The notes beneath the pieces are model-generated. The model saw only the letters and a program-made list of their open reading frames with translations, was not told the origin of the DNA and ran no database searches. A stretch of 40,328 nucleotides of DNA from Candidatus Berkelbacteria bacterium (GTDB lineage Bacteria; Patescibacteriota; UBA1384; XYA2-FULL-43-10; CAINNR01), in the NCBI GenBank assembly GCA_026397205.1, contig JAPLVH010000017.1, positions 1 through 40,328 on the forward strand, in the 5' to 3' direction. A program made the position numbers and the translations under genes. Below, one piece after another: positions 1 through 40,328 of this stretch. Within the stretch, counting starts at the first letter, position 1; every line of letters begins with the position of its first letter.

Positions 1-897
1 TGATGGCGTCGCAATACTGTCGGTTGAGGTGAGAGTTGTTTCAACTTGAAGATAACGCTGTTGGGTCAACCCCGACAAATCAATTGAGCCGGCATAAGCC
101 GCCGAATTAGACCAATTAGACCAATTAGACGAATCTGCCGAGGTCCGAAACCTAAACGCCACCGATGTATTTGCCGGTATCGTTGCATCCGGCACAAACG
201 TATCCCAATGTTGGAAGGTTGCGGTGCCGTCTAGTTGGGTGGAGGAGGAGGTGTGTGTGGCGGTGGCTTGCTGATAATAAAGTTTTAAATCATAAATTTT
301 AAACGGGGAGTCGTAAGGTGCTCCACCTAGGGTAACAATTTTATAATACTTGGTTACGACCGAAGGGCTGACAGTGTGATCAGCCGAACATCGGGCTGAC
401 GGTGCACACAACAAAGTTGTTGGATTAATTTTTGTCCAAGATGAGCCATTCGAAGAAGTGTAGATATTTAATCCCGTATAATATTCTCCGTCAAGATGAT
501 ATTTATTTAGGTTTATTGCGTCGAATGGCCCAATTTCCCAATAATGATTTGCTCCGTTTGACGGAATTGGTCCCCAATAAGTAGCCAAATCATCATCAAC
601 AACCTTGGCTTTGTCGGCGGAATCATAATCGGCGTCGAGTGATATCCCAGCAGTATCCAAATGTTGGCTCCCAGAAGTTTTGTCATCAATTTTTATATCT
701 CCGGGCGTTGAAGTTGAATCAATATTCTGGACTGTTCCAAGTTCCCATTCCGCCTTGCTGGTAATTGTTGCCGATCCGGAAGCGGCGTTGATTTTTGTTT
801 TATTCTTTGGGATAAACTTAGGTAGAACACAAAAAGAAACCAAAAAAACTACTAACAAAATTGCAGCAAATAGAATTTTTCTTTTATTTTTTAGCAC
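1..897 (-). CDS. Surface/exported protein with discoidin-like domain (3' end outside window)
   Basis: An open frame of 299 codons runs without a stop from a GTG at 897 to the left edge, so the C-terminus is missing. The N-terminus has basic residues followed by a hydrophobic segment (about residues 7-25), typical of a signal peptide or membrane anchor. Residues about 75-200 contain DDDLATYWG, HYWEIGPF and NGSSWTKI, which resemble an F5/8 type C (discoidin-like) carbohydrate-binding domain. Residues after about 215 are Thr/Ser-rich with an SNWSNWSN repeat. An upstream in-frame stop fixes the start at or after GTG 897; no good ribosome binding site is seen. Likely a secreted adhesin-like protein; the exact role is unknown. 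Confidence 0.75.
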   Translation of the reverse strand, partial: MLKNKRKILFAAILLVVFLVSFCVLPKFIPKNKTKINAASGSATITSKAEWELGTVQNIDSTSTPGDIKIDDKTSGSQHLDTAGISLDADYDSADKAKVVDDDLATYWGPIPSNGANHYWEIGPFDAINLNKYHLDGEYYTGLNIYTSSNGSSWTKINPTTLLCAPSARCSADHTVSPSVVTKYYKIVTLGGAPYDSPFKIYDLKLYYQQATATHTSSSTQLDGTATFQHWDTFVPDATIPANTSVAFRFRTSADSSNWSNWSNSAAYAGSIDLSGLTQQRYLQVETTLTSTDSIATPS

Positions 898-929
898 ATA
901 TCAATTATATTGAAAATCAGCCACAAATG

Positions 930-958
930 CAAAACGCTTCTCCTCGCGGGAAAAGCGT
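930..958 (-). terminator. Intrinsic terminator after the pilin gene
   Basis: On the minus strand a 10-bp stem (ACGCTTTTCC pairing with GGAGAAGCGT, one G-U) with loop CGCGA is followed by TTTT. It lies 28 bp past the pilin stop codon and before the next minus-strand gene. Confidence 0.7.
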
Positions 959-985
959 CTGCTCGCCGGTTTGCGCCTCTGGGCG

Positions 986-1552
986 CTAGCCGGGCTTGTA
1001 GAATTTGGCTCCGGTAATGTAGCCGGGGTCGGTTTTGGGCGGTCCTGCGGCGCAGATAAACCACTTCTTGCCGCTGGTGCTGGGCAAGTAAGCGGTCATA
1101 TTCTGGCCGGGTGGACCAAAAGCTGTCGCGACTCGTTCCCAGTTTCCGCTGTTATCAACGTAGATGTCTGCGGAGAATGCCACCCCGGTCACCTCAACTT
1201 TGCGAATTGCTTCGGGTTTGTCGAGAATCGCGGAGAAAGTCGTGGCGGTTATCGTTGTATCGGCTGGCGATACTTCAGCGCCGACTTTTGGCAACGACTT
1301 GAGTGGTTGCGGCGGATGTTCTTTCCGCATTTGGACGAAGTCGGTTTCTGTAAAGAACGGTTTGTCCGTTGACTTGTAGTCGTTGTCCCACTTTTGGTTG
1401 TGGGTTGCAGACTCTGGCATCGTTGTCCGCGGAGTGAAGCTGGTTGGCGTCTTGTAGTCACTGATGAAAACCGGCAAGAGGATCGCAGCCAGGCCGATGA
1501 TCACGGCGATGACAATCAGAAGTTCAACCAGAGTAAATCCGTGTCGCTTCAT
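986..1552 (-). CDS. Type IV pilin-like protein
   Basis: The 188-residue product begins MKRHGFTLVELLIVIAV, a classic class III prepilin signal: Gly at -1, Phe at +1, Glu at +5 of the mature protein, then a long hydrophobic helix. The prepilin peptidase would cleave after Gly5. The rest (about residues 30-188) is a hydrophilic globular domain with no recognised motif. The start ATG at 1552 is chosen because AAGGAG sits 9 nt upstream; an ATG at 1561 directly abuts that site. The gene is alone, ends at a terminator and is preceded by TATA-rich iterons. It could be a major pilin or a minor pseudopilin for adhesion or DNA uptake; a comEC homologue lies elsewhere in the window. Confidence 0.85.
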   Translation of the reverse strand: MKRHGFTLVELLIVIAVIIGLAAILLPVFISDYKTPTSFTPRTTMPESATHNQKWDNDYKSTDKPFFTETDFVQMRKEHPPQPLKSLPKVGAEVSPADTTITATTFSAILDKPEAIRKVEVTGVAFSADIYVDNSGNWERVATAFGPPGQNMTAYLPSTSGKKWFICAAGPPKTDPGYITGAKFYKPG

Positions 1553-1600
1553 CCGAAACATCTCCTTCTCCGCCCGGGTTTGGGCGCTGGGTTGCCTCGT

Positions 1601-1664
1601 GGGGTATATACTATATATGGGGTATATACTATATATATAGTATACAACATATATAGTATACAAC
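1601..1664. repeat. TATA-rich iterons upstream of the pilin gene
   Basis: Two perfect tandem 18-mers GGGGTATATACTATATAT (1601-1618, 1619-1636) overlap two perfect tandem 16-mers ATATATAGTATACAAC (1633-1648, 1649-1664) in roughly inverse-complement orientation. The junction forms a 20-bp palindrome. The cluster lies 49-112 bp upstream of the pilin start, so it may be a regulator-binding array or contain -10-like TATACT elements. Confidence 0.75.
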
Positions 1665-1692
1665 CGCCACTTGGTGGTTTGTTGTAAGTTCC

Positions 1693-1776
1693 GCCTGATC
1701 AAGCCGGTGATATCACCTTCTCAATCTAAGCCAAAGGGAATTTGAAATTATTCAACTTCCTGTTTGGACTAAATCA
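1693..1776. repeat. ~80-bp direct repeat, copy 1 (left of HEPN-MNT)
   Basis: Starts GCCTGATCAAG and is highly similar to 2518-2602. The inner part is an imperfect hairpin: CTAAGCCAAAGGGAATTTGAA faces TTCAACTTCCTGTTTGG across a short loop. This copy also has the 12-bp palindrome GGTGATATCACC. Its end overlaps the stop codon of the HEPN gene. Confidence 0.85.
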
Positions 1777-2172
1777 AACAACTTTGTCTAAATACTTTTT
1801 AACTTCGGTCAAAAACATTTCAGTTTTTTCAATCGCATTTTCAACCATGTCGATTGTGGCTACAAACTTTGGACTGTAGTCGGCATCTTTCCGCAACATT
1901 TCCGCTTTTACCACGAAATTGTGAAATTTCTTATCAAACTTTCCTGTCTTGACGTAAAGCAAATAAAATTTGTCGATCATTCCCTTGTGAGTTTTGGCGT
2001 AAGTGTCTTCAAGTTCAAGAAGTCCGCGCAGAATATCAACGTTGGCATAATATGCTCTTGAAATTGAATCGCGGAAGTTTCCGAATTTTGCTAGCAGTTT
2101 TGCTGACCCAATTCTTTCGCTTGCACTCTCAACCATTTCTTCAATAATTTGTTTTTCTATCTTCTTGTTCAT
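1774..2172 (-). CDS. HEPN-domain protein (toxin component of a MNT-HEPN pair)
   Basis: A 132-residue helical protein matching the HEPN family (PF05168 type): SRAYYA at 38-43 and KTHKG at 60-64 are characteristic. In MNT-HEPN modules the HEPN partner is generally an RNase toxin and the nucleotidyltransferase its antitoxin. A strict R-x4-6-H ribonuclease motif is not clear, so activity is uncertain. The start overlaps the MNT stop by 4 bp (ATGA), indicating translational coupling. The two-gene unit is bracketed by two copies of an ~80-bp repeat, suggesting it moved as a cassette. Confidence 0.85.
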   Translation of the reverse strand: MNKKIEKQIIEEMVESASERIGSAKLLAKFGNFRDSISRAYYANVDILRGLLELEDTYAKTHKGMIDKFYLLYVKTGKFDKKFHNFVVKAEMLRKDADYSPKFVATIDMVENAIEKTEMFLTEVKKYLDKVV

Positions 2173-2495
2173 AATCTGACTCCTTTCGCGACCTCGCGAT
2201 AAAAGAGCCGTTCTTTATTTTTTTTGAATTCGCTAACTCCTTGGTTGAAAATTTGAACATCAAGGTTTTTTTCGAATTGATAATCGGTTTCCAAATCAAT
2301 AATCAGGTCATCATCTTTTCCAAAACTTTTGATTTTTCTTTTTGTTAGCAAAAACAAATCCATGTCAGAATCTTTTTTTGCTGTGCCTCGGGCGCGCGAG
2401 CCATATAAAATCACTGAGACAAGTTTATTGCCCAATTTCTTTTTTAACTCTTTCTTGATTTCTTTGGCAATTTGTAAATCTTTTTCGTTTGGCAT
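2169..2495 (-). CDS. MNT-type minimal nucleotidyltransferase (antitoxin partner)
   Basis: A 108-residue protein of the NTP_transf_2 / Pol beta superfamily. GSRARG at 32-37 and DSDMD at 42-46 (D44 and D46 likely metal ligands) form the active-site signature; D79 in NLDVQIF is the probable third carboxylate. In known MNT-HEPN systems this protein AMPylates or otherwise neutralises the HEPN toxin. It is the first gene of a two-gene minus-strand operon, overlapping the HEPN gene by 4 bp. Confidence 0.88.
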   Translation of the reverse strand: MPNEKDLQIAKEIKKELKKKLGNKLVSVILYGSRARGTAKKDSDMDLFLLTKRKIKSFGKDDDLIIDLETDYQFEKNLDVQIFNQGVSEFKKNKERLFYREVAKGVRL

Positions 2496-2810
2496 GATTT
2501 TATTTTAGCACGATTCTGCCTGATCAAGTGACGGTATCGCCTCCTCGATCTAAGCCAAAGGGAATTTGAAACCTTTTTCAACTTCCTGTTTGGATTAGAT
2601 TCTATTTAGGGGACGGTTCTCTTTTGAATACGACTTTCGCACATCTGTCTTTCTTGGCTCAAGCTAACGTCATAATTATTTTACACTCCCAATATAGCAT
2701 ATTTTTCCCATTTTGTCAATGGGGAAATTCATAAACGTTTGTTTCATTATATAACTTTTGTCAATCAAAATGAAAAATTAAAAAAATCATTTACAGACAA
2801 TACAAAACAA
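2496..2810. other. Intergenic region with repeat copy and possible element remnant
   Basis: No gene is seen. The stretch holds repeat copy 2 (2518-2602), then a TTTAGGGGACGGTTCTC segment at about 2605-2622. That motif reminds me of tails near REP-associated or IS200-like transposases in other genomes, but this is weak memory-based evidence. The remainder up to the first palindrome is AT-rich without clear structure. Confidence 0.4.
2518..2602. repeat. ~80-bp direct repeat, copy 2 (right of HEPN-MNT)
   Basis: Same order of blocks as 1693-1776: GCCTGATCAAG, CTAAGCCAAAGGGAATTTGAA and TTCAACTTCCTGTTTGGA, in the same orientation. The imperfect hairpin is retained and its outer arm ends (ATCTAA and TTAGAT) pair better than in copy 1. 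Confidence 0.85.
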
Positions 2811-2848
2811 TGGTGTGAAAATGGTGCTGGAGCACCATTTTCACACCA
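2811..2848. repeat. Palindrome A1 (18-bp arms, 2-nt centre)
   Basis: Perfect inverted repeat: arm TGGTGTGAAAATGGTGCT, centre GG, then the exact complement. It shares the outer TGTGAAAA/TTTTCACA and inner GCT/AGC blocks with the palindromes at 3395 and 4142; the four bases between differ but stay complementary. It sits 44 bp before the GrpB-family gene, and a TGATAAAAT promoter-like element follows. Confidence 0.95.
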
Positions 2849-2892
2849 AAATGATAAAATAATTAGAGGATGAGAAATATAGGTGGTGAGAA

Positions 2893-3405
2893 ATGAAATA
2901 CAAAATTGTTTTACACAAAAGCAAATATTTTTCAGAATATCGTGAATTTTGCCAAAATTTGACAAAAATTCACAAAAAGAAACTCGATATTCATCATATT
3001 GGTAGTACGTCGGTGTCTGGTCTTGATGGAAAAGGGGTTATTGATGTTTTGATTGGGGTAAAAAATTGGCGAGAGTCGGAAGGCGTTATCAAATCGCTGA
3101 AAGGAATTGGGATAAAATACTGTTGGCCGAAAAATGGCGGGAGAATTTTTTTAAGCAACAGAAAAATAAATTCCCGCGAGGGTGATTTTCATATTCATCT
3201 TGTTCGCAGGGCGACAAAACAATACAAAAATTTCATCAGATTTAGAGATATTTTGCGCCAAGACGAATCAATTGCAAAAAAATACAAAAAAATCAAAGTT
3301 CGTGCGATAAAAACATCAGAGAATAGATTTTTCTACAAACATTTCAAAGGATTTTTTATTGAGTCAGTGCTTAAAAAAGAATTGTGTTTAAATTATTTGG
3401 TGTGA
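2893..3405 (+). CDS. GrpB-family nucleotidyltransferase-like protein
   Basis: A 170-residue protein. HIGSTSVSGL at 35-44 followed by GVIDVLIGV (about 48-56) is the signature of the GrpB/UPF0157 family, related to Pol beta-type nucleotidyltransferases; the biochemical role is unknown. FHIHLV at about 98-103 fits the conserved C-terminal part. The start ATG has AGGTGGTGAG upstream. The gene lies exactly between palindromes A1 and A2, and its last codons and TGA stop lie inside A2. That placement suggests it is cargo of, or a separate unit in, the palindrome-flanked locus with the neighbouring Cas2-like gene. Confidence 0.8.
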   Translation: MKYKIVLHKSKYFSEYREFCQNLTKIHKKKLDIHHIGSTSVSGLDGKGVIDVLIGVKNWRESEGVIKSLKGIGIKYCWPKNGGRIFLSNRKINSREGDFHIHLVRRATKQYKNFIRFRDILRQDESIAKKYKKIKVRAIKTSENRFFYKHFKGFFIESVLKKELCLNYLV

Positions 3406-3438
3406 AAATTATGCTCCAGCATAATTTTCACACCAAAT
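3395..3438. repeat. Palindrome A2 (21-bp arms, 2-nt centre)
   Basis: Perfect inverted repeat centred on CC at 3416-3417, with inner arm TGAAAATTATGCT. Compared with A1, the variable four bases are TTAT instead of TGGT, with matching changes in the opposite arm. It contains the stop codon of the GrpB gene and lies 62 bp before the Cas2-like start. No U-tract follows, so it is not a typical terminator. Confidence 0.95.
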
Positions 3439-3500
3439 TTCTCAGAAAACTATGGAATGTGATAAAATTAGAGTAGAATTTTTTGAAATACGAGACACCG

Positions 3501-4088
3501 ATGAAGAAATATCAAAAAGAAATTATCAAATTATCTGCCCGGGAACTGCTTTTGTCGTTTATTGATTTAGCATCACCGTTTTTCCAAGCTAGCCGAATTT
3601 ATCGCCAAGGCGCGAACAAATATATCAACGAGCGTCGAATTGAAAAAGCTGAGTTTTGGGACAAAATAAAATATCTCAAGCGCTCGGGTTACATCGAAAG
3701 ATTTCTTGACGGAAACGAGGAATATCACATGTTGACGCAGAAGGGCAGGGAAAAACTTGAGAAATTAAAATTTCAGGCAATAAAAATCAAGCGGCCGGAA
3801 AAATGGAACGGAAAATGGTGGCTGGTAATTTTTGATGTCCCGGACAAGAAAAAACAGGGGCGTGATTTGTTGCGAAAGAAATTGATATCGATTGATTTCG
3901 AAAAAATTCAGGAAAGTGTTTATGCCTATCCGTTCGAGTGTGCCGATGAAATTGATTTTATTGCTGGCAATTTGAATGTCGGCGAAAATGTTTTAATATT
4001 TATTGCTAATGCTATCAGGGGCGAAGAAGTGGTGATTGAAAAATTTCTCGACAAAAATATTTTGACTAAGAGAGATTTACAGAAATAA
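3501..4088 (+). CDS. wHTH / Cas2-like (PaaX-like) protein, locus A
   Basis: A 195-residue protein. The N-terminal ~85 residues look like a winged helix (FWDKIKYLKRSGYIERF, then LTQKGREKLEKL). The C-terminal ~100 residues look like a Cas2/PaaX-C ferredoxin fold: KWWLVIFDVPDKKKQGRD, with the Asp of FDVP at the Cas2 catalytic position, then QESVYAYPF and ENVLIFIA. ATG 3501 is preferred over the in-frame TTG at 3483; no strong Shine-Dalgarno is seen. A TGATAAAAT promoter-like box lies at about 3460. There is no cas1, effector or array nearby. It may be a repressor, nuclease or transposase-like protein acting on the flanking palindromes A2 and A3. Confidence 0.8.
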   Translation: MKKYQKEIIKLSARELLLSFIDLASPFFQASRIYRQGANKYINERRIEKAEFWDKIKYLKRSGYIERFLDGNEEYHMLTQKGREKLEKLKFQAIKIKRPEKWNGKWWLVIFDVPDKKKQGRDLLRKKLISIDFEKIQESVYAYPFECADEIDFIAGNLNVGENVLIFIANAIRGEEVVIEKFLDKNILTKRDLQK

Positions 4089-4141
4089 AATTTAAGACAA
4101 GAAAAAAAGTTAAAAAAAGTAAATTCAGGGTTGGAAAAAGA

Positions 4142-4181
4142 AGTGTGTGAAAAGTTCGCTCCAGCGAACTTTTCACACACT
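4142..4181. repeat. Palindrome A3 (19-bp arms, 2-nt centre)
   Basis: Perfect inverted repeat centred on CC at 4161-4162; arm AGTGTGTGAAAAGTTCGCT. The TGTGAAAA and GCT blocks match A1 and A2, while the intervening bases are GTTC with complementary GAAC opposite. It lies 53 bp after the Cas2-like gene. Confidence 0.95.
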
Positions 4182-4190
4182 ATCATAATT

Positions 4191-4216
4191 AAAAAAGGCA
4201 ACCAGTGGTTGCCTTT
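4191..4216 (-). terminator. Intrinsic terminator for the 4264-5172 gene
   Basis: A 10-bp perfect stem (AAAGGCAACC with GGTTGCCTTT, loop of 3) followed on the minus strand by TTTTTT. It lies about 50 bp after the stop of the minus-strand gene. Confidence 0.85.
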
Positions 4217-4263
4217 GGATAAAACAGGACTTAAATTCGAGAAATAAACAATCAACTCTACTC

Positions 4264-5172
4264 TCACCGCCAGACGGCGAGGCCGTAACCGCTGAAGTTT
4301 CTAGCCGAATTAATGTCTCCGTCAACGACCCAAGACAAAATGTGTCCCTCTCTGGAAATCACAGTTATCCTTTTGTCGAGCGGTGTCACGACTCCTAGTC
4401 GTGAAAGCCGGGCGATTTGATCATTTTTGTCGAAGCTGAGAACTTTTCCAACGGCAGAGAAGAAAACCGGAAAGATTCTTTTGACTCCTCCTACAAAATA
4501 ATTTTCGTAAACAGTGATCATCGCTAGTATTCGTCCATCGGGCAAAAGTTGAACATCAAAAAGCTTCTGACCGTCCTGATGATTGGCGACAGCCGTTATA
4601 ATTCGCTCGCCGCTAGATAGGAGGTAAGCGATTAAGCGGCTCGGAAAGGGCTTTTTGGGATAGTGTTCTCGTGAGCCGTCATTTTCAACAACGTAAACAA
4701 ACGAATTTGTCGCGACCATCGCCGCGACATTTGTTGGACCGAATTTGGCAAGCAGCCGATAATTACTGCCGTCAATATCAATTTTGCAGAGATTGAATGT
4801 ATTGTCGCAGATTCCGATTCCGTCGTTGGTAATTTGGGCGAAGATAATTGATTTTCCGTCAGGGGCAACCGCAATATGGTCAACGCACCCACTGGTTGTT
4901 AGTTTCCGGACAAAATCGCCGTGAGCGTTGATGACGAATATATCATTGCCATTATTATCGTTCTTCAAAATTGCCAGGACTCCATTACTGATCCAACAAA
5001 TCTGAAGAACATCTTTGTTCATTGCTATTGGATATGGGTCTGAAAATCCGAAATTGTTAATGTACAGATCGTCATAGTTGCCGGCGCCCTTGACCAGATA
5101 GGCGATTTGTTCGGCAAAAAGCGGGAAAATCGAAAGCGAAAAAACCAGAACCACAGCCATCGCAAACTTCAT
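4264..5172 (-). CDS. Exported TolB-like beta-propeller protein
   Basis: A 302-residue protein with a signal peptide (residues 1-20, ending PLFA). Repeated segments such as NGNDIFVINAHGDF, VAPDGKSIIFAQ, NLCKIDIDGSNYRLL and LLPDGRILAMI resemble TolB/PD40-type beta-propeller blades. No catalytic residues are evident. The start is supported by GGAGGTG 7 nt upstream and a TGCTATAAT extended -10 on the minus strand. It is divergent from the exported protein at 5307 and shares a similar leader with it. Probably an extracytoplasmic propeller; ligand unknown. Confidence 0.7.
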   Translation of the reverse strand: MKFAMAVVLVFSLSIFPLFAEQIAYLVKGAGNYDDLYINNFGFSDPYPIAMNKDVLQICWISNGVLAILKNDNNGNDIFVINAHGDFVRKLTTSGCVDHIAVAPDGKSIIFAQITNDGIGICDNTFNLCKIDIDGSNYRLLAKFGPTNVAAMVATNSFVYVVENDGSREHYPKKPFPSRLIAYLLSSGERIITAVANHQDGQKLFDVQLLPDGRILAMITVYENYFVGGVKRIFPVFFSAVGKVLSFDKNDQIARLSRLGVVTPLDKRITVISREGHILSWVVDGDINSARNFSGYGLAVWR

Positions 5173-5201
5173 CGTGGCACCTCCGAGTCAGCATTAAATT
5201 A

Positions 5202-5263
5202 ATTATAGCAGAAATTGGGCAAAATTTAATTTTGTTGACTTTCAAAGATTAATTTGATATAAA
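5202..5263. promoter_or_regulatory. Divergent promoters between two exported-protein genes
   Basis: Plus strand: TTGACT (5235-5240), 17-bp spacer, TATAAA (5258-5263), driving the 5307 gene. Minus strand: extended -10 TGCTATAAT (TATAAT at 5207-5202) driving the 5172 gene; its -35 is weak. Confidence 0.75.
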
Positions 5264-5306
5264 ATAAGAGATGTAAAGCTCGTACACAACTCAGGAGGTT
5301 CGGCTG

Positions 5307-6203
5307 ATGAGGTCATACAAGCCGTTGATTTTGGTCGGAATTGTTTTGGTCGCCACTACTGCTGGATATTTTGTCTGGAATAACAGTTACAGCAATGAAG
5401 TTTTTCGTCAGTGGAATAATCTTCAGACATCACTGACAGAGTTGAATTCATTCATTGATGGCAACCATGACTTTTGTGATATTGTTGCGAAAGTGTCAAT
5501 GATAAAAACTGCTGTTGATCAGCGAAAAAGTTACTTCGAGCGAAAGTCAGTTCCGTTTGGTCGCGGAGATTTCAACCGCACGTTTGTCAATTATCTGGAA
5601 AATGTTTCTGCTTGCCTCGGACTGATTTCAGATAACTGTAATAAGTGGGACGGGAAAATGTTGACGGATTTGAATCAGAAGACCCAAGCGCTTCATAAGT
5701 CGCAAAATGATTGCGCAAATTCTATCCACTATCTATCGAAAAAAGATGACATCTTCATGCAGATTCCAACAATCCTCAATCAAATGCACGAAAAACGATC
5801 GGCACCAACGCCGAAACACATTGTCGAAATTGTCTCTACAACATCCCCTGTGCTGGTGGACCAACAGGCATTTGGTTTTCGCAGTTCAGCGGTTGAAGAA
5901 ATGCGGATGATAATGAGAGAATATCTCCGAGATCGCGATTATTTCAACGCTACAGCGGGTAGTATACTAAGCGACTTAAATGTTTTCGGAGAGCGGTGCA
6001 TTGCAGATCGCTATGTTTTGATTCATCGACTTGAGAATCTAGATTTGCCGAATGAGTATTATCGAGAAACAGGGCAACTTTTCGTTTCTGGCATCAATGA
6101 TGCGATTGAAGCCATTCGTATCAAGTGTCGAACTGGTGATGGACATTCAGAAGCCGCACGCCGGGCAGCGGATAAGATTTGTCAAGTCCAAAAACGACTG
6201 TGA
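5307..6203 (+). CDS. Exported or membrane-anchored protein of unknown function
   Basis: A 298-residue protein with one N-terminal hydrophobic segment (about residues 6-24) and otherwise soluble, charged, probably helical sequence. Several cysteines (in HDFCDIV, VSACLGL, DNCNKWD, ERCIAD, IKCRTG) could form disulfides outside the cell. I do not recognise the family. A strong promoter and an AGGAGG site 8 nt before the ATG indicate good expression, and a terminator follows. The promoter plus leader (TATAAAATAAG ... CAACTCAGGAGGTT) is almost repeated before the next gene at 6320, suggesting common regulation. Confidence 0.7.
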   Translation: MRSYKPLILVGIVLVATTAGYFVWNNSYSNEVFRQWNNLQTSLTELNSFIDGNHDFCDIVAKVSMIKTAVDQRKSYFERKSVPFGRGDFNRTFVNYLENVSACLGLISDNCNKWDGKMLTDLNQKTQALHKSQNDCANSIHYLSKKDDIFMQIPTILNQMHEKRSAPTPKHIVEIVSTTSPVLVDQQAFGFRSSAVEEMRMIMREYLRDRDYFNATAGSILSDLNVFGERCIADRYVLIHRLENLDLPNEYYRETGQLFVSGINDAIEAIRIKCRTGDGHSEAARRAADKICQVQKRL

Positions 6204-6224
6204 ATATTGAAGGGGCTTATCTTG

Positions 6225-6252
6225 CCTTCGGTCTTGTGACCGAGGGTTTTTT
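6225..6252 (+). terminator. Intrinsic terminator after the 5307 gene
   Basis: Stem CCTTCGGTC with GACCGAGGG, loop of 4, then TTTTTT, 22 bp past the stop codon. Confidence 0.85.
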
Positions 6253-6253
6253 G

Positions 6254-6282
6254 TTGATTTACAAGCAAAAATCTGCTATAAA
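6254..6282 (+). promoter_or_regulatory. Promoter of the 6320 gene
   Basis: TTGATT (6254-6259), 17-bp spacer, TATAAA (6277-6282) in the context TGCTATAAAAT. The following leader resembles that of the 5307 gene, including ACAACTCAGG and GAGGTT. Confidence 0.8.
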
Positions 6283-6319
6283 ATAAGTGGTACCATGACA
6301 ACTCAGGGAGGTTGTGGAG

Positions 6320-6793
6320 ATGAAGATCAACTGGCTACTGGTTTTTACCACGGTTTTTTTGATGATGTCTCAAGTTTTCGCCGCTGATTCGCTAAGCACC
6401 TACAAATCCGCCGAATTCACAATTCGCTATCCTTCGAACTTTTGCGTTCAGCAAAGTCGTGATCGCGACGGCGCCTATTTCACGTCGCCAGACAAACGAG
6501 TGATTTTTATGGTCTATTCAACGACTATGATTACAATAGGGAATTATATGTGGAAACAAGCGCTACTCGAAGAAACCATTTCTTCCTCGACGAAAAATGG
6601 TCGGACTTATGTTTTCATCAAAGCGATTGATGGGTCGTATTGTCGCCAATATGTCGAAGTCAATGATGGGGTTTCGCCTTTCAGGGTATTCGGAATCCGT
6701 TATGTTTCAGCTGATGCCTATAAAAAGTATAAACCGCTATATGAAAAGTTCGTTGGGTCTTTTGTTGGGTCTGAAGATACCGGCGATCCCTAA
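6320..6793 (+). CDS. Small exported protein of unknown function
   Basis: A 157-residue protein with a clear signal peptide (hydrophobic residues 5-19, cleavage likely after VFA). The mature part begins with STYKSAEFTIRYPSNF, like domains with a 'Y-x-A-x-F-x-I-x-Y-P' opening found in PsbP-like and other small exported proteins, but I cannot name the family. ATG 6320 is chosen because AGGGAGG lies 7 nt upstream; an in-frame GTG at 6314 would abut that site. It has its own promoter and terminator. Confidence 0.7.
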   Translation: MKINWLLVFTTVFLMMSQVFAADSLSTYKSAEFTIRYPSNFCVQQSRDRDGAYFTSPDKRVIFMVYSTTMITIGNYMWKQALLEETISSSTKNGRTYVFIKAIDGSYCRQYVEVNDGVSPFRVFGIRYVSADAYKKYKPLYEKFVGSFVGSEDTGDP

Positions 6794-6803
6794 GTCAATT
6801 TCC

Positions 6804-6833
6804 CCGTCTCACCCTTTAGCGAGGCGGTTTTTT
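6804..6833 (+). terminator. Intrinsic terminator after the 6320 gene
   Basis: Stem CCGTCTC with GAGGCGG (one T-G pair), loop of 10, then TTTTTT. Confidence 0.8.
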
Positions 6834-6867
6834 ATTGCAGAAATAGTGTTTTTTGGGTAAGATAACA

Positions 6868-6985
6868 AAAGAAAATCAAATATCAAAGATCAAAAATCAA
6901 AATGACAGATCAGAAAGTTAAAGATAAAATCCCGGCACGAAGTGCCGACCACAACTTTTCACTTTTCACTTTTAATTTTTAACTG
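6868..6985. repeat. Intergenic hairpin repeat R1 (before yebC)
   Basis: Arms rich in ATCAAAAATCAAAATGACAG-like sequence and its rough complement surround an apex AATCC-CGGCA-CGAAG-TGCCG-ACCA. The same apex occurs before queH and the PH-domain gene, and a covarying version before ruvC. The element ends 3 bp before the yebC start. Confidence 0.75.
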
Positions 6986-6987
6986 CC

Positions 6988-7719
6988 ATGTCCGGACACT
7001 CAAAGTGGGCGACGACAAAACATAAAAAAGCAATTGTTGATGCCAAGCGGTCAGCATCTTTTACAAAACTATCAAAAATTGTCACAATCGCCGCCAGAGG
7101 CGGCGGTGATCCGACGATGAATTTTTCCTTGCGACTGGCGATTGATCGGGCAAAAGCGGCCTCAATGCCGAAGGAAAATATCGAAAAGGCGATCAAACGC
7201 GGAACCGGTGAAATCGGCGGGGCGGCGATTGAAGAAATTGTTTACGAAGGATACGGTCCGGCCGGCATTGCGATCATCATCGTTTGCCTGACCGACAACC
7301 GCTTGCGGACGGTTTCCGAGATTCGTTCGATTTTCAACAAATTTGGCGGAACTTTGGCCGAAGCTGGCGGTGTCGCTTATCTTTTTGAAAAACGCGGGGA
7401 GATTAGCTTGTCTCGGCCAAAGGCCGATCGTCCTGTGGACGAAGCGGAGAAAATCGAAGAAAAAATTATTGACTCCGGCGCGCTCGATTTTGAGCTTGAG
7501 GATGATACTATATATATAGTATATACCGAGTTGACCGACTTACAGAAAGTTGCTAATTATTTCGTTGATGCCGGCATCAAGATTGAATCCTCAGACATCA
7601 TCTATCAACCAAAAACCAAAGTTCAAGTTCCGGAGGAAAAAATGCCGGCGGTGGAAAAGTTATTAAATGCACTTGAAGAATTAGACGATGTGTCAGAAGT
7701 TTTCAGTAATATTGAATAA
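6988..7719 (+). CDS. yebC: YebC/PmpR-family regulatory or translation factor
   Basis: A 243-residue protein of normal length for YebC/TACO1. It begins MSGHSKWATTKHKKAIVDAK, the family hallmark, followed by KLSKIVTIAARGGGDP and the MPKENIEKAIKRG segment. Family members have been described as DNA-binding regulators and, more recently, as translation factors easing ribosome stalling on proline stretches. It stands just upstream of ruvC, a widespread arrangement. Codons at about 7507-7524 form an 18-bp TATA-rich palindrome also found upstream of the pilin gene. Confidence 0.97.
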   Translation: MSGHSKWATTKHKKAIVDAKRSASFTKLSKIVTIAARGGGDPTMNFSLRLAIDRAKAASMPKENIEKAIKRGTGEIGGAAIEEIVYEGYGPAGIAIIIVCLTDNRLRTVSEIRSIFNKFGGTLAEAGGVAYLFEKRGEISLSRPKADRPVDEAEKIEEKIIDSGALDFELEDDTIYIVYTELTDLQKVANYFVDAGIKIESSDIIYQPKTKVQVPEEKMPAVEKLLNALEELDDVSEVFSNIE

Positions 7720-7762
7720 TTAAATCAAAAAGCAAATATCCCCACAGGGTCAGCTGAAGCTA

Positions 7763-7854
7763 GAAAAAATCAAAATGACAGATAAAAATGTAAAGAGAAT
7801 CCAGCTATGGAATGGCTACCACAATTTTGATCTTTGCATTTTAATTTTTGATCT
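7763..7854. repeat. Intergenic hairpin repeat R2 (before ruvC)
   Basis: Same design as R1: arm with AAATCAAAATGACAGAT, apex AATCC-AGCTA-TGGAA-TGGCT-ACCA, and opposing arm TTTTGATCTTTGCATTTT. The apex stem has different bases from R1, R3 and R4 but still pairs (one G-U). It abuts the ruvC ATG. Confidence 0.75.
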
Positions 7855-8367
7855 ATGAAAATATTAGGTATTGATCCCGGGACGGCAATTTGCGGCTGGG
7901 GTTTGATCGAATCGGACGGCCATGAGCCGCGGATTTTGAAGTGCGGGGTGATCACGACCAAAGCCAAGTCCCCAGATGCTGACCGGCTGGAGATTATTTA
8001 TGACAGCGTCTGTGATATAATTAAAAAGGAAAAACCGGAGGCGGTCGCCGTTGAACAATTATTCTTTTTCAAGAACCAAAAGACAGTGATGACAGTTTCC
8101 CAGACGCGAGGCGCGATTGTTTTGGCGGTTCAAAAATCCAGAACGCCGCTTTTCGAATATACTCCACTTCAAGTTAAACAAGCGGTTGTCGGTTATGGCC
8201 GGGCGGAGAAAAATCAGGTCCAGGAAATGGTAAAAGTCATATTGCATTTGAAAGAAATTCCCAAACCGGACGATGCGGCCGATGCACTGGCGATTGCGAT
8301 CTGTTGTTCGCAATCGCAAAAAAATAAGTCAAGAGCTTTTGGTGATTATTTTACAAATATAAAATAA
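7855..8367 (+). CDS. ruvC: Holliday junction endonuclease RuvC
   Basis: A 170-residue RuvC of standard length. The four catalytic acidic residues are visible: D7 in GIDPGT, E67 in VEQLF, D140 and D143 in PDDAADALAIA. It would resolve Holliday junctions with RuvAB, encoded about 10 kb downstream. ruvC is followed after 5 bp by a restriction endonuclease gene, so the recombination cluster has been split by accessory genes here. Confidence 0.97.
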   Translation: MKILGIDPGTAICGWGLIESDGHEPRILKCGVITTKAKSPDADRLEIIYDSVCDIIKKEKPEAVAVEQLFFFKNQKTVMTVSQTRGAIVLAVQKSRTPLFEYTPLQVKQAVVGYGRAEKNQVQEMVKVILHLKEIPKPDDAADALAIAICCSQSQKNKSRAFGDYFTNIK

Positions 8368-8372
8368 TTTTT

Positions 8373-9101
8373 ATGAATAAAAAAATTGAATTAAACAAAA
8401 AAGAAATTGAAAGTATTTACAGAAAAATCGCCGAATTCCATAAAAAATATTTAAAACAATTTGGTGTCAAGCTACCAAAACTTTATAATTCAGAAAAAAA
8501 ATTTACTAAAGATGGTCTAACATTGGTCTATTTGGCTCAAAATTACCCAAATACTTCTGAGATTAGCAAAAAAGAATTGACAAAATTTATCAGGAGTTTT
8601 TATCCGGATACAAACGATGTGCAACAAGCACGGCATCTTGGCGCCCAGGCAGGATGGTGGATTGTGGCCGGCGGCAGAGACAATATTGTTCTACGGATTA
8701 AACGTGGAAACTATCAACTTTATACTTTAGAGCAACCTTATCCAGAATTTAAAAAAGGCCATAGGAAATCCGAAACTAGCGGATGGAAAGAATTAAAAGC
8801 GAGATACAACTATCGATGTGCAACTTGTGGATCACAAGAAAATAAACCACATTTTCATTGGCCGGCAACGAAAACAGTTTTACAAAAATCACATATGGAT
8901 CCGAATAAACCTTTGATAACAGGGAATATCCTTCCCCAATGTGAAAAATGTAATCGAGCCGACCGAAACAGATGGGTTTATGACGAAAAAGGTCGAGTGG
9001 TAAAATTGGCTGACGCAAATTTTGTTAGAAATTTTGACAATGAGGTGAGAAAAAAGATTTACAAAATATTATCCGAAGAATTTAAAGAGAACGGGTCATA
9101 A
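8373..9101 (+). CDS. Type II restriction endonuclease, HNH family (predicted)
   Basis: A 242-residue protein whose C-terminal half carries an HNH module: YNYRCATCG (C149, C152), LQKSHMDP (H174), GNILPQCEKCNRADRNRW (N185, C190, C193). Two CxxC pairs probably bind a structural zinc. The N-terminal ~130 residues have no motif I recognise and may supply specificity. The methyltransferase gene starts 11 bp downstream, which makes a type II restriction-modification pair likely. Recognition sequence cannot be read from the protein. The pair is more AT-rich than ruvC and sits inside the ruvC-ruvA gap, consistent with acquisition. Confidence 0.82.
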   Translation: MNKKIELNKKEIESIYRKIAEFHKKYLKQFGVKLPKLYNSEKKFTKDGLTLVYLAQNYPNTSEISKKELTKFIRSFYPDTNDVQQARHLGAQAGWWIVAGGRDNIVLRIKRGNYQLYTLEQPYPEFKKGHRKSETSGWKELKARYNYRCATCGSQENKPHFHWPATKTVLQKSHMDPNKPLITGNILPQCEKCNRADRNRWVYDEKGRVVKLADANFVRNFDNEVRKKIYKILSEEFKENGS

Positions 9102-9112
9102 TTTCAAAAAAT

Positions 9113-10114
9113 ATGGTTAATCAAGAGTTCATCAATAAAATAGTTTGTGCTGACTCGCTAGAACTACTTTCTCAAATAGAGGATGATTCTATTGATGTCG
9201 TTTTAACTGATCCTCCATATTTTCTAGATAAGCTTGATAGTAACTGGGATTATGACAAAGTATCGAGTCAAAAAAACCAGCAGACAGTCAAATCTTTGCC
9301 AGCGGGAATGAAATTTGATCGAGAGCAGGGTAAGAAGTTTTACAGCTGGTATTCAAAAATTTCAGAAGAAATTTTCAGGATATTAAAACCAGGCGGTTTT
9401 TTCTTTTCTTTCTCGAGCCCTCGCCTCTACCACCGGATGGCTTGTGCAATTGATGACGCTGGTTTTGAAATTAGAGATGCTTTTATCTGGCTTTACACGC
9501 AGAATCAAGCCAAAGCTATGGGAATTAACCATTTTATTTCCAAAATGGACATATCAAAAGAGGAAAAGGAAAAATTAAAAGAGAGGTTTAGCGGTTGGAA
9601 GACCCCACAGATTAAAACGTGTTTCGAGCCGATAGCAATGGCACAAAAACCTACGGATTCCACTTATTTAGCAAATATGATAAAGCATAAAGTTGGGTTG
9701 TTTAATACTAAAATCAGAATTGGTGACAATATGTATCCGGCAAATGTTTTTACAATTGAAAATATTAACGAATTGATAGACAAGACGTTCCTTTTATCGA
9801 AACCGAGCAAAAATGAGAAAGGTACATACAACGATCACAAAACTGTCAAACCTCTAATGATTTGTGAATATTTAATTAAACTTTCAGCTTTTTCTGATGA
9901 CGCCGTGATACTTGATCCTTTTGTTGGAAGCGGAACGACCGCAGTTGCAGCCAAAAAATTGGGTAAAAGATATATTGGCATTGATTCAAATCAAAAATAT
10001 GTTGAAATATCACAAAAAAGGTTATTGGAAATTAGTTCCAAAAGAGAAATAATTTCTGAAGGGGAAAATAAGAAAATTGATAATTTAGAGCATTTGAATT
10101 TGGAATTTGTTTAG
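9113..10114 (+). CDS. DNA methyltransferase (beta-class, N4/N6 amino)
   Basis: A 333-residue DNA amino-methyltransferase. Motif IV TDPPYF lies near residues 32-37 and motif I DPFVGSGTT near 265-273, the order (IV before I) of the beta class. ILKPGGFFFSFSSPR at about 96-110 and GKRYIGIDSNQKY near 284 fit the fold. DPPY is compatible with N6-adenine or N4-cytosine methylation. It follows the HNH endonuclease gene by 11 bp and is presumably its cognate protective enzyme. Confidence 0.93.
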   Translation: MVNQEFINKIVCADSLELLSQIEDDSIDVVLTDPPYFLDKLDSNWDYDKVSSQKNQQTVKSLPAGMKFDREQGKKFYSWYSKISEEIFRILKPGGFFFSFSSPRLYHRMACAIDDAGFEIRDAFIWLYTQNQAKAMGINHFISKMDISKEEKEKLKERFSGWKTPQIKTCFEPIAMAQKPTDSTYLANMIKHKVGLFNTKIRIGDNMYPANVFTIENINELIDKTFLLSKPSKNEKGTYNDHKTVKPLMICEYLIKLSAFSDDAVILDPFVGSGTTAVAAKKLGKRYIGIDSNQKYVEISQKRLLEISSKREIISEGENKKIDNLEHLNLEFV

Positions 10115-10139
10115 GGTTTAGAATTTAGAACTTTGAATT

Positions 10140-11171
10140 ATGAGTTTATCAGAAATCAACAAAAAAATGATCGCCGCTGGTGGATTTATCCCGCCGGTTT
10201 TGCGCCAGAATATTATCACCGGTGACTGGATTGTCATCGCTCCCGGCCGGGCCAGGCGACCGGATGATTTTATTCACCCGAAAATTTTGCCCGACAAGCC
10301 AATGTCCGAGTGTCCGTTTTGCGTTGGATCGCCCGGTTATAAATCAAACGACAAAATTCATATTGACAATGGCTTGGTTTATGTCATCGAAAACAAATTT
10401 CCGGCTTTTTATGACACTGATAAAAATTCTCGCAGCTATTATCCGGAGGAAGGTTTTTATCGCGAACGGCCGAGTGTCGGCGATCACGAGGTTGTCATCA
10501 TCAAAGACCACAAACAGTCGCTAACAAAATTCTCAAAGTCATTGACTTCTTCAATGTTTTTGGCTATATTGGAGCGGTATGAGAAAATTAAGCGCCATTC
10601 GGAGATTGCCTCGATTACGCCGATTTATAACCACGGTCCGGAGGCCGGCGCCTCGATCGAACATCCGCATGCCCAGATTTTCGCCTCCGGTATTGTCGCC
10701 AACACCGTCAACCGCGAGATGGACGGCGCCGAGAGATATTTCGGTATCAACGGCGTTTGTGTTTACTGCGACATCATCGAACATGAGCTTAAGGAAAAGT
10801 CGCGAGTGATTTACAAAAATGAAAATTTTCTCGCCTTCGCCCCGTTTGCATCGCGGTTTCCATTTGAAAGCTGGATAATCCCCCGCCGACACCAGAGTCA
10901 ATTTGAAAATTCATCAGCGGCGGAAATCAACGACTTGGCCGACGCAACGGTCGAAGTTTTATCCTCGCTGGAAAAACTGATTCCCGGCTTGTCATTAAAT
11001 ATGTATATCCGAACTTTGCCAACGACGATGGAGGATTGCGAATACTTCCACTGGTATTTGGAAATCGCACCGCGTCTGACTTTGTTCGGTGGTTTCGAGC
11101 TTGGGAGCGGCGTCATCATCAACATCATTCCGCCGGAAAAGTCGGCCGAGTTTTTAAGAAACAATAAATAA
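10140..11171 (+). CDS. galT: Galactose-1-phosphate uridylyltransferase
   Basis: A 343-residue GalT-like protein with ITGDWIVIAPGRARRP near the N-terminus, a zinc-type CPFC at 58-61, NHGPEAGASIEHPHAQI with the catalytic H175-P-H177, and a second C-terminal HIT-like half ending WYLEIAPR. It would exchange uridylyl groups between UDP-glucose and galactose-1-phosphate, providing sugar nucleotides. Downstream glycosyltransferases and phosphomannomutase suggest a polysaccharide or glycoconjugate role. Confidence 0.93.
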   Translation: MSLSEINKKMIAAGGFIPPVLRQNIITGDWIVIAPGRARRPDDFIHPKILPDKPMSECPFCVGSPGYKSNDKIHIDNGLVYVIENKFPAFYDTDKNSRSYYPEEGFYRERPSVGDHEVVIIKDHKQSLTKFSKSLTSSMFLAILERYEKIKRHSEIASITPIYNHGPEAGASIEHPHAQIFASGIVANTVNREMDGAERYFGINGVCVYCDIIEHELKEKSRVIYKNENFLAFAPFASRFPFESWIIPRRHQSQFENSSAAEINDLADATVEVLSSLEKLIPGLSLNMYIRTLPTTMEDCEYFHWYLEIAPRLTLFGGFELGSGVIINIIPPEKSAEFLRNNK

Positions 11172-11184
11172 ATGAAAGGTAAAA

Positions 11185-12324
11185 ATGAAAATTGGATTGA
11201 TATGTAACCCGTGGCTAGGTGGAGCGGGTGCTGTCCCGACTGAATTGGGCAAGGTTTTGGCAAAACGAGGCCATAAAGTGCATTTTTTTGCCTTTGACAT
11301 ACCTTTTCGATTAATCGGTCCGTGGCGGCAAAATATTTTTTTTCACAAAATTGAATCGATGGAGTATCCGGCATTTAATAATTCGCCCGATACTTTAACA
11401 GCTGCCAGCCTTATTACTGAGGTGGTTTTACGAGAAAAAATCGAGATTCTAAATGCTCACTTCGCCGGTGTAAATTCTGAGATAATTTTTTTAGCCAAAG
11501 AAATGTTGCGAGAAAATGGTTATAACATTAAAACGCTTAATACTCTTCATGGCAGCGATATTTCGATTCTTGGGTTGGACACTACAATTAAAGAAGCTAT
11601 GACTTTTCTGTTAAAAAAATCTGATGATGTTATGACTGTTTCCCATGCTTTGTCCGAAGATGCAAAAATAATTTATAATCTAAAAAAGGTGGATGTTATC
11701 CATAATTTTGTTGACACAAATGAATACAAACCAAAAACAGATAAAACCGATGACCTTAGAAAAATATTTGCCAAGCCTGGAGAAAAAATAATTTTTCATA
11801 GTTCTAATTTCCGAAGTATTAAACGCATCAGCGACGTAATTGGCATTTTTCGCTTGGTGAACAAAAAAATTCCATGTAAGTTGCTATTGGTTGGCGAGGG
11901 TCCTGACCAACAGCTTGCAAGCAAATTGGCTGCAAAATATAAAATTATTGACAGGATTCACTTTTTAGGTTTTCAAAGTGATATGGCTAAATTATTGCCT
12001 GTTGGTGACGTTTTCCTTTTACCGTCAGAGAAAGAAAACTTTAGCTTATCAGCACTCGAGGCGATGGCTTGCGGTCTCCCTGTCATTTCTTCCGATGTTG
12101 GCGGAATGAAAGAGATGATTGACCATAAAATTAATGGTTACCTCGCTCCCGTTGGAGATGTCGAAATTATGAGTAATTATGCCATTGATTTGCTTAATGA
12201 CGATGCAAAACTTATAAATTTTTCCAAGCTTGCTAGAAATAAAGTGGTAAAATTTTTTGGACCAGAAAAAATCGTCCCACGATATGAGAATCTTTATAAA
12301 AAAATAATTAAGCTGAAATCTTAA
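11185..12324 (+). CDS. GT4 glycosyltransferase, BshA-like
   Basis: A 379-residue GT-B enzyme. The N-terminal domain has GGAGAVPTELGKVLAKRGHK and FDIPFRL; the middle has TLHGSDISILG and VIHNFVD; the C-terminal domain has SNFRSIKRISDVIGIF, LLLVGEGP and SEKENFSLSALEAMACGLPVI with the EX7E motif. These segments follow BshA, which joins GlcNAc to L-malate in bacillithiol synthesis. No bshB or bshC is present here and the gene sits among polysaccharide glycosyltransferases, so the acceptor could differ. The start has AAAGGTAAAA upstream. Its 3' end overlaps the convergent gene by 17 bp. Confidence 0.8.
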   Translation: MKIGLICNPWLGGAGAVPTELGKVLAKRGHKVHFFAFDIPFRLIGPWRQNIFFHKIESMEYPAFNNSPDTLTAASLITEVVLREKIEILNAHFAGVNSEIIFLAKEMLRENGYNIKTLNTLHGSDISILGLDTTIKEAMTFLLKKSDDVMTVSHALSEDAKIIYNLKKVDVIHNFVDTNEYKPKTDKTDDLRKIFAKPGEKIIFHSSNFRSIKRISDVIGIFRLVNKKIPCKLLLVGEGPDQQLASKLAAKYKIIDRIHFLGFQSDMAKLLPVGDVFLLPSEKENFSLSALEAMACGLPVISSDVGGMKEMIDHKINGYLAPVGDVEIMSNYAIDLLNDDAKLINFSKLARNKVVKFFGPEKIVPRYENLYKKIIKLKS

Positions 12325-13102
12325 ACCAGAGTTCTAATTTCGCTGGTTGGGAAAAAAATTCATAGGTTTTTTTCTTGGCGAGTTTTTTTACTATTTCAAG
12401 ATTTGCCCCGGTACTTCCGTGTTTCTTCCAAACTCTTTCAATATAACTTTGGTGGACATCTTGACTTTGCCCGCGAATGCTTTTTGAATGCATTGTGACT
12501 AAAACTGTTGATCTTTTGTCGAACCCAAACTTAAAATTTTTATCAGAGAATTGCAACCAAAGATCGTAATCCTCGCCAATTTTTTGTTTTGGATCATAAC
12601 CGGCAACTTCAAAATAGCACTTTCTCTTGTAGGAGGACGAAGCGTTAGGGATATAATTTATATTGTAAAGCAGTTCTTTGACATAGGGTTGAAAAAAGCG
12701 GGTTTTTTTCTCACCGCTGTTGAGATAATGTATGTCCAAGTTAGTATAAAATATATCGCTGTCTGGATTGGCGATGAAATGACTATTAATAATTTTCAGG
12801 CGGTTTTCGTAGGCAAAATCATCAGAATCGGCGATGACAATGATTTCGCCACTGGCTTTCTTGTTACCGAAATCTCTAGCAACCGCAACACCGGAATTTT
12901 TTTTCAGCTGGAAACATTTTATTCGATTGTCAATTTTAGAAAAATTTTGACAAATTTGAAAACTATTGTCTGTGCTTTTGTCATCAACTAAAATCATTTC
13001 AAAATCGGAAAAACTTTGATTTTGATATGATTCAATTACTTTGGGCAAAAACCCTTCTCGATTGTAGATTGGCATAACAACTGACAATAGAATCTTTTTC
13101 AT
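12308..13102 (-). CDS. GT2 family glycosyltransferase
   Basis: A 264-residue GT-A fold enzyme. LSVVMPIYNREGFLPKVIES at the N-terminus, EMILVDDKSTDNS around residue 40 and IVIADSDDFAYENR (DxD-like metal site) near 90 are typical. GEDYDLWLQFSD near 180 supplies the acceptor-side acidic residue. It is the only member of the sugar cluster on the minus strand, convergent with the BshA-like gene and divergent from the next GT2 gene. The donor sugar cannot be inferred. Confidence 0.9.
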   Translation of the reverse strand: MKKILLSVVMPIYNREGFLPKVIESYQNQSFSDFEMILVDDKSTDNSFQICQNFSKIDNRIKCFQLKKNSGVAVARDFGNKKASGEIIVIADSDDFAYENRLKIINSHFIANPDSDIFYTNLDIHYLNSGEKKTRFFQPYVKELLYNINYIPNASSSYKRKCYFEVAGYDPKQKIGEDYDLWLQFSDKNFKFGFDKRSTVLVTMHSKSIRGQSQDVHQSYIERVWKKHGSTGANLEIVKKLAKKKTYEFFSQPAKLELWFKISA

Positions 13103-13185
13103 TTTATTTCCTTTGTGCTAATGTTTTTGTTATAATCTGGTTAACCAACCAATTATAACACTTTTTGAACAAAATGGAGAGAAAA

Positions 13186-13938
13186 ATGACACCAAAAATT
13201 AGCTACATTGTTGCGACTCAAAATCGCGGCGACTTGATCGGCGATACGATTAAATCTTTAATCAACCAAGATGAACCGGCTTGGGAAGCAATTATTGTTG
13301 ATGATCACGGAGCTGACAACACAGAGGAAGTCGTAAAAAATTTTAATGATCAACGTTTAATATATATCAAACTTTCCGATTCTCACGGTCGCGGTGCGAG
13401 TTGCGCAAGGAATTTAGCGGCTATTTGGGCCAAAGCTCCAATCGTTGCGATTACCGATTCAGACGATCTACTTTATGCGAATCGAACTTTGGAAACACTC
13501 AAAGCTTTTGCTGAAAATCCAGAAATCGATATTTTCTACTCTGATTTTGATATATGGGAAGAAAAAACTGGGATTATTCGTTCTAGAAAAACTCCGATTG
13601 GTGAATACTCATTGGAAAAAATTAAACAAGGTCATTTTATTCCGCATATAACTTTGGCTTTGAAAAGGCAAATTTTGCTTGATAATCCTTACAATCAATT
13701 TTACAAAATTGCGGAGGATTACGAACTTTTGACTCGTTTGGCGCTTCAAGACAAAAATTTTTATTTTTGTCCGGAAAAATTGATGAAATATCGAATAAGC
13801 GATACAAATATGTCTATTGGGGCCGAGAAAAAAGAGCTGGTTGATCTCTATGGAAAGTTGGTCAGGATGATTCGCGGCTTTATTCCCTGCGAAGAAAATA
13901 CTTTGGAAAAAATCGAACAACTCGAAAGGAGAAAATGA
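13186..13938 (+). CDS. GT2 family glycosyltransferase
   Basis: A 250-residue GT-A enzyme. ISYIVATQNRGDLI, AIIVDDHGADNT and VAITDSDDLLYANRT carry the nucleotide-sugar and DxD features; AEDYELLTRLAL is the likely acceptor-side motif. The start at 13186 is selected over upstream TTG 13165 and ATG 13174 because GGAG lies 6 nt before it. Its stop overlaps the next start by 4 bp (ATGA), so the two are translationally coupled. Confidence 0.9.
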   Translation: MTPKISYIVATQNRGDLIGDTIKSLINQDEPAWEAIIVDDHGADNTEEVVKNFNDQRLIYIKLSDSHGRGASCARNLAAIWAKAPIVAITDSDDLLYANRTLETLKAFAENPEIDIFYSDFDIWEEKTGIIRSRKTPIGEYSLEKIKQGHFIPHITLALKRQILLDNPYNQFYKIAEDYELLTRLALQDKNFYFCPEKLMKYRISDTNMSIGAEKKELVDLYGKLVRMIRGFIPCEENTLEKIEQLERRK

Positions 13939-14981
13939 AAATTGCAATCGTCGGCGCGATCGATTCAGCAATAAAAAAAGATGCGCTTGGGGGAACGGAA
14001 ATTTGGAGTTACAGCTTTTCTAATGAACTCACTAAACGTGGACATGAAGTTACAATTTTTGCCAACCCAGAAAGTAAAATCGAACAAAAACTTTTATCAA
14101 TCACTGGTGCTGATAAAATAAAAGATCCTACAACCGGAGAAATTTCCAAATCGCTTTTTGCTTATTTTTCAATTAAAGAAATGGCTGAAGTGATTAAAAA
14201 TCAGGATCAATTTGATTTGATTCATTTTAGTGTTTACTCGATTCAGTATTATTTGCCACTTTTCGAGTTGATCAAGAAACCGATCATTGTGACGATCCAC
14301 GGCCAGTCATTAAACAAATCCGATGCCGAAATAATTTTGCCGCAACATAAAAATGTCGGCTTCGCAATTATTTCAAAAAGCTTTTTGGAAAATTGGCCGA
14401 AACCAGTCAGTTTTCAAGTTATTTACAATGGAATTAATATTTCCGATTTTCCTTTTTCTACTGCGGCCGACAATTATTTTTTCTGGATGAGTCGGATTTC
14501 GCCGGAAAAAGGTGTCGAAGACGCGATTAAGTTCGCCGAAAAAACCGGTGAAAAGTTAATTATTGCTGGGCCGATCAGGAATCAAAAATACTTTGATGCG
14601 GAAATAAAACCAAAATTAAATTCCAAAATCAAATTCGTTGGTAGTTTGGGTTTAAAAGAAAAAGTTGCCTATTATCAAAAAGCCAAGGCGTTTTTTATGC
14701 CGATAAAATGGCAGGAACCATTTGGTCTGGTAACGGCCGAAGCGATGGCTTGTGGCACTCCGGTGATTGCTTACAATCGTGGCGCAATGGCGGAAATTAT
14801 CAGCGACAAAATTGATGGTTTTGTCATTGAACCCGATGACATTGATGGTTTGATTTCTGCGGCAAAAAATCTTGGAAAAATTGACCGGAAAAAATGTCGA
14901 GAAAAAGTTGAGAGAAATTTTACGATCGAAAAAATGACCGATCAATATCTTGAATTTTACAAAAAAGTTTTAAACATATAG
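13935..14981 (+). CDS. GT4 family glycosyltransferase
   Basis: A 348-residue GT-B enzyme. The N-terminus has GGTEIWSYSFSNELTKRGHEV; the C-terminal domain has WMSRISPEKGVEDAI, KLIIAGPI and QEPFGLVTAEAMACGTPVI with the EX7E motif. It is closely similar in layout to the next gene (14997-16103), suggesting tandem duplication. Coupled to the upstream GT2 gene by ATGA overlap. Substrates unknown. Confidence 0.9.
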   Translation: MKIAIVGAIDSAIKKDALGGTEIWSYSFSNELTKRGHEVTIFANPESKIEQKLLSITGADKIKDPTTGEISKSLFAYFSIKEMAEVIKNQDQFDLIHFSVYSIQYYLPLFELIKKPIIVTIHGQSLNKSDAEIILPQHKNVGFAIISKSFLENWPKPVSFQVIYNGINISDFPFSTAADNYFFWMSRISPEKGVEDAIKFAEKTGEKLIIAGPIRNQKYFDAEIKPKLNSKIKFVGSLGLKEKVAYYQKAKAFFMPIKWQEPFGLVTAEAMACGTPVIAYNRGAMAEIISDKIDGFVIEPDDIDGLISAAKNLGKIDRKKCREKVERNFTIEKMTDQYLEFYKKVLNI

Positions 14982-14996
14982 TTTTTTGGAGAAATT

Positions 14997-16103
14997 ATGG
15001 AACAGAAAAAATTACGAATCGCTCAACTTGGCAGTATTTGGGAAACAACGCCGCCGCCACTTTACGGCGGGACAGAAAGAGTCGTTTCAAATTTAACCGA
15101 GGGTTTGGTTAACCGTGGTCACAAAGTTACTTTATTTGCCACCGGTGATTCGAAAACTCGCGCCCGTTTAATTTCTATTACACCGGAAGCACTTTATCGC
15201 CGAGGAATTTCATGGGGAAACGCACTTTACCCTTTGATGCACATCTACAACGCATTTGAAATGGAATCGGAGTTTGATTTGATTCACATTCACCTAAACA
15301 TGCCAACTGATTTTATTGCCCTAGCTTTTGCTGAACTGATAAAAATTCCGACAGTTATTACGATGCATTTTCGCTTGCCGGATGAAAATGAAAAGGAAAG
15401 CGATCGCTACATGGCGATGAAAAAATTTTCCGACTTGAATTATGTTTCAATCAGCAACGATCAGCGAACAAATAAAAATCTCCATTATTCGGCAACGGTT
15501 TATAACGGAATCGATTTTAACATTTATAAATTTTCCCAAACTGGTGGTAAAGAACTCGGCTGGATCGGTCGATTTTCACCGGACAAAGGTGCAAAACAAG
15601 CGGTTAAAGTTGCCGAACAAGTGGAAAAAAAAATAATTTTAGCCGGTAAGTTGGATGCAAATGACAAAAATGATCAAAAATATTTTCAAGAAGAAATCAA
15701 GCCGAAATTAAAAAACCATAACCACTGTGAATATATCGGCGAGGTTAATGACAAACAAAAATCTGTTTTTTTTGGTCAACTTCGCTGTCTTTTAAACCCG
15801 ACAAGCTGGAGAGAACCATTTGGTTTGGTTGTCGTTGAAGCTAACGCATGCGGGACACCGGTAATCGCTTTTGATAACGGAGCGATGCGAGAGCTAATCA
15901 AAGATGGTGTAAATGGCTTTGTAATTCCGGCCGGCGATGTTGCGGCAATGGCAAAACGAGCAAAAGAAATTTATGAAATGTCCGATGACGATTATTCAAA
16001 ATTTCGAAAGAGTTCCCGTGATTTTGCTGAAAAAAATTTCTCAGTCGAAAAAATGGTCGAGAGTTACGAAAAACTTTATAATAAAATTTTAAAAAATGAT
16101 TGA
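14997..16103 (+). CDS. GT4 family glycosyltransferase
   Basis: A 368-residue GT-B enzyme with PPPLYGGTERVVSNLTEGL near the N-terminus, IGRFSPDKGAKQAV and REPFGLVVVEANACGTPVI in the donor domain (EX7E). It is a likely paralogue of the upstream GT4. TTGGAGAAATT precedes the ATG. Its 3' end overlaps the kinase-like gene by 8 bp, indicating one operon. Confidence 0.9.
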   Translation: MEQKKLRIAQLGSIWETTPPPLYGGTERVVSNLTEGLVNRGHKVTLFATGDSKTRARLISITPEALYRRGISWGNALYPLMHIYNAFEMESEFDLIHIHLNMPTDFIALAFAELIKIPTVITMHFRLPDENEKESDRYMAMKKFSDLNYVSISNDQRTNKNLHYSATVYNGIDFNIYKFSQTGGKELGWIGRFSPDKGAKQAVKVAEQVEKKIILAGKLDANDKNDQKYFQEEIKPKLKNHNHCEYIGEVNDKQKSVFFGQLRCLLNPTSWREPFGLVVVEANACGTPVIAFDNGAMRELIKDGVNGFVIPAGDVAAMAKRAKEIYEMSDDDYSKFRKSSRDFAEKNFSVEKMVESYEKLYNKILKND

Positions 16104-17058
16104 TTATCAAAAAGAATCGGAAAATCTGATTAAAAAATTAGATTTTATTCGGGAAAAGGATTTTCGCTCGGCGCCAAAATTTGGCTACTTTATTATCAAA
16201 GGCAGAATTGGAAATGAAGACGTTGTTCTAAGAATTTCTCCTCAATTTGACGGAGAAAAAAAGGAAAAAATATTCCGAGAAAAATTGGCAAGCGATATTC
16301 TTGGCGATCAATTGGTAGCGAAAATTTTGGATTCCGGCGAAAATCAAACTTTTATTTGGTCAATCAGAAAATACTATTCAGAGAAAACCTTGTCTGTCGA
16401 TTCGACTTCTGAAGAGTTGTTTCACAATAACGACATAATCAAAAATGAATTTTTGCCTGAATCAGAAAAAATTATTTCAGAATTGGCCCGAAAATTGAAA
16501 ATAATTCAGGAATCAGATTGGCCGAGAAATTTTGATGGAAGATTGAAGTCGAAAAAATTTCCAACTTCACTTGATGAAATCGATCGAAGTTTAATCGAAA
16601 AATCGACATCGGTGAATTCTCAAAAGCTCGGGAAATTCTTTTTGGAAAAAGAAAAAATTTATTTCAATAAAAAAGATCTCGTTCCCTGTCTCGGTGACAT
16701 GTCGTTGGCAAATATTTTGATAAAAACAGACGAAGTTCTATTTTACGATCTGGAATATTTTTGCATCGACCAAAATTCGATTGACATCGCTTATCTCTGG
16801 AATTATTTATGGCGATATCCGAAATGGCAGGAAAAATTACTTGACTTGATGATTTCTGACGAAAACAGCAAGATTAAATTTCGTTTCAGCCTAATTCGAG
16901 TCATTTTAGGAATTTATAATGAAGGATTGTTGGCATACCAAAGAAATTCAAACGAGGTGATTTTAGAAGAAAAAATCAATCTTTACAAAAATCATATTTC
17001 CGGCAGATATATTGCCGCCGCGGTTGAGTCGTTTGAGGCGCTGACGGAAGTCAAATAA
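16096..17058 (+). CDS. APH/choline kinase-like phosphotransferase
   Basis: A 320-residue protein that looks like the aminoglycoside phosphotransferase/choline kinase superfamily: CLGDMSLANILI near residue 200 corresponds to the Brenner-type HGDxxxxN catalytic loop, and VLFYDLEYFCIDQNSIDIAY just after it to the metal-binding D. The catalytic-loop His is Leu here (LGD), but the Asp and Asn are retained. In this operon it may phosphorylate a sugar or small alcohol that decorates a glycan. Overlaps the GT4 gene by 8 bp. Confidence 0.65.
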   Translation: MIDYQKESENLIKKLDFIREKDFRSAPKFGYFIIKGRIGNEDVVLRISPQFDGEKKEKIFREKLASDILGDQLVAKILDSGENQTFIWSIRKYYSEKTLSVDSTSEELFHNNDIIKNEFLPESEKIISELARKLKIIQESDWPRNFDGRLKSKKFPTSLDEIDRSLIEKSTSVNSQKLGKFFLEKEKIYFNKKDLVPCLGDMSLANILIKTDEVLFYDLEYFCIDQNSIDIAYLWNYLWRYPKWQEKLLDLMISDENSKIKFRFSLIRVILGIYNEGLLAYQRNSNEVILEEKINLYKNHISGRYIAAAVESFEALTEVK

Positions 17059-17089
17059 ACAAAATCAAAGAATAATTTTAGAGGACAAA

Positions 17090-18460
17090 ATGATCAACGA
17101 AAGTATTTTCAAAACCTACGATGTTCGGGGAATTTATCCGGAGGAAATTAACTCGGAAGCGGTGGAAAAAATTGCCGCGGCGCAGGTTCAATATCTGGGT
17201 GCGAAAAAAATTGTTTTAGGTCATGATTCGAGAAATTCCTCGCCGGAATTATACGAAGCGGCGAAAAGGGTTTTTCTTTCACTTGGCGTTGAAGTTTTTG
17301 ATCTTGATTTAGTTCCAATTGAAGTTCATTATTTCGCTTGCGGAAATTTGAAAGCCGATGGTGGATTTTATGTTTCAGCATCTCATAATCCACGAGAATA
17401 CAATGGCATCAAACTGATTCGTGAAGACGCCAAGCCGCTGACTTCCGGCTCCGGTTTGGAGGAAGTCAAAGAAATTGCTTTGAAGATGTCAAAAATTTCA
17501 CCGACAGGAACTTCCGGATCGTCAACAAAAGTTGATGCCTGGCCAGAATATTTAGAAAAAGTATATACTATAATCGGTGGTGAAAAAATCAAACCGATAA
17601 AAATAATTTGTGATGCTTCAAGCGGTGTTGCCGGTTTAGCGCTGGAGAAAATCGCCGAAAAGTTGCCGATAGAAATCGTTAAATTAAATTTTGTGCCCGA
17701 CGGTGATTTTCCAAATCATTTACCAAATCCACTAATTGCAAATTATCGCCAGCAGTTAGTCGAAGAATGTCAAAAACATAACGATATTTCGCTGGCGGCG
17801 ATTTTTGATGGCGACGGCGATCGCGTCGCTTTTCTTGACGAAACCGGTGAGTTTATTGATACCGATTTTTCCAGCGCGCTAGTGACAAAAATTTTACTTG
17901 ATCAAAATGCTGGTGATCCGATTGTTTTTGATTTGCGCCGCGGCTGGGCAATCAAAGACCAGGCGGAAATTTTGGGCTCAAAATTTTATCCGGCAAAGTC
18001 CGGCTATCCGTTCATAAAGCAAAAAATGCGCGAAGTCGGTGCGGTTTTTGGTGGCGAAGCGTCGGCGCACTATTTTTATCGCGATTTTTTCTACTCGGAC
18101 TCGGGAATTATCACTTTGCTTTTGATCGTTAGATTCTTGTCGGAAAATAATTTGAAAATGTCAGAAGCGACTCGAGAATATCGGGCTGGTTATTTTATGT
18201 TTGAGGAGACAAATTTCAAAGTTAAAAATTCGGAAAAAGTCGTCGAAAAATTAAAAGCTGATTTTTCCGATGGCAAAATTAATTTACTTGACGGACTTTC
18301 AATTGATTATTCCGACTGGCATTTTAATTTGCGCTCGTCAAACACCCAGCCGCTAATTCGCTTAAATGTCGAAGGCAAAAATCAGGAAAAAATTGAAACA
18401 ATGCGCGATAAAATAATCAAAATTATTGAAAGTTTTGGTGGCATTGAAGTTGAAGAATAA
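17090..18460 (+). CDS. Phosphomannomutase/phosphoglucomutase
   Basis: A 456-residue alpha-D-phosphohexomutase of standard length. FKTYDVRGIYPEEI opens the protein; GFYVSASHNP contains the phosphoserine (S98); IFDGDGDRVAF near 240 is the metal site; FGGEASAHY near 320 contacts the sugar; LRSSNTQPLIRLNVEG near 420 binds phosphate. It would interconvert 6-phospho and 1-phospho hexoses, feeding nucleotide-sugar synthesis for the upstream glycosyltransferases. AGAGGACAAA precedes the start. Confidence 0.95.
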   Translation: MINESIFKTYDVRGIYPEEINSEAVEKIAAAQVQYLGAKKIVLGHDSRNSSPELYEAAKRVFLSLGVEVFDLDLVPIEVHYFACGNLKADGGFYVSASHNPREYNGIKLIREDAKPLTSGSGLEEVKEIALKMSKISPTGTSGSSTKVDAWPEYLEKVYTIIGGEKIKPIKIICDASSGVAGLALEKIAEKLPIEIVKLNFVPDGDFPNHLPNPLIANYRQQLVEECQKHNDISLAAIFDGDGDRVAFLDETGEFIDTDFSSALVTKILLDQNAGDPIVFDLRRGWAIKDQAEILGSKFYPAKSGYPFIKQKMREVGAVFGGEASAHYFYRDFFYSDSGIITLLLIVRFLSENNLKMSEATREYRAGYFMFEETNFKVKNSEKVVEKLKADFSDGKINLLDGLSIDYSDWHFNLRSSNTQPLIRLNVEGKNQEKIETMRDKIIKIIESFGGIEVEE

Positions 18461-18523
18461 TTTATTACAAACCGAGCGATTCGTTCTGGCTTAGGAAAAA
18501 AGTATGATAAAGTATGAGGAAGT

Positions 18524-19090
18524 ATGATTTCCTATATCTGTGGAAAAGTTGTCTTGGAGAGAGCGAATTTTGTTGTCGTTGATGTTAATGGTATCGGTTA
18601 TAAAGTTTCGACAATCGCTAAAATTTCGCTCGATGATGGCAAAGAGATAAAACTTTTTTGCCATCAGCATTTGCGCGAAGATTGTTCCGATCTTTACGGA
18701 TTTTCCAGTTTTGAAGAATTAGAACTTTTCGAAAAATTAATTTCCGTTAACGGAGTCGGACCGAAAGCGGCGATGACAATAATGGGACTGGCGCCGGTGG
18801 AAAAAATCATTGAGTCAATCATTTCCGAAGACGCCAATTTTTTTCAATCGGCAAGCGGTGTTGGGGAAAAAGCATCAATCAAAATTATTGTTGACCTAAA
18901 ATCAAAAATTTCCGACCTGAAATATTCTGGCAATATTTCTGCAGGCATTAATCAGGATGTCTACGAAGGTTTGGAAACTTTGGGTTATAAAAAAGCCGAA
19001 ATCGACCAAATCATCGGAAAAATGCCGACCAATTTAGAGTCGTCGGAGGACAAAGTAAGGTGGTGTTTAAAAAATCTTTCGAAAGGATAA
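18524..19090 (+). CDS. ruvA: Holliday junction DNA helicase subunit RuvA
   Basis: A 188-residue RuvA: N-terminal OB fold (MISYICGKVV, VDVNGIGYKV), two helix-hairpin-helix segments (LISVNGVGPKAAMTIMG and FFQSASGVGEKASIKIIVDLK) and a C-terminal domain III (ETLGYKKAEIDQII). It binds the junction and loads RuvB. Three AAGTATGA repeats just upstream provide alternative ATGs; the last one, with GAGG upstream, is used here because it begins the family sequence. Confidence 0.96.
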   Translation: MISYICGKVVLERANFVVVDVNGIGYKVSTIAKISLDDGKEIKLFCHQHLREDCSDLYGFSSFEELELFEKLISVNGVGPKAAMTIMGLAPVEKIIESIISEDANFFQSASGVGEKASIKIIVDLKSKISDLKYSGNISAGINQDVYEGLETLGYKKAEIDQIIGKMPTNLESSEDKVRWCLKNLSKG

Positions 19091-19092
19091 AT

Positions 19093-20007
19093 ATGGCAGA
19101 GTCATTGGTAGAAAATCAAGATCAAGTTTGTCCGCAATGCGGTTCGCCAGCTTTTGCTGGTCATACACCCAGTTGCACGATCAATAAGTCTGAGCAAACA
19201 AACACAGAAAATAAAACTGAATTAATTTTGACCCCAGAGGTAGAACAAATGATAATGGATAAAGTCACGGATATCAACTGCAATGGAACAGCTTTTTCTT
19301 CAGTTAATAGGCATTCAAGTGAAAATGCATCAGAATATCTTTGTGATTTGTTTAAGTATGGTTTTTTGGGAAAAGACACCACTGGCCGTTCGGTTGATAC
19401 TGAAACCCGAATTAAAGAATTGCGCGAAGATATCAAACAAAGAAAATCTGAACACTCTTCTGTATGGTTTAATATTGTTGGCAGAATGAGAGATGTTCGA
19501 GGTAAACACCAGATTGCAGATGCTAGTATGGGTCTTGGTAAATTTAATATTATACTAAACATTTCAGATTTTGAAGAAATGTCCCAGGTAACACTTGATG
19601 ATATAAATCCAGCAGTCGATAGCAAACCTAGTCCGTCCAATACTTTTCGACCGGCTTATGGATCCGTCGGCACAATGAATGTTCCATATTACTTTAGTAT
19701 TTTAAAACAAAAAACTGGGAAAGATGAAGACAAAAGTTTGGAGCATAATAAATACAAAGTTTTTTCTGCTCAAGGTTTTCAGACACCTTATCGTATGTCG
19801 CCAAGAAGATTTCTGGGTGCAGTAGTCAATAATCCCAACGACGAAACTATCAATGAGGTTGTCATTACAATGGCGGAAGCTGACAATGAAAGACCAGAAA
19901 GATTGTTGCCAGTATATAATCTTTCTGGTGATCTTTTATGGCCGAGACAAATGACAAATAAGGAGTTGAAAAAATTTGTTTCTGAACGCGACAAAAACAA
20001 GAAGTAA
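19093..20007 (+). CDS. Zinc-ribbon protein of unknown function between ruvA and ruvB
   Basis: A 304-residue protein. The start ATG 19093 is 2 bp after the ruvA stop with GAAAGG upstream. Residues about 13-28 form a compact putative zinc site, CPQCGSPAFAGHTPSC. The rest is soluble without a motif I recognise; FRPAYGSVGTMNVPYYFSI and TPYRMSPRRFLGAVV look like conserved surfaces. Its position inside ruvA-ruvB suggests co-expression, but many such insertions are unrelated to the neighbours. No function is proposed. Confidence 0.75.
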   Translation: MAESLVENQDQVCPQCGSPAFAGHTPSCTINKSEQTNTENKTELILTPEVEQMIMDKVTDINCNGTAFSSVNRHSSENASEYLCDLFKYGFLGKDTTGRSVDTETRIKELREDIKQRKSEHSSVWFNIVGRMRDVRGKHQIADASMGLGKFNIILNISDFEEMSQVTLDDINPAVDSKPSPSNTFRPAYGSVGTMNVPYYFSILKQKTGKDEDKSLEHNKYKVFSAQGFQTPYRMSPRRFLGAVVNNPNDETINEVVITMAEADNERPERLLPVYNLSGDLLWPRQMTNKELKKFVSERDKNKK

Positions 20008-20019
20008 TTTTATTTAATT

Positions 20020-21045
20020 ATGGTAAAAAACGAAGCAAAAAATATTGTCAACTCCGAAGTCGCTGAGGAGGATATCGAGCTTGATAATTCTTTGCGGCCG
20101 AAAAAACTTGGCGATTATGTCGGCCAAAAATCGATCAAGGAAAATTTGTCGGTTTTTATTGAAGCGGCGAAACGCCGTGGCGAGCCGATTGAGCATATAC
20201 TACTATATGGGCCGCCGGGGTTGGGGAAAACGACTCTGGCTCACATTATCGCCACCGAAATGGGTTCGCAAATTCGGGTAACTTCTGGCACGGCGATCGA
20301 ACGCGCCGGCGATTTGGCGTCAATTCTCACCGGTTTAAATGACGGTGATATTTTGTTCGTCGACGAAATTCACAGATTAAACCGCAACATCGAGGAGGTT
20401 TTGTATCCGGCAATGGAGGATTTTGCCATTGACATGGTCCTCGGCAAAGGTCCATCGGCGAAAACTTTGCGACTTGATGTGCCAAAATTTACTTTAATTG
20501 GCGCGACAACAAAAATCGGATCGCTTTCTTCGCCACTTCGCGATCGGTTTGGAAATGTTTTTCGCTTGGAATATTATGACGACGCTGAGCTTGAGAAAAT
20601 TATCACCCGCTCGGCAAAAATTCTCGGTGTCAAGCACCGTGGTGACGGACTAAAAGAGATTGCCAAACGAGCACGAAAAACGCCGCGGGTTGCCAACCGG
20701 ATTTTGAAACGGGTTAGGGACTTTGCCGAGGTTCGCCATCAGGGTGAAATCAGCAAAGAGATTGCTGAATTGGCACTTCTGATGCTGGAAATTGACAATC
20801 TAGGATTGGATAAAACTGACAGGATGATTTTGGAAACGATCATTGATAAATTTTCCGGCGGACCGGTTGGACTTGATGCCTTGGCGGCGGCATCAAGTGA
20901 AGACCGCGACACAATTGAAGATGTCATCGAGCCGTATTTTTTGCGGCTTGGTTTTATTGATCGGACGCCGCGCGGCCGACTGGCAACACCGGGAGCATAT
21001 GAGCATTTGGGGAGGACAAAAGGAAACCAGAAGAAGCTTTTGTAA
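20020..21045 (+). CDS. ruvB: Holliday junction branch-migration ATPase RuvB
   Basis: A 341-residue RuvB, standard length. [12 protein letters not shown] is the family opening; Walker A GPPGLGKT at 64-71; Walker [12 protein letters not shown] near 115; sensor 1 [18 protein letters not shown] near 170 with the arginine finger; C-terminal winged helix ending in [19 protein letters not shown]. It forms the hexameric motor driving branch migration with RuvA. Confidence 0.98.
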
Positions 21046-21051
21046 ATGCAA

Positions 21052-21165
21052 AAATTAAATATCAAAAATCAAAATGACAGATAAAAAAGATATAAAAGGA
21101 ATAAAATCCCGGCACGAAGTGCCGACCAACATTTTGATTTTTGCATTTTGATCTTTGATCTAAAT
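21052..21165. repeat. Intergenic hairpin repeat R3 (before queH)
   Basis: Left arm ATCAAAAATCAAAATGACAG, apex AATCC-CGGCA-CGAAG-TGCCG-ACCA, right arm ATTTTGATTTTTGCATTTTG. It ends a few bases before the queH ATG. The core is the same as in R1. Confidence 0.8.
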
Positions 21166-21171
21166 TTTTTT

Positions 21172-21747
21172 ATGGCTAAAAAAATTTTACTCCACACTTG
21201 TTGTGTTTCTTGTTTAAGTTTCGTCCATAAAAAACTGGCAGAAAAAAATTTCGAGCCGGTGGTATTTTATTATAATCCGTCTGTTCAAGGTAAAATTGAA
21301 TATCTAAATCGCCTCAAAGATGTTGAACATTACTGCCAAAATGAAAAATTAGAAATAATAATTCCGGAGTATGATGAGCCGGAATTTTTTAAGCCGATCG
21401 AACCGTGGCAAGATCCGAAATCGCTAAAATTTGTCAATGACAAGAATCGTTTTCGCCGCAAACGTTGCGAATTTTGCTACGAACTTCGGCTTCGAAAAAC
21501 CGCTGAAGTAGCAAAAAGAAAAAAAATAAAATGCTTTTCAACCACACTTCTGGTTTCGCCATATCAGGATCACGAGTTTATTGACTACATCGCCAGTGAA
21601 ATCAGCAAAAATTTCGAAATCGAATTCATTTATGACGACTGGCGCAAAGGTTACTGGCAGGGGAGAAATTATGGCAGAACCCATAAATTTATGATACCAT
21701 CATACTGTGGCTGTGCATTTTCAGTCGCGGAAAGGATGCTGGAATAG
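21172..21747 (+). CDS. queH: Epoxyqueuosine reductase QueH
   Basis: A 191-residue QueH (formerly DUF208). The start at 21172 gives MAKKILLHTCCVSC, with C10, C11 and C14; RRKRCEFCYELRLRKTAE near 100 and SYCGCAFS near the C-terminus give the other conserved cysteines that bind the iron-sulfur/metal cofactor. It reduces epoxyqueuosine to queuosine in tRNA, the last step after QueA, whose gene is two genes downstream. An in-frame ATG at 21148 lies inside repeat R3 and is less likely. Confidence 0.93.
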   Translation: MAKKILLHTCCVSCLSFVHKKLAEKNFEPVVFYYNPSVQGKIEYLNRLKDVEHYCQNEKLEIIIPEYDEPEFFKPIEPWQDPKSLKFVNDKNRFRRKRCEFCYELRLRKTAEVAKRKKIKCFSTTLLVSPYQDHEFIDYIASEISKNFEIEFIYDDWRKGYWQGRNYGRTHKFMIPSYCGCAFSVAERMLE

Positions 21748-21748
21748 A

Positions 21749-21955
21749 ATGTTTTATCTTTTATTAGCATATATTATTTTCATCATCATTTTCGCCGTCT
21801 TTTCCGCGATTGGTATATATCATTTGTGGCGATTCGGTTATGTTGGCGATTTTACCAAGCCGGCAATTACGATTTATATCATCGTTTCGGTTTGCATTAT
21901 TTCTTTGACGATAATCGCCATCGCTTCAAGATCGTGGCCGGTAAATATTAGTTAA
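21749..21955 (+). CDS. Small membrane protein of unknown function
   Basis: A 68-residue protein starting 1 bp after the queH stop. Two hydrophobic helices (about 3-27 and 40-60) are separated by a short loop, HLWRFGYVGDFTKP. I do not recognise the family. The close spacing suggests co-translation with queH. Confidence 0.6.
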   Translation: MFYLLLAYIIFIIIFAVFSAIGIYHLWRFGYVGDFTKPAITIYIIVSVCIISLTIIAIASRSWPVNIS

Positions 21956-22066
21956 AAACTTAAAACGAAAAACTAAAAACTACAACTGAAAACTAAAAAC
22001 TTTTAAAATCCCGGCACGGAGTGCCGACCAGAGTTTTGAGTTTTTCGATTTGAGCTTTAAGTTTCT
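21953..22066. repeat. Intergenic hairpin repeat R4 (before the PH-domain gene)
   Basis: Same apex (CCCGGCAC-GGAG-TGCCGACCA) as R1 and R3, but its arms are different: AAACTTAAAACGAAAAACT faces GTTTTTCGATTTGAG and CTTTAAGTTT. The arms are still mutually complementary despite having another sequence. It ends 3 bp before the downstream ATG. Confidence 0.75.
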
Positions 22067-22069
22067 CCC

Positions 22070-23008
22070 ATGCCCCCAATCCCCGGAAAATTTTTCCCGA
22101 CTCAAATATCAGGTGAAAAAGTTTTTCTTTTAATCCGTCGCCACTGGATATATTTTGTTATTCTGGCATTGATTTTATCAATTTTGCTGGTCCCACTTGT
22201 CATCCTTTTGGTTTTTTGGCTTACAAATCCCTCGGAGTTTTCCGGTCCAATCGGTAATTTGTTGATTGTCTTTGCTGGTATATACGGTTTGACTTTGTGG
22301 GGCATGGGACTTTACGGTTTCGTCAACTACTATCTTGATGTTTACATTGTCACCAACGAGCGAATTGTTGATATTCGCCAAAACGGTTTTTTCAAGCGCG
22401 ATATCGCCGAACTTCACCTGCGCCAGGTTCAGGATGTTGATGCCAAAGTTGAGGGTATTCTACAAACCTTGCTCCATTTTGGAAATATTTATATCCAGAC
22501 TGCCGGAGAGCGCGAAAATTTCGTTTTTGAAGATGTCGCCAACCCCTACACTTTGGCGAAAAGAATCATCGAGCTAAACGAGGACCAAATTGAGGCCGGA
22601 AATCCCGGTGGTGACAATGATGATAATGGACCACAAACCAAGACGAATTTAGCAAATGTTGATGATTATCGGCCGGAGGATTACTATAAGGATTCGCCTA
22701 GTTTTGATGTTCGGCCAATACCGCGAAAATCAAAAAGTCAATTATCGGACCATCAAATCCCCAATACCGAGCCGGTTTCCGAGAAGGAGATTGAGGAACA
22801 TGATGGCGGAATAAAATATCTGGAAGAGAACTATTCGCCGAAAAATGAAGCCGATTTCGAGAGCCAGATTGGTGACAATCCGGCAGTAAATTCTGATGAT
22901 ACAATGTCATCGAATATACCATCGGTGGGAAATATCGCTCCAGAAAAGACAAATCCACAGGAATTTTCTGAGGGTGAGGAAGTAAAGCTTGATGATAAAA
23001 ATCAGTGA
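22070..23008 (+). CDS. Membrane protein with bacterial PH domain
   Basis: A 312-residue protein. Two transmembrane helices (about 27-53 and 64-88) are followed by a bacterial PH-like (YdbS/YdbT, bPH2) domain: YIVTNERIVDIRQNGFFKRDIAELHL, QVQDVDAK and FGNIYIQTAGE. The last ~130 residues are acidic, proline-rich and probably disordered. Such proteins are thought to be membrane-associated scaffolds; substrate unknown. Its 3' end overlaps queA by 17 bp. Confidence 0.8.
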   Translation: MPPIPGKFFPTQISGEKVFLLIRRHWIYFVILALILSILLVPLVILLVFWLTNPSEFSGPIGNLLIVFAGIYGLTLWGMGLYGFVNYYLDVYIVTNERIVDIRQNGFFKRDIAELHLRQVQDVDAKVEGILQTLLHFGNIYIQTAGERENFVFEDVANPYTLAKRIIELNEDQIEAGNPGGDNDDNGPQTKTNLANVDDYRPEDYYKDSPSFDVRPIPRKSKSQLSDHQIPNTEPVSEKEIEEHDGGIKYLEENYSPKNEADFESQIGDNPAVNSDDTMSSNIPSVGNIAPEKTNPQEFSEGEEVKLDDKNQ

Positions 23009-24167
23009 TTTTGACTATAATTTGCCAAAGGAACTGATTGCCCAAGTTCCGGTTAGTCCGCGAGACAACTCGCGGCTTTTGGTTTATGAAAGTTGTGATG
23101 ATGAAATTGCTGACGAGAAATTTTTCAATCTAGGAAATTTTTTACGTGCTGGTGATTTAGTCGTTGTCAATAATTCAAAAGTGATGTCGGCGAGGATATT
23201 TGGCGCCAAACTGTCGGGTGGAAAAATTGAAATTTTACTTTTGGAAAAAGTCGGCGATAATTGGTCAGCTTTGGTTGGTGGAAAAATTAATGTTGGCGAA
23301 AAAATTTTCCTTGAAGAAAATTTTTTCGCCAACATTAATTCAAAATCTGGCAAAGAAGCAGTCATCAAATTTAATCTATCCGGTGAGGATTTTTGGCAGA
23401 AAATAAATCAAATCGGAATTATGCCACTTCCACCCTACATAGAAAAAAAAATCAAAATTCAAAATTCAAAAATCATAATTAAGGAAGATTTTTTCCGAAA
23501 AGAATATCAAACAGTATATGCGAAAAATTTGGGCTCGGCGGCGGCTCCGACAGCCGGCTTGCATTTCACAGAAGAATTAATCAAAGAATTAGAATCCGCC
23601 GGCATTAATTTTGCCAGCGTTGACTTGCATGTCGGGCTTGGAACTTTTTTGCCGATCGATGAGGAAAATATTAAATCAAAAAAGCTTCATCGAGAAAATT
23701 TTTCGATTCCGGCAGAAACGATTGCCAAAATTATTGAAACCAAAAAATCCGGCGGTCGAATTATCGCCGTCGGCACGACAACCGTCCGGGCGCTGGAATC
23801 TTTTTGGAAAGATCAAAAATTAAAAATCAAAGATCAAAATGATAAATCAAAAATCAAAAAGGATTTTTCCGGGTCGACTGACATTTTTATCCATCCCGGA
23901 TTTGATTTCAAAATTGTCGACGGGCTTATCACCAATTTTCACTTGCCAAAGTCAAGCTTGATGATGCTGGTAGCGGCATTTATTCAATATAAAGTGCTTG
24001 GTCGCCATTTTGAGCGGGGAAAGCGAGTCGAAGAATCCTTAGAAATATCTCGCGAACAGATTATTGGCGCTAATTTTGGCCGGCAAAAACTCCTCGAACT
24101 CTATAATTTGGCCATCAAAAATCAATATCGTTTTTACTCCTTTGGCGACGCAATTCTGATAGTTTAA
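22992..24167 (+). CDS. queA: tRNA preQ1(34) S-adenosylmethionine ribosyltransferase-isomerase
   Basis: QueA of 391 residues, longer than the usual ~345. MIKISDFDYNLPKELIAQVP opens at ATG 22992, inside the upstream gene. DLVVVNNSKVMSARIFG, YQTVYAKNLGSAAAPTAGLHF and HVGLGTFLPI are hallmark segments, as is TDIFIHPGFDF. It transfers and isomerises the ribosyl group of SAM onto preQ1 in tRNA. Odd: a 25-bp perfect inverted repeat lies in the coding sequence (23285-23340), and two Lys/Ile/Gln-rich inserts (KIKIQNSKIIIK; DQKLKIKDQNDKSKIKK) match the genome's AAATCAAA-type repeats in frame. Confidence 0.95.
   Translation: MIKISDFDYNLPKELIAQVPVSPRDNSRLLVYESCDDEIADEKFFNLGNFLRAGDLVVVNNSKVMSARIFGAKLSGGKIEILLLEKVGDNWSALVGGKINVGEKIFLEENFFANINSKSGKEAVIKFNLSGEDFWQKINQIGIMPLPPYIEKKIKIQNSKIIIKEDFFRKEYQTVYAKNLGSAAAPTAGLHFTEELIKELESAGINFASVDLHVGLGTFLPIDEENIKSKKLHRENFSIPAETIAKIIETKKSGGRIIAVGTTTVRALESFWKDQKLKIKDQNDKSKIKKDFSGSTDIFIHPGFDFKIVDGLITNFHLPKSSLMMLVAAFIQYKVLGRHFERGKRVEESLEISREQIIGANFGRQKLLELYNLAIKNQYRFYSFGDAILIV
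23285..23340. repeat. Perfect 25-bp inverted repeat inside queA
   Basis: The arm (23285-23309, beginning AATTAATGTTGGCG) and its exact reverse complement (23316-23340) are separated by 6 nt, CTTGAA. It is translated as KINVGEKIFLEENFFANIN in the middle domain of QueA without breaking the frame. Confidence 0.95.
23812..23864. repeat. AAATCAAA-type repeat inserted in frame in queA
   Basis: Runs such as GATCAAAAATTAAAAATCAAAG and ATCAAAAATCAAAAAG match the arms of the intergenic hairpin repeats R1-R3 and encode the low-complexity stretch just before TDIFIHPGF. A related shorter segment lies at about 23441-23475. Confidence 0.65.
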
Positions 24168-24203
24168 ATCACAAAAATTCCTTGAAAAAGTATTCAGTTA
24201 GAA

Positions 24204-24243
24204 TTTGTGTAATATACTTCCGATCGGAAGTATATTACACAAA
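24204..24243. repeat. Palindrome B1 (40-bp perfect palindrome)
   Basis: Perfectly self-complementary, centred on CGATCG at 24221-24226; central part ACTTCCGATCGGAAGT. It lies 18 bp beyond the stop of the Cas2-like gene. Compared with B2 it has T/A where B2 has C/G and G/C where B2 has A/T, each changed in both arms. No U-tract follows on the gene's strand. Confidence 0.96.
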
Positions 24244-24261
24244 AATAGAAACTTGGCTATG

Positions 24262-24852
24262 CTAAAGATCTTTTTTGTTCAGGGTTCTATTTTTCATAAA
24301 TTTGTAAATAATTTCTTTTTCGCCTTGGATAATTTCAGCAATAAAAATTGTCACAGATTTCTCAACACCAAGCGATTTCGATAGCGTAGATATTTCTTCT
24401 GTGCAGGGAAAAGGAAAAATGTAAACACTTTTTTGTATTTTTATAAATCCCAGATTTTTCAGTTTTAGCCGCAAACTATCTCTCGAACTACGAAGTTTTT
24501 CTTTAATGTCAAATATTACAATTCTCCACATTTTATCCCACTTTTCAGGCCGTGGAATTTCTATTTTTGACGAAAATTCTTTCAATTTTTTAAATCCTAT
24601 TGGAGAAATCTCAACAAACTTTTCCTTGTTTTCTATGACGATTTTAATTGCTCCGATTTTTTTTAAATATTGTATCCGGTCGTTGATTTTTGTTTTGTCG
24701 TATCGATCATCTGCAAGATATTTTCGAATCGGTTGGCGATAAATTCGGCTTGATTCAAAGAATGGCCTAGCTGTTTTTTCTGCCGCTTCTACCAGAGTCA
24801 TCAACAGTTTAATTGATGTCAATTTGATTATTTCTTTCTTTTCTTCTCTCAT
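24262..24852 (-). CDS. wHTH / Cas2-like (PaaX-like) protein, locus B
   Basis: A 196-residue protein of the same architecture as the 3501 gene. The N-terminal winged helix has INDRIQYLKKIGAIKIV and ISPIGFKKLKEF. The Cas2-like domain has MWRIVIFDIKEKLRSSRDSL (Asp in FDI at the Cas2 catalytic position), IQKSVYIFPFPCTEEI and VEKSVTIFIAE. SRIYRQ near residue 40 is shared with locus A. AAAGGA lies before the ATG. A minus-strand TATAAT (24918-24913) just outside palindrome B2 would start transcription within that palindrome, so binding there could repress the gene. Function unproven. Confidence 0.82.
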   Translation of the reverse strand: MREEKKEIIKLTSIKLLMTLVEAAEKTARPFFESSRIYRQPIRKYLADDRYDKTKINDRIQYLKKIGAIKIVIENKEKFVEISPIGFKKLKEFSSKIEIPRPEKWDKMWRIVIFDIKEKLRSSRDSLRLKLKNLGFIKIQKSVYIFPFPCTEEISTLSKSLGVEKSVTIFIAEIIQGEKEIIYKFMKNRTLNKKDL

Positions 24853-24872
24853 TTTTAATCCTTTATTTAAAT

Positions 24873-24914
24873 ATTTATGTAATACACTTCCGATCGGAAG
24901 TGTATTACATAAAT
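24873..24914. repeat. Palindrome B2 (42-bp perfect palindrome)
   Basis: Perfectly self-complementary, centred on CGATCG at 24891-24896; central part CACTTCCGATCGGAAGTG. It lies 21 bp upstream of the Cas2-like start, between a TATAAT -10 element and the ribosome binding site. Confidence 0.96.
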
Positions 24915-24918
24915 TATA
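24913..24918 (-). promoter_or_regulatory. -10 element for the locus B Cas2-like gene
   Basis: TATAAT on the minus strand immediately outside palindrome B2. The predicted start of transcription falls inside the palindrome, which would act as an operator or form the 5' end of the mRNA. No convincing -35 was found. Confidence 0.5.
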
Positions 24919-25051
24919 TCATAAACATATTTTGGCGAAGGATAAAACTATGAGCAAGCGCAAGAAATAAATCTACAGAAAATGTTTTAAAAATGATTTG
25001 TGGGAATGGATAATTTAATTGTTGGTTAAAAATTTTCCCTGAAAAGAATTG

Positions 25052-25082
<31 letters not shown>

Positions 25083-25170
25083 TGTAAGATAGAAACAGGA
25101 TTTTATAATGTCTAATTTCAAATTACAAATGTTAAATAAATATTTGAGAAATAATTAATTGGGAGGAAAA

Positions 25171-25635
25171 ATGGGAGTTGAACAAGGTGAAATTCATCCG
25201 ACACCGGATGAGCGGGAAGTTATTGACAAGCAATTGCCGGAAGGAAGCGCAATTAGAAGGTCTAGCGAATCGCGGATTGGATGGCGAGAAAAAATTGGCA
25301 ATGTCAGCCCTGAAAATATTAACCAAATAAGAGAATTGTCTTTTTCAGATTCCGGAGATAAAATTGCCAACGAACGCCACGAAACTTATCAAGGGACAAT
25401 TGATGGTCATAGTTATATCATCACTAAAGTCTTAGACGAAATCAACAAACAATATTTTCAAGCAGTAATTGATGGCAAAGAATTGAGTCAAAAGGATGCC
25501 GAAAGATTGTACCAATTGTTTGGCGATGTCAACAAAATGGCAAAAGATGAAACTAGTTGGGATGAACAAATGAAATTTGAGCAACAACAAGAAGAGACTC
25601 ATCAAATTGTTCAAGAACTTTTTTGTGAAAAATAA
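25171..25635 (+). CDS. Small soluble hypothetical protein
   Basis: A 154-residue, Glu/Gln-rich, charged protein without signal peptide or membrane segment. The start is fixed by GGGAGGAAAA directly upstream of ATG 25171. The middle (YQGTIDGHSYIITKV, YFQAVIDGKELSQKDAERLY) looks like a small alpha/beta unit; the C-terminus is helical. I do not recognise the family. It has its own terminator and lies downstream of an ACT microsatellite and the locus B palindromes. Confidence 0.65.
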   Translation: MGVEQGEIHPTPDEREVIDKQLPEGSAIRRSSESRIGWREKIGNVSPENINQIRELSFSDSGDKIANERHETYQGTIDGHSYIITKVLDEINKQYFQAVIDGKELSQKDAERLYQLFGDVNKMAKDETSWDEQMKFEQQQEETHQIVQELFCEK

Positions 25636-25651
25636 AATTTTAAGACAAAAT

Positions 25652-25685
25652 AAAAAAACCAGCGCTCAACCTGCTGGTTTTTTTT
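25652..25685 (+). terminator. Intrinsic terminator after the 25171 gene
   Basis: Stem AACCAGC with GCTGGTT, loop of 9, flanked by A7 and followed by T8. It can work on both strands. Confidence 0.9.
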
Positions 25686-25766
25686 GACAACTAAATATTT
25701 TTTTGGGAAAATGGGGATATATACTTTTTAGAATTTGTTCGAAGTTGTCCTTCGACAAGCTCAGGA

Positions 25767-25801
25767 CATTTTTTGTCGAAGAATATATTCGACAAAAAAT
25801 G
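25767..25801. repeat. Inverted repeat before the lamin-tail gene
   Basis: Arms CATTTTTTGTCGAA and TTCGACAAAAAATG (14 bp, perfect) separated by GAATATA, 8 bp before the ATG at 25809. Just upstream is GTCCTTCGACAAGCTCAGGAC, a dispersed repeat type. Together they could sequester the start region of the mRNA. Confidence 0.75.
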
Positions 25802-25808
25802 GGGGAAA

Positions 25809-27422
25809 ATGGGGAGAGGAATTTCCAAAACACTTTTTGGATTTTCACTGGCGGTTTTCGCCGCTACAACAATTTTTTTGTTCTCGCCAAAAACTAAAGC
25901 CGCTGACGACCACATTGTAATCAATGAGATTTATCCGAATCAAATTTCCGATGACGTTGACACAGAATGGGCAGAAATTTTCGACCCAGATGATTCGGTT
26001 ATTGATCTAAATAGTTATACATTGGTGAAAATTACCGGAAGCGGAACGGAATACAAAAAACCATTATCGCCAGCATTGTGTCCTAAAGATGGTGAATATT
26101 ATGTTTGCGATTTAGGTGTTAATTGGCTGGCAAACAGCGGAGCAACTTTAGTATTAAGAAAAAATTTTATAGAAATTGATAGAGTTGCTTTTGGCTCATT
26201 GGCTGAAAATGCTCCGATTCCAAGTCAAGGTCAATCTATTTCCCGAATCCCAAATGGTCAAGACACTGGCAATGACGCAGCTGATTTTCAAATCGTTCCG
26301 ATAACTAGAGGTAGCGAAAATATTTTGCCGCCGCCAGTAGTATATTCCAGTAAAGTATATATTAATGAAATTTTGCCCCAGCCGGCGACCGGATCAGACG
26401 ATGAATTTATCGAGTTGATTAATTCCAGCGATGTTGATGTTGATCTTCTCGGCTGGCAACTTGATGCCGGAACTTTTGGGATTAGCACAATTATTAAATC
26501 CGGTGAATATCGCGTTTTTAAAAACCTGGAAATAAAAATTGGGCTGACTGATACTGGGGATATAACAAATTTAATTGATCCGGACGGCGAAATAAAATCA
26601 ACTGTTTCTTACGGAAAATCATTTCGTGGGCAAAGCTTCGCCAACTTTCTTGGCACTTGGCAGTGGACGACAACGCCGACGCCGGGCGAAGAGAATAAAT
26701 TAACCATCGAAACATCTACGCCCGATCAGGATCCGACGATTTCCCAAGTTGACATTGCGACGGCAAAAAAATTGCCCGATGATGAAAGCGTGATCGTCAG
26801 CGGTATTGTCAGCGCGCCACCGGGAAAACTTTCCAGTCAGTATTTTTATGTCCAAGACCAAACTGCCGGCATTCAAATTTACAATTACAACAAAGAATTT
26901 CCAGTGCTCTCGGCTGGCGATGAAGTCCAACTGACTGGTGTTTTGGCGACGACTGCCGGCGAGTGGCGAATCAAAACTTTCGCCGTTTCCGACATTCAAA
27001 TCATCCAAACTCATCCGCCACCGGCACCGGTAAAAACAACAATCGCCGACATCAATAATAATTTTGTCGGTCAGTATATATCAATTATTGGCACGGTGAC
27101 CAAGACATCCGGCAGCACTTTTTACATTCACGGCAGTGGAGAAATCGAAATAATAATTCGCGCCGGCACCGACATAACAAAACCGAAAATGCGTGTCGGT
27201 GACAAAGTTCAGGTTGCCGGAATTTTATCGCAATATAACGATACTTTCCGAATCTTGCCAATTGTTCAGAGTGATGTTAAAATAGTTGGGTCGGGTAAAT
27301 TGCCGGCGACCGGCGAAAATGTTTTTTTCAGCTTTTTCACAGCCCTAATTATCACAATCATAATATGGAATATACGACAAAAAGTCAGGCAGAGACGGAA
27401 AAATTGGCTAAAAAGCTATTAA
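25809..27422 (+). CDS. LPxTG-type surface protein with lamin-tail domains
   Basis: A 537-residue exported protein. A signal peptide or anchor spans residues 4-25. Two lamin-tail (LTD) domains follow: IVINEIYPNQ (about 36) and VYINEILPQPATGSDDEFIEL (about 180), the common INEI(x)P opening. Residues about 305-490 hold OB-like segments (VIVSGIVSAPPGKL, YFYVQDQTAGIQIY; ISIIGTVTKTSGSTFYI) as in LTD nucleases. The C-terminus LPATGEN plus a hydrophobic helix and a basic tail is a sortase-type cell-wall sorting signal. No nuclease catalytic domain is seen. The 3' end overlaps tsaE by 58 bp. Confidence 0.85.
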   Translation: MGRGISKTLFGFSLAVFAATTIFLFSPKTKAADDHIVINEIYPNQISDDVDTEWAEIFDPDDSVIDLNSYTLVKITGSGTEYKKPLSPALCPKDGEYYVCDLGVNWLANSGATLVLRKNFIEIDRVAFGSLAENAPIPSQGQSISRIPNGQDTGNDAADFQIVPITRGSENILPPPVVYSSKVYINEILPQPATGSDDEFIELINSSDVDVDLLGWQLDAGTFGISTIIKSGEYRVFKNLEIKIGLTDTGDITNLIDPDGEIKSTVSYGKSFRGQSFANFLGTWQWTTTPTPGEENKLTIETSTPDQDPTISQVDIATAKKLPDDESVIVSGIVSAPPGKLSSQYFYVQDQTAGIQIYNYNKEFPVLSAGDEVQLTGVLATTAGEWRIKTFAVSDIQIIQTHPPPAPVKTTIADINNNFVGQYISIIGTVTKTSGSTFYIHGSGEIEIIIRAGTDITKPKMRVGDKVQVAGILSQYNDTFRILPIVQSDVKIVGSGKLPATGENVFFSFFTALIITIIIWNIRQKVRQRRKNWLKSY

Positions 27423-27775
27423 GAGAAAATCCAGATATTAAATTATTTGGTCTTGTTGGCGACCTCGGCTCGGGCAAAACCGCATTTGTCAAAGAAGCGG
27501 CTAAGTTTTTTGGCATTAAAAAAAACATTACCAGCCCAACATTTGTCATTATGAAAATTTATCCGGCCGGCGACAAAAAGTTTGTTCACATTGATGCTTA
27601 TCGCTTATCGTCGGAAAAAGATATTGAGGCGATCGGATTCGCCGAGCTGGTTGATAATCGTCAAAATATCATATTTATCGAATGGCCGGAGAGAGTTTTT
27701 ACTAAATTTCCGGATGAGATGAAAATTATTAATTTTGAATACAAAAGCGAAAATGAGCGGAAAATCAATTTCTGA
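27365..27775 (+). CDS. tsaE: tRNA t6A biosynthesis ATPase TsaE
   Basis: A 136-residue TsaE, normal length. Walker A GDLGSGKT at 32-39, then ITSPTFVIMKIY (switch-like segment) and HIDAYRL, and FIEWPERV near residue 105. It is the ATPase assisting the TsaD-TsaB complex in threonylcarbamoyladenosine synthesis. It overlaps the lamin-tail gene by 58 bp and tsaB by 23 bp. Confidence 0.96.
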   Translation: MEYTTKSQAETEKLAKKLLRENPDIKLFGLVGDLGSGKTAFVKEAAKFFGIKKNITSPTFVIMKIYPAGDKKFVHIDAYRLSSEKDIEAIGFAELVDNRQNIIFIEWPERVFTKFPDEMKIINFEYKSENERKINF

Positions 27776-28193
27776 AAATTGCCTACTATATATAGATACC
27801 AGCGGTAAGCTGGCGCAAGTCGTCTTAATTTCGGGCGGGAAAGTCATCGCCGAGAAAAGCTGGAACGGTTTTGGCGATCTATCGGAAACGCTTCTGGTTG
27901 AAATTGAAAAACTACTTGTCGCCAATAAGTTAAAATTTAATGATCTTGGTCAGATTGCCGTCAACCCCGGTCCCGGTTCGTACACTGGCGTTCGAATCGG
28001 CGTCACAACGGCGAATTTCCTTGCTTGGTCGTTAAATATCCCAATTGCCGCCGGCCCAAAGTTGTCAACCGTTGGAAGAAAAATCGTCAATAAAAAATTG
28101 CAAGTCAGAGAAATGCAAAATCAACAATTTGTTTTACCAAAATACTCAACCGGCCCGAATATCACCAAGTCGAAAGCTGGACGGGGAATTTAA
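27753..28193 (+). CDS. tsaB: tRNA t6A biosynthesis protein TsaB (short form)
   Basis: A 146-residue TsaB-like protein, shorter than the ~230 residues of E. coli. LLYIDTSGKLAQVVLI, GDLSETLLVEIEKLL and VNPGPGSYTGVRIGVTTANFLAW are hallmark N-terminal segments for binding TsaD. The end YSTGPNITKSKAGRGI follows almost directly, so the second ASKHA half is missing. Short TsaB proteins are expected in reduced CPR genomes, so this is probably functional. ATG 27753 chosen over TTG 27735. Confidence 0.9.
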   Translation: MSGKSISENCLLYIDTSGKLAQVVLISGGKVIAEKSWNGFGDLSETLLVEIEKLLVANKLKFNDLGQIAVNPGPGSYTGVRIGVTTANFLAWSLNIPIAAGPKLSTVGRKIVNKKLQVREMQNQQFVLPKYSTGPNITKSKAGRGI

Positions 28194-28233
28194 TAATCTG
28201 ATACACTATATTTATAGGGGCAATTTTTTTGTT

Positions 28234-29610
28234 ATGAATTTCATCGGACTGAAAAAGGGAAAAGGGGAACAATCGGCTGTCGGCGGAGAAGTCACCAGCA
28301 AGCCGAAAAAATCCAGAAAGAAACTCTGGATTGTTTTGGCGATCATTTTCGCTCTCATTCTCCTCGGAGCCGGTGCGATTTACGCTTATTATCGCGGCGT
28401 TTTCAGCAAAAATTATTCCGGCTCTTCACCGTTTTTGAAAATGCTTGCCGGCGACAAAAATGTAGCGCTAAAGGGCGAGGGTGATGGCCGAATTAATATT
28501 TTGCTTTTGGGTTACGGCGGCGCGAATCACCCCGGTGGAAATTTAACCGACACGATTCAGGTTCTCTCAATCAATCCGCAGGACAACACGGCGGCGATGC
28601 TTTCAATCCCTCGCGATCTTTATGTGACAATGAAAACTCCGAGTTTTGGCGGTAAAATTAATGAAGTTTATGATGTTGGCAACAAACAAACGAAAAATGG
28701 TGGCGGCGATTTAATCAAACAGGAAGTTGGGACAATTTTGGATCTGCCGATTCACTACTTCGTCGCAGTTGATTTTTCCGGTTTCAAAAAGGCGATAGAT
28801 GCCGTCGGTGGGATTGATGTTACGGTTGACAAGGATTTGTATGACCCACTTTATCCGGCCGACGATATGATTCACTACGCGCCGTTCAAAATTACTGCCG
28901 GCGAGCATCACATGGACGGGACGACGGCGCTGAAATATGCCCGAAGCCGCGAGACGACCTCGGATTTTGATCGCTCGCTTCGCCAGCAGAAAGTTTTAGC
29001 CGCCTTCAAATCAAAGGTGATGTCGTCGGGAACGCTCGATAACCCGACAAAAGTTATCGCTTTAGTCAACGTTTTGGGTTCAAGCGTCAAAACCGATTTG
29101 TCGCTTGATGAAATCAAATCGCTGGCGACAATCGTCAAAAAAATTGACACGACAAAAATCGTCTCCAAGGTTTTAGACAACAGCGCCACCGGTCCCCTGG
29201 TTTCCGATTCGTCCTCCGGCACATTTTATCTGAAAACCAAAACTGGCAACTGGAAAGATGTCCAGAAAATCGCCCACGAAATTTTTTCCGATCCCTATTT
29301 GCAAAGAGAAGCGGCCAATGTTGAAATCGTCAACGCTTCAAAAATCGTCTCGGCTGGGAATGATCTGGCATCAACTCTAAAAAGTTACGGCTATAACATT
29401 GTTGATGTCCAAGTGGCGAAAACTTCGCAAGCGACAACACAAATCATTGACTACTCCGCCGGCGCCAAGAAATATACTTTACAATTTCTGGCCAAGCGAC
29501 TAAACGCGACAGTCAGTCAGAAAACCAAACCAACTGATTCGATGTTTGATTTGCAAATAATCCTCGGAACTGATAATAAAGAAGTATATGCTAAAGGACA
29601 GAGCTTATAA
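28234..29610 (+). CDS. LytR-CpsA-Psr (LCP) family protein with LytR_C domain
   Basis: A 458-residue protein. A basic cytoplasmic N-terminus precedes one transmembrane helix (about 30-52). The LCP catalytic domain spans about 85-300: INILLLGYGGANHPGG, LTDTIQVLSINP, MLSIPRDLYV, FKKAIDAVGGIDV and KYARSRETTSDFDRSLRQQKVL carry the phosphate-binding Arg and Asp residues. The C-terminal ~90 residues (VEIVNASKIVSAGNDL) are a LytR_C domain. LCP enzymes attach glycopolymers to peptidoglycan or proteins, which fits the glycosyltransferase cluster. The open frame extends upstream over tsaB but homology starts after 28234. Confidence 0.93.
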   Translation: MNFIGLKKGKGEQSAVGGEVTSKPKKSRKKLWIVLAIIFALILLGAGAIYAYYRGVFSKNYSGSSPFLKMLAGDKNVALKGEGDGRINILLLGYGGANHPGGNLTDTIQVLSINPQDNTAAMLSIPRDLYVTMKTPSFGGKINEVYDVGNKQTKNGGGDLIKQEVGTILDLPIHYFVAVDFSGFKKAIDAVGGIDVTVDKDLYDPLYPADDMIHYAPFKITAGEHHMDGTTALKYARSRETTSDFDRSLRQQKVLAAFKSKVMSSGTLDNPTKVIALVNVLGSSVKTDLSLDEIKSLATIVKKIDTTKIVSKVLDNSATGPLVSDSSSGTFYLKTKTGNWKDVQKIAHEIFSDPYLQREAANVEIVNASKIVSAGNDLASTLKSYGYNIVDVQVAKTSQATTQIIDYSAGAKKYTLQFLAKRLNATVSQKTKPTDSMFDLQIILGTDNKEVYAKGQSL

Positions 29611-30136
29611 TCTAATCACAAAAATTCTGTTGATTTTGTTGTTAATTTGGGGCGCTGCCTCATTTTTTGTTTTCGAAGACCAACTTTTAATCTTAATACT
29701 GGTTGGCGTTTTTTCCGCTGTTTCGGTCTATTTCATTATTGCAAATCGAGCGAATTTTTTTCTTCTGACCTATCTCGCCTTTGCGAACTTTTATGCCGGC
29801 TATGGTTTGCTTTATAATTACAATATCCCCCTGTCTTTGGTGATGATTTTATTGGCTCTGGTACTGGCGATTTTGTTTTGGATTTTGGCCGGAAAAGTTT
29901 GGCTCCAGATTTTGTCGTTTGTCATCGCGCTGTCGGAAATTTTTTTGGCGCTAAGTTATTTTCTGATTTCCCCACTGACCAGAAGCGCGATTTTGCTGAT
30001 TTTCGTCTATTTGTTTTATGGTTACTTTCTTTCGGCCGAGCCGGAAAAGTTCGATCTCTCAAACTTCAAACGATATTTGCTGGTGGCATTTCTACTCTTA
30101 CTTTTGATTTTCACCACCGTTTCGTGGGGACGATAA
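29588..30136 (+). CDS. Multi-pass membrane protein of unknown function
   Basis: A 182-residue, very hydrophobic protein with about six predicted transmembrane helices and few polar residues. Its start overlaps the LCP gene by 23 bp, suggesting coupling. No family recognised; the context with an LCP enzyme hints at an envelope role. Confidence 0.7.
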   Translation: MLKDRAYNLITKILLILLLIWGAASFFVFEDQLLILILVGVFSAVSVYFIIANRANFFLLTYLAFANFYAGYGLLYNYNIPLSLVMILLALVLAILFWILAGKVWLQILSFVIALSEIFLALSYFLISPLTRSAILLIFVYLFYGYFLSAEPEKFDLSNFKRYLLVAFLLLLLIFTTVSWGR

Positions 30137-30161
30137 AAAAATTGGCGCAAGAAAGCGCCAA
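30135..30161 (-). terminator. Terminator of the 30469-30167 gene
   Basis: Stem TTGGCGC with GCGCCAA, loop of 6, followed on the minus strand by TTTTTTT. It lies between convergent genes. Confidence 0.8.
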
Positions 30162-30166
30162 AAAAG

Positions 30167-30469
30167 TTAGTGTGGCAAAACCGGAATAAAACTTAGAAGT
30201 AAAAGTCCCAGAAATAGTGTCGCGAATACAACGGACAATGTTGAAAGAACGGCGATTTTGTCGGCGACAGCGATGTCAGCGGTTTGGTGGGCATTGAGCA
30301 TTTGTGTCAACGCTGATTCCGTCCGCAATTTCGATGGGGCGAGATAATCTTCATGCCAGCGATGGCAAAAAAAGAAATGATATCCGAAAATAAGTGTCAA
30401 AACCAACCAAAGATACCGCAAATGCTGAATCCAAACAATTGAACTTCCGATGATATCTGACACCGACAT
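30167..30469 (-). CDS. Small two-helix membrane protein of unknown function
   Basis: A 100-residue protein with a first hydrophobic helix around 14-33 (LRYLWLVLTLIFGYHFFF) and a second around 70-96. The loop is polar (HRWHEDYLAPSKLRTESALTQ). ATG 30469 is chosen because GAGGAGG lies 6 nt upstream. A near-consensus promoter and terminator make it a monocistronic, probably well-expressed gene. Family not recognised. Confidence 0.7.
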   Translation of the reverse strand: MSVSDIIGSSIVWIQHLRYLWLVLTLIFGYHFFFCHRWHEDYLAPSKLRTESALTQMLNAHQTADIAVADKIAVLSTLSVVFATLFLGLLLLSFIPVLPH

Positions 30470-30502
30470 CTCTGACCTCCTCGGACTTGGATTTGTACTC
30501 AA

Positions 30503-30531
30503 ATTCTAGCAGAAGGAAAAATTTTTGTCAA
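30503..30531 (-). promoter_or_regulatory. Sigma70-type promoter of the 30469 gene
   Basis: Minus strand TTGACA (30531-30526), 17-bp spacer, TAGAAT (30508-30503) preceded by TGC. Confidence 0.85.
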
Positions 30532-30595
30532 TGGAAGTTGCAATTTTAATCAAGATGATTTAGAATCAGAAGTAGTGATAATTAACCAAAATATT

Positions 30596-31633
30596 ATGGA
30601 CAAAATCAAAATGATTCTTGGGATTTTTTGGGCGTTTTTGAGACGGGTTGGTTTTTATTTCAAACTTGGATACATTAAAATTGTCTCCTTAATCAAAAAA
30701 ACTCGTCGTGGTGAGGCGATGGAAATTCATCCGCTGGTCGGGAAATATGCCAGCATTCTTTTTCGTCTTGTATTTGTTCTGACAATTTTGGTTTTTGTCG
30801 CCGAAATCGCTTTCGGCGTTGGGATTTATAAATACAAAAAATCTGATAGCACAACAAAAGCTTTTGCCAGATATATTCCATTTCCGGCGGCGGTTGTTCA
30901 GGGCCGAATTGTGACAATGAATGATTACTTTAAAAACCTGGCTTATATCGAGCAGTTTTACTCCAAAACTCAGCAGTCCGGTGTTGATTTGGCGGCGATC
31001 AGAACGAAAGTTATCGCCCAGCTGATCGACAACGAACTTCTGGCCAGCCAAGCGAAAAAGTATAATGTTACTGTTACCGATGCCGATGTCGAAAATGCCT
31101 ATTCCGAAGTCGTGACTCAAAACGGTGGCGAAGCCGAGGTGCAAAAAGTTCTGAATGATCTTTATGGACTTTCGATTCGCGATTTCAAACAGCTAATTTC
31201 CGACCAACTTTTGGAGCAAAAATTAACTGACGCCGTTCCGGTCCAGGTTCACGCTCAGCATATTTTAATTCGGGCCGATCAAAATGCCGACGCGGCAACA
31301 GTTGCCGCCGCCAAAGCGAAAATTGATAAAATTTATGCCGATGTCAATGCTGGCGCTGATTTTTCCGATCAAGCAAAAAAGTTAAGCGAAGACACCGGCT
31401 CGGCGTCAAACGGCGGCGATTTGGGCTTTTTCGCCCGTGGCCAAATGGACACGGACTTTGAAAACGCCGCATTCTCGACGCCAGTTGTTCAGGTTTCAGC
31501 GCCATTTCGATCTCAATTCGGCTGGCACATCGTCAAAGTTTTAGAGAAAAAAGGTTTTGTTGACTTGAGTTTTGATAATTGGCTCGCCTCTCTCCGCAAG
31601 GACTCAATAATTTTCCAGTTGCTCAAGGTCTAA
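30596..31633 (+). CDS. Membrane-anchored parvulin-type peptidyl-prolyl isomerase
   Basis: A 345-residue protein. One strong transmembrane helix (about 52-75) follows a basic N-terminus; a SurA/PrsA-like chaperone segment (about 100-215, LIDNELLASQAKKY, VTDADVENAYSEV) precedes a parvulin domain (about 220-335): VHAQHILIRAD, SNGGDLGFFARGQM and FGWHIVKVLEK. It should help fold exported proteins outside the membrane. ATG 30596 is used; an in-frame GTG at 30575 is possible. Confidence 0.9.
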   Translation: MDKIKMILGIFWAFLRRVGFYFKLGYIKIVSLIKKTRRGEAMEIHPLVGKYASILFRLVFVLTILVFVAEIAFGVGIYKYKKSDSTTKAFARYIPFPAAVVQGRIVTMNDYFKNLAYIEQFYSKTQQSGVDLAAIRTKVIAQLIDNELLASQAKKYNVTVTDADVENAYSEVVTQNGGEAEVQKVLNDLYGLSIRDFKQLISDQLLEQKLTDAVPVQVHAQHILIRADQNADAATVAAAKAKIDKIYADVNAGADFSDQAKKLSEDTGSASNGGDLGFFARGQMDTDFENAAFSTPVVQVSAPFRSQFGWHIVKVLEKKGFVDLSFDNWLASLRKDSIIFQLLKV

Positions 31634-31665
31634 GTTGTCTGTTTGCTATCCTTAATTTTCCTTTG

Positions 31666-31696
31666 TCATCCTGAATTTATTTTAGGATACAGTTTT
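31666..31696. repeat. TGTCATCCTGAA-type dispersed repeat fragment
   Basis: ATCCTGAATTTATTTTAGGAT forms a small hairpin between two convergent genes. It belongs to the same family as 32597-32653 and 37286-37350. Confidence 0.55.
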
Positions 31697-31707
31697 CTGT
31701 CAGCCTG

Positions 31708-32580
31708 TTAATTTTTCCACCACTTTTTTCCATCAGCTGAAATTGAAAAATCAACTGAGCCGTTTTGGTCGGTGCGGTAAATATCGGCGCCGACTTTCGA
31801 CAGGGCGTCCAAAACCTCTTTGTGCGGAAAGCCGTAGGAGTTTCCGGCGCCACAGGAAATCACCGCAACGCGCGGCAAAATTATGCCGGCAATTTCATCT
31901 GTCATACCGGTTTTCGAACCGTGATGCGAATCTTTCAAATAATCAATATTTTCAATGTCACTTTTGTTGTTTGCGATAACTTGTTGCCAGGCGTCGGTTT
32001 GCAAATCGCCGGTAAGTAGCGCCGAAAAAATTCCATAAGTAAATTTAAAAACCTCGGAGGTGTCGTTCGGATCGTTGGAATAAGCGACAACATTGTCGCC
32101 CGGCCAGAGAAATTTGATAATACCAGAGCCAAAAACTTTTTCCTCGTTGCCGATTCGTGGCACATGAATCGGAATATTTTTTTCTTTGGCAATCTGGAGA
32201 AAATTTTTATAAACCGAACTGGTATATTCCATTCCATTGTAGTCAATCTTGTCAACTTTATAGCGAGAAAGAACTTCAACCAAACCGGTCACATGATCTG
32301 AATGTGGATGGGTTAAAATGACTTCTTCGATTTCCCGATCCTCAATTGGCATAAATTTCGCCAGTTCCGACAGAACCTTATCATCCGGTCCGCCGTCAAC
32401 CAAAATTTGTTCACTGCCCTTTTCGATCAAAATCGAATCACCCTGGCCGACATCCAGGGTGACCAGGTGGAGATTTTGGTCTGGTTCCTTGAAATATACC
32501 AACCAGACGGTGATTGCCAGGGCGGCCAGAAAAACCAAGAGCCAATATTTCAAATTTTCAATAAATTTGCTTCGGTACAT
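31708..32580 (-). CDS. ComEC-type metallo-beta-lactamase domain protein (separate gene)
   Basis: A 290-residue protein: one N-terminal membrane helix (about 12-30) and a metallo-beta-lactamase domain. LVTLDVGQGDSILIEKG, LVDGGPDD, LTHPHSDHVTGLVEVL (HxHxDH), LLTGDL and DYLKDSHHGSKTG carry the metal ligands and ComEC-specific segments. In most bacteria this domain is the C-terminal part of ComEC and may degrade the non-transported DNA strand. Here it is a separate gene 16 bp after the channel gene. Confidence 0.92.
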   Translation of the reverse strand: MYRSKFIENLKYWLLVFLAALAITVWLVYFKEPDQNLHLVTLDVGQGDSILIEKGSEQILVDGGPDDKVLSELAKFMPIEDREIEEVILTHPHSDHVTGLVEVLSRYKVDKIDYNGMEYTSSVYKNFLQIAKEKNIPIHVPRIGNEEKVFGSGIIKFLWPGDNVVAYSNDPNDTSEVFKFTYGIFSALLTGDLQTDAWQQVIANNKSDIENIDYLKDSHHGSKTGMTDEIAGIILPRVAVISCGAGNSYGFPHKEVLDALSKVGADIYRTDQNGSVDFSISADGKKWWKN

Positions 32581-32596
32581 TTTGAAATTTAATTTG

Positions 32597-32653
32597 TCAT
32601 CCTAAAATTTTTTCAGGATCTCGCGGGATTCCGAAACGGGTTCGGAATGACAC
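32597..32653. repeat. Dispersed repeat forming the 3' end of comEC
   Basis: Contains ATTCCGAA-ACGGG-TTCGGAAT (8-bp stem) and the ATCCTAAAA...CAGGAT part. Related to 37286-37350, where the stem reads CCCGAA...TTCGGG. It is read through by comEC up to its TGA. Confidence 0.75.
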
Positions 32654-34141
32654 AATGTTAATAATTTTGCGCCAAAAAACCAGTAACAATAAAATAATAA
32701 TATATACCAAAGTAAATACCATTTGCCAATTTTTTCCGACTGCAAAAGAGGAAAAAGGCAGAGAGGAACAGTATTTTGCTGCCAGGAGTATATACTTTAA
32801 CGGGAGATAAGAAATTAAAAATGCCAGATGTCCGACTCCTGGAAGTAAAAAATAAATTATTGTTGAGAGAAAAACAAAGAGCATTGTTGCCGGAACTATC
32901 GGCAAAACCAAAACATTTGTTAGCGGCGCGACAATTGACAGCCGGCCGAAAGTTGATAAAAGGAGTGGCAAAACGACAACTTGGGCCGACAAAGTTTCGG
33001 ATATTGCCCGGCTTGCGAAGTTTGGTAACCAACGAAAAATTTTTCGTTCGAAAATTTTTTCGATTTTGCCCGAGAAAAAAACCAAACCAAAAAAGGCCAG
33101 AAACGAGAGCTGAAATCCGGAATCGTAGCGCAAAACAAAAGGATTTATCAGGATCATAATCGCCGCCGCTAGCAAAAGCAAATTTGTCATATCGGCGCGG
33201 CGACCGATCGTTCCGCCGAAAGCAATAATCAGTGAAACTATCGCCGCTCGAACAACACTAGCGGCGGCGCCGGTTAAAGCGACGAAACCGAGAATCAAAA
33301 TTGTCGAAAGAATTAAATTTGCTCGCCTTGAAATCCAGCCGGTTTCAACCAGAAAAACCGAAAGCGCGGCAATAATAATTGTAATATTATAGCCGGAAAG
33401 CGCAATAACATGAGTGATGCCGGAGGAGTTAAATTGATTTATTATCTCCTGCGAAAAACCCTGTTTCGAGCCGATTAGAACGCCGACGCCAAGAGAACTT
33501 TCCGGTTCAGGCAAGTTTTTTTGACAGGCGATTTCGAATTTTTTTCGCCAAGAATATACTATCGCTAAGATTTTGTTGCCGTTATTTTTCGAAATAAGAT
33601 CAATTTTCGGATTTTTTACTGTCGCCACAACGCCGTAACGTTTTAAATAATCAACCCAATCAAAATCACTGGAGTTTGTCGGTTTTTCGAGTGCGCCGTC
33701 AACCTGAATTTTTTCGCCGTAAAAATAATTCGGGAACTCGGAGGTCTGAATTTGTAAATTCACCTCATGACCGAAGTCGGAAGTTGTGAGGAAAAATTTC
33801 TGGCTGTTACTCCCGATATCGGGATAATTTGAAATCAGACCAGAAAAAGTTTTTTCCTGACTAAAGGGTAAATCGAGATTTTCCAAATTGTTGTTGCGAA
33901 AGGAAAAGAGAAAAATGCCAAGAAAAAATATCGAGAGGCAAATTATCGAGATTAATACGGAGTAATTTCGCCGCGCCAAAAAGTATATTCCAAATGCCAA
34001 GAGCAGAAATAAAATTGAAATAGAATATACCAAAGTATATTTCAAATCGAAAAAAGTCGAAGCAAAAACGCCGGCGATAAAAGCCGCTAAAATCAGGGTC
34101 AAAATTCGAAAGGCCGGAATTTTTCTTGATTTTTTCACCAT
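32597..34141 (-). CDS. comEC: ComEC/Rec2 competence channel protein (lacks MBL domain)
   Basis: A 514-residue membrane protein with about 9-11 helices. An N-terminal OB-like domain (about 85-200) is followed by the competence domain: GVLIGSKQGFSQEIINQFNSSGITHVIALSGYNITII and VRAAIVSLIIAFGGTIGRR. It would form the DNA uptake channel. The metallo-beta-lactamase part is the next gene. Odd: the last ~18 residues (SFRTRFGIPRDPEKILG) are encoded by a dispersed TGTCATTCC repeat, so the original C-terminus has been replaced or extended. Confidence 0.93.
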   Translation of the reverse strand: MVKKSRKIPAFRILTLILAAFIAGVFASTFFDLKYTLVYSISILFLLLAFGIYFLARRNYSVLISIICLSIFFLGIFLFSFRNNNLENLDLPFSQEKTFSGLISNYPDIGSNSQKFFLTTSDFGHEVNLQIQTSEFPNYFYGEKIQVDGALEKPTNSSDFDWVDYLKRYGVVATVKNPKIDLISKNNGNKILAIVYSWRKKFEIACQKNLPEPESSLGVGVLIGSKQGFSQEIINQFNSSGITHVIALSGYNITIIIAALSVFLVETGWISRRANLILSTILILGFVALTGAAASVVRAAIVSLIIAFGGTIGRRADMTNLLLLAAAIMILINPFVLRYDSGFQLSFLAFFGLVFFSGKIEKIFERKIFRWLPNFASRAISETLSAQVVVLPLLLSTFGRLSIVAPLTNVLVLPIVPATMLFVFLSTIIYFLLPGVGHLAFLISYLPLKYILLAAKYCSSLPFSSFAVGKNWQMVFTLVYIIILLLLVFWRKIINIVSFRTRFGIPRDPEKILG

Positions 34142-34163
34142 TTTTTACTATTATACATTTAGA

Positions 34164-34628
34164 ATGGCCAATGATCAAAAGAAAAAATTTAAGGAATTGG
34201 AAGCGAAAATAACGGAACTGACCGCCGGCTGGCAGAGAACGCAGGCCGATTTTATTAATTTTAAAAAGAATGTTGCTGACGACCGAGTTAAATTGATAAA
34301 ATCTGCCGGTGGCGATATTGTTTCACAACTTTTGCCGGTTCTTGACCACTTTCAGTTGGCGGCGAAGCATATACCAAAAAATCTGATTAATGATAATTGG
34401 GCACTCGGAATCAAACAAATTGAGAAACAATTTGAGGCGATTTTGTTTGAAAACGGTTTGGAACGAATCGAATCGGTCGGTCAGGAATTTGATCCGGAAT
34501 TACATGAAGCGATTGAGGAAGTTGAAGTTGCTGGTAATAAAGCCGGGGAAATTGTTGAGGAGATTATTGCCGGTTACAAATTCGGCGGCGAGGTAGTCAG
34601 ACCGGCGCGGGTGAAGGTGGCAAAATAA
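34164..34628 (+). CDS. grpE: Nucleotide exchange factor GrpE
   Basis: A 154-residue GrpE without the usual acidic N-terminal extension. Residues 1-50 are a coiled coil (LEAKITELTAGWQRTQADFINFKKN); the C-terminal beta domain has GIKQIEKQFEAILFENGLERI and FDPELHEAIEEVEV. It would release ADP from DnaK; dnaK and dnaJ are not in the window. Divergent from comEC with only 22 bp between the starts. Confidence 0.95.
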   Translation: MANDQKKKFKELEAKITELTAGWQRTQADFINFKKNVADDRVKLIKSAGGDIVSQLLPVLDHFQLAAKHIPKNLINDNWALGIKQIEKQFEAILFENGLERIESVGQEFDPELHEAIEEVEVAGNKAGEIVEEIIAGYKFGGEVVRPARVKVAK

Positions 34629-34639
34629 AATGTAAGCCC

Positions 34640-34690
34640 ACGGATTTGGACACCCCCACTTCGCCCTTCGGGCTACGAGGGGCAAGCTGA
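34640..34690. repeat. GC-rich hairpin between grpE and the SDR gene
   Basis: CACTTCGCCCTTCGGGCTACGAGG has the stem-loop GCCC-TTCG-GGGC-like core and resembles a dispersed repeat. No U-tract follows, so it is a weak terminator candidate. Confidence 0.4.
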
Positions 34691-34716
34691 ATTAACACGA
34701 CGGAATCAAATACAAA

Positions 34717-35607
34717 ATGCAAAATCAAATCAAAAACAAATTAGTGATGGTAACCGGTGCGACTTCTGGGATCGGGAAAGAAGCGGCGAAGATGTTGGCG
34801 AGTGACGGCGCCAGGGTTATCATCGTCGGCAGAAATCAAGAAAAATGCCAGCAAACGGTCAAAGAAATCATCACCGAAACAAAAAATAAAAATCTTGAAT
34901 ATTTGTTGGCGGACTTCCAATATCTTGGCGAAATAAGATTATTGGCGGAGAAGTTTCATACAAAGTATGACAAATTGGATGTTCTAATAAATAATGCCGG
35001 CGTCTATCTAAAACGTCGAGAAACTACTGCTGACGGTCGCGAACTTTCTTTTTCGGTAAATTATTTGGCACCGTTTTTTTTGACGAATTTACTGCTCCCG
35101 GCGCTGAAAAAATCCGACAGCGCCAGAATTATAAATGTTTCATCGCTTTCACATCTCGGAGCAAAAATTGATTTTGATGATATATTCAGTGAGAAATCAA
35201 ACCAACATCCGAAGTTTGCTTATCGCCGGTCGAAATTAGCTTTGATAATGTTTACATACGAATTAGCTCGACAACTTAAAAATTCAAATATTACCGTCAA
35301 TGCGGTTTGTCCTGGCGGTGTGGCGACAGCACTTTGGAAAACCAACAACGATTTGCAAACGAAAGCGACGCGATTAATCGTTCCGCTTTTGAAAACTCCC
35401 CAGCAAGCGGCTGGACTTTTGGTTTATCTCGCCGAGTCGCCGGAAGCGAATAATATCAGCGGAAAATTTTTTGCTCTGAAAAAGCACTCCCGTTTTCGAA
35501 ATTACAATTACAAAAATACAATCTCAAAATCATCGCCAGAATCTTATATTCTCCCCGATCAAAAAAAACTTTGGCAAGTTTCCAAAGAACTCGTCGGGTT
35601 CGGTTGA
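34717..35607 (+). CDS. Short-chain dehydrogenase/reductase
   Basis: A 296-residue classical-type SDR. VMVTGATSGIGKEAAKML is the NAD(P)-binding TGxxxGIG; LDVLINNAGVY holds the NNAG motif; RIINVSSLSHLG has the catalytic Ser and FAYRRSKLALIMF the YxxxK pair. NAVCPGGVATALW follows the family pattern. It resembles retinol dehydrogenase-like SDRs; substrate unknown. The first 30 bp resemble the AAAATCAAA repeat, so an alternative start at ATG 34747 is possible. Confidence 0.92.
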   Translation: MQNQIKNKLVMVTGATSGIGKEAAKMLASDGARVIIVGRNQEKCQQTVKEIITETKNKNLEYLLADFQYLGEIRLLAEKFHTKYDKLDVLINNAGVYLKRRETTADGRELSFSVNYLAPFFLTNLLLPALKKSDSARIINVSSLSHLGAKIDFDDIFSEKSNQHPKFAYRRSKLALIMFTYELARQLKNSNITVNAVCPGGVATALWKTNNDLQTKATRLIVPLLKTPQQAAGLLVYLAESPEANNISGKFFALKKHSRFRNYNYKNTISKSSPESYILPDQKKLWQVSKELVGFG

Positions 35608-35652
35608 TTTTTCGGATGTATTTCCCTCATTTTTGCATTAAAGTGTAACACC

Positions 35653-35690
35653 TAATTCAGATATTGACCGATCGGTCAATATCTGAATTA
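35653..35690. repeat. Palindrome C1 (38-bp perfect palindrome)
   Basis: Perfectly self-complementary, centred on CGATCG at 35669-35674; central part TATTGACCGATCGGTCAATA. Identical to C2 except that the outermost pair is T/A instead of C/G. The TAA stop of the Cas2-like gene (35690-35688) is the edge of this palindrome. Confidence 0.97.
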
Positions 35691-36230
35691 TTTATGTCGT
35701 TTTCTGAATAGATTATCTAAGTGTTCTTCAATATTACTCTTTGCAATGATGAAATATGCGACGTATTCTCTAATCTCCAATTCATCGATAATCAGATCGA
35801 TTTCATCTGCCTTTATGTATTGACAAACCCACAAACTTTTTTGCAATTGTTTGAATCCAATTCTTTTTAGCGATCGGCAAAATTGCCTGCGTTTTATATT
35901 GTAATTTTCCGGAATGTCGTAAGAGATTATCCTAAGTCGTCCATCAACCTCGAGATTTTTTGGGCTCTCAAGATTTTTAATCTTACCTTTCACAGTTAAT
36001 CGTACGCTTAAGTTGCAGTTTTGTTCTTTGATTTCGATATATCCTGTACGTTTTAAATTTCGCAAGTATTGAATAAATTTATCACCGAGAAAATCTTCGC
36101 CAGATTCCATTTGTCTTTTCAGACCTTCTTGGTCTAGAAATCCACCGATTATTGCTTCAGGTGTCCGGGCGATTGCCGCCAAAATTGTCCAAGTTATTTC
36201 ACCAAATGCTTGTTTTGTTTCTTTTTTCAT
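35688..36230 (-). CDS. wHTH / Cas2-like (PaaX-like) protein, locus C
   Basis: A 180-residue protein. The N-terminal half is a winged helix (FIQYLRNLKRTGYIEI, then LTVKGKIKNL). The C-terminal half is Cas2-like: GRLRIISYDIPENYNIKRRQFC, with Asp in YDIP at the catalytic position, then LKRIGFKQLQKSLWVCQY, DEIDLIIDEL and VAYFIIAK. It is more divergent from loci A and B, and its palindromes are also different. A promoter TTGAAA-17 bp-TATACT lies between palindrome C2 and the start, with almost no 5' leader. Role unknown; no cas1 or array nearby. Confidence 0.82.
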   Translation of the reverse strand: MKKETKQAFGEITWTILAAIARTPEAIIGGFLDQEGLKRQMESGEDFLGDKFIQYLRNLKRTGYIEIKEQNCNLSVRLTVKGKIKNLESPKNLEVDGRLRIISYDIPENYNIKRRQFCRSLKRIGFKQLQKSLWVCQYIKADEIDLIIDELEIREYVAYFIIAKSNIEEHLDNLFRKRHK

Positions 36231-36236
36231 ATTTCA

Positions 36237-36265
36237 AGTATATAATTTTTGGAAATATTTTTCAA
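36237..36265 (-). promoter_or_regulatory. Promoter of the locus C Cas2-like gene
   Basis: Minus strand TTGAAA, 17-bp spacer, TATACT ending about 5 nt before the ATG, implying a leaderless or very short-leader mRNA. The -35 overlaps the last bases of palindrome C2, so a protein bound there could block it. Confidence 0.65.
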
Positions 36266-36300
36266 TTCAGATATTGACCGATCGGTCAATATCTGAATTG
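36263..36300. repeat. Palindrome C2 (38-bp perfect palindrome)
   Basis: Perfectly self-complementary, centred on CGATCG at 36279-36284, otherwise identical to C1. It lies 32 bp upstream of the Cas2-like start. Confidence 0.97.
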
Positions 36301-36342
36301 GGAGTAATTGAGACGAGAAAAATATAAAAATTAGAAAAAAGC

Positions 36343-36369
36343 TTGACAAGTTTTCGGGGGGGGTAAAAT
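36343..36369 (+). promoter_or_regulatory. Promoter with an eight-G tract in the spacer
   Basis: TTGACA (36343-36348) and TAAAAT (36364-36369) are separated by 15 bp, of which the last eight (36356-36363) are G. Two more Gs would give the optimal 17-bp spacing. It drives the exported protein at 36452. Confidence 0.75.
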
Positions 36370-36451
36370 GGAAATAGGGAGCAAACCTAAATCTCAAATC
36401 ACAAGAAACAAATCACAAACAAATTAGAAATTATTTAATCTAGGAGGGAGC

Positions 36452-37234
36452 ATGTTTGGACAAAGAAAGAGACCAAAAGCCAGAAGTGGCAAACGAATGT
36501 CACCAAGAAAAAAGCTGACAATCGCCATCGCCGCCGTGGCTGTTATTTTGGCTGGTGGATACGGTTTGGCAAAATATGGCGCCGGTGGTGGAAGAGTTTC
36601 GGCGGATAGCTCCAGTCAATTGATGATGATGTCACAATGGAAAGTTGCTTCGATCAATGTTACAATCAATGGCGCAACGCCGTGGGTTGGCTCCGTTTGG
36701 GCAACACATGTTTCTACTCAGGTGAAAGACAGCTCGTGGATTTATCGTACTGTTTCCGTGGAAAATGGTGCCGCAGTTTCCGGTCAGGTTTCTGCGTCAA
36801 GCAGTGCAACATCAATCATGCCGATACCTGTCCCGACGCCTGGAACAAATGAAACTTCATACAAATATAGTATAAAAGCTACGACAACTAATTCAATGTG
36901 TAGTAGTAGTGAAACTTTTGTTGATGTCACAGGATTCGGTAGTTACAACGCGACGATCAATGTATCATGTAATTTTTCTAGTGCGATGGGGAATTTAGTC
37001 CAGGGAGTGAGTTATCTTTTAAATCCAGGTTCAATCCCAACTCCAGCGATACCTGCAAGTAATACTATCGCTGCAACAAATTCCACAACCAATTCCGCAC
37101 CGGTAAATATTACTTCACAAATGTATTCGAGTATGAGTCCAAATAATTCTTATTCGATTAGTCCGCCTTCAATGCCAAGTTCTGCAATGCAGACGCAGAT
37201 GCAACAGATGATGAAAAATTCGACGAAAAAATAA
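36452..37234 (+). CDS. Exported Ser/Thr-rich protein of unknown function
   Basis: A 260-residue protein. A long basic N-terminus (residues 1-26, MFGQRKRPKARSGKR) precedes one hydrophobic helix (about 27-45), consistent with a signal anchor. The outside part has a beta-rich, Ig-like or pilin-like look (WKVASINVTINGATPWVGSVW, FGSYNATINVSC) with two cysteines, then a Ser/Pro/Asn/Met-rich tail. A strong GGAGGGAGC site fixes the start. Family not recognised. Confidence 0.7.
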   Translation: MFGQRKRPKARSGKRMSPRKKLTIAIAAVAVILAGGYGLAKYGAGGGRVSADSSSQLMMMSQWKVASINVTINGATPWVGSVWATHVSTQVKDSSWIYRTVSVENGAAVSGQVSASSSATSIMPIPVPTPGTNETSYKYSIKATTTNSMCSSSETFVDVTGFGSYNATINVSCNFSSAMGNLVQGVSYLLNPGSIPTPAIPASNTIAATNSTTNSAPVNITSQMYSSMSPNNSYSISPPSMPSSAMQTQMQQMMKNSTKK

Positions 37235-37256
37235 TCATCTAAAAAATTGACACAGA

Positions 37257-37282
37257 AAATCCCGCTGATAAAGCGGGATTTT
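37257..37282. terminator. Bidirectional terminator hairpin
   Basis: Perfect 10-bp stem AAAATCCCGC with GCGGGATTTT, loop of 6, between the 36452 gene and ppdK. Confidence 0.8.
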
Positions 37283-37285
37283 CGT

Positions 37286-37350
37286 TTTGGGATTCTTCGC
37301 CTTGTTCAGAATGACAACTGGATCCCCGAAACAAGTTCGGGATGACAATC
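37286..37350. repeat. TTCAGAATGACA / CCCGAAACAAGTTCGGG dispersed repeat
   Basis: CCCGAAACAAGTTCGGGATGACA forms a stem-loop. Same family as 32597-32653 with compensated changes in the stem. Confidence 0.7.
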
Positions 37351-37382
37351 GTCAAAATAGTTCTCGTTTTGCTCGAACAATA

Positions 37383-40037
37383 TTATTTCATTGAATATTC
37401 TGAATCGGATTTCTCTTCAATCACCGCTTGTGCGGCGGCCAGGCAAGCGATTGGGACGCGGTACGGCGAGCAGGAAACATAATTCATGCCGGCGCGGTGG
37501 CAAAACTTAACCGAGTCCGGATCGCCGCCGTGTTCGCCGCAAATTCCGACTTTCAAATCTTTTTTCACCGAACGGCCTTTTTCAATCCCCATATGAACCA
37601 ATTTTCCGACACCGTCAACATCAAGTGTTTGGAACGGATCGGAGGCAAAAATCTTTTGGTCCAAATAAATTTTAATAAATTTACCGGCATCGTCGCGAGA
37701 AAATCCGAAAGTCATTTGGGTTAAATCATTTGTGCCGAAGGAGAAGAAATCGGCAACTTCGGCAATCTCGTCGGCGGTGACGGCGGCCCTTGGAACTTCG
37801 ATCATTGTGCCGACGAAGTACTTGATTTTTTCATTAGCCGTTTTCATAACTTCGGCGGCGATGCGATCAATTAACTCGCGTTGGTTTTTCAATTCGGCAA
37901 CACTTCCGACCAGCGGCACCATAATTTCCGGCACAACTTTGATTTTATTTTTTTTCTGAAGTTCACAAGCGGCGGAGATAATCGCCCGAGTTTGCATTTC
38001 GGTGATTTCCGGATAAGTAATTCCGAGCCGGCAACCGCGGTGGCCGAGCATCGGATTAATTTCATGCAACTCTTCGGTTTTTTGCCAGATAACTTTGGCA
38101 TCAATGCCAATTTTTTTTGATAATTCTTGCGCTTCAGATTTGGTTTTTGGCAGAAATTCGTGAAGCGGCGGATCCAAAAGTCGGATCGTTACCGAATAAC
38201 CTTTCATCTCTTTGAACAATCCGATAAAGTCATTTTTCTGAAAAGGCAAAAGTTTATTGAGTGCGACGACACGATCGGGGGCATTATCAGCCAAAATCAT
38301 TTTTTGCATTTCCGGTAGGCGATCGGAGTCAAAAAACATATGTTCTGTTCGACAAAGACCGATACCTTCTGCCCCAAATTCGCGTGCGACTTTTGCGTCG
38401 CGAGGAATATCAGCGTTGGCGCGGACTCCGAGTCGTCTAATTTTGTTAACCCAAATCATCAATTTGCCAAAATCTCCGGACAAAGTCGGCTCAACCGTCG
38501 GAAGTTTGCCGATAATCACTTCACCGGTTGAACCGTTTAAAGTTAGCCAGTCATTTTTTTTGATAATTTTATTACCGATCGTTAATTTTCCTCCGCGCTC
38601 GTCAACTTTGATCTCTTCGCAACCGGCAACGCAACATTTTCCCATGCCGCGGGCGACGACGGCGGCGTGCGAAGTCATCCCACCGCGGGCGGTCAAAATT
38701 CCCTCAGCCGAGTCCATGCCGTGGATGTCATCCGGGCAGGTTTCGGTTCGAACCAAAATCACTTTTTCGCCGTTTCCGGCCATTTCAACCGCATCGTCGG
38801 AATCAAAAACCACTTTGCCAACAGCGGCACCGGGAGACGCCGGTAGACCTTTTGCCGACACCTCGTAGGTGTCGGAGAGGTTGATAACTGGATGAAGAAG
38901 TTGATTTAACGATTCCGGCTCAACTCGCATAATTGCTTCTTCGACCGAAATCATTTTTTCTTTAACCATATCGACGGCAATTTTGACTGCGGCGTGAGCC
39001 GTTCGTTTGCCGGTTCGGGTTTGAAGCATATAGAGTTCGCCTTGTTCGATGGTAAATTCAAAATCTTGAATGTCGCGGTAATGTTTTTCCAAATTATCGG
39101 TAATTGATTTTAACTCTAGAAAAACCGCCGGCATTTCTTTTTTTAACTCGATTATCGGTTTCGGCGTTCGAATGCCGGCGACAACATCTTCGCCTTGGGC
39201 GTTTGTTAGATATTCTCCATAAAATTCCCGCCTGCCGGTGGAAGGATTTCTGGTGAAACCGACGCCGGTGGCCGAGTCGTCTCCCATGTTGCCGAAAACC
39301 ATCGCTTGAATATTAACGGCGGTTCCCAAATCATCAGAAATTTTATTCAATCGGCGATAGGTGAACGCCCGCGGATTGTTCCAGCTTTTGAAAACCGCGT
39401 CTCTTGCCAGCGCCAGCTGTTTAGTCGGATCCTCGGGGAATTTTTTGCCGGATCTGGTTTTAACTAATTCTTTATATTTAATAATCAATTTTTCCAAGTC
39501 CTCTTCGCGAAGTTCGGTATCCAATTTGATCTTGATTTTCTTTTTCGCCGTCGCCAAAATCTCTTCGAACAGCTCTTTTTCAACTTCCAAAACGACATCG
39601 GAGAACATTTGGATAAAACGGCGATGAGCGTCGAGTGCAAAACGGCGGTTGCCGGTTTTCTTTGATATCGCAGCGACGGTTTTATCATTGAGTCCGAGAT
39701 TCAAAATTGTATCCATCATTCCCGGCATTGAAAATTTGGCGCCAGAGCGGACGGAAACCAAAAGCGGATTTTCAGTGTCGCCGAACTTTTTACCGGCGGA
39801 ATTCTCCAGTTTGGCAATCGCTTTTTGATATTCGCCGTCAAAATCTGCCGGCAGTTTTCCGGAATTTTTTGAGAAATAGTTGCAAACTTTAGTTGTTATC
39901 GTAAAACCGGGAGGAACCGGAACGCCGATCTTAACCATCTCGGCGAGGTTTGCACCTTTGCCACCAAGCAAGTCCTTCATTTTGCCGTCGCCATCGGCCT
40001 TACCTTCGCCAAACGAATAGATCATTTTTTCCGCCAT
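37383..40037 (-). CDS. ppdK: Pyruvate, phosphate dikinase
   Basis: An 884-residue PPDK of full length. Residues 1-350 are the ATP-grasp domain (LLGGKGANLAEMVKIGVPVPPGFTI; VSVRSGAKFSMPGMMDTILNLG). The phosphohistidine domain has ILTARGGMTSHAAVVARGMG (His near 454). The C-terminal TIM barrel has GIGLCRTEHMF, MLGHRGCRLG, FFSFGTNDLTQMTFG and GICGEHGGDP with the catalytic Cys. It interconverts pyruvate, ATP and Pi with PEP, AMP and PPi. AAAGGAGATTTG precedes the ATG, and a consensus-like promoter lies upstream. Confidence 0.98.
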   Translation of the reverse strand: MAEKMIYSFGEGKADGDGKMKDLLGGKGANLAEMVKIGVPVPPGFTITTKVCNYFSKNSGKLPADFDGEYQKAIAKLENSAGKKFGDTENPLLVSVRSGAKFSMPGMMDTILNLGLNDKTVAAISKKTGNRRFALDAHRRFIQMFSDVVLEVEKELFEEILATAKKKIKIKLDTELREEDLEKLIIKYKELVKTRSGKKFPEDPTKQLALARDAVFKSWNNPRAFTYRRLNKISDDLGTAVNIQAMVFGNMGDDSATGVGFTRNPSTGRREFYGEYLTNAQGEDVVAGIRTPKPIIELKKEMPAVFLELKSITDNLEKHYRDIQDFEFTIEQGELYMLQTRTGKRTAHAAVKIAVDMVKEKMISVEEAIMRVEPESLNQLLHPVINLSDTYEVSAKGLPASPGAAVGKVVFDSDDAVEMAGNGEKVILVRTETCPDDIHGMDSAEGILTARGGMTSHAAVVARGMGKCCVAGCEEIKVDERGGKLTIGNKIIKKNDWLTLNGSTGEVIIGKLPTVEPTLSGDFGKLMIWVNKIRRLGVRANADIPRDAKVAREFGAEGIGLCRTEHMFFDSDRLPEMQKMILADNAPDRVVALNKLLPFQKNDFIGLFKEMKGYSVTIRLLDPPLHEFLPKTKSEAQELSKKIGIDAKVIWQKTEELHEINPMLGHRGCRLGITYPEITEMQTRAIISAACELQKKNKIKVVPEIMVPLVGSVAELKNQRELIDRIAAEVMKTANEKIKYFVGTMIEVPRAAVTADEIAEVADFFSFGTNDLTQMTFGFSRDDAGKFIKIYLDQKIFASDPFQTLDVDGVGKLVHMGIEKGRSVKKDLKVGICGEHGGDPDSVKFCHRAGMNYVSCSPYRVPIACLAAAQAVIEEKSDSEYSMK

Positions 40038-40054
40038 TCAAATCTCCTTTCAAA

Positions 40055-40102
40055 ACTTAAGTAGAAAAAAATTAAGTAACTTAAGTTCCTTAAGTCACTT
40101 AA
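40055..40102. repeat. CTTAAG iterons in the ppdK leader
   Basis: ACTTAAGT-type units recur four times, three in tight array (40072-40102). They lie between the predicted ppdK transcription start and the ribosome binding site and can form alternative short hairpins. Confidence 0.7.
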
Positions 40103-40120
40103 AAATCTTTTGATAAATTT

Positions 40121-40149
40121 ATTTTAGCAAAAAACTTTCTTAAAATCAA
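40121..40149 (-). promoter_or_regulatory. Promoter of ppdK
   Basis: Minus strand TTGATT (40149-40144), 17-bp spacer, TAAAAT (40126-40121) preceded by TGC. Confidence 0.8.
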
Positions 40150-40163
40150 ATTGCCAAAAACAC

Positions 40164-40192
40164 TTGACAAATAAAACAGGGTTTGCTAAAAT
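40164..40192 (+). promoter_or_regulatory. Promoter of the right-edge RNA
   Basis: TTGACA (40164-40169), 17-bp spacer, TAAAAT (40187-40192) preceded by TGC. Transcription should start near 40199. Confidence 0.85.
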
Positions 40193-40199
40193 CTAAAAC

Positions 40200-40328
40200 A
40201 AGAAGACGACGGTGGAGTTTTGGTCCAGTGGTGATCGTCTGACAAGGGGGATAACTTACCTGCTCGGCTGTAACGCGGTTAGTTATCCCCGCCCAATGAC
40301 GGGATAGTCGGTTGTCTGTGGCTACCCA
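40200..40328 (+). ncRNA. Candidate structured RNA, running to the window edge
   Basis: GC-rich sequence directly downstream of a near-consensus promoter, with no open reading frame. Visible helices: GGGGATAACT (40247-40256) with AGTTATCCCC (40281-40290), extended inward by ACC/GGT; CCC-AATGAC-GGG at about 40292-40303; and possible closure of AGACGAC (about 40204) with GTTGTCT (40311-40317). I compared it by eye with RNase P, tmRNA, SRP and 6S RNA and could not assign it. It could be a stand-alone RNA or a long 5' leader of a gene beyond the edge. Confidence 0.5.

Follow-up and report, generated by a model that had tools for sequence, protein, structure and literature searches.

A candidate family of palindrome-bracketed, one-gene cassettes built on short Cas2-like proteins in Patescibacteria

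Genes and palindromes in the window

The window analysed here is a stretch of 40,328 nucleotides from the genome of a Candidatus Berkelbacteria bacterium (CPR; 821 kb in 29 contigs, referred to as G000), and it holds three loci, A, B and C, at which a Cas2-like gene is accompanied by palindromic sites (Table 1). Locus B starts about 37 bp past the stop codon of queA, and its remaining neighbours in the window are hypothetical genes. A previous reading of the sequence alone had reported two perfect palindromes around a Cas2-like gene at this position, and both the sequence and the Pfam search bear this out: the two copies have a loop of zero length, and the protein matches PaaX_M with 82.2 bits and CRISPR_Cas2 with 24.8 bits, the latter just above the cut-off. 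The same reading was right in that, over the common 40-mer, each arm shows two differences between the copies, G/A and T/C, every one of them mirrored in the opposite arm, and in that both copies are self-complementary. The TATAAT hexamer overlaps the 5' copy at its final 2 bp and predicts a transcription start about 7 nt further on, that is, within the palindrome; the -35 position, at a spacing of 17 nt, is occupied by CCTTCG, a poor match.

Table 1. Features of loci A, B and C in the window.
Feature	Position	Strand	Evidence or remarks
Locus A site copy 1	2811..2848	.	palindrome scan; core GCTGGAGC; ahead of the GrpB-family ORF
GrpB-family ORF, locus A	2893-3405		between site copies 1 and 2
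Locus A site copy 2	3395..3438	.	core GCTCCAGC; after the GrpB ORF and before the Cas2-like gene
Locus A Cas2-like gene	3504..4088	+	PaaX_M search; 42% identical to its paralogue at locus B
Locus A site copy 3	4142..4181	.	past the Cas2-like gene
queA (Queuosine_synth)	22989..24167	+	ORF and profile match
3' copy of dyad site, locus B	24204..24243	.	40 bp perfect palindrome, TTTGTGTAATATACTTCCGATCGGAAGTATATTACACAAA
Locus B gene	24262..24852	-	winged-helix and Cas2-like (PaaX_M) protein, 196 aa; ORF, Pfam/NCBIfam and structure model
5' copy of dyad site, locus B	24873..24914	.	42 bp perfect palindrome ATTTATGTAATACACTTCCGATCGGAAGTGTATTACATAAAT, core CCGATCGG
TATAAT -10-like hexamer, locus B	24913..24918	-	read from sequence
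Locus C 3' site copy	35653..35690	.	perfect palindrome
Locus C Cas2-like gene	35688..36230	-	PaaX_M search
Locus C 5' site copy	36263..36300	.	36-bp core same as 3' copy

The two sites of locus C are identical, and locus A (2811-4181) is composed of a site, a GrpB-family ORF, a second site, the Cas2-like gene and a third site, an arrangement in which the GrpB ORF resembles cargo. Other repeats were seen in the window. The coding sequence of queA contains a perfect inverted repeat of 25 nt, interrupted by a gap of 6 nt (23285-23340), and promoter-like sequences in which a (CTA/ACT)n triplet run or a G8/C8 tract lies within the spacer between -35 and -10, upstream of small or membrane-type ORFs, are found at 25049-25090 and 36343-36372, as well as on contigs C14, C21 and C24 (L022, L029, L053). 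Seven such sequences, candidate phase-variable promoters, were found in the genome, and for six of them the distance to a palindromic site is 68-173 bp.

Bracketed genes and solo sites

The combination of palindrome and Cas2-like gene is not local to locus B. Matches to the protein profile were found in 121 of 380 CPR genomes, with up to 12 copies in a genome of sub-megabase size. When the short Cas2-like genes with full flanks were searched for a repeated palindrome or quasi-palindrome of 20-45 nt on each side of the gene, 76 of the 88 loci, drawn from crude gene calls, proved to be bracketed by their own site, as compared with 21 of 250 control ORFs with an equally high score. Around the longer PaaX-like proteins of the CPR (approximately 235-260 aa) no such bracketing was detected (0/25). 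Viral contigs yielded no relatives, and viral carriage of the cassettes was rejected on that ground; no description of cassettes of this kind was found in the open-licence papers searched.

Within the genome itself, which has nine PaaX_M genes, 47 perfect palindromes (arm of at least 16, loop of 0-2) were counted, compared with none in five Markov-1 simulations, and they fall into families of differing sequence. Solo sites number 42 in eight families, and 39 of them are intergenic; among these 39, 24 lie no more than 100 nt from the 3' end of a gene (null 0.22, p=2e-7), and the cassettes of this genome usually start 34-75 bp beyond a stop codon. Both the bracketing and the dispersal of the sites are near certain.

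Other repeats of the genome deserve separate mention. About 14 dispersed palindromes form a family, TCCCTCACTTTGATACGCTAGCG..., that has further symmetric outer arms (GATTANC) and no adjoining Cas2-like gene; its members (L022 10786-10823, L035 2411-2448, L039 4401-4438, L051 2298-2335, L056 14002-14039 and others) show mirrored changes between copies (CGCTAGCG / CACTAGTG). Contig C15 opens with a perfect palindrome of 80 bp (L023 1-80) that is based on a site of the TCCCTC family and may be a fold-back of the assembly at a repeat. On C10 (L018, 3943-4155) a cut-off N-terminal piece similar to the L009 Cas2-like protein is adjoined by two sites, with the contig end nearby. Finally, several dozen places genome-wide carry an imperfect repeat, about 110 bp long and with 70-88% identity, that is unrelated to the palindromes (for example L050, on C22, 26965-27072).

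Architecture of the sites and their position at the promoter

The alignment of 71 copy pairs on the dyad axis, which was picked for maximal pairing and therefore somewhat inflates the percentages of symmetry, reveals a site with two conserved parts. Core positions 1-3 are symmetric in 90-96% of cases, with CGATCG as the core in 35 of the 71 pairs, and the outer positions, 15-18 bp off the axis, reach 95-100%; symmetry in the mid-arm is 68-75%, with the lowest values 5-10 bp off the axis. The central 4 nt, which would be the unpaired loop of a hairpin, are 90-94% symmetric. Symmetry in the loop is not required by a hairpin and is required by a dimer on duplex DNA. Because the core, unpaired in a hairpin, is among the most symmetric parts, a duplex dyad site is the favoured reading, and the palindrome is probably such a site, bound by the protein encoded next to it. 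The sequence-only reading had proposed a role for the palindrome itself, which these results support, and had left the choice between cruciform, RNA hairpin and dimer-binding site; the last is the one best served by the 76 bracketed loci and by the symmetric core and outer arms, and the other two are weakened by the symmetry of the centre and by the position of the promoters described below.

The similarities of site and protein are linked weakly but significantly. In Mantel tests, similarity in the N-terminal half of the protein tracks the mid and outer arms of the site (p=0.001) and not its core (p=0.54), while similarity in the Cas2-like domain is also associated with the core (p=0.002).

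A -10 element was recognisable at 61 loci, and it lies downstream of the 5' site in 36, within it in 19 and upstream of it in 6, locus B being among these 6. The proposal that transcription starts inside the palindrome is accordingly in keeping with the TATAAT of locus B and applies to a minority of loci, and a hairpin in the mRNA is not a general role of the 5' site. In 17 of the 36 loci with a downstream -10, the end of this element stands 6-7 nt ahead of the start codon, a spacing suggestive of leaderless mRNAs at these loci. A search for RNA families returned only matches far under the gathering scores, mostly to miRNA models, and an RNA family identity for the palindrome was discarded for this reason.

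Judging from these positions, autorepression through the 5' site is plausible. A broader claim, which we consider rather unlikely, is that the palindromes are operators of a self-regulating PaaX-type transcription factor, spread by ordinary horizontal transfer and loss with nothing self-moving, in which the 5' copy represses the gene and the 3' and solo copies act as additional operators or as roadblocks to transcription. The 5' site at the promoter, with the -10 downstream in those 36 loci, is what such an operator would predict; however, the claim leaves unexplained the 3' copy near the stop codon in nearly every locus, and the solo sites shun promoters. An operator regulon was rejected as the main role of the sites given that the solo copies lie 3' of genes.

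Mirrored changes and the copying of arms

The mirrored differences at locus B raised the notion that changes in one arm are compensated in the other. The corresponding rival explanation states that the site acts as a folded single strand, either an mRNA hairpin or a hairpin at a single-stranded DNA end as in IS200/IS605 and REP/RAYT, and that the mirrored changes are compensatory. Across 79 copy pairs, 23 pair columns had changed on both sides and remained paired, above the approximately 4-7 expected if the arms changed independently. Furthermore, the inner 4 nt of family A differ between copies and are symmetric in all of them, direct orientation predominates among the asymmetric pairs (72 direct, 7 inverted), as it would for same-strand hairpins, and REP sequences are known as both perfect and imperfect palindromes (PMC8266576, PMC2817692). 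Nevertheless, 137 pair columns were broken in one copy, so that single-arm changes are about six times commoner than mirrored ones (137:23); the symmetric centre would be unpaired in a hairpin; and most 5' sites, being upstream of the -10, are not in the transcript of their own gene. We regard this explanation as improbable. The excess of mirrored changes over chance therefore stands, but strict pairing does not hold as a general rule; the sequence-only reading had named single-arm mismatches as frequent as symmetric changes as the result that would speak against it, and this is largely what the survey of 79 pairs gave.

Mirrored changes can also arise without selection. Template switching on inverted repeats converts imperfect into perfect arms in one step and flips the spacer between them (PMC8604942; PMC7202029). 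In L002, L005 and L007 every changed position lies in one arm, and the perfect copy equals the asymmetric copy with the altered part of the arm swapped for the complement of the other arm; the core of family A shows a CC/GG flip between copies, which fits template switching. The site family of locus B comprises three perfect copies in the genome (two at locus B and one on C18) and three asymmetric ones that have an asymmetry in common, TGTGTAAT-NNNC-TTCCGATCGTGA-NNNN-ATTACACA, one of them being altered in the outer arms as well. From these comparisons, perfect arms seem to have arisen when one arm was copied from the other by template switching. Since one-step homogenisation of arms and spacer flips are known products of this process, mutation can explain most of the mirrored differences, with the core and the outer arms under selection. 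The conversion from imperfect to perfect seen in the site families of this genome agrees with that precedent; arm homogenisation is, however, a mutational process and not a system, and it does not explain bracketing or dispersal.

The protein

Pfam and NCBIfam searches with the locus B protein returned PaaX and Cas2 models, the latter just above the cut-offs of both collections, together with sub-threshold TrmB; neither search gave a match to a transposase or to HUH/Y1 (Pfam Y1_Tnp), which counts against a folded single-stranded site of the IS200/IS605 or REP/RAYT type. A winged helix in the N-terminal half precedes the Cas2-like domain in the C-terminal half. The AlphaFold model has a modest pLDDT of 66, good across the Cas2-like domain and poor over the N-terminal 50 residues. 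Its best fold match in the PDB is PaaX of E. coli W (8a39, rank 1, E 7.6e-5), with Cas2 proteins close behind.

E. coli PaaX is among the best relatives in both fold and sequence, to the benefit of the PaaX-type operator, and the succession of winged helix and Cas2-like domain is that of the PaaX repressors. The cassette proteins nonetheless differ from these repressors in being shorter (approximately 180-200 aa, without the C-terminal part), in having two bracketing sites and in their score for the PaaX equivalog TIGR02277 (33.2 bits against a cut-off of 264.55); TTHA0973, considered as a PaaX precedent, was dropped as TetR-like. They also keep an aspartate whose position is that of a metal ligand of Cas2 nucleases. 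Asp115 is invariant in the bracketed proteins (71/71), with Ser in 71/71, Arg in 68/71 and Gln in 69/71, while the alignment shows it to be missing from E. coli PaaX and only 8 of 25 unbracketed long relatives have it (p=3e-13); because the two groups are different clades, and Fisher tests ignore phylogeny, this comparison is one of correlation. It suggests that possession of the sites is associated with an intact Cas2-type centre. Both the invariant aspartate and the 235-260 aa PaaX-like proteins without sites are difficult to reconcile with operators of a PaaX-type factor. The protein may be a sequence-specific nuclease, a proposal for which we have somewhat less than even confidence.

As to CRISPR, the cassette protein has the Cas2-like ferredoxin domain and the D...R...Q-x-S signature of Cas2, but carries an N-terminal winged helix and is accompanied by a pair of palindromes instead of a CRISPR array. 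No cas1 was found in 21 genomes (this one and 20 related), in a search that was positive in 9 of 14 control genomes, and a CRISPR link was rejected on this basis. The same fold might serve an autoregulated Cas2/VapD-like nuclease acting as an addiction or anti-phage gene, protected or regulated by the sites. Genes that are small, patchy and multicopy, a site at the promoter and a Cas2-family nuclease fold with its Asp intact are what one would look for; against this, a partner gene is absent, PADLOC gives Cas2 models and one weak CARF match, the 21 genomes are without cas1, and dispersed solo sites would not be expected. A toxin-antitoxin or defence function is thus very improbable.

Mobility

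The number of gene copies among relatives ranges from 0 to 12. In G002, which has a single gene of this kind, the flanks of several cassettes of genome G001 adjoin each other or almost do. Cassettes of the present genome are lacking at syntenic positions in G002. The flank-to-flank gap at L003 is 1235 bp in the present genome and 35 bp in G002, and that of locus B is 3197 bp, a distance that includes other genes, against 284 bp in G002. Related copies (L089, L086) occupy different loci in the sister species G004 and G005, where the homology begins at the 5' site and does not extend into the flanks; the same element at different loci is a further difficulty for an operator spread by ordinary transfer and loss. 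In the present genome, L002 and L003 have the gene and the sites in common and the flanks not. Defined ends, together with presence and absence at homologous sites, are thus seen at the resolution of gene order.

No empty site precise to the nucleotide was found among the relatives, whose identity is only 65-80%, and duplications of a target site flanking the palindromes are not general: they were rejected as a feature of the element, being seen only at L076, L077, L174 and L208, of which L077 resembles a gene-start replacement. A paralogous empty site on C14/C24 was also discarded; the flanks are common, but the second copy holds remnants of the site. Within a genome, the gene copies are for the most part very divergent, with about 25-45% identity, unlike recently active insertion sequences, no known transposase chemistry was recognised in the protein, and absence in relatives could come from loss instead of gain. 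On balance, the comparisons lean slightly towards a minimal one-gene mobile cassette.

Proposed model and its significance

The model starts from what was observed, namely the bracketing, the architecture of the sites, their dispersal and the presence or absence of cassettes between relatives. We hold with modest confidence that locus B is one of many one-gene cassettes, approximately 0.6-0.8 kb long, probably mobile and bracketed by palindromes of 30-45 bp, that make up a large family in the CPR. A dimeric protein with a winged helix and a Cas2-like domain would bind its own two-fold symmetric site on duplex DNA, composed of a core close to CGATCG and outer arms 11-18 bp off the axis, with a loosely constrained spacer between them. 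One copy, in the promoter region, would probably serve autorepression, and the other would lie just past the stop codon; the two would serve as the ends of an element that seldom moves, with solo copies left behind at the 3' ends of other genes, in the manner of REP/RAYT with an unrelated protein. Mirrored differences between copies would come mainly from homogenisation of the arms, by DNA-polymerase template switching on the inverted repeat, while selection would keep the core and the outer arms symmetric. More tentatively, and with clear reservations, the cassettes may constitute a new minimal class of CPR mobile element in which duplex dyad sites at the two ends of a gene are recognised and cut by the winged-helix/Cas2-like nuclease that this gene encodes.

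The closest parallel is the REPtron, in which a gene lies beside cognate palindromes of 20-40 bp, others are dispersed between genes, and palindrome and protein covary (PMC8266576, PMC2817692). The cassettes resemble REPtrons (RAYT/TnpA_REP, HUH, IS200/IS605-like) in the gene flanked by cognate palindromes (76/88) and in the dispersed intergenic solo copies (39/42). They differ in that the protein has a winged helix and a Cas2-like domain and no HUH/Y1 match, that the REP tetranucleotide layout is not seen in their sites, which have a symmetric CGATCG-like core, and that each family has about 1-14 copies of the site and not hundreds. Because it fails the HUH, PaaX equivalog and cas1 tests, the cassette is assigned to none of the existing families.

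The pattern of arm copying makes the cassettes a natural laboratory for template-switch mutagenesis, and it cautions that when perfect palindromes show mirrored changes, these alone do not prove that hairpins have been selected for. With the parts of the system defined as the protein, the two ends and the solo sites, the Cas2-like genes present in about a third of the sampled CPR genomes pass from apparent annotation noise to a testable system. If the protein cuts its sites, it would be a nuclease of the Cas2 family that acts on specific DNA sequences and does so outside CRISPR. If the cassettes are in fact mobile elements of this class, they would reveal a Cas1-independent, DNA-mobilising relative of Cas2 whose fold is not that of any known transposase or recombinase, and the orphan Cas2-like genes in CPR genomes would be accounted for.
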